Source of the DNA: Lentzea tibetensis
GTDB taxonomy: Bacteria > Actinomycetota > Actinomycetes > Mycobacteriales > Pseudonocardiaceae
NCBI RefSeq assembly: GCF_007845675.1
Contig: NZ_VOBR01000014.1
Coordinates: 124,001-188,000 of the forward strand
DNA: 64,000 nt
Direction: 5' to 3'
Of the stretch, positions 1 through 64,000 are shown piece after piece; the stretch's first letter is position 1, and each line of letters starts with the position of its first letter. The translations under genes and the position numbers were made by a program. A model generated the notes under the pieces. The model worked only from the letters and a program-made list of their open reading frames with translations, did no database searches and was not told where the DNA came from.

Positions 1-754
1 CGCCCATGCCCCACAGCATGGCCTTCGGGAAGATCCGCACCGGGTCCTGGCACTCCTCGGCCATGTTGACCGAGTCCTCGAACCCGACCATGGCGAAGAA
101 CGCGAGCGCGGTGGCGGACGTGACCGCGAGCAGCGCGGTCTGGCCGGGCGCGGTGTGGATCTCGGTGAGCCTGCCGGGATCGCCGTCGCCGACGGCGATG
201 GCGTAGATGCCGATCGCGATGACGATCAGCAGGCCCGACAGCTCGATGCAGGTGAGCACGACGTTGGCCTTGACCGACTCGGACACACCCCGGAAGTTGA
301 TGCCGGCGAGCGCGATGATGAAGAGGATCGCGACGAGCGTCGCCGAGACGGTGAACGTGTCGGAGAAGAACTCCTTGATCACCGACTGCAGGTACGTGCG
401 TCCGAACGCGAGCGCCGCCGACGACGCGGACGTGATGCCGGAGCTCATGACCGCGAAGGCGACCATGAACGTCAAGAACTGGATCTTGAACGCCCTGTTG
501 GTGTACAACGCGGCGCCCGCGGCCTTGGGGTACTTGCCCACCAGCTCGAGGTAGCTGAAGGCAGTGAGGAAAGCGACGACGAACGCGAGCAGGAAGGGCA
601 GCCAGAGCGCCCCACCGATCTTCCCCGCGACGTTGCCCGTGAGCGCGTAGATGCCCGTTCCGAGGATGTCGCCGATCACGAAGAACAGCAGCAGCTTCGG
701 GCCGATGGCCCGCTTGAGCTCCGGTTGTTCCGTCGACGGAGTCGCTTCAGCCAT
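1..754 (-). CDS. APC-family amino acid permease, N-terminal part (runs off the window)
   Basis: Integral membrane amino acid/cation symporter. Reading leftward from ATG at 754, about 250 residues are visible: a short polar tail, then TM1 with the LFFVIGDILGTGIYALTG segment typical of the substrate-binding first helix of APC transporters, followed by at least five more hydrophobic segments. The conserved motif AFFAMVGFEDSVNMAEE lies near the cut end (the GFE(D/E)xxNxAEE loop after TM6 in APC proteins). The C-terminal half lies beyond base 1, so substrate specificity cannot be judged. It is divergent from the lipoprotein gene at 828, with about 70 bases between the two starts. The ATG at 776 is in another frame and was rejected. 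Confidence 0.85.
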   Translation of the reverse strand, partial: MAEATPSTEQPELKRAIGPKLLLFFVIGDILGTGIYALTGNVAGKIGGALWLPFLLAFVVAFLTAFSYLELVGKYPKAAGAALYTNRAFKIQFLTFMVAFAVMSSGITSASSAALAFGRTYLQSVIKEFFSDTFTVSATLVAILFIIALAGINFRGVSESVKANVVLTCIELSGLLIVIAIGIYAIAVGDGDPGRLTEIHTAPGQTALLAVTSATALAFFAMVGFEDSVNMAEECQDPVRIFPKAMLWGMG

Positions 755-827
755 GCCAGAAGATTGTGCCCCACATGCCAGACGACCAGCGGAAGTGATC
801 GTGATCGTCACCCGTATGGTGTAAGAC

Positions 828-1490
828 ATGCGCCTCGCGTGTCTCCTGATGGCAACAACGCTGCTCACGGCATGTGCCGAGGACACGCCACCCCCTGCGT
901 TGGGCACGGCCGGCGAGCTGGCCACGACCCTGACCCAGGCGGCACGCGCGAAGGGCGGCTACAGCTTCTCCCTCACGTCCCGCAGCGGCCCGGCGTCCGG
1001 CACCGTGCGCCTGACCGACCGCCCGTCGCTGGACGTGACCCTGGACCGCGTCGTGCGGACCGGCGGGCAACCCGAGCGCCTGCGCTTCGTCTCCACGGAC
1101 CAGACCTACGTGCTCCTGCCCCCGGTGTTCGACCTGCCGCAGGCGAAGCCGTGGGTCAAGCTCGACCGGGCTCAAACCGACGAGTTCACCGCGGGCATGC
1201 TGGCCTACTTCGACGCGGCGGCGCAGCAGGCGTTGTTCACCGAGCACCACCTGAAGGCCGTGGCACAGGGCAAGCTGACGTCGACGGTCGAGCGCGACGG
1301 CAAGACCACCTACGCGGTGACCGTCGAGGTCACGACGTTCACCATCACCGTCGAGGGCGGCCTGCCCACCAGGATCGTGGTGTCGACGCCCTCCGAAACG
1401 GGCCCGATCGTGGACGAGGCGTCGTTCAGCTGGGGCGCCGTGGCCGACATCAGCGCCCCGAGCCCGGACTCGATCAGCCCGCGGAGCTGA
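828..1490 (+). CDS. Probable secreted lipoprotein (LppX/LprG-like)
   Basis: 220-residue exported protein. It begins MRLACLLMATTLLTAC: a short basic n-region, a hydrophobic core and a lipobox (LTAC) with Cys16 as the probable lipidation site. The mature part is rich in beta-type segments (YSFSLTSRSGPASGTVRL, KTTYAVTVEVTTFTITVEGG), which resembles the LppX/LprAFG fold of mycobacterial lipid-carrying lipoproteins. That family assignment is by pattern only. It overlaps the convergent MFS gene by 17 bases at the 3' end. It may be a cell-envelope lipid or small-molecule carrier; function is not established. Confidence 0.7.
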   Translation: MRLACLLMATTLLTACAEDTPPPALGTAGELATTLTQAARAKGGYSFSLTSRSGPASGTVRLTDRPSLDVTLDRVVRTGGQPERLRFVSTDQTYVLLPPVFDLPQAKPWVKLDRAQTDEFTAGMLAYFDAAAQQALFTEHHLKAVAQGKLTSTVERDGKTTYAVTVEVTTFTITVEGGLPTRIVVSTPSETGPIVDEASFSWGAVADISAPSPDSISPRS

Positions 1491-2736
1491 ACCGGTACCG
1501 CCAGATCGCGGGCAACAACAACGTCGCCCCGACGGCGGCCACCACGACCAGCACCCCACCACCGGCGACCGCACCGGACGTACCGATCATCGCGCCCGTG
1601 GTGCCGTGCAGGAGATCCGCGATCCGCGGCCCACCGGCCACCACGACGATGAACACGCCCTGCATGCGTCCGCGCATCTCGTCGGTGGCAGCCGACTGCA
1701 GAATCGCACCCCGGAACGCCATGGACACCATGTCCGCGGCACCGGCGAGCGCGAGGAACACCGCGGCCAGCCACAGCGCGTGACTGAGCCCGAACCCGAC
1801 GATCGCGATCCCCCACGCGACCACGGCCCACACGACCGCCGCACCGTGCCGCGACACCTTGGAGATCCACCCGGACGTCAGCCCGCACACCACCGCGCCG
1901 ATGGGAATGGCCGCGAACAACACCCCCAGCGCCAACCCGCCACCGGGCGGGTCACCGAACGTCTCCTGCGCCATCTCGGGGAACAACGCACGCGGCATCC
2001 CGAACACCATCGCGACGATGTCGAGCACGAACGAGGCCAGCAGCACCTTCTGCAACGCCAGGTACCTGAAACCGTCCAGCACGTCCCGGATACCGGCCCT
2101 CCGCGACTGCCCGCTCAGGGGAGGCATGGGCGGCAACTTCCACACCGCCCAGATCGTGAGGACCAACGCCACCGCGTCCACGAGGTACAAGGTGGACAGT
2201 CCGACGACCGGCATGAACGCACCCGCGAGCAACGGCCCGAGCACCGCCCCGAACTGCATGACCGTGGACCCGAGCGCCCCAGCCGAAGGCAACAGCTCAG
2301 CAGGCACCAGCCGCGCGATCGACGCACTGCGCGCAGGCGAGTTCAACGCGAAGAACACCTGCTGCAACCCCAGCAACGCGATGACCAGCCACACCGACCC
2401 GACGTTCAACGCAGCCTGCACCCACAACAACACCGAGGCGACCGCAATACCGGTGTTCGTGGCGATGAGGAGCTTGCGCCGGTCACGCGTATCCGCGATC
2501 GCGCCACCCCACACCCCGAAGACGAGCAACGGCACCAACGCCACACCCGCCGCGACCCCGACCCAGGCCGACGACCCGGTGAGGTCGAAGACCTGCTTGG
2601 GCACGGCAACGGCGGTCAGCTGACTGCCGATCGCGGTGACGATCGTGGTGAGCCACAACCTCCGGTACGCGGGGATGCGCAGCGGACGCGTGTCGATCAC
2701 GAACAACGAGCGCGCGCGAACCCCCGGAGCAGCCAC
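1474..2736 (-). CDS. MFS drug/siderophore exporter (DHA3/EntS-like)
   Basis: About 420 residues with twelve predicted membrane spans. It opens RIPAYRRLWLTTIVTAIGSQLTAVAVPKQ, the usual start of DHA3-type exporters, and carries the loop-2 motif GGAIADTRDRRKLL (G-x-x-x-D-R/K family signature). The reading frame stays open further upstream, but that part is low-complexity and lies beyond a palindromic operator-like site. GTG at 2736 directly follows that site and is preferred; GTG at 2700 is an alternative. Family members export drugs or siderophores by proton antiport. No regulator gene adjoins it, but the dyad at 2741-2760 suggests repression by a MarR/TetR-type protein. Confidence 0.8.
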   Translation of the reverse strand: MAAPGVRARSLFVIDTRPLRIPAYRRLWLTTIVTAIGSQLTAVAVPKQVFDLTGSSAWVGVAAGVALVPLLVFGVWGGAIADTRDRRKLLIATNTGIAVASVLLWVQAALNVGSVWLVIALLGLQQVFFALNSPARSASIARLVPAELLPSAGALGSTVMQFGAVLGPLLAGAFMPVVGLSTLYLVDAVALVLTIWAVWKLPPMPPLSGQSRRAGIRDVLDGFRYLALQKVLLASFVLDIVAMVFGMPRALFPEMAQETFGDPPGGGLALGVLFAAIPIGAVVCGLTSGWISKVSRHGAAVVWAVVAWGIAIVGFGLSHALWLAAVFLALAGAADMVSMAFRGAILQSAATDEMRGRMQGVFIVVVAGGPRIADLLHGTTGAMIGTSGAVAGGGVLVVVAAVGATLLLPAIWRYRFSSAG

Positions 2737-2740
2737 GTTG

Positions 2741-2760
2741 GTTAGCTTACGACAACTAAC
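2741..2760 (-). promoter_or_regulatory. Operator-like dyad upstream of the MFS exporter
   Basis: GTTAG at 2741-2745 is mirrored by CTAAC at 2756-2760, a 5-bp inverted repeat around a 10-base centre. It sits 4 bases upstream of the chosen GTG start of the exporter, in the place expected for a repressor site overlapping a promoter. The binding protein is unknown. Confidence 0.4.
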
Positions 2761-2918
2761 AACGGGTTTACCTGGTTGTGCCGGAGACCACGACCAGCCG
2801 CTCAGGCGGGTTGCCGGTGTGCCCCGCCCCGCGCTCCGCAGGCGCGTCGACACACGGCCCGCAGGTCAGAAACGGGCCACTCACGCACATGCCCATCGGG
2901 CCGCCCGGTCGCGCCCGC

Positions 2919-2989
2919 GCTCACGCGGGCGTCCCCCGGACACGAGAAACCCCCGAATCGATGCTCGCAGCCGGCACCGACAATCCCGG
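2919..2989 (+). repeat. Degenerate copy E of the dispersed GCTCACGC element
   Basis: It begins GCTCACGCGGGCGTCCCCC and ends GGCACCGACAATCC, matching the two ends of the conserved core found at 25.2, 43.6, 53.3 and 62.6 kb. The middle is different and is shared with copy F at 3231. No DnaA-box-like sequence follows it. Confidence 0.55.
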
Positions 2990-3155
2990 CCGCGCCGACA
3001 CGTCAGCCGCGAAACCGGGGTACGGAAGGCCGCACTTTCTGCGGGGCGGCGGAGACCCCCGCGAGCGGAGCGAGGCCAGCACGCCCAGCGGCCCACCACG
3101 AACCCGGCAGACCCCAAGGCCGCCCACACACCAACCGGTCAACACGGCGAGCACC

Positions 3156-3190
3156 AGCCGAGCCGAGCCGAGCCGAGCCGAGCCGAGCCG
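3156..3190 (+). repeat. Pentanucleotide microsatellite (AGCCG)7
   Basis: Seven perfect tandem copies of AGCCG. The unit is not a multiple of three, so a copy change would shift any overlapping frame. No gene is convincingly affected. Confidence 0.9.
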
Positions 3191-3230
3191 AAAAGCGTGG
3201 CGGACACGGCACGCGGCCGTGCTCACGCAG

Positions 3231-3301
3231 GCGTCCCCGCACGTGAGAACCCCCCGATCCATGCTCTCAGCCAGCACCGACAACTCTGCGCCCGCAGAAA
3301 C
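3231..3301 (+). repeat. Degenerate copy F of the dispersed GCTCACGC element
   Basis: It begins GCTCACGCAGGCGTCCCCGC and ends AGCACCGACAAC. Copies E and F share a middle section (GAGAA-CCCCCGA-ATGCTC-CAGCC) unlike the four complete copies elsewhere, so they form a subfamily or are older remnants. Confidence 0.55.
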
Positions 3302-3366
3302 GGAAGAGGGCAAAGCGAGAACCGGCAGGTGCATGGCGGGCACAACGGCCAAGGCAGGTGCCGAGC

Positions 3367-3485
3367 GAGCACCAGCCGAACCGGCAAGCACCAAGGGAGC
3401 ACCAGCCGAACCGGCAAGCACCAAGGGAGCACCCACCCAACCGGCAGGCGCCAAGGGAGCCCCAGCGAACCGGCAGATACCAAAA
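3367..3485 (+). repeat. Four tandem copies of a 30-bp repeat
   Basis: The unit starts GAGCACCAGCCGAACCGGC. Copies 1 and 2 (3367-3396, 3397-3426) are identical; copies 3 and 4 diverge progressively. The 30-base period keeps frame, but neither strand gives a believable protein. Confidence 0.85.
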
Positions 3486-3591
3486 GAAAGAGCGCCCGCC
3501 GCGCTAGCAACCCCCGCACTGCCGAACGGGCGCGGCCCCCGAGCACAAACCGGCGGCCAAATAAACAGAACAAACTTTCCCGGAGGGCAGG

Positions 3592-3722
3592 GGGTGGGGA
3601 GGGTCTCGCTGATCAGGCGCAGCCTTGCCACATCGAAAATGCCCTGTCAAGGCAGCTTTTCCGCCTTGACAGGGCATTTTCGATGTGGCGACCTCTGGTG
3701 ATCAGCGAGACCCTCCCCACCC
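3592..3722. repeat. 131-bp two-part palindrome, terminator-like, downstream of pdxH
   Basis: The outer arms 3592-3615 and 3699-3722 are perfectly complementary over 24 bp (containing CTCGCTGATCA and its complement). The inner arms 3628-3653 and 3663-3688 are perfectly complementary over 26 bp (AATGCCCTGTCAAGGC on the left). A 9-base loop (3654-3662) and unpaired bulges of 12 and 10 bases separate the parts. It begins 20 bases past the pdxH stop codon, so it probably ends that transcript. Its size and two-block structure are beyond an ordinary intrinsic terminator and suggest a MITE- or REP-like element. Confidence 0.85.
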
Positions 3723-3741
3723 ACCACCGCAACCCAAAGCT

Positions 3742-4398
3742 CTAGGGAGCAACACGCTCCAACTGCCACCCATCCCGCCCAAGCCGGAACCGCAACCGGT
3801 CATGCATCCGATCCCGCCGCCCCTGCCAGAACTCGACCTCCTCGGGCCGAATCCGCCACCCACCCCAGTGGGGAGGAACAGGAATCTGCTCGGTATCGGC
3901 GAACTGCCGCTCAATCTTGTGCAACGCGGATTCCAAAGTGGACCGCCCACCGACGACGCGCGACTGGGGAGAAGCCCAAGCCCCCATCTGCGACCCACGA
4001 GGCCGAGAAGCCCAGTAGGCAGCAGTCTCGACGGGCCCGACCTTCTCGACGGTGCCACGCACATGGGCCTGCCGCTGCATCGCGAACCACGGGAAGGTGG
4101 CGGACGCGTACCGGGTGGCCATCAGGTCGTGGGACTTGTTGGACGTGTAGTTGGTGAAGAACACGAGCCCGCGGTCGTCGAGCCCCTTGGCGAGCACGGT
4201 GCGCGACGACGGACGCCCCTTGGTGTCCGTGGTGGCGAGCACCATCGCGTTGGGCTCCGGGAGACCAGCACCGGCAGCCTGGTCCAGCCACAGCTGGAGC
4301 TGCTCGTGCCACGTGGCGGCGAGCTCGGACTCTCCGAGCGAGCCCTGCTCGTACGACACGCGCATCGCCGGCAGCGCGATGTTCGTGGTCTCCGTCAT
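3742..4398 (-). CDS. pdxH: Pyridoxamine 5'-phosphate oxidase
   Basis: FMN-dependent cytosolic oxidase that makes pyridoxal 5'-phosphate from pyridoxine or pyridoxamine phosphate (last step of B6 salvage). The 218 residues match the family's length. Visible features are PNAMVLATTDTKGRPSSRTV in the N-terminal split-barrel strand, FFTNYTSNKSHDL, the substrate-binding RPRGSQMGAWASPQS segment, and the C-terminal dimer/FMN signature PPHWGGWRIRP...EFWQGRRDRMHDR. The start is ATG at 4398. It reads in the same direction as the P450 upstream with 150 bases between, so it may have its own promoter. The 131-bp palindrome follows it. Confidence 0.97.
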   Translation of the reverse strand: MTETTNIALPAMRVSYEQGSLGESELAATWHEQLQLWLDQAAGAGLPEPNAMVLATTDTKGRPSSRTVLAKGLDDRGLVFFTNYTSNKSHDLMATRYASATFPWFAMQRQAHVRGTVEKVGPVETAAYWASRPRGSQMGAWASPQSRVVGGRSTLESALHKIERQFADTEQIPVPPHWGGWRIRPEEVEFWQGRRDRMHDRLRFRLGRDGWQLERVAP

Positions 4399-4548
4399 CG
4401 GTTACCTCCAGCGCGGGAACTTGTGGTCCTCGGACCAGCGACCGTACGGGTTAACGACCGATCACGGAACCGCCTGCGCGGTGATGACGAACACCCCTAT
4501 TCGTAACTGTCCGTGCGGTTGCCGTTCTTTATCGAGCACGTGATCGAG

Positions 4549-5748
4549 TCAGATGACCACGGGCAGTGAGTCGAATCCGCGCATGGCCAACACCTTCCGG
4601 CGGACCGGCTCCCCGGCAAGGGTGAGGTTCGGGAACCTGGTGAACAACTGCGCGAACAACACGTCGGCCTGCAGCCGCGCGAGCGCGGCGCCGAGGCAGA
4701 AGTGCGTGCCGCCGCCGAGGCTCAGCGGACGTGCGTCTTGACGACGCAGATCGAACGACGCGGGGTCCGGGAAGCGGGCCGGATCGCGGTTCGCCGCACC
4801 CAGGAAGCCTGTGACGGCTACGCCTTCGGGCACGTCCACGTCCCCTATTCGAGTGGCTCTGCCGGTCACCCGCAGCACCATCTGGGCGGCCGAGTCCCAG
4901 CGCAGCGCCTCGTCGAACACCGCGGTCGCCAACTCAGGCAGCAAGCGTGCCTGATCAGGAAAAGTCACCAACGCGCGCGTGGCGTTGCCGACGAGGCCGG
5001 TCGTGGTCTCGAAGCCGGCGCCGAACACGAGTGCGAGCAGGTCGATCGCCTCGTCGTCCTCGGCGTCGGAGGCGGCCAGCACCGAGACGAGGTCGTCGGC
5101 GGGCGTGCCGCGCCGGAACGTCAGCAGGTCCTGGAAGTAGGCGCGCACCTGCACGGTCGCGTCGTCGGCGCGCTTGAGGGTGTCGCCGTCGATCACCGGG
5201 TCGAAGAGCTTCGACATGTCGTCGATCAGCCAGCGGAACTGGGGCTGGTCGGGCCGCGGCACACCGACCAGGTCGCCGATCACGGACACCGGCAGCGGGA
5301 ACGACACGGTGTCCTGCAGATCCACCACCGCGCCACCGGCGCCGAGGTCGGCCAGCCTGCCGAGCACGCGGTCGACGTTCTCCTCGACGGTCGGGCGCTG
5401 CGCCTCGATGCGGCGCGTGGTGAAGCCCCTGCTGAGCAGCCGCCGCAACCTGCTGTGGTCCGGCGGGTTCTGGTACAGCAGCGAAGTGTGCATGAACCGC
5501 GTCGACGGGTGGTCGCGCCAGCCCGGCTTGTTCTCGTCGGCCCACGCGCCGTCCGGCGTGCGGAACTCGGGGCCGGTCAGCACCTGTTCGACGTCCGCGT
5601 AGCGGGTGAGGAAGTAGGCGCCGAGGTTGGCGTTGAAGTAGACCGGCTGCCGTTCGCGCAGCTCGTCGTACACCGGGTACGGGTCGGCGATGCCGGCTTC
5701 CGCGGTCCACAACGACAGGAGGGTCGCTTCTAGTTCGTCAGAGTGCAC
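4549..5748 (-). CDS. Cytochrome P450
   Basis: Soluble class I bacterial P450 of 399 residues. The I-helix oxygen-binding stretch is LVFGAGFETTTG, the K-helix ExxR is present as DEALRW, and the haem-thiolate loop is LSLGGGTHFCLGAALAR with the Cys ligand near residue 350. The GTG start at 5748 lies 1 base past the ureD stop, so it is probably the last gene of the urease transcript. No ferredoxin or reductase gene is adjacent, so redox partners must be encoded elsewhere. CYP family and substrate cannot be told from sequence alone. The coupling to urease may only be positional. Confidence 0.93.
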   Translation of the reverse strand: MHSDELEATLLSLWTAEAGIADPYPVYDELRERQPVYFNANLGAYFLTRYADVEQVLTGPEFRTPDGAWADENKPGWRDHPSTRFMHTSLLYQNPPDHSRLRRLLSRGFTTRRIEAQRPTVEENVDRVLGRLADLGAGGAVVDLQDTVSFPLPVSVIGDLVGVPRPDQPQFRWLIDDMSKLFDPVIDGDTLKRADDATVQVRAYFQDLLTFRRGTPADDLVSVLAASDAEDDEAIDLLALVFGAGFETTTGLVGNATRALVTFPDQARLLPELATAVFDEALRWDSAAQMVLRVTGRATRIGDVDVPEGVAVTGFLGAANRDPARFPDPASFDLRRQDARPLSLGGGTHFCLGAALARLQADVLFAQLFTRFPNLTLAGEPVRRKVLAMRGFDSLPVVI

Positions 5749-5749
5749 A

Positions 5750-6481
5750 TCAGGGACAACGCATCAAACGCCGATTGAGGTCGGAGAGATGCCGAGTGGC
5801 GGTGACCACGTCGTCCGCCAGCACCGTCGCCAGCGACCCGCCGCGTGGGAGCGGGACCAGCGAATACCAGTCGCCGCTGACGACCGCCGGATTCCCGTTG
5901 TCCAGCACCAAATGAGACCCCATCACCCGTTTGCCCGCGAGTCCGGCCGGACTCCGGTCGACACCGGGGTCACCGATCACGACCCGCTGGTGCAGCAACG
6001 GTTTCCCGTCTCGACTGGCGCGCACCGTGCTCGCCAGGTGACCCGCCTGCTCGCCGGAACGCCCGAGCACCAGCACTTCCCGCGCGTGCAGCACGGCCGT
6101 GGCGGCCAGCGACACCGAGAGCACGGCCTCGTGACGCGCACGGGAGGTGACGACGGTCGGCTCCGGCAGGTAGACGATCTCCGCGTCGTCCTCGGCCTCG
6201 ACGTCCACCGTCATGCGGCTGCCGTCGTCGCGCGGGCCGGGCAACGCCACCGTCGCGGCGACACCGCGCAGGTCCAGCCGCGCTCCCCTGCCGACCCGCA
6301 CGGTCAGCGTCAGCTCGTCCCCGCCGAGCGGCGCGGTGACCGAGCTGACCAGGTGCACGAGCGCGGTCGGGCCCGGTTTCCGGTGCGGCACCAGGGTGAG
6401 CGGCGTCATCGACCGCAGGTCGCGCACGACGCTGTTGCCGTGCGCGTCCCGCGTGACGGTGACCAACGCGGCAGCCTTCAC
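5750..6481 (-). CDS. ureD: Urease accessory protein UreD
   Basis: Scaffold of the UreD-UreF-UreG complex that delivers nickel to apo-urease. The 243 residues begin [21 protein letters not shown] at a GTG overlapping the ureG stop (GTGA). Family features are [26 protein letters not shown] near the N-terminus (split here: LTLVPHRK and VHLVSS), GGD[14 protein letters not shown], and VLADD near the C-terminus. It is slightly shorter than many UreD proteins (about 270). It is the last urease gene of the operon, before the P450. A longer open frame upstream of this start is only the shadow of ureG. Confidence 0.9.
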
Positions 6482-7113
6482 AGCTGGTCCAGCACCCACT
6501 TGGCGACGTCGGGCGCGTTCGGCGTCTCGACCAGCGACTGGGTGATCACCGGCAGCTCGCCGCGCATGCGGTGCGCGTCGGACGTCATCACGTCCATGTC
6601 CGCCCCGACGTACGGCGCCAGGTCGGTCTTGTTGATCACCAGCAGGTCCGCGGTCGTCACGCCGGGACCGCCCTTGCGCGGCACCTTGTCGCCGCCCGCG
6701 ACGTCGACGACGAAGATCTGCCGGTCGACCAGTCCCCTGCTGAACACCGCGGTGAGGTTGTCGCCACCGCTCTCGATGATGATCAGATCGAGGTGCCCGA
6801 AGCGTTCCTCCAGCCGTTCCACGGCATCGAGGTTCGCGGTGATGTCGTCGCGGATCGCGGTGTGCGGGCAGCAGCCCGTCTGCACGGCCTCGACGCGCGC
6901 CGAGTCGAGCACGCCCGCCTTGCGCAGGAAGTCCGCGTCCTCGGTGGTGTAGATGTCGTTGGTGACGACGGCGAGCTCCAGCTGCTCGCCGAGCGCGCGG
7001 CACAGCGCGGCGGTCAGCGCGGTCTTGCCGCTGCCGACAGGTCCGCCGATGCCGATGCGGAACGTCGGTCCGTGGTGGTGATCGTGCTGGTCGGGACCGT
7101 GATCAGCTCCCAA
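6478..7113 (-). CDS. ureG: Urease accessory GTPase UreG
   Basis: SIMIBI-class GTPase that powers nickel insertion into urease. The P-loop is [14 protein letters not shown], the metal-binding Cys-Pro-His motif is [12 protein letters not shown], and ESGGDNL and [14 protein letters not shown] (the G4 NKxD motif) follow. The N-terminus is His/Asp-rich ([12 protein letters not shown]), which could store nickel and partly make up for the absence of ureE. The most likely start is TTG at 7113, the only start codon in a sensible place; it overlaps ureF by 11 bases and gives 211 residues. The frame remains open upstream but is antisense-like inside ureF. Confidence 0.93.
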
Positions 7114-7714
7114 AGAGACGCACCTCTTCCTGGTGGTGGCGGTCGTGCGCCTCGGCCAGCAGGTCGAGTGCGGGTGAACCGATGGCCGGTAGTTCCTTCG
7201 TCGCCTGCTCCGCGACCTGACGCAGGTCCGGCGCCAGCCGCGCGACGATCGCGTTGACACCGAAGGGATCCAGGCCGAGCAGGCGCACCGCCGCGCTCGC
7301 CGGTCCGCTCACGGCGAGATAGGCGCACGTCAGCGCGGCCTCGTACGGGTCTTCGACGAGCACGCCGACGACGATCGGGTGGTGCGGGTTGCGAGGCAGC
7401 TCGTCGAGCCGCGCAGAGGGCCACGCGCGCCGTGCCGCCCTGAGCATGCCGCGTCCCTGCGCTCGCGAAGCCGCCCGTTGCGCCGGTGACGGCGTGCGCG
7501 CGTCGAGCTCCGCGTCCAGCTCGTCCAGGTCCCCGCGCGCGGCGGCGAACCCCGCCGCGAGCAGTCCGGCGGTGTGCAAACGCCCGTACAGGAAGGATTC
7601 CAGCGACTTCTCGTCCGTGACGAGCCTGCGCGCGGCCGCCTCCTCCAACCCTCCCGAGTGGACGTGACCACCGCCGGGGAAGCGGGAGTCGGCGAGGATG
7701 AGCGCGGTGATCAT
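7103..7714 (-). CDS. ureF: Urease accessory protein UreF
   Basis: Helical urease chaperone that binds UreD and controls UreG GTPase fidelity. The 203 residues begin [24 protein letters not shown], the family's N-terminal signature (LxxSRFPxGxxxHSxGLE). [15 protein letters not shown] in the C-terminal third is also typical. The ATG at 7714 overlaps the ureC stop codon (TGATG), so translation is probably coupled. It ends EEVRLFGS inside the start of ureG. Confidence 0.92.
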
Positions 7715-9390
7715 CAGAACAGGAAGTAGCGCTGCGCCATGGGCAGCTCGGTGGCGGGCTGCGGCTCGATCAGCTCGCCGTCGACGTGCACGGCGAAGCT
7801 GTCCGGGTCCACGCGCACGCGCGGCATGGCGTCGTTGAGGATCATGTCCGCCTTGCCGACGCCGCGGGTGTTCTTCACCGGCAGCACGCGCCGCGCGAAC
7901 CGGTCCGCGATGCCGTCCTCGATCGCCTGCTCCGACACGAAGTGCACGCTGCTCTGCGCACCGGCGGACGCACCGAACATGGGCCGCGCGAACACCGGCT
8001 GCGGCGTCGGGATGGACGCGTTCGCGTCACCCATCGCGGCCCACGCGATGAACCCGCCCTTCAGCACGACGGACGGCCGCACGCCGAAGAACTTGGGCTC
8101 CCACAGCACGAGGTCCGCGAGCTTGCCCGGCTCGACCGAGCCGACCTCGTCGTCGATGCCGTGCGCGATGGCCGGGTTGATCGTGTACTTCGCGACGTAA
8201 CGCCGGGCGCGCAGGTTGTCCTCGCCGCGCCGCTTCAGCATCACGTGCGCGGTCTGCCACGTCCGGATGATCACCTCACCGACCCGGCCCATGGCCTGCG
8301 AGTCGGAGCTGATCATCGAGATGGCGCCGAGGTCGTGCAGCACGTCCTCGGCCGCGATCGTGCTCGGCCGGATGCGGCTCTCCGCGAACGCCAGGTCCTC
8401 GGGCACCGAGGGGTTGAGGTGGTGGCAGACCATCAGCATGTCGAGGTGCTCGTCGAGCGTGTTGACGGTGTGCGGCCGGGTCGGGTTCGTCGACGACGGC
8501 AGGACGTTCGGCTCGGAGACGATCTGGATGATGTCGGGCGCGTGCCCGCCGCCGGCGCCTTCCGAGTGGTAGGCGTTGATGGACCGACCGGCGATGGCGT
8601 CCACTGTGGACTCCAGGAAGCCCGCCTCGTTCAGCGTGTCGGTGTGGATCGCGACCTGCACGCCGGACTCGTCGGCGATCCGCAGGCACGCGTCGATCGC
8701 GGCGGGCGTGGTGCCCCAGTCCTCGTGCAGCTTGAACCCGCCCGCGCCGCCGACGAGCTGCTCGCGCAACGCCTCGTCGCGAACCGTGTTCCCCTTGCCC
8801 AGCAGCAGGACGTTGACGGGCAGGTGGTCCATCGCGGTCAGCATGCGGCCCAGGTTCCACGCGCCGGGCGTCACCGTCGTGGCCTTCGTGCCCTCCGCGG
8901 GCCCGGTGCCGCCGCCGATCAACGTGGTGAGCCCGGACGCCAGCGCCTCGTCCACGATCTGCGGACAGATGAAGTGCACGTGGCAGTCGATGCCACCGGC
9001 GGTCAGGATCTTCCCGTTGCCGGACAGGATCTCCGTCGACGGGCCGATCACGATGTCGACGCCGTCCATGGTGTCCGGGTTGCCCGCCTTGCCGATCTTC
9101 TCGATGCGGCCGTCGCGGACGGCGACGTCGGCCTTGACGACGCCCCAGTGGTCGAGGATCACCGCGCCGGTGATCACCAGGTCCGGGGCGCCCTCGGCAC
9201 GGGTCGCCATGCCCTGCCCCATGGACTCGCGGATGACCTTGCCGCCACCGAAGATGACCTCGTCGCCGGAACCACCGGCGCGGCAGCGGTCTTCGGTGAC
9301 CTCGAGGTAGATGTCCGTGTCCGCCAACCGGATCCGGTCACCGGTCGTCGGGCCGAGGAGCTCGGCGTAGCGCTCGCGATCGATCGTCAT
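7714..9390 (-). CDS. ureC: Urease alpha subunit (catalytic)
   Basis: Nickel amidohydrolase that splits urea into ammonia and carbamate. Full length (558 residues). Active-site elements are present: [13 protein letters not shown] (HxH nickel ligands), [12 protein letters not shown] with the carbamylated Lys bridging both nickel ions, [26 protein letters not shown], and the mobile flap MVCHHLNP with the catalytic Cys-His. It should be active once loaded with nickel. It starts at ATG 9390, overlapping the ureAB stop by 4 bases. Confidence 0.97.
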
Positions 9391-9986
9391 CGTTGCAGTC
9401 CAGGAACTCGGCGCAGCCCGGCGAGTGGAACGAGGACGACCTCGCGTTCGACACCCGGTTCGAACCGGGTCGCGGTGCCCGCCGGGATGTCGAGCCGGTA
9501 GCCCCGCGCGGCCTCGCGGTCGAACTCCAGCCCGGTGTTGACCGCCGCGAAGTGGAAGTGCGACCCGACCTGCACCGGCCGGTCCGCGGTGTTGACGACG
9601 ACGAGCGTGCGGCGCTCCCGGCCGGGGTTCAGCTCGACCGGCTCGCTGCCGACGACCACCTCACCCGGTGCGGGCGCACCGCTCGGCGCGATCGGCCCGT
9701 GCACGGTGACGAGCTTCGTGCCGTCCGGGAACGTGGCCTCGACCTGGACGGACTCGATCATCTCCGGCACACCGGGCAGCACCTGCTCCGGCGCGAGGAC
9801 CGCGCGTCCGCTCTGCATCAGCTCGCTCACCGTGCGCCCGTCCCGCGCGCCTTCGAGCACGTGGTCGGTGATCAGCGCGACGGCCTCCGGGTAGTTCAGC
9901 AGCACACCGCGTTCGAGCCTGCGGCGAGCCACGTCCGCTGCGACGTGCACGAGGAGCTTGTCCTGCTCGTGCGGAGTCAGGTGCAT
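9387..9986 (-). CDS. ureAB: Fused urease gamma/beta subunit (UreA-UreB)
   Basis: One 199-residue chain joins the usual gamma and beta subunits. Residues 1-100 are UreA-like ([46 protein letters not shown]). From about residue 105 the chain is UreB-like ([46 protein letters not shown]). Gamma-beta fusions are known from Helicobacter UreA and some actinomycetes. ATG at 9986 fits the family N-terminus better than upstream in-frame codons. First gene of the operon; its promoter must lie in 9987-10080, shared divergently with the citrate synthase gene. Confidence 0.95.
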
Positions 9987-10080
9987 GCGACATGGTCTAT
10001 CACGCGGAAGCGCTCTACCGCAGAGTGGAAACAAGCCCGAAACGATTGTGTCAGCGTCTCAACAGGCGTTGAGTTGGGTC

Positions 10081-11178
10081 ATGACTCAGCTTGCCGCCGA
10101 GGGTCTGGAGGGCGTGGTCGCCTTCCGCACCGAGATCGCCGAACCGGACCGCGACGGTGGCGCGCTGCGCTACCGCGGGGTCGACATCGAGGACCTGGTC
10201 GGACGCGTGTCGTTCGGCAACGTCTGGGCACTGCTCGTCGACGGCCGCTTCGGCCCCGGCCTGCCGCCGGCCGAGCCGTTCCCGATCCCGGTGCACACCG
10301 GCGACGTCCGGGTGGACGTGCAGGCCGCGCTGGCGATGGTCGCGCCGATCTGGGGCTACGAGCCGCTGCTCGACATCTCGCTTCCCGAGGCCCGCGCCCA
10401 GCTCGCCCGCGCGTCGGTGATGGCCCTGTCGTACGCGGCGCAGTCGGCGCGCGGCATCGGACGGCCCGCCGTGCCGCAGCGGCGCATCGACGAGTGCACG
10501 ACCGTCACCGAGCGCTTCCTGACCCGGTGGCGCGGCGACCCGGATCCGTTGCACGTCAGGGCCTTGGACGCCTACTGGGTGTCCGCGGCCGAGCACGGCC
10601 TCAACGCGTCCACGTTCACCGCGCGCGTGATCGCCTCCACCGGCGCCGACGTCGCCGCCGCGCTGTCCGGCGCGATCGGTGCCATGTCCGGGCCGCTGCA
10701 CGGCGGTGCGCCCGCACGCGTGCTGCCGATGATCGAGGCGGCGGAACGCGGTGATCCTTCGGCTGTGGTGCGCGGGATTCTCGATCGGGGCGACCGGCTG
10801 ATGGGCTTCGGGCACCGGGTCTACCGGGCCGAGGACCCGCGGGCTCGGGTGCTGCGCCGCACGTGCCTCGAACTCGGCGCGCCGCGCTACGAGGTGGCGG
10901 CGGCCCTGGAGCAGGCCGCGTTGGCCGAGCTGCGGACCCGGCGGCCCGACCGGGCCATCGAGACCAATGTGGAGTTCTGGGCCGCGGTCATCCTCGACTT
11001 CGCCCAGGTGCCGCCGCACATGATGCCCGCGATGTTCACCTGCGCCCGGACGGCCGGGTGGTCGGCGCACGTGCTGGAGCAGAAGCGGACCGGGCGGCTG
11101 GTGCGTCCGTCCGCCGCCTACATCGGGCCTGGGCCCCGGCAGCCGGAGGACGTGGAGGGGTGGTCCGAGATCGCGTGA
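10081..11178 (+). CDS. Citrate synthase 2 (CitA-type)
   Basis: Condenses oxaloacetate and acetyl-CoA (or a related acyl-CoA). The 365 residues include the actinobacterial CitA opening GLEGVVAFRTEIAEPD and GGALRYRGVDIEDLVG. Catalytic His motifs are HGLNAST and GPLHGGAP, and the GFGHRVYR region is intact with ED-PRAR following. ATG at 10081 aligns with the start I recall for mycobacterial CitA; a GTG about 30 bases upstream is the alternative. In many actinomycetes this gene lies near pdxH, as here. Methylcitrate synthase activity cannot be excluded. Confidence 0.9.
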   Translation: MTQLAAEGLEGVVAFRTEIAEPDRDGGALRYRGVDIEDLVGRVSFGNVWALLVDGRFGPGLPPAEPFPIPVHTGDVRVDVQAALAMVAPIWGYEPLLDISLPEARAQLARASVMALSYAAQSARGIGRPAVPQRRIDECTTVTERFLTRWRGDPDPLHVRALDAYWVSAAEHGLNASTFTARVIASTGADVAAALSGAIGAMSGPLHGGAPARVLPMIEAAERGDPSAVVRGILDRGDRLMGFGHRVYRAEDPRARVLRRTCLELGAPRYEVAAALEQAALAELRTRRPDRAIETNVEFWAAVILDFAQVPPHMMPAMFTCARTAGWSAHVLEQKRTGRLVRPSAAYIGPGPRQPEDVEGWSEIA

Positions 11179-11211
11179 CCGCCGCTCAGGACGGTCACGC
11201 GACCGATCACC

Positions 11212-11724
11212 CTAGTTGGTCCAGTACCAGTACTGGTCGTTGTAGGCGGACGTGCACGGGAACCCGAACACGTTTCCGTCGGCGTGCGCCGCGACGCACC
11301 ATCCCGGGTGGAACACGTTCTCGATCATTCCGGCGATGCCGTTGTAATTCCGCCAGAACTGGTCGTCATACCTCGGCACGCAGGGATGCGTGAAAACCCT
11401 GCCGCCAGGATGCATGGTGAGACACGCGCCGCTGTGCCCGTTCTGAATCTGACCGTTCGGGAACCACTGCCAGTACTGGTCCGCGTACTGGCCGGTGCAC
11501 CCGCCGAACAGGAACACGTCCGGATGATGGTTCGCGAGACACAGGCCGGACGAAAGGCCGACATTGCGCAGCACGCGAAAGGCCTGCGCACTGACGTCTC
11601 CCGTGTTCGGCGCCTTCGCCAGTGACGACGGATCCACGGCCGCGGAAGCAGGCGCAGCCGTGAACACCATCATCACGACCGCGAGCAATCCTAGAAGGAA
11701 CGTACCCAGCTTTCTATTAGCCAT
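11212..11724 (-). CDS. Small secreted ricin-type lectin-like protein
   Basis: 170 residues with a clear Sec signal (MANRKLGTFLLGLLAVVMMVF, written here as two parts: MANRKLGTFL and LGLLAVVMMVF) and a probable cut after APASA near residue 28. The mature part contains three related blocks, each ending in a Q-x-W-type motif (DQYWQW, DQFWRN, DQYWYW) and each holding a conserved Cys (GLCLAN, GACLTM, GWCVAA). This is the pattern of a ricin-B beta-trefoil carbohydrate-binding domain, here standing alone. It may bind glycans at the cell surface or outside the cell. It converges with the citrate synthase gene, 33 bases away. Confidence 0.75.
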   Translation of the reverse strand: MANRKLGTFLLGLLAVVMMVFTAAPASAAVDPSSLAKAPNTGDVSAQAFRVLRNVGLSSGLCLANHHPDVFLFGGCTGQYADQYWQWFPNGQIQNGHSGACLTMHPGGRVFTHPCVPRYDDQFWRNYNGIAGMIENVFHPGWCVAAHADGNVFGFPCTSAYNDQYWYWTN

Positions 11725-11938
11725 AACTCAGACAGCCTTTCCCCAAAAAGGCGCACGAGAAACCAGAAGCCCCCAAATAGCCCCCAGCTACGAGAACCGT
11801 ACTCGCCTGGAGTGAGGCCGGGCAAAGATGCAATCGGCGCAATTCCCGTTGCACCCCTCTGTCCACCGATCGGTTGACAGCCGGAGTCAGTCGCGCGGTC
11901 GTCCCGCCGGACCCCCTCTCCGGACCAGCATTGAGGAC

Positions 11939-12763
11939 ATGAACGCGATCCGAGTGAGGGGCCTGATGAAGGCCTACGAGAACCACCAGGCGGTGGACGG
12001 AGTCGACCTCGACGTCGCACGCGGTGAGGTCTTCGCGGTCCTCGGCCCGAACGGGGCGGGCAAGACCACGACCGTCGAGATCCTCGAGGGGCACCGAGTG
12101 CGCGACGGCGGCGAGGTGCACGTGCTGGGGCAGGACCCCGGCAAGGCGCCGCGGACGTGGCGGTCGCGCATCGGGGTGGTCCTGCAGACCGCGAACGACG
12201 CGGCGGAGCTGACCGTCGCCGAGTCGGTGCGGCACTACGCCAAGTACTACGCCGACCCGCGCGACCCGGACGAGGTCGTGGACCTGGTCGGGCTGACCGA
12301 CAAGGCGAAGGCGCGGGTGCGGACGCTGTCCGGCGGGCAGCGGCGCAGGCTGGACGTGGCGCTCGGCATCATCGGACGGCCCGAGCTGGTGTTCCTCGAC
12401 GAGCCGACCACCGGCTTCGACCCGGAGGCGCGCAGGCAGTTCTGGGCGCTCATCCGCGAGCTCGCCGACGAGGGCACCACGATCCTGCTCACCACGCACT
12501 ACCTGGACGAGGCCGAGGCGCTCGCGGACCGGGTCGCCGTGCTGGCCAAGGGAAAGATCGTCGCGGAGGGGACGCCGCAGACGCTGGGCGGCCGGGCGCA
12601 CGCCGACGCGCGGATCCGGTGGGCCGACCCCAACGGACCGCGCGAGCTGTTCACGTCCGAGCCCACCAAGGTCGTCGCCGAACTCGCACGACACGGCGAG
12701 CTGGCCGGACTCACCGTCACCCGACCGAGCCTCGAAGACGTGTACCTGGAGCTGATCGCATGA
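11939..12763 (+). CDS. ABC transporter ATP-binding protein (ABC-2 exporter type)
   Basis: ATPase subunit of 274 residues: Walker A LGPNGAGKTTTVE, Q-loop GVVLQTAND, signature LSGGQRRRLDVALG, Walker B VFLDEPTTGFDPEA, H-loop LTTHYLDEAEAL. This matches the DrrA/NatA group that pairs with ABC-2 permeases. ATG at 11939 begins MNAIRVRGLMKAYEN; the frame extends upstream without homology. A TTGACA at 11873-11878 could be the -35 element of its promoter. It overlaps the permease gene (ATGA) and heads a four-gene operon that ends in a two-component system, which may sense the exported compound. Confidence 0.93.
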   Translation: MNAIRVRGLMKAYENHQAVDGVDLDVARGEVFAVLGPNGAGKTTTVEILEGHRVRDGGEVHVLGQDPGKAPRTWRSRIGVVLQTANDAAELTVAESVRHYAKYYADPRDPDEVVDLVGLTDKAKARVRTLSGGQRRRLDVALGIIGRPELVFLDEPTTGFDPEARRQFWALIRELADEGTTILLTTHYLDEAEALADRVAVLAKGKIVAEGTPQTLGGRAHADARIRWADPNGPRELFTSEPTKVVAELARHGELAGLTVTRPSLEDVYLELIA

Positions 12764-13560
12764 CCACCGTCGCCGCACTGCCCGGAGTTCTGAGCCTCGG
12801 CCTCGCGAGGGGTGGGACCGAGCTCAGGGAGTTCTTCCGGCAGAAGGAGAACGTGGTGTTCACGTTCTCGCTGCCCGCCGTGATCATGCTGCTGCTGGGC
12901 TCGGTGTACGTCACCGAGCCGATCCACGGCCAGATGTTCGCGGCCAGCATGATCGGCGCCGGCATCATCTCGACGAGCTTCGTCGGGCTGGGCATCAGCG
13001 TCGCCGCGGACCGCGAGGACGGCACGCTGAAGCGGTTGCGCACCACGCCGATGCCGCTCGCGTCGTACTTCATCGGCAAGGCGATCATGGTGCTGGTGGC
13101 GAGCCTCGCCGAGGTCGCGCTGCTGCTGGGCGTCGCGATCCTGCGGTTCGACGTCGAGGTGCCGACGGACCCGGCCAAGTGGCTGACGTTCACGTGGGTG
13201 TTCCTGCTCGGCGTGGTCTCGTGCTCGCTGCTCGGCATGGTCGTCAGCTCGATCGCGCGGTCCACCCGCAGCGCGCCCGCCGTGCTGAACCTGCCGTACA
13301 TCATCCTGCAGTTCATCTCGGGTGTGTTCATCACGATCAGCGCACTGCCCGGCTCGCTGCAGACCGCAGGTGCGATCTTCCCGCTCAGGTGGGTGTGCCA
13401 GGGTTTCCGATCGGTGTTCGCTTTCAGTGACGAGTACGCGCTCCAGGAGGTGGCCGGGTCATGGGAACTGGGGAAGGCTGCGCTGATCCTCGGGGTCTGG
13501 AGCGTCGTCGGGCTGGTGCTGGTGACGCGGACGTTCCGGTGGCACAACGAGCGCCGCTGA
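12760..13560 (+). CDS. ABC-2 type exporter permease
   Basis: 266 residues with six predicted membrane spans; partner of the ATPase encoded upstream. Typical ABC-2 features are the cytosolic loop DREDGTLKRLRTTPMPLASYF (shortened here: REDGTLKRLRTTPMP), which couples to the ATPase, and a late segment NLPYIILQFISGVFI followed by LPGSLQ and PLRWVCQGFRS. Substrates of the group include drugs, lipids and antibiotics; none can be named here. The stop at 13560 overlaps the probable GTG start of the kinase gene. Confidence 0.9.
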   Translation: MTTVAALPGVLSLGLARGGTELREFFRQKENVVFTFSLPAVIMLLLGSVYVTEPIHGQMFAASMIGAGIISTSFVGLGISVAADREDGTLKRLRTTPMPLASYFIGKAIMVLVASLAEVALLLGVAILRFDVEVPTDPAKWLTFTWVFLLGVVSCSLLGMVVSSIARSTRSAPAVLNLPYIILQFISGVFITISALPGSLQTAGAIFPLRWVCQGFRSVFAFSDEYALQEVAGSWELGKAALILGVWSVVGLVLVTRTFRWHNERR

Positions 13561-14597
13561 CGACCTGGTACGTGCTGTTCGCGATGACGTACCTCGCGAC
13601 CTCCACGATCGTCGTGTTCGACAGCGAGACCCCGGTCGCCGGCCGCATGACGGCGACCGGGTTCCTCGCGCTCAACGCGGTGTGGTTCCTCGTCTACGGC
13701 CGCAGGCTCGTCGAGCGGCACCCGGACGACTGGCGCGGGTTCATCTACGCGGCCGGGTCGCTCGCCACGTTCGCCAGTGCGGTGTGGTTCAGCGGCTCGG
13801 CCACGTTCGCGCTGTTCGGGCTGGTGCCGCAGCTGTACATGGTGCTGCCGCTGTCGTGGGCGTTCTGGCCGATGGCGCTGTTCGTGCTGACGCCGTCGAT
13901 CCTCACGCTGATCAGCGGGCAGTCACCCGCTCTGCAGCTGGCGCTCGCGGTGCTGATCATCGTGTTCTCGCACGCGTTCGGCTGGGCCATCACCAGGATC
14001 GCCGAGCAGAACGAGCAGCGCGGCGCGTTGCTGGACCAGATCGAGTCGCTCACCCTCGAGGCCGAGCGGGCCCGGATGTCGGCGGAGATCCACGACACGC
14101 TGGCGCAGGGCTTCACGTCGATCATCACGCTGCTGCAGGCCCAGCAGCCGAACGTCGAGCTGGCGCTGCGGACGGCGCGGGAGAACCTCCGCGAGGCGCG
14201 GGCGCTCGTCGCGGCGACCGCACCGTCCCCTTTGGACGGCAGCTCGCTCGAGGACGCGGTGCGGCGCCTGGTGTCCGCGAGCGAGGTCGAGTCGTCGTTC
14301 CGCGTGATAGGCGATCCGGCCGCGCTGCCGACCTCGGTGGAGGTGGTGTTGCTGCGGACCGCGCAGGAGGCGTTGCACAACGTGCGCAAGCACTCCGGCG
14401 CGAAGACGGTCGCCGTGGTGCTGCGGTTCGACCCGGCCGGGGTGTCGCTCGAGGTGCGCGACGACGGCCGCGGGTTCGGTGACGCACCCGAGGGCTTCGG
14501 GCTGCGCGGGATGCGCGCACGGCTGGAGCAGGTGGGTGGCAGGCTGACGCTCGGCGGCGCTCCGGGGGCGTCGGTGCTGGTGGAGGTGCCGTTGTGA
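13539..14597 (+). CDS. Sensor histidine kinase (DesK/NarX HisKA_3 type)
   Basis: About 352 residues. The first 150 form four to five membrane spans without a large extracytoplasmic loop. The phosphoacceptor segment RMSAEIHDTLAQGFTSII has its His near residue 184. The ATP-binding part has RTAQEALHNVRKHSGA (N-box) and VRDDGRGFGDAPEGFGLRGM (G-boxes). GTG at 13539 (VAQRAPLTTWYV) is the likely start, overlapping the permease end by 22 bases. Membrane-embedded kinases next to an ABC exporter often sense envelope stress or the exporter's substrate; that role is inferred. Confidence 0.88.
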   Translation: MAQRAPLTTWYVLFAMTYLATSTIVVFDSETPVAGRMTATGFLALNAVWFLVYGRRLVERHPDDWRGFIYAAGSLATFASAVWFSGSATFALFGLVPQLYMVLPLSWAFWPMALFVLTPSILTLISGQSPALQLALAVLIIVFSHAFGWAITRIAEQNEQRGALLDQIESLTLEAERARMSAEIHDTLAQGFTSIITLLQAQQPNVELALRTARENLREARALVAATAPSPLDGSSLEDAVRRLVSASEVESSFRVIGDPAALPTSVEVVLLRTAQEALHNVRKHSGAKTVAVVLRFDPAGVSLEVRDDGRGFGDAPEGFGLRGMRARLEQVGGRLTLGGAPGASVLVEVPL

Positions 14598-15193
14598 TCA
14601 GGATTCTGCTGGTGGACGACCACCCGGTCGTGCGGCAGGGGCTGCGCGGCATGCTCGTCGCCGACGACCTGGAGGTGGTCGGCGAGGCGAGCTCCGGCGA
14701 GGAGGCCGTCGCGCAGGCGGCCGCGCTCACCCCGGACGTCGTGCTGATGGACCTGCGCATGCCCGGCATGGACGGGGTCGCGGCGACCGCGAAGATCGTC
14801 CCGACCGGACGGCGGGTGCTCGTGCTCACGACGTACGACACCGACTCGGACATCCTGCGCGCGGTCGAGGCGGGTGCTTCTGGCTACCTGCTGAAGGACT
14901 CGACGCCCGCGGAGCTGATCAACGCCATCCGCGCCACCGCGCGCGGCGAGACGGTGCTGGCGCCGTCGATGGTGACGAAGCTGGTCGGCCAGGTCCGCAC
15001 GCCGCCGCTGTCCGCACGGGAGGTCGAGGTGCTGAAGTGCGTGGCCCGCGGCCTGTCGAACGTCGAGATCGGACGGACCCTGTTCATCAGCGAGGCCACG
15101 GTCAAGACGCACCTGCTGCGGGCGTTCAACAAACTGGGCGTGTCCGACCGGACCGCCGCCGTGACGACCGCGATGGATCGCGGGCTGTTGTAG
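14594..15193 (+). CDS. NarL/LuxR-family response regulator
   Basis: 199 residues. The receiver domain runs from about 1 to 120 with VDDHPVVRQGL at the acidic pocket, the phosphorylation Asp in VVLMDLRMPGMDG near residue 53, and the conserved Thr and Lys in LTTYD and YLLKD. The C-terminal LuxR-type helix-turn-helix is LSAREVEVLKCVARGLSN followed by SEATVKTHLLRAFNKLGV. It starts at a GTG overlapping the kinase stop (GTGA) and is the last gene of the operon. It probably controls its own ABC exporter. Confidence 0.93.
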   Translation: MIRILLVDDHPVVRQGLRGMLVADDLEVVGEASSGEEAVAQAAALTPDVVLMDLRMPGMDGVAATAKIVPTGRRVLVLTTYDTDSDILRAVEAGASGYLLKDSTPAELINAIRATARGETVLAPSMVTKLVGQVRTPPLSAREVEVLKCVARGLSNVEIGRTLFISEATVKTHLLRAFNKLGVSDRTAAVTTAMDRGLL

Positions 15194-17362
<2,169 letters not shown>

Positions 17363-17366
17363 GGTA

Positions 17367-17415
17367 GATGAGGGGATCTCACCTCAAGATCACGTCGAGG
17401 AAAGATCCCCTCATC
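17367..17415 (-). terminator. Intrinsic terminator of the MacB-like operon
   Basis: GATGAGGGGATCT (17367-17379) and AGATCCCCTCATC (17403-17415) form a perfect 13-bp stem with a 23-base loop. It lies just past the stop of the permease gene (17420) and just before the DUF2199 gene on the same strand, so it should insulate the two. Confidence 0.75.
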
Positions 17416-17419
17416 CCTT

Positions 17420-18568
17420 CTACGCGAGGGCTTCCGTGGGCGACAGCCTGGCCGCGCGCACGGCGGGATAGACCCCTGCGACCATCCCGACGAGCATCGC
17501 CGCGCCCACTCCGCCCAGCAGGGCTGGCAGCGGGATCACGGCGGGCCACCGCTGCGACACCGAGTACCCGGCGGTGACGGCGATCCCGGCCAGCACGCCG
17601 ACCAGGCCCCCGAGCCCGGACAGCAGCACCGACTCCGCCAGGAACTGCCCTCGCACCTGCCTGCGGGTCGCCCCGAGCGCCCGCCGCAGTCCGATCTCCC
17701 TGCGCCGCTCCAGCACCGAGATCACCATCGTGTTCGCGACGCCGACGCCGCCGACCAGCAGCGCCACCGCGCCGAGACCGAGGAACAGGCCGCTGTAGGA
17801 GCTCTCCGCGATGCGCGCCGCCTCCAGCGCCTCCGACGGCCGCGACACGCGAACCTCGTTGGTGTTGGCCGGGTTCAGCGTCGCACCGAGCACACCGCGC
17901 ACGTCCTCGACAGCGTCCTCGTCGGTGCGCACGTACACGGTCGACGGGTGGCCGTCGAAGCCGAACGCCTCGCGCGCGGTGTCCCACGACACCAGCACGG
18001 ACCGCTCGACCTCCGGTGACAGCGGCATCGGCTCCAGGATGCCGACGACGGTGAACCACTGGCCGTCGATCCACACCTGCACGCCCAGCCGTTCGACGCC
18101 GAGCCGCGACGCCGCCGTCGACCCGAGCACGACCGTCTTGCCGTCGGACACGAACTTGCCGGTGCGCACCTTGCCGCGCAGCACGTCCAGCAGGTCCGGG
18201 TGCGCGGCCTGCACGGACAACCCGAGCGTGTCGCTGGTCGGCACGACGTCCGACCGGCGCACCTTCGCGGACACGGCGCCGGTCGCCGACGCGCCCGTGA
18301 CCGGCCCGATCCGGCGCGCCATCGGCACCGCGGTGTCCGGCAGGGAGGCGTTGTCACCGAAGAACGTCTGGCCCGGCTCGGCCATCAGCAGGTTCGTGCC
18401 GAGCTTGGACATCTTGTCCCGCAACGACTGCGCGCTCGACGCGGGGATCCCGATCACCGCGACCACGGCCGCGATGCCGATCGCGATCCCCAGCGCGGAC
18501 AGCACCGCGCGCAACGGTCGGGTGCGCATCCCGAAGAACCCGAGGCGCACCAGGTCGAGGAAGCTCAC
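17420..18568 (-). CDS. MacB-like ABC transporter permease (FtsX fold)
   Basis: 382 residues. One N-terminal membrane helix ([22 protein letters not shown] region), a periplasmic MacB_PCD domain of about 200 residues, then three C-terminal helices with the FtsX-family segment [29 protein letters not shown] (core [14 protein letters not shown]). Such permeases do not pump across the membrane directly but transmit ATPase force to periplasmic partners (mechanotransmission). GTG at 18568 overlaps the ATPase stop (GTGA). Last gene of a four-gene operon. Confidence 0.9.
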
Positions 18569-19215
18569 ACGATCACCCCGTCGCGCACCTCGATCTTGCG
18601 CGACGTCCACGCCGCCACGTCCCGGTCGTGGGTGATGATCACGACCGTGGTGCCGTCGGAGTTCAGCTCCGCCAGCAGCTCCAGCACGCCGGAGCCCGTC
18701 GCCGTGTCGAGGTTCCCCGTCGGCTCGTCGGCGAGCACGATGCCCGGCCGGTTCACCACGGCGCGCGCGATCGCGACGCGCTGGCGTTCACCGCCGGACA
18801 GCTCGTGCGGCTTGTGCAACGCGCGGTGCAACAGACCCACTCTGTCCAAAGCGGACATCGCGAGCGAACGGCGTTTCACCCGAGGCACACCCGCGTACAC
18901 GAGCCCGGACGCGACGTTCTCCACGGCCGACAGCCCGTCGGTGAGGAAGAACTGCTGGAAGACGAACCCGATCTCCTGCGCCCGCAGAGCCGACAAACCC
19001 TGGTCGGACAACGTGGCCACGTCCTGACCGGCCACCTCGACGCGGCCGGTGGTCGGCCGGTCGAGCGTCCCCATCAGGTGCAGCAGCGTCGACTTCCCCG
19101 AGCCGGAGGGCCCGACGATCGAGACCATCTCACCGTCCCCGACGGTCAGCGAGACCTCGCGCAACGCCTCCACACCGCCGGGATAGGTCCGGCTCGCCCG
19201 GTCGACCGCGATCAC
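18565..19215 (-). CDS. MacB/LolD-type ABC ATPase
   Basis: 216 residues, a single ATPase domain: Walker [18 protein letters not shown]-loop FVFQQFFL, signature [14 protein letters not shown], Walker [18 protein letters not shown]-loop IITHDRDVA. Close in pattern to LolD/MacB/FtsE ATPases that partner FtsX-fold permeases such as the next gene. It overlaps both neighbours by 4 bases, which indicates coupled translation. Confidence 0.94.
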
Positions 19216-20252
19216 GACGTCGTCACCACCTTCACGCCCTCGCGCAGCCCGTCGCCGGTGACCTCGACGAAGCCCTTGGCGAACAGGCCGGTCTTGACCG
19301 GGATCAGCTTGCGATCCTCGGTCTCCACCGCGTAACCGCCCTCGGCCAGCGCGAGCAGCGCACCCACCGGAACGGCGAGCACCCCCTGCCGCTTGCCCAC
19401 CGTGAACACCACGGAGGTGGACGCGGAGTCGATCCCCTCGGCGGCCGCGGCGTCGTCGACGGAGATCGTCAGGACGGCCTTCGGCTTCGCGCCCGGCTCG
19501 GAGCTGGTGGTCTTGGTGATCGACGTGATGGTGCCGGTCGTGCGCTTGCCGCCCGCGATGTCCAGCTCGACCTTCTCGCCCTGCTTCGAGCGGAGCTTCG
19601 AGACGTCGAGCTCGACGGTCACCGCGCGGTCGGTGCCGGTGACCTTCATCAGCTCACCGCCAGCCGGGCCGCCGATCTGCGCGGCGAGCGACGCGACCCG
19701 CACGGCAGCCGGCTGCACGACGACGTCGGCCATGCCGAGCACGCCGTTCTGCTCCAGCCCGTTCGCCTTCTGCCACTTGCGCAGCGCGGTCGCGGTGGCG
19801 GACGTGTACTTCTCGTCCGGTTCGCCGAACCCGGTGAACCCGAGGTCGCGCAGGTTCTCCTCGACGACCTTCACGTCCGGCCCGTTCGTGACGCCGACGG
19901 AGATGTCCCGGTACAGCGGCGTCTGCCCGTAGAACAGCGGAACCGGCTTGGCGTCCACCCAGCAGAGCGGCTTGCCGCGGTCGACGACGGCGCCCTGCGC
20001 GGGCAGACCGGTGATCGTGCCCTGCTTGCGCCCGGCGAGCGGGCGTTCGGCGCCGTAGGCGAGCGTGCCGGACACGGTCTGCGTGTCGGCGAGGTCGGTG
20101 CGCGTCACCGGAGCGGTCTTCACCGGCTCGGCCTTGGGTGGTTCGGCGTTCGCCCGGTCGGCGGCGACCCGCGTCACCACCACGACCGACCCGGTGCCGA
20201 TGACGAGAACGGTGACGAGGCCGGCGAGCAGCCAGCGCGTGCGATCAGCCAC
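19212..20252 (-). CDS. Membrane-anchored adaptor with peptidoglycan-binding domain
   Basis: 346 residues. One N-terminal anchor ([20 protein letters not shown]), then a HlyD/MacA-like stem ([33 protein letters not shown]). It is interrupted near residues 130-185 by a PG_binding_1-type domain ([32 protein letters not shown]). The C-terminal part is beta-rich ([21 protein letters not shown]). Gram-positive MacA analogues with this layout sit with MacB-like permeases. It probably links the transporter to the cell wall. It overlaps the ATPase stop codon. Confidence 0.85.
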
Positions 20253-20754
20253 CGACCGTCACCTTGCCGTCCATCTTGAAGCCGCAGTCCTTCATGTCCT
20301 TGTCCGTCTTCTCGGAGGCGTCGAACGGCAGCGCCAGCGCACCGGGCTCGTCCGAGTCCGGGTCCGGCATGTCGTAGCCCTTCTCCCGCATGCACTTCGT
20401 CTGCTCGCGGATCTTGTCCATCTCCTCGGGCGACGGCTTGCGCATCTCACCGCCGTTGGGCAGGAACTGCTTGCACGCCTCGGTCGCCTTCTGCATCTGC
20501 TCGGCGTTGTCCTCCTCGACGCGCATCGCGACGCCGCCCTTGTCCGTCTCCGGGTCGGGCATGTCGACGCCGTTGTCCCGCATGCACTTCGTGAACTCGA
20601 GCATCTTCTTCTCGTCGAACTTCCCGTCGCCGTCGCTCTTCGGCTGTTCGGAAGTGGTCTTGCCGTCGCCGGATACCGAGGCGACCTTGTCCTTCGGCGC
20701 GCTACCGCAGCCAACGGCCAGCAGCAGCACGAGCACCGCGATGGTCGGTTTCAT
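20245..20754 (-). CDS. Lipoprotein with duplicated CMR-x-x-G-x-DMPDP motif
   Basis: 169 residues, first gene of the MacB-like operon. MKPTIAVLVLLLAVGC is a lipoprotein signal with the lipidated Cys at 16. The mature protein is charged and carries two copies of one motif, FTKCMRDNGVDMPDPE and QTKCMREKGYDMPDPD, about 60 residues apart, each with one Cys; further Cys residues occur in TEACKQF and KDCGF. This lipoprotein type is often seen beside such ABC systems in actinomycetes; its job is unknown, perhaps a substrate or metal sensor. The upstream in-frame ATG (20799) precedes a non-signal sequence and was rejected. Confidence 0.8.
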   Translation of the reverse strand: MKPTIAVLVLLLAVGCGSAPKDKVASVSGDGKTTSEQPKSDGDGKFDEKKMLEFTKCMRDNGVDMPDPETDKGGVAMRVEEDNAEQMQKATEACKQFLPNGGEMRKPSPEEMDKIREQTKCMREKGYDMPDPDSDEPGALALPFDASEKTDKDMKDCGFKMDGKVTVGG

Positions 20755-20842
20755 GGCTGAAGGTCTACGGACGGGGTGATCTGGGGACGCTAAGCGCATC
20801 GCTTTATCCGGTGCTTATGCCCGATACGTGGACACTGTCGGC

Positions 20843-21502
20843 ATGCGCGTGCTGGTGGTCGAGGACGAGCAGCTGCTGGCGGACACGATCGCCGAGGGGC
20901 TGCGCCGGTTCTCGATGGCGGTGGACGTCTGCTACGACGGTGACGCGGCGCTGGAACGCGTCGGCGTGCACGACTACGACGTCGTGGTGCTGGACCGCGA
21001 CCTGCCGCTGGTGCACGGCGACGACGTGTGCAAGGCCGTGGTCGGCGCCGGACAGGCGACGCGGGTGCTGATGCTCACCGCGGCAGGCGAGATCGAAGAC
21101 CGGGTCGCCGGGCTCGGGCTGGGCGCGGACGACTACCTCACCAAGCCGTTCGCGTTCGCCGAGCTGGTCGCGCGGGTGCAGGCGCTGGCCAGGCGAGTGC
21201 GTCCCGCGCTGCCGCCGGTGCTGCGGTGCGCGGGCGTCGTGCTCGACCTGCCGCGCCACCAGGCGTCCCGCGACGGACGGTTCCTTCCCTTGTCCCCCAA
21301 GGAGTTCGCCGTGCTGGAGGTGCTCATGCGCGCGGAGGGATCGGTCGTCAGCGCCGAGGATCTGCTGGAGAAGGCGTGGGACGAGCACGCCGACCCGTTC
21401 ACCAACGCGGTGCGGGTGGCGGTGATGACGCTGCGGCGCAAGCTCGGCCAGCCGCAGGTGATCGAGACCGTGCCCGGCGCCGGCTACCGGTTCGGCCCGT
21501 GA
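20843..21502 (+). CDS. OmpR/PhoB-family response regulator
   Basis: 219 residues. The receiver has VVEDEQLLADTI, the phospho-Asp in VVVLDRDLPLVHGDD near residue 51, and ADDYLTKPFAFAEL. The C-terminal winged helix has LSPKEFAVLEVLM, FTNAVRVAVMTLRRKLG and VPGAGYRFGP. ATG at 20843 is preferred to an in-frame GTG 15 bases upstream. It is divergent from the lipoprotein-adaptor-MacB operon, with under 100 bases between starts, so it probably regulates that operon. Its stop overlaps the kinase start. Confidence 0.94.
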   Translation: MRVLVVEDEQLLADTIAEGLRRFSMAVDVCYDGDAALERVGVHDYDVVVLDRDLPLVHGDDVCKAVVGAGQATRVLMLTAAGEIEDRVAGLGLGADDYLTKPFAFAELVARVQALARRVRPALPPVLRCAGVVLDLPRHQASRDGRFLPLSPKEFAVLEVLMRAEGSVVSAEDLLEKAWDEHADPFTNAVRVAVMTLRRKLGQPQVIETVPGAGYRFGP

Positions 21503-22608
21503 ACCTGCGCACCAGGCTGACGGCCTGGTACGGCGGGGTGTTCCTGATCGCGGGCGCGGCGCTCATCGCGATCAACTACTTCCTGACCGTCGCGGCACTG
21601 CCCGACGCGGCGGGTTTCGCCGTCGCGGCGGCCGAGCCCGCGACACCGGGGCTCGTGCAGGACCGCGTGTTCCTGATCGAGGAGTACCGGTCGGACGTGC
21701 TGGGCACGCTGCTCCTCTGGTCCGTGGTCGCGCTGGTCGCGGCGGCCGTGCTGGCCGTGTGGCTCGGCTGGGTCGTGGCAGGCCGGGTGCTCGAACCGCT
21801 GCAGTCGATCACCGCGACCGCGCACCGGCTGGAGGCCGAGCGCCTCGACCAGCGGATCGGCCTGGACGGCCCGGACGACGAGCTGAAGGAGCTCGCGGAC
21901 ACGTTCGACGGCATGCTCGACCGGCTCGCGGGCGCGTTCGACAGTCAGAAGCGCTTCGTCGCGAACGCGTCGCACGAGCTGCGCACCCCGCTCGCGGTGC
22001 AGCGCACGCTCATCGAGGTCTCGATGAGCGGTCCCGAGTCGACACCGGAGCTGGAGCGGCTCGGCAGGCACCTGCTCGACGCGAACGAGCGCAGCGAACG
22101 GCTCATCGACGGGCTGCTGCAGCTCGCCCGCAGCGACCGCGGCCTCGCCACCCGGTCACCGGTGCGGCTCGACCAGATCGTCACCGACGAGATCGAGTCG
22201 TGCGCCTACCTCGCGGCCGAGCGCGACGTGGAGGTCAAGAGCGTCGTGCGCCGGTGGGTCGTCGAGGGCGATCCGGTGCTGCTCGCGCAGCTCGTCGGCA
22301 ACCTGCTGCGCAACGCGATCCTGCACAACGCGCCCGGCGGCCACGTGGACGTGCGGGTCGACGGCAGCCTCACGGTGACCAACTCCGGGCCGGTCGTGCC
22401 CGCCGACGCGGTGCCCGGACTGTTCGAACCGTTCCGCAGGTTGCGCGCCGACCGCACCGGCAGCACGACCGGTTCGGGGCTCGGGTTGTCGATAGTCCGT
22501 TCGGTGGTTCGCGCGCACCAGGGTGTGGTCCGCGCGCGTCCGAACGGGGGAGGTGGTCTCGTCGTCGAGGTGAACCTCGGGGAAACACAGGTGCGACAGC
22601 CCCTGTGA
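21499..22608 (+). CDS. Sensor histidine kinase (HisKA type)
   Basis: 369 residues. Two membrane helices flank a short extracytoplasmic loop of about 50 residues (roughly 35-75). Then come a HAMP-like linker (AGRVLEPLQSITATAHRLEA), the H-box RFVANASHELRTPLAVQRT with the phospho-His near residue 158, and an ATPase domain with NLLRNAILHNAPGG (N-box) and TGSGLGLSIVRSVVRAHQG (G2). It pairs with the OmpR-type regulator through a GTGA overlap. The neighbouring lipoprotein and MacB-like operon suggest envelope stress or antimicrobial sensing; this is inference. Confidence 0.93.
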   Translation: MNLRTRLTAWYGGVFLIAGAALIAINYFLTVAALPDAAGFAVAAAEPATPGLVQDRVFLIEEYRSDVLGTLLLWSVVALVAAAVLAVWLGWVVAGRVLEPLQSITATAHRLEAERLDQRIGLDGPDDELKELADTFDGMLDRLAGAFDSQKRFVANASHELRTPLAVQRTLIEVSMSGPESTPELERLGRHLLDANERSERLIDGLLQLARSDRGLATRSPVRLDQIVTDEIESCAYLAAERDVEVKSVVRRWVVEGDPVLLAQLVGNLLRNAILHNAPGGHVDVRVDGSLTVTNSGPVVPADAVPGLFEPFRRLRADRTGSTTGSGLGLSIVRSVVRAHQGVVRARPNGGGGLVVEVNLGETQVRQPL

Positions 22609-22706
22609 ACTGGCAAGATCACGTTGCGATATCGGCGAGTCTCCCACATGAACGGGGCTCGTTGTCCTAACGTGATCCGCTGGCGAGGTGCAATTTCAGG
22701 GAGGCC

Positions 22707-23645
22707 ATGATGCGTGCGCTGCGAGTCATCGGGCTCAGCGAGGACGGCAAGTCCGTCATCCTCGAGGACCCCGAGAACCGCGGCGAGCGTTATGAGCTCC
22801 CCGCGGACGAGCGCCTGCGTGCCGCGGCGCGCGGTGACCTGACCCGGCTCGGCCAGATCGAGATCGAGGTCGAGGCCCAGATGCGGCCGCGGGAGATCCA
22901 GGCCCGCATTCGCGCCGGTGAGTCGATCCAGCAGGTGTCGGCTGCCTCCGGTCTGCCCGCGCACCGCGTCGAGCGCTACGCCTACCCCGTTCTGCTGGAG
23001 CGGTCCCGCACGGCCGAGCTCGCGCAGCGCGCGCACCCGGTCCGCGAGGACGGCCCGGACGTGCAGACGCTGGGCGAGGTCGTCGCGCACTCGTTCGGTC
23101 TGCGCGGCCAGGAGTACACGGACGTCTCGTGGGACTCGTGGCGCGGTGAGGACGGCCGTTGGGTCGTGCAGCTGCACTGGCAGGCCGGTCGGTCGGACAA
23201 CCGTGCGCACTGGGCGTTCCACCCCGGTGCGCAGGGCGGCACCGTGACCGCGCTGGACGACTCGGCCGTCGACCTGATGGACCCGCAGCCGAACCGCACC
23301 CTGCGGACGGTGCGCCCGGTGACGCAGCTGGCGCGGCAGGCTCTGGAGGCTCAGCAGCAGGCCGCGCCCGTTCCGGCACCGGCTGCTCCCGCACCGGCAC
23401 CCGCGGCGCCGCCACCCGCACCGGAGCCGGTGCAGGAGGCGCTGCCCGAGCCCGAGCCCGAGGCGGTCGTGGAGCCGGAGCCCGCTCCGAAGCCACAGCC
23501 GAAGGCTCCGGCTCAGCCGAAGCCGCAGGCGGAGCCCGCGGCGGAGAAGCCGGTCCGCAAGGAAGCACCGAAGCGAGGGAAGAAGAACCACCCCATCGTG
23601 CCTTCGTGGGAAGACGTTTTACTGGGCGTCCGCTCGAACAGGTGA
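22707..23645 (+). CDS. sepH: Septation protein SepH (DUF3071)
   Basis: 312 residues. In Streptomyces SepH binds FtsZ and promotes its assembly. The N-terminal DUF3071 domain (to about residue 170) includes MRALRVIGLSEDGKSVILED, MRPREIQARIRAGESIQQVS (helix-turn-helix-like) and GLPAHRVERYAYPVLLER. A long Pro/Ala/Glu/Lys-rich linker follows, then a short conserved tail KKNHPIVPSWEDVLLGVRSN. ATG at 22707 follows the ribosome-binding site CAGGGAGGCC; the first two Met codons are adjacent. In mycobacteria it neighbours serC. Confidence 0.93.
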   Translation: MMRALRVIGLSEDGKSVILEDPENRGERYELPADERLRAAARGDLTRLGQIEIEVEAQMRPREIQARIRAGESIQQVSAASGLPAHRVERYAYPVLLERSRTAELAQRAHPVREDGPDVQTLGEVVAHSFGLRGQEYTDVSWDSWRGEDGRWVVQLHWQAGRSDNRAHWAFHPGAQGGTVTALDDSAVDLMDPQPNRTLRTVRPVTQLARQALEAQQQAAPVPAPAAPAPAPAAPPPAPEPVQEALPEPEPEAVVEPEPAPKPQPKAPAQPKPQAEPAAEKPVRKEAPKRGKKNHPIVPSWEDVLLGVRSNR

Positions 23646-23649
23646 CGCT

Positions 23650-23985
23650 GTGGTGGGTCGTCGACTCTCCCTGGCAGCCGGAATCGGCGCCCTGCTGGGC
23701 CTTGCCTGGTGGGGGCTGTTCGAACTGATCGCAGCCGGAGTTGTCTGTTCCATGGACAACTTCGGCTGCCTCGGTGTCGCGGTCGTTTCGGTCCCGATCT
23801 TCGCCGTGGTGGCCTGGGCGCTCGGGTCGTTCGCGCTGCGGTCGTTCTCCGTGCGGATGCCGTGGCTGGTGGCCCTGTTCGGCACGGTCATCGGGGTGCT
23901 GGCGCTGATCCTCGTGCCCGGCATGCCGGTGCTGGCGCCGCTCGTGTTCGCCGCGACCTACGCGCTCGCCGCGATCTTCGGGTAG
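23650..23985 (+). CDS. Small four-helix membrane protein, paralogue 1 of 3
   Basis: 111 residues starting 4 bases past sepH at GTG 23650. Nearly all hydrophobic, about four membrane helices. It contains DNFGCLGVAVVSVPIFAVVAW and VRMPWLVALFGTVIGVLALIL, which match the pattern of the next gene (xCLGVAxxxxP, VRxxWLxAxxG). I do not recognise a named family. Its tight spacing suggests co-transcription with sepH, so a link to cell division is possible but unproven. Confidence 0.65.
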   Translation: MVGRRLSLAAGIGALLGLAWWGLFELIAAGVVCSMDNFGCLGVAVVSVPIFAVVAWALGSFALRSFSVRMPWLVALFGTVIGVLALILVPGMPVLAPLVFAATYALAAIFG

Positions 23986-24029
23986 TCCTACTCAAGATTT
24001 TTCCCTCGGTGCTCGGCGATCATTTCCGC

Positions 24030-24419
24030 ATGGGGGTTTGGGGACGTTTTCTGATCAGTGGTGTCGTCGGCGGAGTGGCCGGCGCGACTTACACACCCGC
24101 GTTGCAGCACGGGGTCGACGCGATGTGCCGGTCGGGAGGCCTGGAGTGCCTCGGCGTGGCGTTCCTCGCGATACCGGTGCTGGTGATGGTGTGGACCGCG
24201 CTGGCATGGCTGGTGCTGGCCGCGGCGCAGGTGCGGCCGACGTGGCTGATCGCCGGGCTGGGCCCGGTGTTCGTGTTCGTGATCGGGTTCCTCGTGAACG
24301 CCGTGGACCTGAAGCTCTCCGCGGACCCGGTGATCGCGCTGGGCACGCTGGGGGCGATCGCGTACGCCGTGGCCGCGCTCGCGGCTGAACCGTTGATCAA
24401 TCGAGGGACTCCGAGTTGA
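24030..24419 (+). CDS. Small four-helix membrane protein, paralogue 2 of 3
   Basis: 129 residues from ATG 24030 with four predicted helices. LECLGVAFLAIPVLVMVW and VRPTWLIAGLGPVFVFVIGF align with the protein encoded just upstream. Function unknown. Confidence 0.65.
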   Translation: MGVWGRFLISGVVGGVAGATYTPALQHGVDAMCRSGGLECLGVAFLAIPVLVMVWTALAWLVLAAAQVRPTWLIAGLGPVFVFVIGFLVNAVDLKLSADPVIALGTLGAIAYAVAALAAEPLINRGTPS

Positions 24420-24497
24420 CGCATTCGCTGTCCTCTTCGGACCCTGCCACTCGTTCGGTGTAGCCCCGGCCGCCCGCACGTGGTTACGGTGACCCGC

Positions 24498-24926
24498 GTG
24501 ACCGAGAAGACTCCAGTCAGCGCGGGCCGGACCGGCCGCAGGCTGCTGATGCGCGTCCTGATGTCGATGGTCGTCGGCGCCGGGCTCGTGCTCGGCTGGA
24601 CGTGGGCCTACGACTCGGGCTGGCTGAAGTCGTGGCTCGACAGCACGTCGCTGTCGCAGTTCCTGATCCTCGTGCTGGTCGGCCTGCCGATGGCGCTGGT
24701 GCTGTCGCTCCTGCTGGCCGGCCCGCTGCTGCGGCTCTTCGGGGTGCGCCCGGTGTGGCCGATCATCCTGCTCGGCCCGGTGCTGCTCGGGCTCGGTCTG
24801 TACCTCAAGGTGCACGAGCCGCTGCTGCAGTGGTTCGCGAACCGCCACCACGCCGAGGCCGCGCTGGCCGCCGTCGCTTACGGGGTCGTCGGGCTGATCA
24901 CGTTCCGGCCGTCGGCGGGCCGGTAG
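24498..24926 (+). CDS. Small four-helix membrane protein, paralogue 3 of 3
   Basis: 142 residues from GTG 24498 (MTEKTPVSAGRTGRR when translated with Met); in-frame GTG codons at 24480-24489 are alternatives. After a basic N-terminus come four hydrophobic segments. FGVRPVWPIILLGPVLLGLGL matches the VRxxWLxAxxG segment of the two upstream genes, so the three are probably tandem duplicates. Function unknown. Confidence 0.65.
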   Translation: MTEKTPVSAGRTGRRLLMRVLMSMVVGAGLVLGWTWAYDSGWLKSWLDSTSLSQFLILVLVGLPMALVLSLLLAGPLLRLFGVRPVWPIILLGPVLLGLGLYLKVHEPLLQWFANRHHAEAALAAVAYGVVGLITFRPSAGR

Positions 24927-24984
24927 TCACCCGACACCGCGCTCAGGGCGCGTGCGCCGCGTAGTCGGGCATGTCGGGCGTCCT

Positions 24985-25190
24985 GCCCAGCCGGCAGGTC
25001 GCGTGTCGGCCCCGCAGTCGGCAGGTCGCGTGTCGGCCCCGCAGTCGGCAGGTCACGCGTCCGCCCCGCAGTCGACAAGTCGCGCGTCCGCCGCGCAGCC
25101 GGCACGTCACGCATCCGCCCCGCAGTCAGCAGGTCGCGCGTCCGCAGCCCAGTCGCGCATCCGTCGCGCAATCGGCAAGTAGCGCGTCCG
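24985..25190 (+). repeat. 27-bp minisatellite, about seven and a half copies
   Basis: Tandem units of 27 bp beginning CAGTCGGCAGGTCGCGTGTC. The first copies are nearly identical and later ones drift; one copy is shortened by 8 bases. The length is a multiple of three and gives nonapeptide repeats in frames on both strands (SAGRVSAPQ on +, TRDLPTAGP on -). Neither frame has a good start, a signal or a domain, so I treat it as non-coding. No true spacers, so not a CRISPR array. Confidence 0.85.
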
Positions 25191-25209
25191 CCCCGCGACG
25201 CCGCGCTCC

Positions 25210-25330
25210 CGACACCACGCTCACGCAGGGGTCCTCGCCAGGGGGTCCCCTGATTTCATTCTCCCACTCGACACCGACAGATCCGGGCCGTCAGCAGGCA
25301 GCCTGTGGACAACTCACCGGCTGTGGACAA
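25210..25330 (+). repeat. Dispersed element copy A with paired DnaA-box sequences
   Basis: The conserved core runs 25219-25279 (GCTCACGCAGGGGTCCTCGC at its left, CGACACCGACA at its right, with the dyad CAGGGGGTCCCCTG inside). TGTGGACAA follows at 25304-25312, 25 bases past the core end, and again at 25322-25330, 18 bases further. These equal the actinobacterial DnaA box TTGTCCACA on the other strand. Over 70 bp (25210-25279) it differs from copy B at one base. It sits between convergent genes. Confidence 0.85.
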
Positions 25331-25345
25331 CCCGCCCCGAAGGAC

Positions 25346-25579
25346 TCAGTCGGCGGGTAGCGCGTCCAGCAGGTTCAGGTCCCACCCCTCGCGCTCGCAC
25401 CAGTCCTCCGCCTCCTCGCGGGACAGGCTCGAGGCCCGCCGCGGACGTGTCCCGCCGAGCAGATCCCACCCGTCCGGCGCCAGCACGAACATGTGCCCGT
25501 CGGTCGCCGCGAGCAGCCTGCCGTGCGGAAAAGCCATGGTCTCCTCGCTGCGCAGATAGCGCGTTGTCATGTGCCTCAT
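25346..25579 (-). CDS. Small conserved-looking hypothetical protein
   Basis: About 77 residues. A ribosome-binding site AGGTGGAGGT lies 11 bases before ATG at 25579 (MRHMTTRYLRSEETMAFPHG). The body reads GRLLAATDGHMFVLAPDGWDLLGG and ends EAEDWCEREGWDLNLLDALPAD. It is acidic, soluble and without a recognised domain. It converges with dispersed element copy A and is divergent from the ABC exporter pair. Confidence 0.55.
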   Translation of the reverse strand: MRHMTTRYLRSEETMAFPHGRLLAATDGHMFVLAPDGWDLLGGTRPRRASSLSREEAEDWCEREGWDLNLLDALPAD

Positions 25580-25691
25580 AGTGCGCTTGACCTCCACCTA
25601 AGTCGAGCCGGGACGCTCGTCGGGGCGGAAAACCGGATGCCGACTGTCGGTGGTCCTTCGTACTGTCGTGAGGACCAGAGGGGATCTCGGC

Positions 25692-27464
25692 GTGAGCGAG
25701 CAAGGCAACTCGACACTCAGAACGCTGCGCAGGTTGTGGCCGTACGTCCGGCCCGCCCGTGCGCGGCTCGCTGTCGTGTTCGCGGCGACGATGGGCGCGA
25801 TGCTGTGCGGCATCACGATTCCACTGGTCGTGCAGCGGATCATCGACGGACCGATCACGAACCACGCGACCGACCAGCTGCCGCTGCTGATCGCGGGCAT
25901 GACCGCGTTGGGCATCGGCGAGGCGATGCTGTTCTACGTGCGGCGCAGGGTCGTCGCCCGCCCCGCGGCCGAGGTCGAGGCGCGGATGCGCGGGGACCTG
26001 TACGGGCACCTGCAGCGGCTGCCGGTCTCGTTCCACGACCGCTGGCAGTCGGGCCAGCTGCTGTCCCGCGCGACGAACGACCTGGTGACCGTGCGCAGGT
26101 GGGTCGCGTTCGGCGTGGTCTTCATCGTGGTGAACACGCTGGTCGTGCTGATCGGCATGTCGATCATCGCGACGCTGTCGTTCCACCTGTTCCTGGTCGC
26201 GCTCTGCTGCGCGGCGCCGCTGATGGTGATCTCGTACCTGTTCGAGGCGAAGTTCAAGGTCGTGGCGCGCAGGGCGCAGGACCAGGCCGGCGACCTGACC
26301 ACGACGGTCGAGGAGTCGGTGCTCGGCATCCGGGTGCTCAAGGCGTTCGGCCGCGGACCGGAGCTGGCGAAGAAGTTCGCCGCCCAGGCGCGCGAGCTGC
26401 GGAGCACGGAGCTGGCGAAGGTCCGCATCCTGGCCGCGCTGTGGGCGGTGCTGATCGCGCTGCCCGAGGTGAGCATCGCCGGGCAGCTCGCGGTCGGCAC
26501 GATCGGCATCGCGAACGGCACGATGACCATCGGCACGCTGGTCGCCTCGGTGACGGTGACCGCCTACCTGCGCTGGCCGGTCGACTCGATCGGCTGGTTG
26601 CTCGCGGAGACGAACCAGACGGCGTCCGCGGTCGAGCGGTACGTCGAGGTGATCGACGCACCGGTGACGATCACGTCGCCCGCCGAGCCGAAGTCGTTGC
26701 CGGAGCAGGTGACCGGGCACGTGCGGTTCGAAGACGTGCACTTCTCGTTCGGCGACGGCAAGGACGTGCTCGCCGGCGTCGACCTGGACGTCCGGCCGGG
26801 CGAGACGGTGGCGCTGGTCGGCGCGACCGGGTCCGGCAAGACGACGCTCACCGCGCTGGTGCCGAGGCTCGCGGACGTGACCGGCGGCCGCGTGACGATC
26901 GACGGTGTCGACGTGCGCGACCTGGACCTGGCCGAGCTGCGCCGGGTGGTCGGCACCGCGTTCGAGGAGCCGGTGCTGTTCTCGGCGAGCGTGACGGAGA
27001 ACGTCGCGCTGGGTGCTCCGGACGTCGGCGAGGACCGGGTGCGCGAAGCACTGCGGGTCGCGAAGGCGGAGGAGTTCACCGAGGCGCTGCCGTGGGGACT
27101 CGACACGCGGATCGGCGAGCAGGGCATGTCCCTGTCCGGTGGTCAGCGGCAGCGGCTCGCGCTGGCGCGCGCGGTCGTCGGCAGGCCGTCGGTGCTGGTG
27201 CTGGACGACCCGCTCTCGGCGCTGGACGTGCACACCGAGGCCGAGGTGGAGGCCGCGCTGCGGCGCGTCCTGCACGGCGTGACGGCGCTGGTCGTCGCGC
27301 ACCGGCCGAGCACGGTGCAGCTCGCCGACCGGGTCGCGATGCTGGTCGACGGCCGGATCGCGGCGGTCGGCACGCACCGGCACCTGCTGCACACCAACGA
27401 CGAGTACCGCAGGCTTCTGTCCACAATGGATGAAGAGTTGATCGAGGAGGAGGTGGCGTCGTGA
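25692..27464 (+). CDS. Heterodimeric ABC exporter, subunit 1 (degenerate catalytic site)
   Basis: 590 residues: a six-helix exporter membrane domain (from about 20 to 310), then an ATPase domain. Walker A GATGSGKTTLTAL, signature LSGGQRQRLALARA and H-loop VVAHRPSTV are intact, but Walker B ends VLVLDDPLSALD, with Asp where the catalytic Glu should be. That marks the non-hydrolysing site of a heterodimer, as in TmrAB/BmrCD-type exporters. Start GTG at 25692 (VSEQGNSTLRTL) follows a GAGGGGA ribosome-binding site. Translationally coupled to subunit 2. Recalls mycobacterial Rv1272c/Rv1273c. Confidence 0.93.
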   Translation: MSEQGNSTLRTLRRLWPYVRPARARLAVVFAATMGAMLCGITIPLVVQRIIDGPITNHATDQLPLLIAGMTALGIGEAMLFYVRRRVVARPAAEVEARMRGDLYGHLQRLPVSFHDRWQSGQLLSRATNDLVTVRRWVAFGVVFIVVNTLVVLIGMSIIATLSFHLFLVALCCAAPLMVISYLFEAKFKVVARRAQDQAGDLTTTVEESVLGIRVLKAFGRGPELAKKFAAQARELRSTELAKVRILAALWAVLIALPEVSIAGQLAVGTIGIANGTMTIGTLVASVTVTAYLRWPVDSIGWLLAETNQTASAVERYVEVIDAPVTITSPAEPKSLPEQVTGHVRFEDVHFSFGDGKDVLAGVDLDVRPGETVALVGATGSGKTTLTALVPRLADVTGGRVTIDGVDVRDLDLAELRRVVGTAFEEPVLFSASVTENVALGAPDVGEDRVREALRVAKAEEFTEALPWGLDTRIGEQGMSLSGGQRQRLALARAVVGRPSVLVLDDPLSALDVHTEAEVEAALRRVLHGVTALVVAHRPSTVQLADRVAMLVDGRIAAVGTHRHLLHTNDEYRRLLSTMDEELIEEEVAS

Positions 27465-29296
27465 CCACACCCGTTGACACCGAAGAAGAGGCGTGGCGCG
27501 GCGTCGCGTCCGAGGAGATCGAGGAGCTCGACCACGCCACCGGCGTGAAGCTGCAGGCGCGGTCGCGCAAGCTGCTCGGCTCGCTGCTGCGCCCGCACGC
27601 GCGCAAAGCGTCGGTCGCGCTGGCGTCCGTGATCACCACGAACCTGGGCTACCTGGCGTTCCCGCTGCTGATCGCGGCGACGATCGACAGCGCCATCCCG
27701 GCGGCGCGCAGGGGCGACTACGTCCCGATGCTGTGGTGCGTCGCCGGGTACCTGGCGTGCGCCGTGCTGACCACGTCCACCCGGTACGCGTTCCTGCGGC
27801 TGTGCGGGCGGATCGGCCAGGACGTGCTGCTCGACCTGCGGCAGCGGATCTTCCGCCACGCGCAGACGCTGTCCGTCGGCTTCCACGAGAAGTACACGTC
27901 CGGCAAGGTCATCGCGCGGCTGACGTCCGACGTCGACGCGCTGCAGGACCTCGTCGAGGAAGGCCTGGACAGCCTGTTCTACGCGGGCTTGTCGTTGATC
28001 GGCATCACCGTCGTGCTGCTGTGGCTGGACTGGCCGCTGGCGATGGTCGTGGTCGCGGGCTTCCTGCCGGTGTACTTCATCTGGCGCTGGTTCCGCCGCC
28101 GCTCGATGCTCGCCTACCGCGGCACCCGAGGCGCGATCGCGAAGATCATCGTGCAGTTCGTGGAGACCATGAACGGCATCCGCGCGGTGTTCGCGTACCG
28201 CCGCGAGGACCGCAACGAGAAGATCATGACGGGCTTCAACTCGTCGTTCCGCGACGCGAACACCGACGCCCTGTCGGTGATGGCCGTGTTCATCGCGACC
28301 ATCCGCACGATCGGCAACGTGTCGCTCGCGATCGTGCTCGCGTGGGGTGGCTGGCGGGTCGCGAACGGCACGCTCGAACTGGGTGTGCTGGCCGCGTTCA
28401 TGCTCTACGTGATGCGGTTCTACGACCCGTTCGACGAGCTGGCGATGTTCGCGAACTCGTACTCGTCGGCGACGGCGGCGCTGGAGAAGATCTCCGGCCT
28501 GCTGGAGGAGAAGCCGTCGGTGCCCGAGCCCGCCTCACCGGTTCCGCTCGGCCACTCGCGGGGTGATGTGCGGTTCTCGGACGTCGAGTTCCGCTACACC
28601 GCGTCGACGCGGGTCGTGCTGCCGCAGTTCTCGCTGCACGTGCCCGCGGGTCAGACCGTGGCGCTGGTCGGCGCGACCGGTGCCGGCAAGACGACACTGG
28701 CGAAGCTGGTCGCCCGGTTCTACGACCCGACGTCCGGTTCAGTCCGGCTGGACGACACCGACCTGCGTGCGGTGACGGACGCGGACCTGCGGCGCGCGGT
28801 CGTGATGGTGACGCAGGAGAACTTCCTGTTCTCCGGCTCGGTCGCGGACAACATCGGCCTCGGCCGCCCGGACGCCACGCGCGCCGAGATCGAGGCAGCG
28901 GCCGCGTCCGTCGGCGCGCACGAGTTCATCGCCGCGCTGCCGGACGGCTACGACACCGACGTGCGCAAGCGCGGCGGCCGACTGTCCGCGGGCCAGCGGC
29001 AGATGGTCGCGTTCGCCCGCGCGTTCCTCGCCGATCCGGCGGTGCTGGTGCTCGACGAGGCCACGTCCAGCCTGGACGTGCCGACCGAGCGTGCGGTGCA
29101 GTCGGCGCTGGAGACCGTGCTGGCCGACCGGACGGCGTTCATCATCGCCCACCGGTTGTCCACGGTCCTGATCGCCGACCGCGTGCTGGTGCTGGACGGC
29201 GGCATCGTCGTGGAGGACGGCTCACCGGAGGAGCTGATCGGCGAGAGCGGCCAGTTCGCTGCTCTGCACACAGCCTGGCGCGACTCGCTCGCGTAG
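27461..29296 (+). CDS. Heterodimeric ABC exporter, subunit 2 (catalytic site)
   Basis: 611 residues: a cytosolic lead of about 45 residues, six membrane helices, and an ATPase domain with Walker A GATGAGKTTLAKL, Walker B VLVLDEATSSLD (catalytic Glu present) and H-loop IIAHRLSTV. Its signature is LSAGQRQMVAFARA, altered from LSGGQ, which is usual for the subunit that faces the degenerate site of its partner. Together the two genes encode one complete exporter with one active ATP site. It starts at GTG overlapping the subunit 1 stop (GTGA). Confidence 0.94.
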   Translation: MTTPVDTEEEAWRGVASEEIEELDHATGVKLQARSRKLLGSLLRPHARKASVALASVITTNLGYLAFPLLIAATIDSAIPAARRGDYVPMLWCVAGYLACAVLTTSTRYAFLRLCGRIGQDVLLDLRQRIFRHAQTLSVGFHEKYTSGKVIARLTSDVDALQDLVEEGLDSLFYAGLSLIGITVVLLWLDWPLAMVVVAGFLPVYFIWRWFRRRSMLAYRGTRGAIAKIIVQFVETMNGIRAVFAYRREDRNEKIMTGFNSSFRDANTDALSVMAVFIATIRTIGNVSLAIVLAWGGWRVANGTLELGVLAAFMLYVMRFYDPFDELAMFANSYSSATAALEKISGLLEEKPSVPEPASPVPLGHSRGDVRFSDVEFRYTASTRVVLPQFSLHVPAGQTVALVGATGAGKTTLAKLVARFYDPTSGSVRLDDTDLRAVTDADLRRAVVMVTQENFLFSGSVADNIGLGRPDATRAEIEAAAASVGAHEFIAALPDGYDTDVRKRGGRLSAGQRQMVAFARAFLADPAVLVLDEATSSLDVPTERAVQSALETVLADRTAFIIAHRLSTVLIADRVLVLDGGIVVEDGSPEELIGESGQFAALHTAWRDSLA

Positions 29297-29307
29297 GAGG
29301 GAGTGGT

Positions 29308-29338
29308 GGTTCGTGCCCTTGGGGATGGGGCACGAACC
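29308..29338 (+). terminator. Intrinsic terminator after the ABC exporter pair
   Basis: GGTTCGTGCCC (29308-29318) pairs perfectly with GGGCACGAACC (29328-29338) around a 9-base loop, 12 bases past the subunit 2 stop. No T-tract follows, as is common for high-GC actinobacterial terminators. Confidence 0.75.
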
Positions 29339-29405
29339 CCGCTGTGCTCGATTGCCGCTGCTCCGCAGACGGCGGCTCGGTCGCCGGGAAGTCGGTCGTG
29401 GGCTG

Positions 29406-29825
29406 TCATGTCCTCGGGCCCGTTTCCGGCTGGAGCTTGAACGACACCGCCTCACGCAGGCGTGCGCGCTTGGTGTTCTGGAACGCGGCGATCCGCCACT
29501 CCCCGTCCTGCCGCACGACCGTGTAGGTCTGCACCTTGGACAGCCTGCCCGGCGCCTTCCGCCCCACGTCGCCGCGCGTGGTGACGACCGCGGCATCAGG
29601 CCCGTAGTGCCGGACGTCCAGCACCTCCACGGTCATCCGGGTGCCCTTGAGGTAGCTCTCGAACAGCGCCTGGTGCGAGCGCCCGATCTCCTCGCCGCCC
29701 CGGTAGAGCGTGCCGAGCCACGACACGTAGGTCGCGTCGGCGGCGAAGGTCGCGCCGTACGCGGCGCCGTCGCCGCGGTTCCACGCGTCGCGGTGGCGGT
29801 CGAACAGGTCCTCGATGGTGCCCAC
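29406..29825 (-). CDS. SnoaL-like / SgcJ-EcaC family protein
   Basis: 139 residues of the NTF2-like fold: TIEDLFDRHRDAWNRGDGAAYGATFAADATYV at the N-terminus (core DRHRDAWNRGD), GTLYRGGEEIGRSHQALFE in the middle, and VRQDGEWRIAAFQNTKRARL at the end. This matches the SgcJ/EcaC group, named from enediyne clusters but often found as lone genes of unknown activity. It is divergent from a MarR gene, with two strong dyads between them, so it is probably the target of that regulator. Confidence 0.85.
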   Translation of the reverse strand: MGTIEDLFDRHRDAWNRGDGAAYGATFAADATYVSWLGTLYRGGEEIGRSHQALFESYLKGTRMTVEVLDVRHYGPDAAVVTTRGDVGRKAPGRLSKVQTYTVVRQDGEWRIAAFQNTKRARLREAVSFKLQPETGPRT

Positions 29826-29849
29826 AGCAGCCCCCTGGTAGCTTCGTAG

Positions 29850-29864
29850 AGGAAGTTACTTCCT
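29850..29864. promoter_or_regulatory. MarR-type operator 1
   Basis: AGGAAGT at 29850-29856 and ACTTCCT at 29858-29864 form a 7-bp dyad with a one-base centre, 25 bases upstream of the SnoaL-like start. It overlaps operator 2 by 4 bases. Confidence 0.65.
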
Positions 29865-29887
29865 CAGAGATTTATCTTCTCTGAGGA
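29861..29887. promoter_or_regulatory. MarR-type operator 2 spanning a possible -10
   Basis: TCCTCAGAGA (29861-29870) and TCTCTGAGGA (29878-29887) form a perfect 10-bp inverted repeat. Its 7-base centre TTTATCT could be a -10 element. It lies 25 bases upstream of the marR start. A dyad of this length between divergent genes fits control of both by the MarR protein. Confidence 0.7.
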
Positions 29888-29911
29888 AGAGATTAGGAAG
29901 AGGGCAGGCGC

Positions 29912-30343
29912 ATGTCAACGACGGGGATGCCGGACGACGCGACCGAGGTCTACCGGCGGTACCTGGGCGCGGTGATGCTCAACGGGCTCGCGGCCGCGCG
30001 CGCGTGCGGGCTGGGGGCGACCGACCTGTACGCGTTGAACGTTCTCGGTGCGACCGGGCCGATGACGCCGGGCGAGCTGTCCGCCCGCACCGGGCTGACC
30101 ACCGGTCCGACCACGCGTCTGATCGACCGCCTGGAACAGGCCGGCTACGTGCGCAGGGTCCCGGATCCGGGCGACCGCAGGAAGGTGATCGTCGAGCAGG
30201 TCGGCACCCCCGCCGAGCTCGACGAGGCGCTGGCACCCGCACGCCGCAAGGTCGCCGAGGTGCTCCAGAGCTACTCGCCGGAGCAGCTCGACACGCTGTT
30301 CGACTACTTCGCCCGCGCCACGGACGCCTTCCGGCCCGGCTAG
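29912..30343 (+). CDS. MarR-family transcriptional regulator
   Basis: 143 residues. Winged-helix core LYALNVLGATGPMTPGELSARTGLTTGPTTRLIDRLEQAGYV (recognition helix TTGPTTRLIDRLEQAG) and wing RRVPDPGDRRKVIVEQV, the DxRxxxV pattern of MarR proteins. Dimerisation helices at both ends. ATG at 29912 follows AAGAGGGCAGG. It probably represses itself and the divergent SnoaL-like gene through the two dyads. Its stop codon lies within the left end of the 167-bp palindrome. Confidence 0.92.
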   Translation: MSTTGMPDDATEVYRRYLGAVMLNGLAAARACGLGATDLYALNVLGATGPMTPGELSARTGLTTGPTTRLIDRLEQAGYVRRVPDPGDRRKVIVEQVGTPAELDEALAPARRKVAEVLQSYSPEQLDTLFDYFARATDAFRPG

Positions 30344-30506
30344 TGCGGTGGCCGCTAACCCTTGCCGTGCCATTTCGTGTCCAGGCGGCCGGATCGTGGT
30401 GCCGCCCCCACGTCCTCGTACTGGTAGTACGGGGGCGTGGGGGAGGTGCCGCGAGCCGGCCTCCTGGGCGCGGAATTGCCGGCGAGGATTGTGGTCACCG
30501 CACTAG
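30340..30506. repeat. 167-bp full-length palindromic element containing both stop codons
   Basis: The left end CTAGTGCGGTGGCC (30340-30353) mirrors GGTCACCGCACTAG (30493-30506) with one mismatch, and complementarity continues through the whole element to a tight hairpin centred near 30424 (CCCCCACG at 30405-30412 against CGTGGGGG at 30436-30443). Most mismatches are C/T or G/A, which would be G-U pairs in RNA. The stop codons of the MarR gene (30341-30343) and of the convergent DUF2537 gene (30503-30505) are formed by its terminal repeats. It should act as a bidirectional terminator and looks like a MITE-type insertion. Confidence 0.8.
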
Positions 30507-31117
30507 AGCAGGGTGAGGATCAGGACGAACCAGGCGACGCCGACGCCGGTGACCACGCCGTAGGCGACCCACCGCCACACGGGCGTCTTCCGCCCCAGCC
30601 ACACCGACGGCGCGAGACCACCGACCACCAGCACGTTCGCGATCAGCGCGAGCCACTGCGACGTCTCACCGAGACCGAGCGACAGCGACACCACGGTCAC
30701 CGTGACGATCGCGGCGGTGATGATCGAGACCGTGAGCCCGGTGGCCCACGGCGTCGGCTCCGGCGCCTCGACGGCGGCGACCGGCTCGACCGCGACCGGA
30801 TCACCGGGTGCGCCGGACGGGCTGGGTGCCTCCACGGTGACCAGCTCGCCGGTGACCGGGTCCACGTACGCGACGGGCGAGCCCATGGCGGCGGCGATGC
30901 GGCCCGCCAGCTGGCGGCCGCGTCTCGTGACGAGCGCGGTGGCCACGCCGTCCGCCGGCGTCTCGGTGCGGACGACGGCGTCCGCGACCTGGGCCCACTG
31001 GTGCAGGGCGTCGGCTAGTTCGGCGCCGAGCGGCAGGCTGTGCGGGTCGACCTCGCGCTCACCCGTGTCGTCCTGACCGGCGAGCACGGCGCGGCCGTCC
31101 CGTACGCGCAACTCCAC
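30503..31117 (-). CDS. DUF2537 membrane protein
   Basis: 204 residues. The N-terminal half is soluble, with MELRVRDGRAVLAGQDDTGE and HSLPLGAELADALHQWAQVADAV. A Pro/Ala/Glu linker follows, then four hydrophobic segments with WLALIANVLVVGGLAPSVWLG and GVAWFVLILTLL. Matches DUF2537, an actinobacterial family whose mycobacterial member (Rv0882, from memory) also adjoins a TrmH-like methyltransferase gene. Function unknown. The stop codon lies in the terminal repeat of the palindrome. Confidence 0.8.
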   Translation of the reverse strand: MELRVRDGRAVLAGQDDTGEREVDPHSLPLGAELADALHQWAQVADAVVRTETPADGVATALVTRRGRQLAGRIAAAMGSPVAYVDPVTGELVTVEAPSPSGAPGDPVAVEPVAAVEAPEPTPWATGLTVSIITAAIVTVTVVSLSLGLGETSQWLALIANVLVVGGLAPSVWLGRKTPVWRWVAYGVVTGVGVAWFVLILTLL

Positions 31118-31159
31118 GAAGCCTCCCTACGGTCTTCTCCGCAGCCAAACGTATCGGAC

Positions 31160-31951
31160 TCAGACGAGTGCGTAGAACGCGATCGCGGCAGCGGTCGCGA
31201 CGTTCAGCGAGTCCACGCCGTCCGCCATCGGGATGCGCACCGCGAGGTCCGCCGCCTCGATGGCCTCCTCGGTGAGGCCAGGTCCCTCCGAGCCCAGCAG
31301 CACCGCGACCCGCTCACCGCGCAGACCCGCGTCGGCCAGTCCGGCGGCCGACGCGCGCGGTGTGAGAGCAGCAACGATAAAACCCTTTTGTCGCAACACG
31401 TTCAGCCCTGCGGGCCAGTCATCCGTGCTAGCGAACGGCACACGCAGCACGTGGCCCATCGACACGCGCACGCTGCGCCGGTACAGCGGGTCGCTGCAAC
31501 CGGGGCCGAGCACGACGCCGTCGATGCCCAGCGCAGCGGCGTTGCGGAACAACGATCCCAGGTTCTCGTGGTCGCCGACACCCTCCAGCACGGCGAGCCT
31601 GCGGGCGCTCGACGCGAGGTCCTCGAGCGAGGGCTGAGCGCACTTGTCCGCGGCCGCGAGCACGCCCCGGTTGAGGTGGAATCCGACCACCTCCGCCATC
31701 ACCTCGGCGGAAGTAACATAAGCGGGCGCGTCGAGTTCTTCGAGGTCAAGAGCCTCGATGCGGCGGCGCACACCCAGCAGACCACGCACGGGATAGGGCG
31801 AGGCGAGCAGTCGTTCGACCACGACGACGCCCTCGGCGATGACGAGCCCGCGACCTCCCGGCCGGTCAGGACGACGGTCCGCGGTCGACAGGTCCCGGAA
31901 GTCGTCGAGGCGCGGATCCGCCGGGTCGTTGATCTCGGTCACTTCCGCCAC
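31160..31951 (-). CDS. TrmH/SpoU-family RNA 2'-O-methyltransferase
   Basis: 263 residues, SPOUT fold. The N-terminal substrate-binding domain has GLVIAEGVVVVERLLAS. The knotted catalytic domain has LEGVGDHENLGSLFRNAAALGIDGVVL (motif 1, core DHENLGSLFRNA), VLLGSEGPGLT (motif 2) and IPMADGVDSLNVATAAAIAFY (motif 3, core DGVDSLNVATA): the AdoMet-binding set is complete. Probably modifies rRNA or tRNA; the exact target is unknown. GTG at 31951 (VAEVTEINDPADPRL) resembles the start I recall for mycobacterial Rv0881; the frame continues to ATG at 32056. A dyad at 31941-31960 straddles the start. Confidence 0.88.
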   Translation of the reverse strand: MAEVTEINDPADPRLDDFRDLSTADRRPDRPGGRGLVIAEGVVVVERLLASPYPVRGLLGVRRRIEALDLEELDAPAYVTSAEVMAEVVGFHLNRGVLAAADKCAQPSLEDLASSARRLAVLEGVGDHENLGSLFRNAAALGIDGVVLGPGCSDPLYRRSVRVSMGHVLRVPFASTDDWPAGLNVLRQKGFIVAALTPRASAAGLADAGLRGERVAVLLGSEGPGLTEEAIEAADLAVRIPMADGVDSLNVATAAAIAFYALV

Positions 31952-31960
31952 CGCGGAAGT
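31941..31960. promoter_or_regulatory. Perfect dyad over the methyltransferase start
   Basis: ACTTCCGC (31941-31948) and GCGGAAGT (31953-31960) form a perfect 8-bp inverted repeat with a 4-base centre covering the GTG start. It could be an operator, a translational hairpin or chance. Confidence 0.3.
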
Positions 31961-32162
31961 TTCGCACCCCGCCTGACGTGGAAACACGGTCGGGTAGTCC
32001 AGAGGGCGGAACAGCGAGGCGCCCACCAGCACATGATCGCGGGCTGTTACTCGCATGTGACTGAGAGCACCGATATGGACGATGGAAACGAAGTTACCGC
32101 TGTGTCACGTTTGAACTTCCGCCTGGCCCGCGCCTACCGGCGCCGACCGAAGGGGTAGCGGC

Positions 32163-33659
32163 ATGGGAAGCGAAGTATCCAGCCGCACGTTCACCAGGGA
32201 GGATCGCCAGCGTTACCGCTCCAAGGTGCAGAGGTGCCTGGACGCACTGGCGACCATGCTGGCAGAGGACACTTTTTCCTTTCCCCGCCGTCAGATGGGG
32301 CTGGAAATCGAGCTGAACCTCGTCGATGACGTGATGCGGCCGGCGATGGCCAACGCCGAAGTGCTCGAGAAGATCAACGACCCGTCGTACACGCTGGAGC
32401 TCGGTCAGCAGAACATCGAGCTGAACGTGCCGCCACGCGCGCTGGACGGGGACGAGGTCATCGGACTGGAGGAGGAACTGCGCACCTCGTTGAACGCCGC
32501 GGACACCAAGGCGAACGACGCGGGTGCGAACCTCGTGATGATCGGCGTGCTGCCGACGTTGCGGGATCAGCACTTCGACAAGAAGTGGCTCTCGCAGAGC
32601 CCGCGCTACAGCCTGCTCAACGACCAGATCTTCGCCGCGCGCGGCGAGGAGATGGTGCTGAACATGGAAGGGTCGCCGATGCCGGGCCACGGCCCGGAGA
32701 AGCTGCTGAGCTACGCGGAGTCGATCCTGCCGGAGGCGGCGTGCACGTCCGTGCAGCTGCACCTGCAGGTCGAGCCGCAGGACTTCGCCGCGCACTGGAA
32801 CGCGGCGCAGTGCCTGGCCGGCGTGCAGGTGGCGATCGCGGCGAACTCGGCTTTCCTGCTGGGCAAGGCGTTGTGGCACGAGACGCGCATCCCGTTGTTC
32901 CTGCAGTCGACGGACACCCGCCCGGACGAGCTGAAGAACCAGGGCGTCCGGCCGAGGGTGTGGTTCGGTGAACGCTGGATCACGTCGATCTTCGACCTCT
33001 TCGAGGAGAACGCGCGGTACTTCTCCGCACTGCTGCCGGAGACCGACGAGGAGGACCCGGTCGGCGTCCTCAGCGGCGGCGGTACACCGAACCTCACCGA
33101 GCTGCGGCTGCACAACGGCACGATCTGGCGGTGGAACCGCCCGGTCTACGACGTGGTCGACGGCGTGCCGCACCTGCGCATCGAGAACCGCGTGCTGCCC
33201 GCCGGTCCGACCGTCATCGACACGCTGGCCAACGCGGCGTTCTTCTACGGCGCACAGCGGGCGCTGGCGTCCCAGGAACGTCCACTGTGGACGCAGATGT
33301 CGTTCCAGGCGGCCGAGGAGAACCTGTACACCGGTGCGCGGCACGGCATGGCGGCCCAGCTGTACTGGCCGGGGATCGGCTGGATCCCCGCGGACGAACT
33401 GGTGCTGCGCAAGCTCCTGCCGATGGCGCACGACGGCCTGCGCGACTGCGGTGTGTCGGACGAGGTGCGCGAGCGCTACCTCGGCGTGATCGAGCAGCGC
33501 TGCCTCGCGCGGCGCACGGGTTCCTCGTGGCAGCGCGCGACCGTGGCGCTGCTGGAGAGGCGTGGCGCCGACCGGGAGTCCGCGCTGGCCGGGATGCTGA
33601 TGCGGTACATGGAGTTGATGCACGCCGGCGAGCCGGTGCACAGCTGGCCGGTCGGTTAG
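32163..33659 (+). CDS. Glutamate-cysteine ligase family protein (GCS2)
   Basis: 498 residues. GCS2-type ATP-grasp-like carboxylate-amine ligase: MGLEIELNLVDD (Mg/ATP-binding acidic strand), GQQNIELNVPPRAL, SVQLHLQVEP and NSAFLLGKALWHETR, with later conserved segments LRIENRVLPAGPTVIDTLANAAF (core ENRVLPAGPTVID) and SFQAAEENLYTGARHG. The family includes gamma-glutamylcysteine synthetases and YbdK-like ligases. Actinomycetes of this kind usually use mycothiol, so glutathione synthesis is not assured and the true amine substrate is open. Its last bases overlap the convergent PBP-like gene. Confidence 0.85.
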   Translation: MGSEVSSRTFTREDRQRYRSKVQRCLDALATMLAEDTFSFPRRQMGLEIELNLVDDVMRPAMANAEVLEKINDPSYTLELGQQNIELNVPPRALDGDEVIGLEEELRTSLNAADTKANDAGANLVMIGVLPTLRDQHFDKKWLSQSPRYSLLNDQIFAARGEEMVLNMEGSPMPGHGPEKLLSYAESILPEAACTSVQLHLQVEPQDFAAHWNAAQCLAGVQVAIAANSAFLLGKALWHETRIPLFLQSTDTRPDELKNQGVRPRVWFGERWITSIFDLFEENARYFSALLPETDEEDPVGVLSGGGTPNLTELRLHNGTIWRWNRPVYDVVDGVPHLRIENRVLPAGPTVIDTLANAAFFYGAQRALASQERPLWTQMSFQAAEENLYTGARHGMAAQLYWPGIGWIPADELVLRKLLPMAHDGLRDCGVSDEVRERYLGVIEQRCLARRTGSSWQRATVALLERRGADRESALAGMLMRYMELMHAGEPVHSWPVG

Positions 33660-34879
33660 AGCCCGGCGAGGAAACCCTTCCAGATGGTGGCGGGCAGGCC
33701 GGTGCCGTCGATCGGCGCACCGGCCGCGTCCTTCAACGCCGTGTGCTCGTCATCGGAGCCGACGAACACGGAGACGGCCAGAGTCGGTGTGTAGCCGACC
33801 ATCCACGCGGTCGAGTTCTGGTCGGCGCTGCCCGGCGACTCGTACGCGCCGGGCTGGCACGCCTTGCCATCGCAGATCGGGTTCGCCTGCAGCGCACCGG
33901 TGATCTGCGCGGCGATGTCGCCGCTCTTGACGTGGTCGTCGTGGAACGCGGAGACCGGCTTGGCCACGGCCTGGTGGAGCAGCGCACCGTCGGCGCCGGT
34001 GATCTTCTCGATGAAGAACGGCTCGTTCCGCACGCCACCGGACGCGAGCGTCGCGTACGCCGCGGCCAGGTCGAACGGCCGCAGCTCCGCGTTGTCGGCA
34101 CCGAGCGCGATCCCTCCGTTGGGCGTACTGCCGTCCTCGCCCACGAGCAGCGCGACCTTCTTGCCGTCCAGCTCGACGCTCTGCGGCACTCCTGCCTGGT
34201 GAGCTGCCTTCTTGACGCCGTTGGTGCCGGTGTCGTTGACGACCAGGTCGTAGAACACCGGGTAGCTCGACTTCGCCAGGGCCTCGCGCAACGTGCACGT
34301 CGCGCTGCACTGCTGCGGGCCGCGAATGGTCTGCCCGCCGATCTTGCGCGGTGAGCGGCCGTCGTAGGTCGTGTCGAGCGTCTTGCCCGCCTGCAGCGCG
34401 GCCACGAGGTCGATCGGCAGGAACGTCGAGCCCGCTTGTCGCAGGATGCCGCGCGCGTAGTCCTCCTTGTACGCCTTGCCCGGCCAGTACGCCTTCACCG
34501 CACCCGAAGCCGGGTCGATCGCGGTCAGCGACGTGCGCAGCGTCTCCGGCTGTCCCCTGGTCGTCAGGTCGGCCGTGGTGGCGGCGACGGTGTGCGCCTT
34601 GGGGTCCAGCGTCGTCCGGATCGTCGCGCCGCCCGAGCGCAGCTGGTCGAGCGTCATCCCGGTGCGCGGCAGCTCGGCGACCACCTGCGTGGCGACCCGG
34701 CTCAGCCTCAGCGCGTGCGCGGTGCTGCCGGGGATGCGCTCGAGCTCGGAACCGTCCGCGTACTGCAGCACGACGTCCTTCAGCACGACCGCGGGCGGCG
34801 GGGCGTCGTCGGACCGCTGCCACACCGCCAGTCCGATGACGAGTGCGAGCACGCCGATGACACCGAGCAGCTTCTTCAT
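33656..34879 (-). CDS. Penicillin-binding-protein-like protein lacking all catalytic motifs
   Basis: 407 residues: one N-terminal membrane anchor (LLGVIGVLALVIGLAVW), a short stem, then a class A-type transpeptidase fold without a glycosyltransferase domain. Flanking family residues are well kept (LRQAGSTF, LDTTYDG, TLREALAKSS, FDLAAAYATLASGG, AWMVGYTPTLAVSVFVG). The three active-site motifs are not: SxxK is STFL, SxN is SSY and KTG is replaced by SPGSADQN. It cannot acylate by the known mechanism and is probably a structural, regulatory or beta-lactam-insensitive pseudo-enzyme. Two Cys pairs may form disulfides. Confidence 0.85.
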   Translation of the reverse strand: MKKLLGVIGVLALVIGLAVWQRSDDAPPPAVVLKDVVLQYADGSELERIPGSTAHALRLSRVATQVVAELPRTGMTLDQLRSGGATIRTTLDPKAHTVAATTADLTTRGQPETLRTSLTAIDPASGAVKAYWPGKAYKEDYARGILRQAGSTFLPIDLVAALQAGKTLDTTYDGRSPRKIGGQTIRGPQQCSATCTLREALAKSSYPVFYDLVVNDTGTNGVKKAAHQAGVPQSVELDGKKVALLVGEDGSTPNGGIALGADNAELRPFDLAAAYATLASGGVRNEPFFIEKITGADGALLHQAVAKPVSAFHDDHVKSGDIAAQITGALQANPICDGKACQPGAYESPGSADQNSTAWMVGYTPTLAVSVFVGSDDEHTALKDAAGAPIDGTGLPATIWKGFLAGL

Positions 34880-34907
34880 TCGACCCCCCAGCCAAGTGGG
34901 GCCGAAT

Positions 34908-35318
34908 CTACCGCCTGCGCCCCGACTTCAGCGGTGCGACGTCCGCGCCGTCGTGCGAGATGCGGCACTCGTCCGGCGTGACGGCTTCGACGGCCAGCGT
35001 CAGCATGCCCTTCACACCCGTGTAGATCGACTCACCACGTGACGCCAGCGAGGCGTGCACGCGGTTGGAGTCCGTGAAGTCGCGCTCGTCCTTGACGCGC
35101 TTCTTGCCGGCCTCCTCCGGCCTGGTGGCACTGCGCAGGTTCACTTCGAGCCACGCGGCCACCTCGGCCGGGCTGGTGAGCACCTCCTCGGGGGTGCGCT
35201 CCAGGCGGACCTGCCGGGGCGAGGCGTGGTCGAGCGACGTGTGCTCCACGTAGGCGTGCCAGTGGGTGTTGCGCATCGACCAGGTCTGTTCGACCGGCCA
35301 GTCCTCCTCGGTGGTCAT
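34908..35318 (-). CDS. Hypothetical protein
   Basis: 136 residues, ATG at 35318. It starts MTTEEDWPVEQTWSMRNTHW and has a charged middle (EEAGKKRVKDERDFTDSNRV) and a C-terminus ISHDGADVAPLKSGRRR. No membrane segment or signal. I do not recognise the family. It lies between the PBP-like and ABC-F genes on the same strand with short gaps, so co-transcription is possible. Confidence 0.6.
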   Translation of the reverse strand: MTTEEDWPVEQTWSMRNTHWHAYVEHTSLDHASPRQVRLERTPEEVLTSPAEVAAWLEVNLRSATRPEEAGKKRVKDERDFTDSNRVHASLASRGESIYTGVKGMLTLAVEAVTPDECRISHDGADVAPLKSGRRR

Positions 35319-35341
35319 GACGTCTATCTTCCACCCTCAGC

Positions 35342-36955
35342 TCAGTCAAACGTGAGCAGGTCGCACACGTCGATCTCGTGATCGACGCGCACCGCCTCCG
35401 CGAGCCTCCGGTCGTGGGTGACCAGCAACAACGTTCCCTCGTAGGTCGCCAGCGCCTGCTCGAGCTGTTCGATGGCAGGCAGGTCGAGGTGGTTGGTCGG
35501 TTCGTCAAGGACCAGACACGTCGTGCCACGAGCTTGCAACAACGCCAGCCCGGCGCGAGTTCGTTCACCCGGCGATAGCTCGCGCGCGGGTCGCAGCACG
35601 GCGTCCGCGCCCAGCCGGAACTTCGCGAGCAGCGTGCGCACCTCGACGTCCCGCATGCCGGTCGCGTCGGCGACGATGCGCAGCACCGTCTCGTCCGACG
35701 CGAACTCCGCGCGCAGCTGGTCGACCTCGCCGACCACCACACCGGGCCCGATCGTCGCTTCGCCCGACTGCAGCGGGAGCCTGCCGAGCAGCGCACCGAG
35801 CAATGTGGACTTGCCCGACCCGTTCGGGCCGGTGATGCGCCACCGCTCCCCCGCGCCGATCGTCAGGTCGACCGGTCCGAGCGTCACGTCGCCGCGGTGC
35901 ACGACGGCCCGCCGCAGCGTGAACGCGATCGAGCTGCCGCGTCCGGCCGACGGCAGGGTGAGCCGGAGCTCCCACGCCTCGCGCGGTTGCTCCACCTCGT
36001 CCAGCCTGTCCAGCTGGCGGTCCACAATGGACGCCTTGGAGCTGAGGTTCTCCGCGCCCTGCTTGCGGAAGAACTTGATGAACTTGTCGCTCTCGTCGGA
36101 CTTCGCGTTGCGCGTCACGCCCTGCCGCGACCACTCGCGCGTCTGGCGCGAGCGCTGCACGAGCGAGTCGCGCTTGGCCGCGTACGCCTCGTACTCGTCG
36201 TGCGCACGGCGTTGCGCGTTCTCCTTCTCCGCCACGTAGGCGTCCCAGCCGCCGCCGAACACGGTGACGCCGTGCGTGAACTCGTCGAGCTCGACGATCG
36301 CGGTCGTGACGCGGGCCAGGAACTCCCGGTCGTGACTGACCAGCACCATCGCCGCGTTCGACCCGCGCACGTGCGACTCGAGCAGGTCCAGCCCGGACGC
36401 GTCGAGGTCGTTCGTCGGCTCGTCGAGCAGCAGCACGTCCGCCTTGACCAGCAGCACCGACGCGAGCCGCAGCCGCGCGGCCTGCCCGCCGGACAGCTCG
36501 TGCGCGGCCCGCCCGTCGAGCAGGTCGGCGGGCAGCCCGAGCTTCTGGCACACGACCTCCGCGCGTTCGGCGAAGTCACCGGCACCGACAGCGGTCCAGT
36601 GGTCGAGCGCCGCGGAGAAGTCGTCGCCGCCACCGGTCCCGAGCGCCTCAGCGGCCTTCTGCAGCCACTCCTCCGCCGCCTGGACACCGGTGCGCCGCGC
36701 GAGGTGGTCGCGGAGCGACTCCCCTGCCCGCACCTGGGTTTCCTGGGTCAGGAAGGCGACGGTCCCCATGCGCGAGACGGTGCCACCGTCCGGCGTCAGC
36801 TCACCGGCGAGCAACCTGAGCAACGTGGACTTGCCGACACCGTTCGGCGCGATCAGGCCGACGCGGTCACCAGGCGAAACATCGAGATCAACCTCCGAGA
36901 TCACGGTCCTCGGACCGAACGACAGCGACAGGTTCCTAGCTGTCAGCACGGACAC
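35342..36955 (-). CDS. ABC-F family ATPase
   Basis: About 537 residues with two ATPase domains and no membrane part, as in ribosome-associated ABC-F proteins. Domain 1: APNGVGKSTLLRLL, LSGGQAARLRLASVLL, LLLDEPTNDLD, SHDREFL. Domain 2: [46 protein letters not shown]. Both catalytic Glu residues are present. The linker between them (about 235-320) is long and charged, as in members that reach the peptidyl-transferase centre. It may protect ribosomes from antibiotics or act as a translation factor. GTG at 36955 or 36949 is the likely start. Confidence 0.92.
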   Translation of the reverse strand: MSVLTARNLSLSFGPRTVISEVDLDVSPGDRVGLIAPNGVGKSTLLRLLAGELTPDGGTVSRMGTVAFLTQETQVRAGESLRDHLARRTGVQAAEEWLQKAAEALGTGGGDDFSAALDHWTAVGAGDFAERAEVVCQKLGLPADLLDGRAAHELSGGQAARLRLASVLLVKADVLLLDEPTNDLDASGLDLLESHVRGSNAAMVLVSHDREFLARVTTAIVELDEFTHGVTVFGGGWDAYVAEKENAQRRAHDEYEAYAAKRDSLVQRSRQTREWSRQGVTRNAKSDESDKFIKFFRKQGAENLSSKASIVDRQLDRLDEVEQPREAWELRLTLPSAGRGSSIAFTLRRAVVHRGDVTLGPVDLTIGAGERWRITGPNGSGKSTLLGALLGRLPLQSGEATIGPGVVVGEVDQLRAEFASDETVLRIVADATGMRDVEVRTLLAKFRLGADAVLRPARELSPGERTRAGLALLQARGTTCLVLDEPTNHLDLPAIEQLEQALATYEGTLLLVTHDRRLAEAVRVDHEIDVCDLLTFD

Positions 36956-36998
36956 GCCTTCGACGGTACGTGCCGGGGCAACTGGATTACTTCGCTTA

Positions 36999-37015
36999 TT
37001 GCCAGTAGGTTGCAA
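36999..37015 (+). promoter_or_regulatory. Candidate metal-responsive operator upstream of sodA
   Basis: TTGCCAGTAGGTTGCAA, a gapped dyad (TTGC...GCAA ends) 32 bases before the sodA start. It matches 15 of 17 bases of TTGCCAGTATCTTGCAA, the reverse complement of 52040-52056 upstream of the NRAMP manganese transporter. Extra half-site-like sequences (TTGCAA at 37027-37032, TGGCAA at 37043-37048) follow. Confidence 0.55.
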
Positions 37016-37047
37016 ATAAGAAGAAGTTGCAACATGGGGAGTTGGCA

Positions 37048-37671
37048 ATGGCCCAGTACGTGCTGCCGGATCTCGACTACGACTACGGCGACCTGGAGCC
37101 GGCGATCATCGGCGAGATCAACGAGCTGCACCACGGCAAGCACCACGCGGCGTACGTGAAGGGCGCGAACGACACCCTCGAGCAGATCGACGAGGCGCGC
37201 GACAAGTCCGCGTTCGGCTCGATCGTCGGCCTGGAGACGACGCTCGCGTTCCACCTCGCGGGTCACGCGCTGCACCAGGTGTGGTGGAAGAACCTGAGCC
37301 CGGACGGCGGCGACAAGCCGGTCGGCGAGCTGGCCGCGGCGATCGACGAGCACTTCGGTTCGTTCGACAAGTTCCGCGCGCAGCTCAACGCTGCCGCGTC
37401 GTCCATCCAGGGCTCCGGCTGGGGCGTCCTCGCGTGGGAGCCGATCGGCCAGAAGCTGATCACGCAGCAGCTGAAGGACCACCACTCGAACCTGTCGATC
37501 GCGACGACCCCGCTGCTCGCGTTCGACATCTGGGAGCACGCGTACTACCTGCAGTACCGCAACCTCAAGGCGGACTACATCAACGCGCTGTGGAACGTCG
37601 TCAACTGGACGGACGTCTCGGCCCGCTTCGAGGCGGCCCGCGCCGGCCGGAACGGCCTCAACCTTCAGTAG
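37048..37671 (+). CDS. sodA: Superoxide dismutase (Mn/Fe type)
   Basis: 207 residues; dismutates superoxide using Mn or Fe. Metal ligands are visible: His in [17 protein letters not shown], His in GHALHQVWW, and Asp/His in [17 protein letters not shown] is the family signature. Most relatives have LEPHIS near residue 17; here it reads LEPAII. That His is not a metal ligand, so activity should remain. ATG at 37048 ([14 protein letters not shown]) is preferred over an upstream in-frame codon. Mn use is suggested by the promoter motif shared with the NRAMP transporter gene. A strong terminator follows. Confidence 0.95.
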
Positions 37672-37704
37672 TGGATGCTCCGACAAGCTCTGCTGCTGGA
37701 TACG

Positions 37705-37740
37705 AAGAGGCCCCGCTCCTGCCCAGGAGCGGGGCCTCTT
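37705..37740 (+). terminator. Intrinsic terminator of sodA
   Basis: AAGAGGCCCCGCTCCT (37705-37720) and AGGAGCGGGGCCTCTT (37725-37740) form a perfect 16-bp stem with the loop GCCC. It is followed by CTGTTCCC. Confidence 0.93.
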
Positions 37741-37784
37741 CTGTTCCCGAACTGACTGCCGCTCCCACCACGAAGCGACGTGAC

Positions 37785-37803
37785 TTAGGTTAGCCTAAGC
37801 TCG
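37785..37803 (-). promoter_or_regulatory. Iron-box-like (DtxR/IdeR) sequence overlapping the fetB stop codon
   Basis: On the minus strand TTAGGCTAACCTAA (37785-37798) equals 14 consecutive bases of the IdeR/DtxR consensus TTAGGTTAGGCTAACCTAA; the remaining five (37799-37803) match poorly. The dyad CTTAGG/CCTAAG spans 37784-37799. It does not lie upstream of any gene start in the window, so its role is unclear. Confidence 0.45.
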
Positions 37804-38549
37804 CCTTGTTGGGAAGCCCGTCTCACCCGGCCTCTCGCCACGAGTTCGATCACCGTGGTCACGGCCACGACTTCCACCGCGAGCAGGCCCAACAGCACCA
37901 CGAGCTGCAACGCTCCGGCCTGCCAGACGGGCGCGCCGCCGAGCAACATGCCCACGAACGCGCCCGGCAGTGTGACGAGGCCCACCGTTCTCGTCTGGTC
38001 GAGCGCCGGGAGCAGCGCCTCCGCGGCCGGCTTGCGGATCAGTTCCCGCGTCGCTTCGGGCACGGTGAACCCCAGCGCGAGCGCCGCCTCGTACTCGCCG
38101 TAGCGGTCGCTCAGCGTGTCCAGCGCCCGTCGCGTCGACAGGGTCGTCGCGGTCATGGCGCCGCCGATCAGGATGCCGCCGATCGGGATCAGCGCGATGC
38201 CCTCGAGCGGGACGAGGCCACTGAGCATCAGTGCCGCCATGGCCGGGACCGTGCCCGCCAGGATGGCCGCCCCCACCCAGATGCCCTTCTTGCCCGTCTT
38301 GGTGCGGGCCGCGCTCGTCGCCGTGGCCACCGATGCCATGAGGACCAGGAACGCCGCGGTCAGCGGGAGCCGGGTGAGGACGACGGTGATCACCGCGCTC
38401 ACGACGGCCAGCTGGACCACCGCTCTCGCGGCGGCCCTGACGAAGGGCCTGGCCGTCGTCAGGGCCGCCCACCACGCGACGCCTCCCGCCGCGGCGGTGA
38501 AGAGGACGCAGATGATCGCCAGCCGGGGCCAGTCCGTCGCGATGACCAT
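37785..38549 (-). CDS. UPF0014 / FetB-like iron-export ABC permease
   Basis: 254 residues with about seven membrane helices. Family hallmarks are AAARAVVQLAVVSAVI near the N-terminus, LIPIGGILIGGAMTATTLSTRRALD (core IPIGGILIGGAM), and the coupling region ALALGFTVPEATRELIRKPAAEALLPALDQTRTVGLVTLPGAFVGMLLGG (core DQTRTVGLVTLPGAFVGML). FetB works with the ATPase FetA in iron and oxidative-stress tolerance in E. coli; no fetA-like gene is nearby. It converges with the superoxide dismutase gene, and an iron-box-like sequence covers its stop codon. Confidence 0.85.
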   Translation of the reverse strand: MVIATDWPRLAIICVLFTAAAGGVAWWAALTTARPFVRAAARAVVQLAVVSAVITVVLTRLPLTAAFLVLMASVATATSAARTKTGKKGIWVGAAILAGTVPAMAALMLSGLVPLEGIALIPIGGILIGGAMTATTLSTRRALDTLSDRYGEYEAALALGFTVPEATRELIRKPAAEALLPALDQTRTVGLVTLPGAFVGMLLGGAPVWQAGALQLVVLLGLLAVEVVAVTTVIELVARGRVRRASQQGELRLT

Positions 38550-38673
38550 GAGGTGATCTCACCGCACTCGCGCACCGAGAGCGCGATGACCTTCTGCTCT
38601 GGTGACGCTCGCGCGAACGCCCCTAGGATCTTCGGCCCTGCACTCGCTGAACTCTCACCGGGGGAACACCAGG

Positions 38674-39975
38674 ATGAACGACAGCCGGACCGCCGCGATC
38701 TTCATCCACGGACTGTTCTCCTCCCCGGCGACCTGGTCCGCCGTCGACAGCCTGCTGGAACAGGATCCTGACCTGCGCGGGTTGGCCGTCCTGCACTTCT
38801 CGTACCAATCGCCGGTGATGCGACTCAACCCGGTGCGCCGGATCCCCAACTTCAACGACATCGCGGACAGCCTGGCGGTCTTCTTCGAGGTGGAAACCAC
38901 CCAGTACGACAGCATCGCGCTGATATCGCACAGCCAGGGCGGCCTCGTCGCACAACGATTCCTCGCCAGGATGCTCGCCGACTCGCGCGGCTACGAGCTG
39001 GCGAAGATCCGCAGGATCGTCATGTTCGCGTGCCCCAACTCCGGTTCGGAGCTCGGCCTGACGATCCGGCGCGGTCTGCGGTTCTGGAAGCACCCGCAGG
39101 AGCAGGAACTCCGTCCCATCAACGAGTCCATCACCGCGACGCAGCGAACGATCGTGCACTCCGTGATCTCCGCGAAGCAGATCACCGAGACCACGTGCCC
39201 GATCCGGATGTTCGCCTACGCCGGCGACTCGGACAACATCGTCACCCCGTCGTCGGCCAAGAGCGTGTTCCGGGATGTCGGCGTGATACCGGGTGACCAC
39301 AGCTCCATCATCAGACCCGACTCGCTCAGCCACCGGTCGTACACCACGCTGAAGTGGAACCTGCAGGCCGTGCTGAACCCGGACCGAGGCGAGCAGGACC
39401 GCCGGCCGAGCTCGACGACCACACAGTTCGACCAGGCGCAACCCGCACCACCCACCACCGTGAAGTACGACAGTCGCGGCGACGCGGACGCGTGGCGGAC
39501 CTGGACCTACACCGCAGAGCGAGGTGTGCGTCCGGAGAAGTTCCCAGTCGGAGACCGCGGTGTACTCGCAATTCAGTCGAAGCTTCAGGAGTCGGTCGGC
39601 CTGAACAAGTCGCTCCCGATGACGTCCGGCACGATCGAGTTCGAATACCGCGTCGCGGACTCGGGCGGATCCCGCGGGCACATGTACTTCGCGGTGATCC
39701 CGATGCAGGAGACCGGTCCTGGGCGAGCCGGGCTGATCGAGGTCGGCACGAACGTCCAGGGCGACCACCGGAACCCGAGGTCGCCGTTCCGACAGCGCTC
39801 GTTCATCCCGTTGGCGCACTACGCGGACGGCGAATGGCACGCCATGCGAATCCAGTTCGACTTCTCCAGCCTCGCGGAGGCCTTCTACGCCATCTTCGGG
39901 CCGAGGATCAACGAGGGACTCGAGGAACGAGGAGACGGGATCCTGCAGATCCGCAACGTCGTCGCGTGGTCCTAG
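38674..39975 (+). CDS. Lipase-like alpha/beta hydrolase with an unrecognised C-terminal beta domain
   Basis: 433 residues. The N-terminal 225 form an alpha/beta hydrolase: oxyanion loop IFIHGLFSSPATW, nucleophile elbow ISHSQGGLVAQ, acid AYAGDSDNIVTP and catalytic His GDHSSII. The layout resembles SERAC1/PGAP1-like esterases. After a Pro/Gln-rich linker (about 240-275) comes a beta-rich region (TIEFEYRVADSGG, HMYFAVIPMQE, DGEWHAMRIQFDFSS) that may be a lectin- or LamG-like sandwich. No signal peptide. Rare ATA codons and a softer G+C bias suggest acquisition. ATG at 38674 follows CCGGGGGAAC. Confidence 0.75.
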   Translation: MNDSRTAAIFIHGLFSSPATWSAVDSLLEQDPDLRGLAVLHFSYQSPVMRLNPVRRIPNFNDIADSLAVFFEVETTQYDSIALISHSQGGLVAQRFLARMLADSRGYELAKIRRIVMFACPNSGSELGLTIRRGLRFWKHPQEQELRPINESITATQRTIVHSVISAKQITETTCPIRMFAYAGDSDNIVTPSSAKSVFRDVGVIPGDHSSIIRPDSLSHRSYTTLKWNLQAVLNPDRGEQDRRPSSTTTQFDQAQPAPPTTVKYDSRGDADAWRTWTYTAERGVRPEKFPVGDRGVLAIQSKLQESVGLNKSLPMTSGTIEFEYRVADSGGSRGHMYFAVIPMQETGPGRAGLIEVGTNVQGDHRNPRSPFRQRSFIPLAHYADGEWHAMRIQFDFSSLAEAFYAIFGPRINEGLEERGDGILQIRNVVAWS

Positions 39976-39984
39976 CGGTCGTAC

Positions 39985-41289
39985 TCAGACGAGCTCTTCG
40001 ACCTCTCGGCGCGGGCGGAACCACAGCCGCCGCGGCAGCCGGACGTCCCCGCGCCGCAGGAGGATCACCCACGCGACCACGGCGACGAGCACGGACACGA
40101 CACCACCGATGACGATCGGCGCCCGCCCGTGGACGTGCTCGCCGAGCCACCCCATCAACGGTCCGCCGACGGGGTTCCCGCCGAGGAACACGAGCATGTA
40201 GAGCCCCATGACCCGGCCGCGCATCGCAGGTTCGACGGCGAGCTGGATGGTGGCGTTGGCGGTGGTGTTGAAGGTCATCATGGCGATGCCGACGGGGATG
40301 AGCGCGAGGCCCATCGACAGCATCGTGGGCATCAGGCCGGCGACGATCTCCAGCACGCCGAACACGACGGCGGCGCCGATGAACACCGCGAGGCGGGGTT
40401 TCTTGCGGCGCGCGGCCCACGTGGCGCCGGCGAGGGTGCCGACGGCGATCAGCGTCGACAGCAGGCCGTAGGCGTCGGCGTCGCCGCGGAACACGTTGCG
40501 GGCCATGATCGCGAGGGTCATGTAGAAGTTCATGCCGAACGTGGCGATGAAGAACACCAGCACCATCACGGTGAGCAGGTCGGGGCGGTGCCACACGTAC
40601 CTCAGCCCGGACAGCAGCTGGCCCTTCTCGCGCGGCACCGGGTCCGCGCGGTGCAGTTTCGCCGGGTCCATCAGGTACACGCCGAGCACGACGGCGACGA
40701 AGCTGATCGCATTGGCCAGGAACACCCAGCCGGTGCCGACGCTGACGATCGTGAAACCGGCGATCGCCGGGCCGACCATGCGGGCCAGGTTGAACATCAT
40801 CGAGTTCAGGGCCACCGCGTTGGTCAGCTGCGAGCGGCCGACCATCTCGACCACGAACGACTGGCGCACCGGGGTTTCCAGTGCGGCGAACACGCCGAGC
40901 AGGAAGCAGAGGACGTACACCTGCCACAGGACGACGACGCCCGTGACGTCCAGCAGGCCGAGCACCAGCGCGCACAGGCCGAGCGCGGTTTCCAGCCCCA
41001 GCAACAACTTCCGCTTGTCCATGCGGTCCGCCAGGAGACCGGCCCACAGGGACAGGCCCAGCGCGGGCAAGAACTGGAGCGACGCGGCGATGCCGAGCGC
41101 GACCGGTGAGCCGTTGGACAGCTCGAGCACCAGCCAGTCCTGTGCGATGCGTTGCATCCACACGCCCATCAGGGAAATGACCTGGCCTGATGCGTAAAGA
41201 CGATAGTTGCGCACGGCTAACGAACGGAACATGCCGGTACGCGTGGATGGCGATGTGTCCGAAGATTCGCCACCCACGTAACCCGACAC
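39985..41289 (-). CDS. MFS transporter (DHA3-like exporter)
   Basis: 434 residues with twelve helices. N-terminal part FRSLAVRNYRLYASGQVISLMGVWMQ is typical of DHA3 exporters; the loop-2 motif is WAGLLADRMDKRKLLLG. A long cytosolic centre (PAKLHRADPVPREKGQLLSGLRYV) and a basic C-terminus follow. GTG at 41289 is 4 bases past the marR stop; ATG at 41232 is an alternative. It is probably co-transcribed with, and controlled by, the MarR gene just upstream. Substrate unknown. Confidence 0.88.
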   Translation of the reverse strand: MSGYVGGESSDTSPSTRTGMFRSLAVRNYRLYASGQVISLMGVWMQRIAQDWLVLELSNGSPVALGIAASLQFLPALGLSLWAGLLADRMDKRKLLLGLETALGLCALVLGLLDVTGVVVLWQVYVLCFLLGVFAALETPVRQSFVVEMVGRSQLTNAVALNSMMFNLARMVGPAIAGFTIVSVGTGWVFLANAISFVAVVLGVYLMDPAKLHRADPVPREKGQLLSGLRYVWHRPDLLTVMVLVFFIATFGMNFYMTLAIMARNVFRGDADAYGLLSTLIAVGTLAGATWAARRKKPRLAVFIGAAVVFGVLEIVAGLMPTMLSMGLALIPVGIAMMTFNTTANATIQLAVEPAMRGRVMGLYMLVFLGGNPVGGPLMGWLGEHVHGRAPIVIGGVVSVLVAVVAWVILLRRGDVRLPRRLWFRPRREVEELV

Positions 41290-41292
41290 GCG

Positions 41293-41721
41293 TTACTGCC
41301 CCGCCATCCTGTCGATGATCTCGGCCGCGCGGGAGAGCAACTCCCTCTCCTCCGGCGCCAGCTCGGCGATCCGCTTGTCCAGCCACGCTTCTCGCGCGGT
41401 GATCTCGTCCTCGAGGTAGGCCAGCCCCGCGGTCGTCAGCTCGACGATGGCCTGACGGCCGTCCGTCGGGTGCGGGCGCCGCGTGGCGAAGCCGAAGTCC
41501 TCCAGCGCTGCTATCACGCGCGTCATGGACGGCGGCTGCACGCCTTCCTTGGTGGCGAGCTCACCCGGCGTCAGCGGTCCGCACTTGTGCAGCGTGGACA
41601 ACGCGGACACCTGGGTCAGTGAGACCGACGTGTTGGTGCGCTGCGCGCGCAGTCGTCGGTTCAGCCGGACGACGGCAAGTCTGAGCCTGCTCGCCAACCC
41701 GATCTGCTCGGTCTCCGCCAC
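41293..41721 (-). CDS. MarR-family regulator
   Basis: About 142 residues. HTH core LTQVSALSTLHKCGPLTPGELATKEGVQPPSMTRVIAALEDFGF (recognition helix PPSMTRVIAALED) and wing TRRPHPTDGRQAIVELT. A -10-like TATGCT lies 6 bases before GTG 41721, which suggests a leaderless transcript. ATG at 41739 is an alternative but would overlap that -10. Resembles mycobacterial Rv0880 in sequence and in its neighbourhood. It probably regulates the MFS exporter that follows. Confidence 0.9.
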   Translation of the reverse strand: MAETEQIGLASRLRLAVVRLNRRLRAQRTNTSVSLTQVSALSTLHKCGPLTPGELATKEGVQPPSMTRVIAALEDFGFATRRPHPTDGRQAIVELTTAGLAYLEDEITAREAWLDKRIAELAPEERELLSRAAEIIDRMAGQ

Positions 41722-41760
41722 GTATTTAGCATACCTCACGAAATTGTTTCCCGCCGAACG

Positions 41761-43194
41761 TCAGGCCAGTGCGGCCTGGATGGGGCCGATGGCGAAGTAG
41801 ACGACGAACGCAGCGGCGACGACCCACATCAGCGGGTGCACGCTGCGCGCTCGTCCGGTCAGAGCTCGCAGCAAGACATAGCTGACGAAGCCCGCGCCGA
41901 TGCCGTTGGCGATCGAAAAAGTGAACGGCATCACGACGATCGTCAGGAACGCGGGCAGCGCGACGGTGAAGTCGCCGAAGTCGATCTCGCGGATCTGCAT
42001 CATCATCAACGCGCCGACGATCACCAGCGCCGGTGCGGCTGCCTCGATCGGCACCACCTGGTACAGCGGCGTGAAGAACATCGCGAGCAGGAACAACACG
42101 CCCGTCACGACGTTCGCCAGGCCGGTCCGCGCGCCTTCCGCGATGCCGGACGCCGACTCGATGTAGACGGTGTTGGACGAACTGGACGCCGCACCGCCCG
42201 CGACCGCGCCGAGCCCGTCGACGAACAGCGCCTTGCTGACGTTCGGCAGCTGGCCGTCCTTGCCGATCAGGCCGGCTTCCTTGCCGAGTCCGGTCATCGT
42301 GCCGACGGTGTCGAAGAAGTCGGTCAGCACGAGCGTGAACACCAGCAGCGCCGCGGTCAGCGCGGGCACGCGGGTCCACGCGCCGAACGACACGTCGCCG
42401 AGCAGCGACAGGTCCGGGATGCCGAAGACCGTGTCGGGCAACGCCGGATATCCGAGGTTCCAGCCCTTGGGGTTGGTGCCGCGCGACGGCCCGGCGCTGA
42501 CGATCGCCTCCAGCACGATGGCGAGCACGGCGCTGGAGACGATGCCGATGAGGATCGCGCCCTTCACCTTGCGCGCGAACAGCACACCGGTGATCACCAG
42601 CCCGAGCACGAACACGAGCGTCGGCCAGCTGGCGATCGACCCGTTGATGCCGAGCCCGACCGGAACGGTCGTGTTCGCGGCGTCCGGCAGCCTGCGCACG
42701 AAGCCCGCGTCGACGAACCCGATGAAGCAGATGAACAGGCCGATGCCGACCGCGATCGCCGCTTTCAGCTCGTTCGGCACCGCGTTGAACACCGCGGTGC
42801 GCACGCCCGTGACCACCAGGATCAGCACCACGAGCCCGTTGACGAGCACCAGGCCCATGGCCTCTGGCCAGGTCATCTTCGTGGCGACCGCCACCGCGAC
42901 GAACGAGTTGATGCCGAGGCCGGTGGCCATCGCGAACGGGTAGTTCGCGACGAGTCCGAAGAGGATGGTCATCACGCCCGCGACCAGCGCCGTCACCGCC
43001 GCGACCTGCCCGACCGGCAGGATGTTGCCGAGCACGTCCTTCTTCGCACCCGCGTCGTCGGCGGCGAAGCTGCCGATGATCAACGGGTTCAGCACCACGA
43101 TGTAGGCCATCGTGAAGAACGTGACGACACCGCCGCGAACTTCACGACTCACCGTCGACCCGCGCTCGGAAATCTTGAAGAACCCGTCCAGCAT
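41761..43194 (-). CDS. NCS2/AzgA-type purine permease
   Basis: 477 residues with about fourteen helices; proton-coupled uptake of adenine, hypoxanthine or guanine. Family features are TFFTMAYIVVLNPLIIG at the N-terminus, ATGLGINSFVAVAVA, TDFFDTVGTMTGLGKEAG and SSSSNTVYIESASGIAEGARTGLANVVTG (core NTVYIESASGIAEGARTG). ATG at 43194 follows GGAGACC. It is divergent from the DUF2530 gene, with only 16 bases between the starts, so their promoters overlap. No purine riboswitch is visible. Confidence 0.93.
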   Translation of the reverse strand: MLDGFFKISERGSTVSREVRGGVVTFFTMAYIVVLNPLIIGSFAADDAGAKKDVLGNILPVGQVAAVTALVAGVMTILFGLVANYPFAMATGLGINSFVAVAVATKMTWPEAMGLVLVNGLVVLILVVTGVRTAVFNAVPNELKAAIAVGIGLFICFIGFVDAGFVRRLPDAANTTVPVGLGINGSIASWPTLVFVLGLVITGVLFARKVKGAILIGIVSSAVLAIVLEAIVSAGPSRGTNPKGWNLGYPALPDTVFGIPDLSLLGDVSFGAWTRVPALTAALLVFTLVLTDFFDTVGTMTGLGKEAGLIGKDGQLPNVSKALFVDGLGAVAGGAASSSSNTVYIESASGIAEGARTGLANVVTGVLFLLAMFFTPLYQVVPIEAAAPALVIVGALMMMQIREIDFGDFTVALPAFLTIVVMPFTFSIANGIGAGFVSYVLLRALTGRARSVHPLMWVVAAAFVVYFAIGPIQAALA

Positions 43195-43210
43195 CTGGTC
43201 TCCTTACGGC

Positions 43211-43474
43211 GTGTCCGAACGCGACAACCCGCCCAGTCCACCGCCGCTGCCGCACAGGCTCGCCGATCCGGTGCCGGTGGTGCTCGGAGGTACCGCGTTG
43301 TGGTTCCTCGGGTTCCTGCTGGTGCTGATCTTCGACCGCGCCAACGGGACCCTGCTCTGGACGACCTTGTCCGGTGGCGTGCTCGGGATCATCGGGTATG
43401 GAGTGTTCCGCTGGCAACGCCGCGCCGCGCGCCGAGGGTCGCGGACGGCTCAGTCCGGCCTCGAGGACATCTAG
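43211..43474 (+). CDS. DUF2530 membrane protein
   Basis: 87 residues from GTG 43211. A Pro-rich start PPSPPPLPHRLADPVPVVLGG leads into two membrane helices (GTALWFLGFLLVLIF, LWTTLSGGVLGIIGYGVF) and a basic tail RWQRRAARRG. Matches DUF2530 of actinobacteria, whose mycobacterial member (Rv0879c from memory) lies in the same order. Function unknown. Dispersed element copy C follows. Confidence 0.8.
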   Translation: MSERDNPPSPPPLPHRLADPVPVVLGGTALWFLGFLLVLIFDRANGTLLWTTLSGGVLGIIGYGVFRWQRRAARRGSRTAQSGLEDI

Positions 43475-43579
43475 CCGAGACTCGACAGCGCCCCCGAAGA
43501 GCTGCCCGCCGGCGCGCTTTCGCAGGCACGCTCAACACCGGTCCCGCAAGCACGGCCCCGCAAACGCTTTCGCGAGCGC

Positions 43580-43690
43580 GCTGCCGCAGGCGTCCCCGCC
43601 AGGGGTCCCCTGCTTTCAGAATCCCAGGAGACACCGACAATTCGGGGCGCCCGCGGCGAGCCCTGTGGACAACTCGGACCCTGTGGACAG
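43580..43690 (+). repeat. Dispersed element copy C with paired DnaA-box-like sequences
   Basis: Core 43580-43639 (GCAGGCGTCCCCGCCAGGGG, then TCCCCTG, ending GACACCGACA). TGTGGACAA at 43664-43672, again 25 bases past the core end, and TGTGGACAG (one mismatch) at 43682-43690, again 18 bases later. The sequence between core and first box is not conserved with other copies, but its length is. It sits between convergent genes. Confidence 0.8.
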
Positions 43691-43693
43691 CCA

Positions 43694-43743
43694 GCCCAGC
43701 AGCACCGACTAGCCCAGCAGCACCGACTAGCCCAGCAGCACCG
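43694..43743 (+). repeat. 18-bp tandem repeat duplicating the end of the ATPase gene
   Basis: GCCCAGCAGCACCGACTA occurs at 43694-43711 and 43712-43729; its first 14 bases recur at 43730-43743. On the minus strand each unit reads VLLG-stop, so the last codons and stop of the GHKL ATPase gene are repeated downstream and back-up stop codons exist. Confidence 0.85.
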
Positions 43744-46516
43744 CGGGCGTCGGGTCGGTGATCAGAGCGGCGAACGTGTGCCGGTCAGCCCACCGCCCGG
43801 TCGTCCACGCGAGCGCACGGGCCAGCCCCTCGGGCGTGTCCTCGGCGTGCGGCTCACCGCCGACCATCCACCAGGAGACGACCTGCCCGGACACGACCAG
43901 CGAGTCGTGCACCACCACGACCCCGGCAGGCAGCTCGACCTCCAGCAGCTCACACGCCACCCGCACCGCACCGAGCGAGTGCCAGGGCACCGGCTCCCCG
44001 TCCGACGACGGGGTCCCGCCCACCTCCTCGGAGGCGAACGGCAGGTCGAGCAGCTCGGCGAGCTCCTCGGTGGCGACCGCCGAAGCCAGCACCCGCGAAG
44101 GAGGCAGCACACCCAGCAGCCACGGCTGGTCGAGGATCACGACGTCGTCGGCGGGTACGGCCTCACCGGACAGCACCCGCACGCGCTCGCAGTCGAGCAC
44201 ATCGCCCGAAGGCGGCACCTCGGCCAACGCCGCGTGAGCACGCAGAGCCAGCGCGTCCGGGACGGCGCGCGACGGATCGCCGAGCCGCGCGACGAGGTCG
44301 GTCACGTCGTCGTCGCCGCGCAGCACGAGCTCGGACCGCACGCCTGCCGCGACGAGCGCGTGCCGGGGCAGGTCGAGATCGGGCACCGGGTCGTACAGCC
44401 CGAGCAGGTCGGCGGCCTCCGGCAGGCACCACGTCCCCGGCGCCTGGCCGGCGAGCCGCGCGTACTGCGAGATCCACCAGCCGGTGTAGCCGTCGGGTTC
44501 GGTCACCGCGCGCCACGTCACCGGGTCGGCGGCCAGCAGGCGCAGAGCCGCGGGCCAGTCCGCCACGAGGTCGAGGTCGCGCACGCCGATCACGCGCGAC
44601 GGCGGTTCCTCAGCCGAGTCCCACCAGTAGCCCTCGTCGGGCAGGTCGTGGTCCGGCTCGGTCGCCTCGTCGTCGACGACGACCTGGAACCCGTCCAGCA
44701 CGCCGACCGCGGCCAGCGCGGTGCGCGGCCACGCGTCGGCGACGCGCTTGTCCAGCACGGCGAACGCGTCCGGCTCCAGCACCTCGCGCAACGGCGAGTC
44801 CGGCAGCACCAGCTCGTCGGCTCGGCGCCAGTCGCCGGAGGAGTCGCGCAACGCCAGGGCCGAGAGCCACGGCTGCTCACCCGGACGCACCGACGAGCGG
44901 TCGACCAGGCGCAGCACGGTCTCCACCAGCTCGGCACCGTCGAGGCCCGCCTGGGCGTCCTCGACGCTGCGCTGCACGGCCTCGCGCAGACCGGCCGAGT
45001 CCAGCAGTTCCGACGCGCCCGCCTCGACCGCGCCCAGCCGCGTCAGCAGCGGGTGCACGGCGTCCGGGTGCACGATCCGCAGGCCCGGCAACGGTTCGTC
45101 GGCGATCAGCACGGTGCGCGGACCGGTCACGAGGCGGCCGTCGGCCAGCGGGACCGGGAGCGCGGACAACGCCTCGCGCACGTCCGAGGAAACATCAGCC
45201 AGCGGCTCGAAGGCCGCGTAAACGTCGCGCCACCACGCCGGATCGCCACCCACGCCCGACAGGGCAGCGACGACCTCGGCCACCGAGAGACGCGGAACCT
45301 CAAGTGCAGCAAGGGCTTTCGCGTGCGATGGCTCGGACAACGACGCGTCCAGCAGCCCGGGAAGAGCGTCCTCGACGAGCTCGACCAGCTCATCGCTGAC
45401 GACGTCCAGCACCCGAGCAGCCGAAGGCGCGGCCCATTCACCGCTCGCCAACGGCAGCCACGCGGCCGTCCGCAACGACTGCAGCAGCGAGGAACGCAGC
45501 CGCGAGTCCACTTCGGACAGGGGGAAGCCGGGCAGCGGCACCAGAGAAGTCCGCTCGACAGCGGGGATGCGCGCGACCAGCGCCGGGTACAGAGCGGCTG
45601 CCTGGTCCAGCACGAACCACGCCGCCTCGCCGGGCAGGATGCGCCGCCGCGACGGCTCGACCGGCAGCGTGGCCAGCAGCCGTGCGGGCAACGACAGCCG
45701 TTCGTCGGTCGGCGTCGGCGCGTGCAGCACGTCCTCACCCAACGGCGAGTCGAGCGGGTAGGCCCAGGTGACCGTCCACTGAGGACGGGTCTCGACGCCC
45801 TGCACGAACGAGGCGGGCACCTCACCGGACGCACGCTCCACGAGCCAGCGCGTCGAGCCGACGGTGACCACACCGTCGGCGGACTCGGACCGCTCCCACA
45901 CCTGCGAGCCGACCTCGATGCGGCGCAGACCGGGCAGCGCCAGCAGCAGGTCGGGTGCCTGCAGAGCGAAGGAGTCGAGCGACACCTCGCCCGAAACGGG
46001 CAGGCGCACCTCGGTCGCGAACCCGTCCGGCACGTCCTCGACGCAGGGCCACACGAGCCGCAGCACGGGCACGTCACCGCCGCGCTGAGCCGCCAGCTCG
46101 GGCACCTCGTCACGCGTGCGAGCCGCGGAGAACTCCACACCACCGGAAAGAGAAACCACTCGCGGCGCGTCGGTCACGGCGAGCACGGCGGCGAAGCCGA
46201 CGCCGAACTGCCCGACGCCGCTCTCCTTGGCCGACGCGCGCAGCGACGCGAGCGCTGCCACGCCAGCGGTGGTCAGCGGGGCGCCGGTGTTGGCCGCGCG
46301 CAGCTCACCGTCGACCAGCGAGATCCGCAGGAACCCGCCCTCCGGCGGTGCCGCGTCGGCGGCGTTCTGCGCCAGCTCGACGAACAGCCGGTCGCGGTAG
46401 GACCCGATGCGCAGGTCCTCCTCCGCGTTGGCGTCCTCGCGGAACCGGGTCGGGGAGTCGCGCCACGCGGAGAGAACCGCGGCCCTCAGTGCCGCGGTCC
46501 CGAAGGGGTCGGTCAC
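43727..46516 (-). CDS. Sacsin/Hsp90-like GHKL ATPase-domain protein
   Basis: 929 residues. The N-terminal 200 carry a GHKL ATPase fold like the repeat ATPase of sacsin: FVELAQNAADAAPPEGG (N-box with the Mg-binding Asn), LRAANTGAPLT (G1; Asn replaces the usual Asp) and ESGVGQFGVGFAAVLAV (G2, GxGxFGxGF). The other 700 residues are Leu/Asp/Val/Trp-rich without a known domain. Possible chaperone, or an ATPase partner as in sacsin-like defence proteins. GTG at 46516 overlaps the DUF3027 stop, so the two are coupled. It is conserved in actinomycetes, which argues for housekeeping. Confidence 0.82.
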   Translation of the reverse strand: MTDPFGTAALRAAVLSAWRDSPTRFREDANAEEDLRIGSYRDRLFVELAQNAADAAPPEGGFLRISLVDGELRAANTGAPLTTAGVAALASLRASAKESGVGQFGVGFAAVLAVTDAPRVVSLSGGVEFSAARTRDEVPELAAQRGGDVPVLRLVWPCVEDVPDGFATEVRLPVSGEVSLDSFALQAPDLLLALPGLRRIEVGSQVWERSESADGVVTVGSTRWLVERASGEVPASFVQGVETRPQWTVTWAYPLDSPLGEDVLHAPTPTDERLSLPARLLATLPVEPSRRRILPGEAAWFVLDQAAALYPALVARIPAVERTSLVPLPGFPLSEVDSRLRSSLLQSLRTAAWLPLASGEWAAPSAARVLDVVSDELVELVEDALPGLLDASLSEPSHAKALAALEVPRLSVAEVVAALSGVGGDPAWWRDVYAAFEPLADVSSDVREALSALPVPLADGRLVTGPRTVLIADEPLPGLRIVHPDAVHPLLTRLGAVEAGASELLDSAGLREAVQRSVEDAQAGLDGAELVETVLRLVDRSSVRPGEQPWLSALALRDSSGDWRRADELVLPDSPLREVLEPDAFAVLDKRVADAWPRTALAAVGVLDGFQVVVDDEATEPDHDLPDEGYWWDSAEEPPSRVIGVRDLDLVADWPAALRLLAADPVTWRAVTEPDGYTGWWISQYARLAGQAPGTWCLPEAADLLGLYDPVPDLDLPRHALVAAGVRSELVLRGDDDVTDLVARLGDPSRAVPDALALRAHAALAEVPPSGDVLDCERVRVLSGEAVPADDVVILDQPWLLGVLPPSRVLASAVATEELAELLDLPFASEEVGGTPSSDGEPVPWHSLGAVRVACELLEVELPAGVVVVHDSLVVSGQVVSWWMVGGEPHAEDTPEGLARALAWTTGRWADRHTFAALITDPTPAVLLG

Positions 46517-47250
46517 TCCGAGTCGTCCAGGACGTCCAGCTGGGCGTCGTCGTAGACCAGGTCGGCGACGGGCACCAGCGGGCTGGCGTCGACCTCGACC
46601 TGGGAGTGCGCGCCGCAGCCGTACTCGACGTGCACGACGTGGCCGTCCGCGGGCGAGATCTCGTTCGCGCAGATGCCGAACGCGGCACCGAACGCTCCGG
46701 CGACCCGCGTGTAGAAACCGCAGGTGGCGCAGTGCGCGGGCGCGCTGCGCGCCATCTCGCTGCGCGGCCCGAAGTCACCGACGGCCCACCGGTCCGCCGC
46801 GTCCAGCCTGCCCTCGCGGGACAGCACGCGCTGGCGGCCGAGACCGATCTCGAGCGCGACCTCCTCGATGGCGGGGTCGTCGGAGTGGACGTAGGCCTCG
46901 ATCAGGCGCGGGTCGTCCTCACGCGTCGGCAGCAGGTCGCCGACGCCGAGGTCACCCGCCCTGACGCGCTCGCTCCACGGCACCCACTCGGGCGCGACGA
47001 GCGCCTCGTTGCCGGGCAGCAGCACGACCTCGCTGACGGACACCGGCGTGCCCTCGCCCGCGTAGGCGACGGTCACCGCCCAGTTCCAGCCGCGGTAGCC
47101 GGCGTGGTCGGCTTCGAACAGGTGGGTCACCGAGTATTCGTCCTCGGCGAGCACCCCGACGTGAGCACCGACGCGTTCCGCGCCTGCTTCGTCCTGCGCT
47201 GCGGCACGAGCGAGGTCAATGGCATCGGCGAGCAAAGTCGTGGCGGTCAC
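46513..47250 (-). CDS. DUF3027 protein
   Basis: 245 residues. Features are VGVLAEDEYSVTHLFEADHAGYRGWNWAVTVAY (core HAGYRGWNW), LLPGNEALVAPEWVPWSERV, and a C-terminal Cys/His set APAHCATCGFY, FGICANEISP and HVEYGCGAHSQ that could hold zinc. Matches DUF3027 (mycobacterial Rv0877 from memory). Function unknown. It is translationally coupled to the GHKL ATPase that follows and is divergent from the cyclotransferase gene. Confidence 0.85.
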   Translation of the reverse strand: MTATTLLADAIDLARAAAQDEAGAERVGAHVGVLAEDEYSVTHLFEADHAGYRGWNWAVTVAYAGEGTPVSVSEVVLLPGNEALVAPEWVPWSERVRAGDLGVGDLLPTREDDPRLIEAYVHSDDPAIEEVALEIGLGRQRVLSREGRLDAADRWAVGDFGPRSEMARSAPAHCATCGFYTRVAGAFGAAFGICANEISPADGHVVHVEYGCGAHSQVEVDASPLVPVADLVYDDAQLDVLDDSE

Positions 47251-47308
47251 GAGGTGAATTGTGCCGCAGGTCTACGCCGGGACGAAAACTCGTGCCACCC
47301 TCCACGGG

Positions 47309-48079
47309 GTGCGCCCCCTCCTCTGGCTAGCAGTAGTCGCGTCCCTGGCCGCCTGCTCAGCGGGACCAGCGTCGCAAGAATCCGCTTCCCCGCAGGTCAC
47401 AGTGCTGCAGAAGATCCCGCACGACACGGGTGCGTTCACCCAGGGTCTCGAACTGGTCGACGGAGTTCTCTACGAGGGAACGGGCCTCGAGGGCGAGTCG
47501 ACGATGCGCGCGCTCGATCCGGCGACCGGCGAGGTGCGCAAGAAGGTCGATCTGCCGCAGGAGCTGTTCGGCGAGGGCATCACCGTGGTCGGCCCGCGGA
47601 TCTGGCAGCTGACGTGGCGCAACGGCTTCGCGATCGAACGCGATCGGGGCACGCTCGCCGAGACCCGGCGCATCGCGTACGAGGGCGAGGGCTGGGGTCT
47701 CTGCCTCGCGAACGACCGGCTGATCATGAGCGACGGCTCCGCGAAGCTCGCCTTCCGCGACCCGGCCACGTTCGCCGAAACCGGATCCGTGCAGGTCACG
47801 CGGGACGGCCAGCCGCTGACGCAGCTCAACGAGCTGGAATGCGTGAACGGCGCGGTGTGGGCCAACGTGTGGAAGTCGGACGAGATCGTCCGCATCGACC
47901 CGAAGACCGGAAAGGTGACCACGACGGTGAACCTCGCCTCGCTCCGTCCGTCCGAGACCGGTGAGGAGGACGTGCTCAACGGGATCGCCGCCATCCCCGG
48001 AACTGACGAGTTCCTGGTCACAGGCAAGAACTGGCCTTCCATCTTCCGTGTGCGGTTCACCGGCGTCAGGCAGGATTGA
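47309..48079 (+). CDS. Glutaminyl-peptide cyclotransferase, lipoprotein
   Basis: About 256 residues. The start at GTG 47309 gives the lipoprotein signal VRPLLWLAVVASLAAC; GTG at 47261 would add 16 residues before it. The mature part is the five-bladed propeller type of bacterial glutaminyl cyclase: PHDTGAFTQGLELVDGVLYEGTG (core FTQGLELVDG), LYEGTGLEGES, QLTWRNGFAIERDR, GWGLCLAN and LNELECVNGAVWANVWKSDEI (core NELECVNGAVWAN). It forms N-terminal pyroglutamate outside the membrane. It precedes the MFS gene by 3 bases. Confidence 0.85.
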   Translation: MRPLLWLAVVASLAACSAGPASQESASPQVTVLQKIPHDTGAFTQGLELVDGVLYEGTGLEGESTMRALDPATGEVRKKVDLPQELFGEGITVVGPRIWQLTWRNGFAIERDRGTLAETRRIAYEGEGWGLCLANDRLIMSDGSAKLAFRDPATFAETGSVQVTRDGQPLTQLNELECVNGAVWANVWKSDEIVRIDPKTGKVTTTVNLASLRPSETGEEDVLNGIAAIPGTDEFLVTGKNWPSIFRVRFTGVRQD

Positions 48080-48082
48080 CGT

Positions 48083-49627
48083 GTGACGTGGAACCGGGGC
48101 AGGACGAACGGCGGGAGGCCGGACGAGCCGAAGCGCTACCCGTGGCAGGACGACGAGTACCAGCCGCGTCAGCACGAGCACCGGCTGCAACCACCGCCCC
48201 GGAATCCGCGCCAGGGTCCACCGCAAGGACCGCCCCAGCCGCCGCGCAACACCCGCCCGCTGCCGATCGACGAGCAGGACACGGCACCGACCCCGAAGAT
48301 GCCGAAGAAGCTCACGGTCACGCGGGTCGCGTTGTTCCGCGGCAAGCAGCTCTCGCAGCAGGCCGTCGCCGCGTTCCGCAGGGCCGCGCACGCCGACGGC
48401 GCGAAGAAGTCCGGCATGTCGGCCGTCACCTACGCGGTGATGATGAACTACGCCGCCGACGCCGCGATGGCCGTCGCGCTGGCGAACACGCTGTTCTTCA
48501 GCGCCGCGTCCGCCGAGTCGAAGAGCAAGGTCGCGCTCTACCTGCTGATCACGGTGGCGCCGTTCGCGCTGATCGCGCCGGTGATCGGCCCGCTGCTCGA
48601 CCGCATCCAGCGCGGCCGCCGGATCTCGCTCGCGCTCTCCTGCGTGCTGCGCGTGTTCCTGTCGATCGTGATGGCGCTGAACTTCGACAACTGGCTGCTC
48701 TACCCGGCGGCGCTGGGCAGCATGGTGCTGTCCAAGTCGTTCACCGTGCTCAAGTCCGCGATCACGCCGCGCGTGCTGCCACCGGAGATCACGCTCTCCA
48801 AGACCAACGCCCGGATGACCGTCTTCGGCCTCGCGGCGGGCGCCGTGTTCGGCGCGTTCGCGGCGGGCTTCGCGAAGATCTTCGGTTCGCCGGGCGCGCT
48901 GTGGTTCATGGCCGCGCTGTGCGTCGTGAACGCCGTGCAGTGCATGCGGATCCCGGCCTGGGTCGAGGTGACCGAGGGCGAGGTGCCCGCATCGCTGTCG
49001 CCGAAGCCCGCCAGGCAGCCGATCAGCAGGCACATCGTGGTCTCGTTGTGGGGCAACGGTTCCATCCGCATGCTGACCGGGTTCCTCACGCTGTTCGCTG
49101 CGTTCGTCGTGCGCGCGCAGACCGAGGGCGACGCGGTGCGGCAGTTGCTGCTGCTGGGCAGCATCGCCGCGGCGGCGGGCATCGGCAGCTTCCTCGGCAA
49201 CGCGATCGGCGCGCGTCAGCAGTTCGGCAAGCCGGACGAGGTGGTGATCGGCTGCGTGGCCGCGGCGCTCGCGGCCACGGTCGTCGCGGCCGTCCTGCCG
49301 GGCATCACCACCGCCGCGGTCGTCGGCCTGCTGGGCGCGACGGCCAGCTCGCTGGCGAAGGTCAGCCTCGACGCGGTGATCCAGGACGACCTGCCGGAGG
49401 CGTCGCGCGCGTCGGCGTTCGGCCGCTCCGAGACGATCCTGCAGCTCACCTGGGTGTTCGGCGGCGCGCTCGGCGTGCTGCTGCCGCCGTGGTTCTGGCT
49501 CGGGTTCACCGTGATGTCGGTGCTGCTCGCGGTCGGGCTGGCGCAGACGTGGCTCTACCGCAACGGCACGTCGCTGCGCCAGGTCGTCCTGCGCCCGATC
49601 CGCAGGCCCGCTCCGCTCACCCCGTAG
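48083..49627 (+). CDS. MFS-type membrane protein with Pro/Gln-rich N-terminus
   Basis: 514 residues. The first 75 are hydrophilic, Pro/Arg/Gln-rich and probably disordered; then come about twelve membrane segments. Conserved points include MNYAADAAMAVALANTLFF, APVIGPLLDRIQRGRR (MFS loop motif) and DLPEASRASAFGRSETILQ. Resembles mycobacterial Rv0876c, which has the same neighbours (DUF3027, DUF2771). Substrate unknown. GTG at 48083 lies 3 bases past the cyclotransferase stop, so the two are probably one operon with the DUF2771 lipoprotein. Confidence 0.85.
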   Translation: MTWNRGRTNGGRPDEPKRYPWQDDEYQPRQHEHRLQPPPRNPRQGPPQGPPQPPRNTRPLPIDEQDTAPTPKMPKKLTVTRVALFRGKQLSQQAVAAFRRAAHADGAKKSGMSAVTYAVMMNYAADAAMAVALANTLFFSAASAESKSKVALYLLITVAPFALIAPVIGPLLDRIQRGRRISLALSCVLRVFLSIVMALNFDNWLLYPAALGSMVLSKSFTVLKSAITPRVLPPEITLSKTNARMTVFGLAAGAVFGAFAAGFAKIFGSPGALWFMAALCVVNAVQCMRIPAWVEVTEGEVPASLSPKPARQPISRHIVVSLWGNGSIRMLTGFLTLFAAFVVRAQTEGDAVRQLLLLGSIAAAAGIGSFLGNAIGARQQFGKPDEVVIGCVAAALAATVVAAVLPGITTAAVVGLLGATASSLAKVSLDAVIQDDLPEASRASAFGRSETILQLTWVFGGALGVLLPPWFWLGFTVMSVLLAVGLAQTWLYRNGTSLRQVVLRPIRRPAPLTP

Positions 49628-49638
49628 GCTCGCTGACC

Positions 49639-50103
49639 GTGCGCCGAGTTCTGACTGTCCTGGCCTGCGCCGCGCTCGTGCTGACGGGCTGCGGCACCCC
49701 GCGCGACCCCGAGGTCACGTTCTACAGCGCGGGCAAGACGATCCGCTTCACGCCGACGTTCTACTGCGACGACGCGCGCGGCGAGCAGAACTGCGGGCAG
49801 CGCGCCGAGCCGGCGACGATGAAGGTCCCGCCGGGCCAGCCGGTGCAGATCTCCGTGCCCGGTCAGCTGGCCGCAGGCCGCTGGGTGGTCACGTTCACCT
49901 ACGTCGACGCGAGCGAGAGCCAGGTCGTCGGCGAGCAGAGCAAGGACATCCTCGGCCGCGGCGAGGACTACACGTACACGGTGACCGTGCCCGACAAGGC
50001 CGACCAGATCACGCAGATCGCGGTGCAGGAGATCGCTGCCGTCGTGCTGGACGACGGCAGCCTCGCTCCCCGTGGCGCCTGGGTCGTCGACGTCGTCGCC
50101 TGA
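49639..50103 (+). CDS. DUF2771 lipoprotein
   Basis: 154 residues from GTG 49639. VRRVLTVLACAALVLTGC is a lipoprotein signal with Cys18. The mature domain is beta-rich with two Cys (FYCDDARGEQNCGQR) and QISVPGQLAAGRWVVTFTYVD (core PGQLAAGRWVVTFTY). Matches the DUF2771 family (Rv0875c neighbourhood in mycobacteria). Function unknown. It is the last gene of the operon, and its stop touches that of the convergent cspB gene. Confidence 0.85.
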   Translation: MRRVLTVLACAALVLTGCGTPRDPEVTFYSAGKTIRFTPTFYCDDARGEQNCGQRAEPATMKVPPGQPVQISVPGQLAAGRWVVTFTYVDASESQVVGEQSKDILGRGEDYTYTVTVPDKADQITQIAVQEIAAVVLDDGSLAPRGAWVVDVVA

Positions 50104-50490
50104 CTACGGGTCGAGCTCCCGCGCGACGGCGCGGACGACCTCGGCGATCAGCTTGGTGTTCTTGCGGTCCGGGTAGCGGCCGCGGCGCAGGTCCGGCTGG
50201 ATCTTGGCCTCGAGCAGCTTGATCATGTCCTCGATGAGGCCGTGCAGCTCCTCTGCGGGGCGGCGACGCGCCTCCGCGACGGACGGCACGGGGTCGACGA
50301 GGCGCACGGACAGCGCCTGCGGGCCGCGCCTGCCCTCGGCCATGCCGAACTCGATGCGCTGCCCGGCCTTGAGGCCTTGCACGCCCGGAGGTAGCGCGGA
50401 CTTGCGGACGTAGACGTCTTCGCCACCGTCCTGGGTGACGAATCCGAAGCCCTTCTCCGTGTCGTACCACTTGACCTTGCCGGTCGGCAC
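50104..50490 (-). CDS. cspB: Cold-shock domain protein CspB-like
   Basis: 128 residues. Residues 1-66 form a cold-shock domain: [20 protein letters not shown] (RNP1 KGFGFV) and [14 protein letters not shown] (RNP2 DVYV). The tail of about 60 residues ([38 protein letters not shown]) is the extension seen in mycobacterial CspB (Rv0871). It binds single-stranded RNA or DNA. GTG at 50490 matches the mycobacterial start; ATG at 50502 or nearby would add a few residues. Confidence 0.92.
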
Positions 50491-50615
50491 CGCGCTCACC
50501 ATTTTCTTTAATCCACACAACGAACGCGCCCCAGGCGTACCCAGGACGCGTCACACCAGCGTATCCAGAACACCGCTGTGAAGGCACCTCCGTTAGCGCG
50601 ACTACGCTCACGCGC

Positions 50616-50816
50616 ATGACCGCTAACAAGGTGATGCCGCTGGCTGTGGGCGTGTTCGCCCTCGGTGTACTCGCGATCGTCGCGGTCTTCGTGCTCTTCG
50701 CGCTCGGCTACTCGGACCTGCCGTGGTGGCTGAACGTCTCCGCGACGCTGCTCGCCCCCATCGGGCTGGCGGTCGGCGTCGCCGCCGCGGTCAGGAACGC
50801 ACGCCGGAAGAGCTGA
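50616..50816 (+). CDS. Small two-helix membrane protein
   Basis: 66 residues, ATG at 50616. Two hydrophobic helices (VMPLAVGVFALGVLAIVAVF and LLAPIGLAVGVAAAV) and a basic tail RNARRKS. No recognised family. It is divergent from cspB and converges with the HAD gene with 26 bases of overlap. Its reality rests on its clean membrane pattern. Confidence 0.55.
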   Translation: MTANKVMPLAVGVFALGVLAIVAVFVLFALGYSDLPWWLNVSATLLAPIGLAVGVAAAVRNARRKS

Positions 50817-51405
50817 GCCAGGCCGGGAAGCCGGTCAGGTCGGCCAGCACCACGTCGGCGCCAGCCTCGGCCAGTTCCTCGCCGCTGCACGGTCCGGTGA
50901 GGACACCGACGGCCAGCGCGCCCGCGGCCTTCGCACCGTGCACGTCCCCCACGTGGTCGCCCACGTAGACCGACGCGCCGTGCAGCTTGAGCGCCTCGGC
51001 CTTGCCGGTGGACCAGAGCTCGCCGAAGAGGTGGTCGACCTCCCAGCCGAGCGCCTCGAGGTGCAGCGCGGCGTTCTTGCGGTACTTGCCGGTGACGACC
51101 ATCGTGCGCCCGCCCAGCTCGCGCACCGCGGCAAGCGCTTGCGCGGCACCTGGGAGCGCGACCGTGTTCGGGATGACGAGCTCCGGGTAGAGCGACCGGA
51201 ACAGCGTGACGAGCTCCGGGATCTCCTCCTCCGGCACGCCCATCTCGCGGTAGGTCATGTCGAGAGGCGGGCCGAGGTTCGCGGCGAAATGCTCACCGTC
51301 GAGGTCGTACCCGGTGCGGGTCGCGACCTCGTTGAGGACGGCCGCCATGCCGGGCCTGGGGTCGATGAGCGTCATGTCGAGGTCGAAGCCCACGGTCAGC
51401 GCCAC
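50791..51405 (-). CDS. HAD-family hydrolase (phosphatase-like)
   Basis: 204 residues. Motif I is FDLDMTLIDPR (nucleophile Asp), motif II VVTGKYRKNA (Thr; Ser/Thr position), motif III Lys in STGKAEAL and motif IV YVGDHVGDVHGA. The alpha-helical cap lies after motif I, as in phosphoglycolate-phosphatase-like members. Substrate unknown. ATG at 51405. It is divergent from the TetR gene across a 52-base gap that holds a dyad, so it may be that regulator's target. Confidence 0.88.
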   Translation of the reverse strand: MALTVGFDLDMTLIDPRPGMAAVLNEVATRTGYDLDGEHFAANLGPPLDMTYREMGVPEEEIPELVTLFRSLYPELVIPNTVALPGAAQALAAVRELGGRTMVVTGKYRKNAALHLEALGWEVDHLFGELWSTGKAEALKLHGASVYVGDHVGDVHGAKAAGALAVGVLTGPCSGEELAEAGADVVLADLTGFPAWLSSSGVRS

Positions 51406-51422
51406 AATGCGGCACTTTACGT

Positions 51423-51449
51423 CTTTACAACTCCCACTGAGCTGTAAAG
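51423..51449. promoter_or_regulatory. TetR-type operator candidate
   Basis: CTTTACA (51423-51429) and TGTAAAG (51443-51449) form a perfect 7-bp dyad with a 13-base spacer, in the short gap between the divergent HAD and tetR genes. A further TTTAC occurs a few bases to the left. Confidence 0.55.
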
Positions 51450-51457
51450 CTGATCAG

Positions 51458-52012
51458 GTGAGCGACATCACCTCGCTGTTACTGGACGCAGCCGCTGACC
51501 TGCTCGCCGCACACGGGTTCCAGGGGTTGCGCATGATCGAGGTCGCCAGCCGCGCAGGAGTGAGCAGGCAGACCGTCTACAACGAGTTCGGCAACAAGGA
51601 AGGTCTGGTGCAGGCGGTAGCAGCGCACCGGACCACGGAGTACCTCAAGGGGGTGGCGACCAGGCTCGAGGAGGACGGCGAGCCGTGGGAAGCGATGCGG
51701 TCGGCGTTCAAGTTCACCTTCGAGCAGACCGCGAAGGATCGTCTCGTGTCGGCCGTTCTGACGGGCGCCGACGCCGAAGACCTGCTGCCGTTCCTGACGA
51801 CGCGGGGCATGCCGGTGCTCGAGCCGGCCACCGCGGTCATCGCCGCGCACCTGACGCGCCACTTCCCCGGCGCCGACGTGCACCTGTGCGCGGAGACGAC
51901 CATCCGGCTGGCGCTGAGCCACCTGCTGCTGCCGACCGGGGACATCGACCACGCGATCGACGCCGTGATCACCGTCTCCCGAGCGACCATGGAGGTGACC
52001 TTGTCCCGCTGA
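51458..52012 (+). CDS. TetR-family regulator
   Basis: 184 residues from GTG 51458. HTH: LLDAAADLLAAHGFQGLRMIEVASRAGVSRQTVYNEFGNKEGLVQAV (recognition helix VSRQTVYNEFGNKE). The ligand-binding part is helical, with a long DRLVSAVLTGADAEDLLPFL stretch. It probably represses itself and perhaps the divergent HAD gene through the 51423-51449 dyad. Effector unknown. Confidence 0.88.
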   Translation: MSDITSLLLDAAADLLAAHGFQGLRMIEVASRAGVSRQTVYNEFGNKEGLVQAVAAHRTTEYLKGVATRLEEDGEPWEAMRSAFKFTFEQTAKDRLVSAVLTGADAEDLLPFLTTRGMPVLEPATAVIAAHLTRHFPGADVHLCAETTIRLALSHLLLPTGDIDHAIDAVITVSRATMEVTLSR

Positions 52013-52039
52013 CCCCTGTTCGCACAGACTGACCCCTTG

Positions 52040-52056
52040 TTGCAAGATACTGGCAA
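52040..52056 (-). promoter_or_regulatory. Candidate metal-responsive operator upstream of the NRAMP gene
   Basis: The minus strand reads TTGCCAGTATCTTGCAA, 15 of 17 bases identical to the site upstream of the superoxide dismutase gene (36999-37015). It ends 15 bases before the GTG start and overlaps a -10-like GATACT, a repressing position. An additional dyad TGTTGC/GCAACA frames it (52038-52058). Confidence 0.55.
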
Positions 52057-52071
52057 CAGAGGGGGTTCGTC

Positions 52072-53277
52072 GTGGTCGCCGTCGGCACACGTTTGCGCGC
52101 GGGTGCCGCGCTGCTCGGACCGGCGTTCGTCGCCGCGATCGCCTACGTCGATCCGGGCAACGTGGCCACCAACACGGCGGCCGGTGCGCGGTACGGGTAC
52201 CTGCTCGTGTGGGTGCTGGTCGTGGCGAACGTCATGGCAGGCCTCGTGCAGTACCTGTCCGCGAAGCTCGGCCTCGTCACCGGCAAGTCACTGCCGGAGG
52301 CCGTGCGCGACGAACTGCCGCGCCCGGTCCGGCTCGCCTACTGGGGCCAGGCCGAGGTCGTCGCGATGGCCACCGACCTCGCCGAGGTGCTCGGTGGCGC
52401 CATCGCGCTGCACCTCCTGTTCGACCTGCCCCTGCTGCTCGGCGGCCTGATCACCGGCGTCGTGTCGACCGTGCTGCTGCTCGTGCAGGACCGCGGCGGG
52501 CAACGCCCGTTCGAGCGCGTCATCACCACCCTGCTGGTCGTGATCGCCGTCGGCTTCGCGGCCGGCCTGTTCGTGGCACCACCTTCCGTGCCCTCCGTGC
52601 TCGGCGGCCTGACACCCCGCTTCGCCGACGCCGACAGCGTCCTGCTCGCCGCGGGCATGCTCGGCGCGACCGTGATGCCGCACGCGGTGTACCTGCACTC
52701 CGCTCTGGCACGTGCCCGCCACGGCCGCGCGCCTCATCTCCTGCCCACCACCAAGGTCGACGTGGTCATCGCGATGGTGCTCGCCGGCGCGGTGAACATG
52801 GCCATGCTGCTGCTGGCCGCTGCCTCGCTGCAGGGTTCGTCCGGTGTGGACACTCTGGAAGGCGCGCACGCGGCGGTCGCGTCCACCTTGGGTGGCGGGA
52901 TCGCGCTGTTGTTCGCGATCGCTTTGCTGGCTTCGGGTTTCGCGTCCACCGCGGTCGGCTGCTACGCGGGTGCCGTCGTGATGGACGGCTTGCTGCGCGT
53001 GCGGATTCCGTTGCTCGTGCGGCGGTTGGTGACGCTCGTGCCCGCTTTGGGGGTGCTGGCGCTCGGTGTCGATCCCACGTGGGCGTTGGTGCTGTCGCAG
53101 GTCGTGTTGTCGTTCGGCATCCCGTTCGCGCTCGTGCCGCTCGTGTGGCTCACCGCTCGCCGGTCCGTGATGGGTGCCTACGCGAACCGGTGCGGGGTGA
53201 CGGTGGGCGCCTCGGTCGTGGCGGTTGCCGTCGTGGTGCTGAACGTGGCGCTGATCTACCTGACCGTCAGCGGCTGA
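52072..53277 (+). CDS. mntH: NRAMP-family divalent metal transporter (MntH-like)
   Basis: 401 residues with about eleven helices; proton-coupled uptake of Mn2+ (and Fe2+). The metal site is intact: helix 1 YVDPGNVATN (DPGN) and helix 6 GATVMPHAVYLHS (MPH). GQAEVVAMATDLAEVLGGAIAL is the conserved helix 3 region. GTG at 52072. The operator-like dyad just upstream is shared with the superoxide dismutase promoter, pointing to manganese homeostasis. It converges with the Gfo/Idh gene across dispersed element copy B. Confidence 0.92.
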   Translation: MVAVGTRLRAGAALLGPAFVAAIAYVDPGNVATNTAAGARYGYLLVWVLVVANVMAGLVQYLSAKLGLVTGKSLPEAVRDELPRPVRLAYWGQAEVVAMATDLAEVLGGAIALHLLFDLPLLLGGLITGVVSTVLLLVQDRGGQRPFERVITTLLVVIAVGFAAGLFVAPPSVPSVLGGLTPRFADADSVLLAAGMLGATVMPHAVYLHSALARARHGRAPHLLPTTKVDVVIAMVLAGAVNMAMLLLAAASLQGSSGVDTLEGAHAAVASTLGGGIALLFAIALLASGFASTAVGCYAGAVVMDGLLRVRIPLLVRRLVTLVPALGVLALGVDPTWALVLSQVVLSFGIPFALVPLVWLTARRSVMGAYANRCGVTVGASVVAVAVVVLNVALIYLTVSG

Positions 53278-53281
53278 TGGG

Positions 53282-53384
53282 CGACACCATGCTCACGCAG
53301 GGGTCCTCGCCAGGGGGTCCCCTGATTTCATTCTCCCACTCGACACCGACAATTTCGGGGCGCGATGACGCAGCCTGTGGACAA
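53282..53384 (+). repeat. Dispersed element copy B with one DnaA-box sequence
   Basis: Core 53291-53351, identical to copy A over all 61 bases; 69 of 70 bases match from 53282. TGTGGACAA at 53376-53384, 25 bases past the core end as in the other copies. No second box at +18. It lies between the convergent mntH and Gfo/Idh genes. Confidence 0.85.
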
Positions 53385-53408
53385 CTACGCCCGACGCGTT
53401 CGCGCGGG

Positions 53409-54377
53409 CTACGCCACCGTCGTGTAGTCGACGCCGATCTGGTGCAGCGCGGCTTCGAGGGTGCGCATGACGGCGAGCGTGTCGTCCAGCGTCATCTCGG
53501 GGCTCTCGGTGTCCCCCGCCGTGACGCGCTCGACGACCTCGCGGATCTGGTGCGTGTAGCCGCCGTCCGCACAGGTGTGCTCGACCCCGTTCACGACGAT
53601 GCGCGTCGGGTTGTAGAACGGGTCCGCGATCTGGATGCGGCCCGCGGTGCCGACGATCTCGGCCTTCGTCTCGTACGTCGCGACGAGCGAGCAGCTCAGC
53701 AGCGCGTGCGCGCCGTGCGGGTAGCTGAGCAGCACGCCCGCGTCGGCGTCCACATCGGTCGGTGCAAGCGCGCCGACCGCGGTGACCGACTCGGGTTCGC
53801 CGAGCAGCGCGTGCGCGAGCGCCACGGGGTAGATGCCGAGGTCGAGCAGTGCGCCGCCGCCGGCTTCCTTGGCCCACAGGCGGTCCTGGGCGTCGAAGTC
53901 GTGCTGGAAGCCGAAGTCCGCGCGGATCGTGCGCACCTCGCCGATCGCGTCGTTCGCCGCGAGCGCGCGGACGTCGCGGATCAGCGGGTTGAAGCGCGTC
54001 CACATCGCTTCCATGAGGAACAGGTTCCGCGCGCGGGCCGTCGCGACCAGGTCCTCGGCCTGCGCGACGGTCAGCGTGATGGCCTTCTCGCACAGAACGT
54101 GCTTGCCCGCTTCGAGTGCGGCCTTGGCGACCTCGTGGTGCTGGCCGTGCGGCGTGGCCACGTAGACGACGTGGACGTCCGGGTCCGCGAGCAGCTCGCG
54201 GTAGTCGCCGTACGCGCGCTCGACGCCGTGCTTCGCGGCGAACTCCCGCGCTCTGGCGAGCTGCCGGGAGGACACCGCGAGCACGTTCACACCAGGCACT
54301 TTCCGCATGTCGGCGGTCACGACGTCGGCGATTCCGCCCGTGGCGACGACTCCCCAGTTCAGCACGTACGGGAGCAT
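53409..54377 (-). CDS. Gfo/Idh/MocA-family NAD(P)-dependent oxidoreductase
   Basis: 322 residues. The N-terminal Rossmann fold has NWGVVATGGIADVVTADM (a GxxxxG-type NAD site), VYVATPHGQHHEVAKAALEAGKHVLCEKAIT (core AGKHVLCEKAIT with the catalytic-loop Lys). The C-terminal alpha/beta domain has EAMWTRFNPLI and LLDLGIYPVALAHALLG. Similar to dimeric dihydrodiol dehydrogenase or glucose-fructose oxidoreductase relatives; sugar substrate unknown. ATG at 54377; divergent from yccF with 6 bases between the starts, so the promoters overlap. Confidence 0.9.
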   Translation of the reverse strand: MLPYVLNWGVVATGGIADVVTADMRKVPGVNVLAVSSRQLARAREFAAKHGVERAYGDYRELLADPDVHVVYVATPHGQHHEVAKAALEAGKHVLCEKAITLTVAQAEDLVATARARNLFLMEAMWTRFNPLIRDVRALAANDAIGEVRTIRADFGFQHDFDAQDRLWAKEAGGGALLDLGIYPVALAHALLGEPESVTAVGALAPTDVDADAGVLLSYPHGAHALLSCSLVATYETKAEIVGTAGRIQIADPFYNPTRIVVNGVEHTCADGGYTHQIREVVERVTAGDTESPEMTLDDTLAVMRTLEAALHQIGVDYTTVA

Positions 54378-54383
54378 AGGGGT

Positions 54384-54758
54384 ATGCGTCTCATCCTGAA
54401 CGTGGTCTGGCTGGTGCTCGCGGGGTTCTGGCTCGCCGTGGGCTATGCGATCGCCGGTCTCATCTGCTGCGCGCTGATCATCACGATCCCGTGGGGCATC
54501 GCGTCGTTCCGCATCGCGAACTACGCGCTCTGGCCGTTCGGCCGCACGGTCGTCGACAAGCGGGGTGCCGGTGCGGGCTCGCTGCTCGGCAACATCATCT
54601 GGATCATCTTCGCCGGGTGGTGGCTCGCGCTCTCGCACATCGTCACAGGCGTCGCGCTGTGCGTCACGATCATCGGCATCCCGCTGGGCGTCGCGAACTT
54701 CAAGCTCGTGCCGGTGTCGCTGGTGCCGCTGGGCAAGCAGATCGTCGAGGTCGTGTGA
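54384..54758 (+). CDS. YccF-family inner membrane protein
   Basis: 124 residues with four membrane helices in two similar halves. IITIPWGIASFRIANYALWPFGR and IIGIPLGVANFKLVPVSLVPLGK are the two copies of the YccF motif (cores TIPWGIASFRIANY and GIPLGVANFKLVP). Function unknown. In mycobacteria a YccF gene (Rv0870c from memory) lies between cspB and moaA2, matching the order here. A perfect terminator follows. Confidence 0.9.
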   Translation: MRLILNVVWLVLAGFWLAVGYAIAGLICCALIITIPWGIASFRIANYALWPFGRTVVDKRGAGAGSLLGNIIWIIFAGWWLALSHIVTGVALCVTIIGIPLGVANFKLVPVSLVPLGKQIVEVV

Positions 54759-54761
54759 AAA

Positions 54762-54796
54762 GTCCCCTGCGGGTGTCGGGGGCACCCGCAGGGGAC
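54762..54796 (+). terminator. Bidirectional intrinsic terminator
   Basis: GTCCCCTGCGGGTG (54762-54775) pairs perfectly with CACCCGCAGGGGAC (54783-54796) around a 7-base loop. It is placed between the convergent yccF and VOC-family genes. Confidence 0.9.
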
Positions 54797-54810
54797 CATT
54801 CGCACCGCTG

Positions 54811-55203
54811 TCAGGCTCCGTTGTCCGTCAGCTGGTGCAGGCAGAGGATGTTGCCCTCGGTGTCGCAGAACCACGCGGCCTTCTCGCTGCCCATGACCGC
54901 GATGTGGTTGACCGTCTTGAGGTCCGGCAGGTCGTAGTCCGCGAACTTGACGCCCTTGCCCTCCAGTTCGCGGATCTCGGACTCCAGGTCCGGCACCTCG
55001 AAGCTGATCACCGTGTGCTTGGTCTGCGCACCGGCTTCCGCAGGCATCAGTCCCAGCGCGTCGCCCTGACCGAGCTCGAAGATCCTGGTGCCGTCCGGAG
55101 CCGACATGACCGCCTTGAGGCCGAGCAGGTCCGCGTAGAAGTGACTCGCGCGCTCGGGGTCCGAAACGGGCAGCATCGTCGTGGTCCTGGTGGCAGTGAG
55201 CAT
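54811..55203 (-). CDS. VOC-family (glyoxalase/bleomycin-resistance fold) protein
   Basis: 130 residues, two beta-alpha-beta-beta-beta units. TTTMLPVSDPERASHFYADLLGLK (core SDPERASHFYADLLGL) opens the first, HTVISFEVPDLESEIRELEGKG the second, ending CDTEGNILCLHQL with the usual D-x-x-GN. ATG at 55203 follows a perfect GAAGGAGG ribosome-binding site; an upstream in-frame start was rejected. Could be a lyase, dioxygenase or binding protein. Confidence 0.85.
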   Translation of the reverse strand: MLTATRTTTMLPVSDPERASHFYADLLGLKAVMSAPDGTRIFELGQGDALGLMPAEAGAQTKHTVISFEVPDLESEIRELEGKGVKFADYDLPDLKTVNHIAVMGSEKAAWFCDTEGNILCLHQLTDNGA

Positions 55204-55267
55204 GGCGCCTCCTTCAACCAGATGGCCTATCGTGCGCCCCGGTCCGCGCGCTGACAAGGGTCTTTCG

Positions 55268-56884
55268 TCAGGCGTGCCTGGTGGCCGCCGCCGCCTCCAA
55301 ACTCAGCAGTCGCACGGCCTCCGCGCGCATCTCGACCTTGCGGATCTTGCCCGTGATCGTCATCGGGAACTCGTCGACGACGTGCACGTAGCGCGGGATC
55401 TTGTAGTGGGCGAGCTTGCCCGTGCAGAACGCCTTCAGCGCCTCCGCGGTCAGCGGCTCGGCGTCCGGGCGCATCCGCACCCACGCCATCAGCTCCTCGC
55501 CGTACTTGACGTCCGGAACGCCGATGACCTGCGCGTCCAGCACGTCCGGGTGCGTGTAGAGGAACTCCTCGATCTCCCGCGGGTAGATGTTCTCGCCGCC
55601 GCGGATGACCATGTCCTTGATGCGGCCGGTGATGTTGACGTAGCCCTCTTCGTCCATCACCGCGATGTCGCCGGAGTGCATCCAGCGCGCGGCGTCGATC
55701 GACTCCCGAGTCTTCTCCGGCTCGTTCCAGTAGCCCAGCATCACGGAGTAGCCGCGCGTGCACAGCTCGCCGGGCGTTCCACGTGGGACGGTGCGGCCCG
55801 TCTCCGGGTCGATCACCTTGACCTCGACGTGCGGCACGACGCGGCCGACCGTCGACACGCGCCGGTCGATGGAGTCGTCCTTGCGGGTCTGCGTGCTCAC
55901 CGGAGACGTCTCGGTCATGCCGTAGCAGATGGCCACCTCGCGCATGCCCATCCGCTCGATGACCTGCTTCATCACCTCGACCGGGCACGGCGAGCCCGCC
56001 ATGACCCCGGTGCGCAGGCTCGAGAGGTCGTAGTCGTCTGACGTGTCCAGCATGGCGATGAACATCGTCGGCACGCCGTAGAGGCTCGTGCACTTCTCCC
56101 GCGCGATCGCCTCCAGCGTCTGCGTGGCGTCGAACGCGGGCGCGGGGATGACGACGCACGCGCCGCGGCTGGTGGCCGCCAGGTTACCCATGACCATGCC
56201 GAAGCAGTGGTAGAACGGGACGGGCACGCAGATCCGGTCGTTCTCCGTGTAACCGCAGAGCTCACCGACGAAGTAGCCGTTGTTGAGGATGTTGTGGTGG
56301 CTCAGCGTCGCGCCCTTGGGGAAGCCCGTGGTGCCTGAGGTGTACTGGATGTTGATCGCCTCGTCGGCGCCGAGCTCCGGCCATTCCCTTCGCTCCGAAG
56401 GCTTCTGCAGATCCGTCCACTCAGGACTGTCGAAGAGGATCGTGTTGCGCAGGTCCGGGCAGTCGGGCCTGACCTGGTCGATCATGGCCGCGTAGTCGGA
56501 GGTCTTGAACTCGCGCGCGGCGATCAGCGTGTGGATGCCCGCCTGGTTGATCACGTACTCCAGCTCGTGCACCCGGTACGCCGGGTTCACGTTGACCATG
56601 ATCGCGCCGATCTTGGCGGTCGCGTACTGGACGAAGTACCACTCCGCGCGGTTCGGCGACCAGATGCCGACGCGATCTCCCACCCGGACACCGAGGTTCA
56701 GCAGGCCCTGCGCGAGCGCGTCGACCTCTCGCGCGACCTCGCGGTAGGTCCATCGGCGGCCGGTGGCGTACTCGACCAACGCCTCGCGGTCGCCGAACGC
56801 GGCGACGGTGCGGTCGAAGTTCTCGCCGATCGTGTCGCCCAGCAGCGGAACGTCCGAAGTGCCAGATGAGTAGCTGACGGTCAT
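55268..56884 (-). CDS. Acyl-CoA synthetase (AMP-forming, FadD-like)
   Basis: 538 residues. Adenylate-forming enzyme: P-loop-like [16 protein letters not shown] (motif A3), [10 protein letters not shown] (A5), [40 protein letters not shown] (cores [12 protein letters not shown] and [16 protein letters not shown]), and the catalytic Lys in [14 protein letters not shown]. Probably activates fatty or aromatic acids to CoA esters. ATG at 56884 ([11 protein letters not shown]) is preferred; ATG 18 bases upstream is possible. It has no beta-oxidation partners nearby. Confidence 0.92.
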
Positions 56885-56960
56885 GCCACTCAACGTAGGC
56901 ACGCCGAGTGCGAATGTCTCCCCATACTTCTCCCAGAAAACCTGGCCGGGTTTCGGCCTG

Positions 56961-57533
56961 TCATCGCTCCGGGGCGGCCGTCGACCGCCACAGCGCGCGG
57001 GCGATCGTGCGCCCGTCGCCCGCCTCCGGTTCGTAGCGCTCGGGGTACCCGGACCGCTGGACCTCCTGGCACACCTCGCCGACCGGCGGCGACGTCCACG
57101 AGTCGTCCGGGTAGAGCTGCACCATCTCCTCGAGGAAGGCGTCCGTCGCCCACACCGGGTCCGTGCGCTCCTCGAAGGTGCCCCACGAGTTGATCTGCTG
57201 GAACAGGCCGACGCTGCTGCCGTGGCCGTGGTCGAGGTTGCGGACGTAGGTCTCGACGATCGCGGTCGTGATCGCGATCGTCGCCGCGTGCTCCGGCAGG
57301 CCGCGGAACTCGACCGTGAGCACGACGGCTCTGGCGCAGGCGACGGTCGCGGGTCTCAGGTGCGTGCGCATGAGACCCGTCATCCGCTCGGCGAGCTGCT
57401 CCACGAGCACCTCGTCGTCGGGAGTCGCGAAGGCTGGGCAGCCGAGGTCGGCACCCGCGTCCGCACCGGTCGAGGTGAGGCCGGTGCCGGCAATGGCGAT
57501 GGCGAGCACCAGCGCGGCGATCCTGATCCTCAT
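56961..57533 (-). CDS. Secreted lysozyme/transglycosylase-like protein
   Basis: 190 residues. Signal peptide [19 protein letters not shown] with probable cleavage near ADA-GAD. Then a region typical of actinobacterial lytic transglycosylase-like modules: [51 protein letters not shown] (core [11 protein letters not shown]), [18 protein letters not shown]. Full modules have a catalytic Glu in the helix before [14 protein letters not shown] holds a Glu in that place. Probably acts on peptidoglycan. ATG at 57533. Confidence 0.75.
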
Positions 57534-57593
57534 TCGGTGGAAGGTGCCAGTGCCGTCGCCGCGGCGCACGGCGAGTCACCCCAACGGTGCCGC

Positions 57594-58391
57594 TCAGTAC
57601 GGCAGCGGGACGACCAGGCAGGGACCGCCGCTGTACAGGCCCGCGTCGATGGCGAGGACCTTGTCGTCGGCGTACCGGAACGGCCCGTCGATCTCCTCGG
57701 GCGGGAGACCGACCTGGTCGGCGATGACGCTGTGGCCGTGCACGATGGAACTCCCGCCGAGCACGTCCAGCAGCTCCTCGGCGACGTCACCGCCCTGCGG
57801 CCCGCGGAAGGCGTACCGCGTGGTCATCTTGCGCCAGCACTCCCACCAGTTGCCGAGGTCGTCGTCCTTCAGCACGCCCTCGACCGCCGTGTTGACCTCG
57901 TCGATCGACTGACCCCACTCGAGGTACGCCGTCGTGTCCGAGTGCATCAGCAGGTGGTCGTCCACCAGCTTCAGCACGGGACGCGTCGTCAGCCACTCGA
58001 TGTGCTTGTCCGTCAGCCTGTCCTGGTCGCTGCGCAGCCCGCCGTTGAGCAACCAGCTCCGCGCGAACGACCGCGGGCCGGGACTCTCCGGCACCTGCGT
58101 GTCGCCGAACCGGTGCATGCCCAGCAGCAGCACCTCGTGGTTGCCGATCAGCGAGTCGACCGTGCCGCCCGCCTCACGCGCCTCTTCGCCGAGGCGCATG
58201 ACCAGCTCGATCACGCCGACGCCGTCCGGGCCCCGGTCCACGAAGTCACCGAGGAACCACAGCTCAGCCGTGCCACCGCACCACGACCCCTCCGAGTCGA
58301 TGAGGTTCGCGTTGTGCAGGGCCCTGGCCAGCTCGGCCAGGTGCCCATGCACATCTCCCACGACGTGCAGCGGGCGTCGATCGGTGTCCAC
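57594..58391 (-). CDS. Metallophosphoesterase (Ser/Thr phosphatase-like)
   Basis: 265 residues with all five metal-site motifs of calcineurin-like phosphoesterases: GDVHGHL, GDFVDRGPDG, GNHEVL, the MHSD His and IVHGHSV. This order and spacing resemble bacterial PPP-type phosphatases and diadenosine tetraphosphatases. Soluble. ATG at 58391. It lies between the lysozyme-like and HAD genes on the same strand. Confidence 0.9.
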   Translation of the reverse strand: MDTDRRPLHVVGDVHGHLAELARALHNANLIDSEGSWCGGTAELWFLGDFVDRGPDGVGVIELVMRLGEEAREAGGTVDSLIGNHEVLLLGMHRFGDTQVPESPGPRSFARSWLLNGGLRSDQDRLTDKHIEWLTTRPVLKLVDDHLLMHSDTTAYLEWGQSIDEVNTAVEGVLKDDDLGNWWECWRKMTTRYAFRGPQGGDVAEELLDVLGGSSIVHGHSVIADQVGLPPEEIDGPFRYADDKVLAIDAGLYSGGPCLVVPLPY

Positions 58392-58475
58392 GGACGCGAC
58401 GATAAGCGATCGGGACCGCTTCGGTGCGTCCGCTTCCCAGGGCCCACGCTGTGAGACCGGTCGTGTACTCCCTGA

Positions 58476-59264
58476 TCAGGGGCCGAACGGCTTGGCCGCG
58501 TGGCCGACCAGATCCGCGATCGAGTCGATCACGCGGGTCGGGCGGTACGGGTACATCTCGGCCGTGGAGGCCGCGGAGATGCCGGAGAGCACGAGGATGG
58601 TCTGCAGGCCCGCTTCCAGGCCGGCGCGGACGTCGGTGTCCATGCGGTCGCCGATCATCAACGCCTGCGCGGAGTGCGAGCCCAGCGCGCGCAGCGCGGA
58701 ACGCATCATCAGCGGGTTCGGCTTGCCGACGAAGTAGGGCTCGCGGCCGGTCGCCTGGGAGATGAGCGCGGCCACGGCGCCGGTCGCCGGAAGGGAGCCC
58801 TCACGTGAGGGGCCGGTGGCGTCGGGGTTGGTCGCGATGAACTTCGCGCCCTCCTCGACCAGCCGGATGGCCTTGGTGATCGCGGTGAAGCTGTAGGTGC
58901 GGGTCTCGCCGAGCACCACGTAGTCGGGGTCGCGGTCGGTCAGGACGTAGCCGATCTCGTGCAGCGCGGTCGTCAGGCCCGCCTCGCCGATCACGAACGC
59001 CGAGCCGTTCGGGCGCTGGGAGTCCAGGAACCTGGCGGTCGCGAGTGCCGAGGTCCAGATCGACGACTCGGGGATGTCCAGGCCCGTGCGCTGCAGCCGG
59101 GCACGGAGGTCGCGCGGGGTGTAGATCGAGTTGTTGGTGAGCACCAGGAACGGGGTGTCCGCCGCCCGCAGTTCCGCGACGAACTCGTCGGCGCCGGGGA
59201 TCAGGTGCTCCTCGTGCACCAGAACGCCGTCCATGTCCATGAGGTAGTGCCACTGCTCCGCCAT
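58476..59264 (-). CDS. HAD-IIA family phosphatase (NagD-like)
   Basis: 262 residues. DMDGVLVHEEHLIPGADEF (motif I), LVLTNNSIYTPRDL (motif II), FVGKPNPLMMRSAL (motif III Lys) and MIGDRMDTDVRAGLEAGLQTILVLSG (motif IV, core GDRMDTDVRAG), with the C2 cap between motifs II and III. Related to NagD, 4-nitrophenyl phosphatase and phosphoglycolate phosphatase. The start, ATG at 59264, lies 10 bases past the MarR stop on the same strand, so the two may be co-transcribed. Confidence 0.92.
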   Translation of the reverse strand: MAEQWHYLMDMDGVLVHEEHLIPGADEFVAELRAADTPFLVLTNNSIYTPRDLRARLQRTGLDIPESSIWTSALATARFLDSQRPNGSAFVIGEAGLTTALHEIGYVLTDRDPDYVVLGETRTYSFTAITKAIRLVEEGAKFIATNPDATGPSREGSLPATGAVAALISQATGREPYFVGKPNPLMMRSALRALGSHSAQALMIGDRMDTDVRAGLEAGLQTILVLSGISAASTAEMYPYRPTRVIDSIADLVGHAAKPFGP

Positions 59265-59274
59265 GGAGCAAGTA

Positions 59275-59739
59275 TCAACGCTCGATCACACGCCTGCGGA
59301 ACGTGTCGATCTGCAGGCGGTGGTAGCGGTCGAGCACCTCGCGCTCCTCGGGGGTGAAGTGCTCGAGCACCTCGATGGTCGTCGCGCGGGCGCCTTCGAA
59401 GAGGTGCATGAACTTCTCTATGTCCGCGGGGACGATCTCGACGAGCACCTTGCGGCGGTCGTGCGGGTCGCGGACCCGGCGCACGAAGCCGCCGCGTTCC
59501 AGGCGGTCGATCACGCCGGTCACAGCACCCGTGGACAGGCCGGAGAGCTCGGCGATGCGGCCCGCGGTCACCGGGCCCTCGGCGCGCGCGACCAGGTCGA
59601 GGCACTTCTCGTCGGTCGCGGACAGGCCCATCTGCTCGGCGATGCGCGAGTGGAACATGACGGTCAACGCACTGAGCTCGCGCATGTACCAGGTGAAACG
59701 CTCCAGCACGTCCGGTGGGACCTCGTTAGCACGTTCCAT
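59275..59739 (-). CDS. MarR-family regulator
   Basis: About 154 residues. HTH LSATDEKCLDLVARAEGPVTAGRIAELSGLSTGAVTGVIDRLERGGFV (recognition helix LSTGAVTGVIDRLERGG) and wing RRVRDPHDRRKVLVEIV. ATG at 59739 (MERANEVPP) is chosen because the dyads at 59738-59761 would otherwise fall in the coding part; ATG codons at 59748 and 59757 are in frame. It is divergent from moaA. Probably autoregulated. Confidence 0.88.
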   Translation of the reverse strand: MERANEVPPDVLERFTWYMRELSALTVMFHSRIAEQMGLSATDEKCLDLVARAEGPVTAGRIAELSGLSTGAVTGVIDRLERGGFVRRVRDPHDRRKVLVEIVPADIEKFMHLFEGARATTIEVLEHFTPEEREVLDRYHRLQIDTFRRRVIER

Positions 59740-59761
59740 GTTAAACATCTTAGCCACTAAG
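59738..59761. promoter_or_regulatory. Two adjacent dyads at the MarR promoter
   Basis: ATGTTAAACAT (59738-59748, arms ATGTT/AACAT) and CTTAGCCACTAAG (59749-59761, arms CTTAG/CTAAG). They directly abut and sit on or just before the marR start. They are likely self-regulatory sites and could also affect moaA. Confidence 0.55.
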
Positions 59762-59852
59762 AGACCTCGTTGTGGGATGAGCCAATCGTCACGCCGCGGT
59801 ATGGCCTATTTGTAGCGACACCCACAAGAGTTCGGGGATTACCCTGGCATGG

Positions 59853-60911
59853 GTGACAGCAGTGGATCTGGGCCTACCCGTCGTGCGGGGCACCCCCGAT
59901 GTGACCGCCCGGCCGGACTCCCCCCTGCTGGTCGACCGCTTCGGCAGGGTCGCCACGGACCTCCGCGTCTCGCTGACCGACCGGTGCAACCTCAGGTGCA
60001 CGTACTGCATGCCCGCCGAGGGGCTCGACTGGCTGCCGAAGTCCGACCAGCTCACCGACGAGGAGCTCGTCCGGCTGATGCGGATCGCCGTCACCGGGCT
60101 CGGGGTCACCGACATCCGCTTCACCGGCGGCGAGCCGTTGCTGCGCAAGGGGCTCGAGCACGTGATCGCGGCGACCGCCGAGCTGCACCCGAGGCCGCGG
60201 ATGTCCATGACCACCAACGGCATCGGCCTCGACCGGCGGGCCGCCGGGCTGAAGGAGGCCGGGCTCAACCGGATCAACGTCTCGCTCGACACGCTCGACC
60301 CCGCCCGCTTCCGCACGCTCACCAGGCGCGACCGGATCTCCGACGTGTTCGCCGGGTTGCGCGGCGCCCGCGAGGCCGGGCTGACCCCGGTGAAGGTCAA
60401 CTCGGTGCTGCTGCGCGGGCAGAACGAGGACGAGGCCGTCCCGCTGCTGAAGTTCTGCGTGGAGAACGGCTACCAGCTGCGGTTCATCGAGCAGATGCCG
60501 CTCGACCCGCAGCACGGCTGGACCCGCACGAACATGGTCACCGCCGCCGAGATCCTCACCGAGCTGGGCACGGCGTTCACGCTCACGCCCGAGGAGGCGC
60601 CGCGCGGTGGCGCGCCCGCCGAGCGGTGGCTGGTCGACGGCGGGCCCGCGGTCGTCGGCGTGATCGCGTCGGTCACCAGGCCCTTCTGCGCCGCGTGCGA
60701 CCGCACCCGGCTGACGTCGGACGGCCAGGTGCGAAACTGCCTCTTCAGCCAGTCGGAGACGGACCTGCGCGGTGCGCTGCGCGCGGGCGCCTCGGACGAC
60801 GAGGTCGCGGATCTGTGGCGCGGCAACTCGTGGGCCAAGGCGGCGGGACACGGCATCAACGACGCCGGGTTCCACCAGCCCGACCGGCCCATGAGCGCGA
60901 TCGGAGGATGA
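59853..60911 (+). CDS. moaA: GTP 3',8-cyclase MoaA
   Basis: 352 residues, radical SAM enzyme of molybdenum cofactor synthesis (first step, with MoaC). N-terminal cluster motif DRCNLRCTYCMPAEGL (CxxxCxxC), SAM-binding FTGGEPLLRKGL, substrate region SLDTLDP, C-terminal second cluster FCAACDRTRLTSDGQVRNCLF (cores CAACDRTRL and GQVRNCL), and the double-Gly end AIGG needed for activity. GTG at 59853. It overlaps no neighbour, but moaD starts 1 base after its stop. Confidence 0.97.
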   Translation: MTAVDLGLPVVRGTPDVTARPDSPLLVDRFGRVATDLRVSLTDRCNLRCTYCMPAEGLDWLPKSDQLTDEELVRLMRIAVTGLGVTDIRFTGGEPLLRKGLEHVIAATAELHPRPRMSMTTNGIGLDRRAAGLKEAGLNRINVSLDTLDPARFRTLTRRDRISDVFAGLRGAREAGLTPVKVNSVLLRGQNEDEAVPLLKFCVENGYQLRFIEQMPLDPQHGWTRTNMVTAAEILTELGTAFTLTPEEAPRGGAPAERWLVDGGPAVVGVIASVTRPFCAACDRTRLTSDGQVRNCLFSQSETDLRGALRAGASDDEVADLWRGNSWAKAAGHGINDAGFHQPDRPMSAIGG

Positions 60912-60912
60912 A

Positions 60913-61158
60913 GTGAAGGTTCGCTACTTCGCGGGTGCCCGCGCGGCCACCGGCACGGCCTACGAGGACATCGAGCTGACCGGTGAGCCGACCGTGGCCG
61001 ACGTGCTCGCGCTCGTCGGCGAGCGCCATGGCGACAAGCTGGGCCGCGTGCTCGCGGCGTCCAGCTTCCTGCTCGACGGGGTCGCCGTCCGCGACCGCCA
61101 CGCCCGCGTGCACGCGGGCGCCGAACTGGACGTGCTGCCGCCCTTCGCCGGCGGCTGA
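60913..61158 (+). CDS. moaD: Molybdopterin synthase small subunit MoaD
   Basis: 81 residues, ubiquitin-like sulfur carrier. MKVRYFAGARAATG at the start and VLPPFAGG at the end: the C-terminal Gly-Gly is the site of adenylation and thiocarboxylation. GTG at 60913 is 1 base past the moaA stop. Its partner MoaE is encoded at 63080-63505 on the other strand. Confidence 0.95.
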   Translation: MKVRYFAGARAATGTAYEDIELTGEPTVADVLALVGERHGDKLGRVLAASSFLLDGVAVRDRHARVHAGAELDVLPPFAGG

Positions 61159-62227
<1,069 letters not shown>

Positions 62228-62254
62228 TCTGAGCAGTTGAGCAGGAGCTAGACC

Positions 62255-62293
62255 TAGGGCCCTCACCGCGTCCCCCCGGCGGTGGGGGCCCTA
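62255..62293 (+). terminator. Intrinsic terminator of rpf
   Basis: TAGGGCCCTCACCGC (62255-62269) pairs with GCGGTGGGGGCCCTA (62279-62293), with one T-G pair, around a 9-base loop. Confidence 0.9.
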
Positions 62294-62306
62294 CCTGTCT
62301 CGCGGT

Positions 62307-63030
62307 GAACGCGGGCACGTGTTCGCGGTGGTGTAGGGCCGGCGCTCGCTTCAGGGCGGCAGGCGCACACCCAGCCCGGTGCTGCGCAGGACGTTCGCGG
62401 CGGCGGGGCGAACGTGAGTTCACGCGGGCTGGGCGGCGAACCGGCCAACTCACGAGCTCACCGCATCACTGTTCCGCAAAGCGCTCACCGCCACAGCAGG
62501 CGCGTACGACGTGTTCGCGGCGGTGTGAGCCGGCGCTCGCCGCATGGCGGCAAGCGCACACCCAGCCCATCTACTCGGTCACCACACCGGACAGATCACA
62601 GCTGCCGAGCGAACGCGAGCTCACGCAGGCGTCCCCGCCGGGGGATCCCCTGACTTTCATTCTCCCAGCGAGCACCGACAGTTCGGCGCGCCAACAGCGG
62701 CCCCTGTGGACAACTGGCGCCCTGTGGACAACTCAGGAGAGCTAGGCGCGAACCTGGCCAACTCGAGTGCTCACCGCACCGCTGTTCCGCGAAGCTCACT
62801 GCCACAACAGGCGCGCCTGAGGTGTTCGCGGCGGTGTGGGCCCGTGCTCGGCCTCATGGCGGCAGACGCACACCCGCCCGGTCCGCGCACGAAGGTTCGC
62901 GGCAGCAGCGCGAACGTGAGCTCACGCGGGCAGGCGGCGAACCGCCCAACTCGCGAGCTGACGGCACCACTGGTCCGCGAAGCTCGCCGCCGCAGCAGGC
63001 GCACATGACGTGTTCGCGGCGCGGGGCCAC
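62307..63030 (+). repeat. Three diverged tandem units of about 200 bp
   Basis: Gene-free stretch between convergent rpf and moaE. Each unit runs in order: GTGTTCGCGGCGGTGTG, a GCTCG...GGCGGCA...GCGCACACCC block, GCGAACGTGAGCTCACGCGG, GGCGGCGAACCG-CCAACTC, CTGTTCCGCGAAGCTCACCG and CAGCAGGCGC. Units begin near 62307, 62511 and 62820. The middle unit is longer because it contains dispersed element copy D. Open frames here look like by-products of G+C content. Confidence 0.7.
62619..62731 (+). repeat. Dispersed element copy D with paired DnaA-box sequences
   Basis: Core 62619-62680 (GCTCACGCAGGCGTCCCCGC, GGGGGATCCCC dyad, ending GCACCGACA). TGTGGACAA at 62705-62713, 25 bases past the core end, and TGTGGACAA at 62723-62731, 18 bases later. 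It lies inside the second unit of the 200-bp tandem repeat. Confidence 0.8.
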
Positions 63031-63079
63031 CTGAGCCCCAGGCTCGCACGCGGCCCGCCACCACCTCAGCCCGCCGGGC

Positions 63080-63505
63080 TCAGGGGCAGTTGACCCACTC
63101 GTCGCTGCCATCGGCGAACACCTGCCGCTTCCACACCGGCAACCGCTTCTTGACCTCGTCGACGAGGTCGGAGCACAACGCGAAGGCCTCCTTGCGGTGC
63201 TCAGCAGCCACCGCGCAAGCCAGCGCGACGTCACCGATCTTCAACGGCCCGACCCGGTGCGACACGGCGAGCGCCCGCACGCCGGGGTAACGGCCAACGA
63301 GGTCAGCGGCCACCGAAGCGACGATGTCCGCCGCACTCGGGTGGCCCTGGTACTCGAGCTCGCGCACCGAACGGCCGCCGTCGTGGTCGCGCACGACGCC
63401 GGAGAACGTCACGACCGCGCCCGCGGCAGCGTCGGCGACCAGTGCGGCGTGCTCCTCGACGGACAGCGGCTCTTCGGTCACGGTCGCCCGCAGTACGACA
63501 CTCAC
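63080..63505 (-). CDS. moaE: Molybdopterin synthase large subunit MoaE
   Basis: 141 residues. VTFSGVVRDHDGGRSVRELEYQGH (core FSGVVRDHDGGR), SHRVGPLKIGDVALACAVAAEHRKEAF (core HRVGPLKIGD) and the catalytic Lys region VKKRLPVWKRQVF. It converts precursor Z (cPMP) to molybdopterin with MoaD thiocarboxylate. Its ATG/GTG start overlaps the mog stop by 4 bases. Confidence 0.96.
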   Translation of the reverse strand: MSVVLRATVTEEPLSVEEHAALVADAAAGAVVTFSGVVRDHDGGRSVRELEYQGHPSAADIVASVAADLVGRYPGVRALAVSHRVGPLKIGDVALACAVAAEHRKEAFALCSDLVDEVKKRLPVWKRQVFADGSDEWVNCP

Positions 63506-63984
63506 TGGTGGTCACCTCCACGCAACTGGTCGACCGCGTGTTCCAGCACGAGGCCGAGCACATCCAAGCCGTCCCGCACCCCGCCGGTGGAGCCGGGGAG
63601 GTTCACGACGAGCGTGCGACCCGCGACCCCCGCCACCCCACGCGAGAGCACCGACGCGGGCACACGGGGCCAACCGGCGCCCCGTACGGCGTCCGCCAGG
63701 CCCGGCACCTCGTAGTCCAGCACCTCGCGGGTGGCTTCGGGTGTCCGGTCTGTCGGGTTGATCCCGGTTCCGCCGGTCGTGATCACCACTGACGCGCCGG
63801 ACGCCACCGCGTCGCGCAGTGCCGAGGCGACCGGTGGGCCGTCCGGTACTACGGCCGCGTCGGGCACGTCGTAGCCGCGGTCGCGCAGCCACGACACGAT
63901 GATCGGGCCGCTGCGGTCCGGGTAGACGCCCGCCGCGGCGCGGTTGGACGCGGTGACCACCCGAGCGATCAAGGTCTCACCCAC
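63502..63984 (-). CDS. mog: Molybdopterin adenylyltransferase-like protein (Mog/MoaB)
   Basis: 160 residues. Motifs VVTASNRAAAGVYPDRSG, ITTGGTGINPTDRTPEAT (core TTGGTGINPTDRTPE, the MPT-binding loop) and LVVNLPGSTGGVRDGLDVL (core LPGSTGG). It adenylates molybdopterin before molybdate insertion. The GTG at 63984 overlaps the moaC end by 16 bases. Mog and MoaB cannot be separated on sequence alone; the synteny recalls mycobacterial mog. Confidence 0.92.
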   Translation of the reverse strand: MGETLIARVVTASNRAAAGVYPDRSGPIIVSWLRDRGYDVPDAAVVPDGPPVASALRDAVASGASVVITTGGTGINPTDRTPEATREVLDYEVPGLADAVRGAGWPRVPASVLSRGVAGVAGRTLVVNLPGSTGGVRDGLDVLGLVLEHAVDQLRGGDHQ

Positions 63985-64000
63985 AGGCCGGACTTGCCAC
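63969..64000 (-). CDS. moaC: C-terminal end of MoaC (cut by the window edge)
   Basis: In the third minus-strand frame the last bases read GKSGLWVRP then TGA at 63969-63971. MoaC proteins typically end GGKSG followed by a few residues, and in mycobacteria moaC2 directly precedes mog, so this is probably the moaC terminus overlapping mog by 16 bases. Only nine residues are visible. Confidence 0.6.
   Translation of the reverse strand, partial: GKSGLWVRP

Follow-up and report, generated by a model that had tools for sequence, protein, structure and literature searches.

A dispersed promoter-like element in Lentzea tibetensis with DnaA-type boxes at fixed upstream distances in a subset of copies

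A short sequence that recurs in the window analysed here (64,000 nt of Lentzea tibetensis DNA) and at many other places of the genome is probably a dispersed DNA-damage promoter module of the PafBC type, read on the minus strand, and DnaA would act on a subset of its copies as an upstream regulator. This reading builds on features that are visible in the sequences themselves: a motif, its spacing, a replacement within the −10 region, spread of the same architecture to other genomes and insertion of one copy. On the minus strand the core consists of TTGTCGGTG, 8 nt and (T/G)AnnnT, followed by a G-run at the predicted transcript start; the element as a whole can be written as CCGGAATTGTCGGTG-N8-GAGAATGAAAnCAGGGGACCCCC... 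RecA-NDp or P1 promoters are activated by PafBC in mycobacteria and other Actinobacteria (PMC5656591, PMC6789036, PMC8223512, PMC11804915), and the mycobacterial RecA-independent damage promoter has the consensus tTGTCRgtg – 8 nt – TannnT (PMC5656591). ClgR has also been reported to read the RecA-NDp-type motif (PMC5656591). PafBC is activated by binding of single-stranded DNA and acts together with RNA polymerase at damage promoters (PMC11804915, PMC6789036).

Promoter-like core of the element

A profile search that used sequence only found six copies in the window, all read on the minus strand: copies A, B, C and D and two divergent copies of class II (2921–2992 and 3223–3292). The original prediction had described a four-copy element with a common core. 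All four copies are present, whereas the number is larger, six in the window and at least 146 in the genome, and the functional strand appears to be opposite to the one on which the element had been described. Its distances can be recognised in the sequence: the first DnaA-type box begins 25 bases past the core in A–D and a second box 18 bases further in A, C and D, exact in A and D and with one mismatch in C. Genes predicted with a home-made gene caller, which places gene ends approximately, agree with its statement that A–D are flanked by convergent genes.

In copy A, the putative promoter (25258–25280, minus strand, as are all features of copies below) has the −26 motif CTGTCGGTG at 25272–25280, an 8-nt spacer and the −10 sequence GAGAAT at 25258–25263, assigned from the sequence, the base counts of class I and the published consensus (PMC5656591). 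A G/C-run region at and past the predicted transcription start covers 25226–25252. Upstream of the −26 motif, the DnaA-type 9-mer TTGTCCACA follows at a gap of 23 bp (25304–25312) and a second TTGTCCACA at a gap of 41 (25322–25330). Copy D has the same layout, with CTGTCGGTG-N8-GAGAAT at 62659–62681, the G/C-run region at 62626–62652 and TTGTCCACA at gaps 23 (62705–62713) and 41 (62723–62731). Copy B carries TTGTCGGTG-N8-GAGAAT (53330–53352), the G/C-run region (53298–53324) and TTGTCCACA at gap 23 (53376–53384). In copy C, TTGTCGGTG-N8-GATTCT is found at 43618–43640, the G/C-run region at 43587–43612, TTGTCCACA at gap 23 (43664–43672) and CTGTCCACA, which is the box with one mismatch, at gap 41 (43682–43690). 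The two class II copies have TTGTCGGTG-N8-GAGCAT at 2961–2983 and 3261–3283, respectively, and are without a DnaA box. Class II copies, including these two, end an interspersed repeat of about 0.5 kb.

Genome-wide, at least 146 places match the sequence-only profile at E<0.01, and they comprise 94 class I and 52 class II copies. The profile was built from 29 genome copies (29 of 30 loci, one being dropped as a non-element), and 146 of the best 150 places were kept, the four weakest being dropped. The two classes were split by a regular expression, and at least two class I copies (nos. 111 and 114) resemble class II. Another profile (R1), run over 36 of 80 loci, gave two weak matches only. Since element copies share descent, counts over copies are not independent. 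The anchor TGTCnG is present in 92 of 94 class I and in all 52 class II copies. With the 8-nt spacing, the key −10 bases are at the expected positions in almost all of the 92 anchored class I copies (A in 91, T in 89). The pattern TTGTCRGTG-N8-GAnnnT has 94 sites in the genome as compared to 2 for the reversed-pattern control, and the canonical TTGTCRGTG-N8-TAnnnT has 14 as compared to 1. Among the 14 canonical sites, some are located a short distance ahead of pup, sbcD and a proteasome-ATPase-like gene (a call below the family cut-off, for which the first 300 residues only were supplied); others are without a near gene or apparently intragenic. The genome encodes a PafBC-like locus, namely two adjacent WYL genes on contig C32, located after a pafA-like gene and before tatA/tatC-like genes (names other than WYL are from reading of the translations).

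The strict −10 sequence TannnT is not found in class I copies of this genome as a rule, T−12 being present in 3/92 only. Most Lentzea copies thus fail the strict damage-promoter consensus. An extended −10 is defined by a TGn motif, and TGn is present in 83 of the 89 class I copies that are without T−12. Over all rows, relatives included, TGn is found in 137 of 147 rows without T−12 as compared to 0 of 44 rows with T−12, where one site (C20:139789) is counted twice. In relatives alone the numbers are 4/7 and 0/27 (Fisher p 0.0008). For this count 39 of 46 box-anchored rows of relatives were used (two L232 orthologues, one L268 duplicate and four rows without −10 bases were dropped), and 8 further rows without −10 bases were set aside. 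The mutual replacement of T−12 and TGn is, at the level of sequence, the best evidence that the element would be a working promoter.

The position of copies relative to genes is less easy to reconcile with a promoter. Eight class I copies are inside predicted genes. Of the intergenic class I copies, 85 have both neighbours called. In 65 of these, the neighbour on the plus-strand 3′ side (strands as in the window copies) is directed at the element and has its end there, so that the element follows a stop codon when read on the minus strand, which suggests this as the working strand. The next gene on the promoter strand is sense in 37 and antisense in 48 of the 85 cases, i.e. there is no bias toward sense, and it is antisense at copies A–D. 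Many copies are orphans: they lie past a stop codon, without a gene to drive, and face a convergent gene from its 3′ end. This orphan position speaks against the promoter reading, as it leaves no gene for regulation. A contig end is within 1 kb for 15 of 52 copies of class II and for 1 of 94 of class I; the 0.5-kb repeat may therefore be a place where the assembly breaks.

DnaA-type boxes and palindrome upstream of the core

When all 94 class I and 52 class II copies were anchored, an exact box TTGTCCACA was found within 120 nt in 34 class I copies and in no class II copy. Copies with a box have one to three exact boxes, usually one or two, and most copies have none. On the promoter strand, the forward box in class I copies of this genome is 23 bp upstream of TTGTCGGTG (10 boxes), with a second box at 41 (4 boxes), while the inverted box has gaps of 20/21 (15 boxes) or 31/32 (5 boxes). 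Judging from these gaps, the TCCACA half would be placed at about the same point in both box orientations and the gap sets would be about one helical turn apart. A palindrome, TGAACGGnCCGTTCA, is present in 21 of 94 class I copies, at gaps of 19/20, 30 or 40/41. Box and palindrome are found together in one copy, and class II copies are without either. In Lentzea the box is one of two interchangeable upstream modules, the palindrome being the other. A LexA site was considered for the palindrome and dropped because the centre has 5 bases and not 4.

The original prediction had held that boxes missing from most copies would speak against its pairing of core and box. Boxes are indeed missing from 60/94 class I and 52/52 class II copies; yet where a box occurs the distance is fixed and the spacer sequence free, as had been proposed, and this is also the case in other genera and in a few genomes of other orders. 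Its DnaA-type 9-mer proved to be a real component that is concentrated at elements in the sampled loci. In 773,702 bp around elements, intergenic DNA within 130 bp of an element (35,069 bp) holds 37 exact boxes, the other intergenic DNA (96,435 bp) none, and genes 11; these loci were chosen for holding elements, and 57/94 class I and 32/52 class II copies were anchored. Gene 3′ ends with an element bear an exact box in 24 of 90 cases, and those without an element in 0 of 182.

The exact 9-mer occurs 140 times in the genome as compared to 37 for the reversed pattern. About 43 of the 140 boxes are within 200 nt of elements and about 97 are elsewhere. In 20 loci with boxes away from elements, hand-picked with preference for tandem pairs, a promoter-like partner at gaps 15–60 was absent from 19, and the remaining one has a canonical promoter partner at gap 23 (8 of 4000 random starts have one). 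In such loci (L303–L311) the exact boxes often come as pairs with 18-bp spacing, and a promoter partner is mostly missing. Since tandem pairs at 18 bp exist also away from elements, this spacing is general to boxes and not specific to the element. Boxes off the element count against a strict bond between box and promoter.

How the parts could work together can be outlined as follows. The conserved parts are the −26 motif TTGTCGGTG, the 8-nt spacer and a −10 that is either TAnnnT or an extended TGn form with another first base; together they have the layout of the mycobacterial PafBC-activated, RecA-independent DNA-damage promoter. Single-stranded DNA would activate PafBC, and PafBC with RNA polymerase-sigmaA would start transcription at the G-run. 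In the subset with the 9-mer, a second regulator, most likely DnaA, would bind on one face of the helix and raise or lower transcription with replication status; a reader of the 9-mer other than DnaA could do the same. DnaA can activate or repress promoters, including that of polA (PMC8203912). Orphan copies may give noncoding or antisense RNA at the 3′ ends of convergent genes. The module has multiplied in the L. tibetensis genome, at least one copy being newly inserted. In all of this, promoter activity, induction by damage, DnaA binding and an RNA product with its role are what we infer from the architecture.

Occurrence in other genomes and insertion of copy B

Among 61 genomes (that of L. 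tibetensis and 60 relatives), the element profile matches 27, which are its own genome, all 24 others of the genus and two outside the genus. The number of matches per genome is 3 to 73 in Lentzea relatives and at least 81 in L. tibetensis. The Lentzea genome with 73 matches (G024) has 8 forward boxes among the matches listed. In 17 Lentzea genus copies, taken from 20 loci, no box was found in the 75 nt upstream. One of the copies shared within the genus is located between a histidine-kinase gene and a lipoprotein gene, named by reading their translations.

Box and promoter motif are paired in the same way beyond the repeat. The inverted-box architecture matches 31 of 298 genomes of the order, 26 of them in the same family, as compared to 1 match for the reversed-pattern control. 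Own rows and one row from another family were dropped from the matches listed; 73 rows were used, and the 69 of them from other genomes of the family have gaps of 20 (7), 21 (20), 30 (9), 31 (23), 32 (8) and 33 (2); gaps of 19 and 22–29 did not occur among these 69, although 19–33 were allowed. The forward-box architecture matches 52 of 200 family genomes, with 2 matches for the reversed-pattern control, and among 138 matches listed from other genomes of the family 106 have gaps of 21–24 and 13 have gaps of 32–33 (10–40 allowed). Some of the family matches are orthologues and not independent. The palindrome architecture matches 3 of 120 genomes. Across the class, the forward box matches 16 of 148 genomes, the own genome included, as compared to 1 match for the reversed-pattern control; the gap is 23 in 10 of 23 matches from other genomes and 33 in 6, all from one genome. 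A genome of another order (G593) has TTGTCCACAACCCC(T/C)GTGGTTGAG... at seven places, with a gap of 33 (six) or 34 (one) to TGTCGGTG. This dispersed sequence appears to be a repeat that acquired the same architecture independently.

Box-anchored loci from relatives (40 loci in 46 rows, one locus being from Lentzea G024 and a few promoters standing in two rows) have A and T of the −10 in 37/46 rows and the full TAnnnT in 30/46. A hairpin-like G-run/C-run, scored by a simple pattern, is present in 17/46. The next gene is antisense in 34 rows, sense in 11 and absent in 1. In three genomes a box at gap 30 precedes a YgjP-like metallopeptidase gene (Pfam was run on one of the three).

At site B, 131 bp separate the stop codons of an Nramp gene and a GFO/IDH/MocA gene (53278–53408), and the element is between them. 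It is absent in 16 of 16 Lentzea relatives that have both flanking genes, where these overlap tail to tail by about 19–22 bp; a seventeenth Lentzea genome (G024) gave no Nramp match at this locus. In Umezawaea the two genes overlap similarly. By this comparison, copy B is an insertion. The Umezawaea interval that aligns to site C is also without the element.

Alternative explanations and related systems

The original prediction had offered a small non-autonomous mobile element as one reading, and this part stands in so far as at least one copy, that at site B, has been mobile, whereas the core looks promoter-like. According to a MITE- or REP-like explanation, the conserved blocks, the DnaA 9-mer among them, serve a mobilising machinery and the promoter likeness is incidental. 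A DnaA box is present at the end of IS50, which gives a precedent. Gain of copy B relative to 16/16 Lentzea relatives with both genes and to Umezawaea, the Umezawaea interval without an element at site C, copy numbers of 3 to 73 per Lentzea genome and at least 81 in L. tibetensis, groups of genome copies in the same orientation and the 0.5-kb repeat ended by class II would all agree with it. However, motif and box occur as a pair in other orders and also in other genera, where the body of the element differs; the pair precedes at least one gene, and the T−12/TGn replacement follows promoter logic. We consider mobility without a promoter function unlikely. As for DnaA titration or DARS/datA-like sites, and a chromosome-organising site, which had been proposed as well, the core looks like a RecA-NDp/PafBC-type promoter instead. 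If boxes held or recycled DnaA and the core bound a helper, concentration of exact 9-mers at elements in the sampled loci and the 140 genome boxes against 37 for the reversed pattern would be expected. Against this, a box is within 120 nt in only 34/94 class I and 0/52 class II copies, usually one or two and never as a dense cluster, 21 copies have the palindrome at that place, the fixed partner of the box looks like a promoter, and most genome boxes are away from elements. Titration or reactivation is thus highly improbable.

TRIT are intrinsic terminator repeats between convergent genes, and the position past stop codons and a GC-rich inverted repeat adjoining a T-rich tract on the plus strand resemble them. 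For the stem in its short form, both-side changes number 9 (shuffles: mean 3.9, maximum 9), and stems exceed slid controls on cells paired. On the other hand, pairing of the long stem has no excess (0.835, shuffle mean 0.832), a separate covariation test gave no pair with both-side changes, folding did not surpass that of shuffles for 3 of 4 window copies, and on the strand that has the T-rich tract behind the repeat, 48/85 preceding genes are codirectional. Terminators would also leave TTGTCGGTG, the 8-nt spacing and the box unexplained, which makes this explanation very hard to sustain; titration and terminator readings both fit poorly, and a stem at the transcript start is supported weakly at best. 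A more far-reaching and rather improbable idea is that a chromosome-wide layer of DnaA plus PafBC senses replication stress locally. R-loops or antisense RNA at gene ends, made by damage-started transcription of the G-run beside bound DnaA, would then aid replication restart (damage-inducible origin-like sites) or clear converging RNA polymerases, and would not serve gene expression.

The PafBC-type promoter module with DnaA upstream in a subset, which we prefer, resembles several known systems. With RecA-NDp/P1 promoters it has in common TTGTCRGTG, the 8-nt spacer and the A and T of the −10, and the same genome has a PafBC-like locus and canonical members, some of them before pup and sbcD. 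Unlike these promoters, the Lentzea element is dispersed in more than 100 copies, and many of these have no gene to drive; the extended −10 replaces T−12 in most copies; a G-run is at the predicted start; and a DnaA box or palindrome is at fixed upstream distances in a subset. DnaA-regulated promoters (PMC8203912) likewise have a DnaA-type box beside the promoter, whereas here the predicted binding sites keep strict helical spacing from a second activator motif, and this recurs at many sites and across several genera. REP/REPIN and MITE-like repeats (PMC8049555) are similarly short, intergenic and of many copies, with lineage-specific expansion and gain of a site; the difference is that the promoter architecture occurs also beyond the repeat. 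Mobile promoters are promoter-bearing sequences copied to many sites, a process named promoter propagation. The element shares this feature with them but would be a stress-type promoter with a fixed second site and is often not before a gene. Among titles and abstract beginnings on DnaA boxes with PafBC, on damage-related orphan promoters and on Lentzea repeats, which covered few subscription journals, we found no description of such an architecture.

Should the preferred reading be true, a single promoter architecture with strict helical phasing would bring together the initiator of replication and the main RecA-independent damage regulator of Actinobacteria; this architecture spans a family and is sparse in other orders. 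A link between replication status and damage transcription would become directly testable, and the element would exemplify a stress promoter that has multiplied as a repeat and often is not located at gene starts.

Some minor observations were made along the way. A short ORF in the transcribed part was dropped on visual inspection, since changes in length put it out of frame. An origin from 13E12/DUF222 was also considered, and no such family was listed for ten annotated window proteins. At the Rfam gathering threshold the window has one match, away from the elements, to the 5′ ureB sRNA (RF02514, 50 bits, 8949–9235, plus strand); it overlies a predicted minus-strand gene and may be a coding-region match. 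Beside copy C, at 43691–43760, direct repeats of about AGCCCAGCAGCACCGACT are located at the 3′ end of the convergent gene. Elsewhere in the genome (L131, C19:19259–19357), a long inverted repeat is flanked by two canonical TTGTCGGTG-N8-TAGGCT sites that point toward each other.
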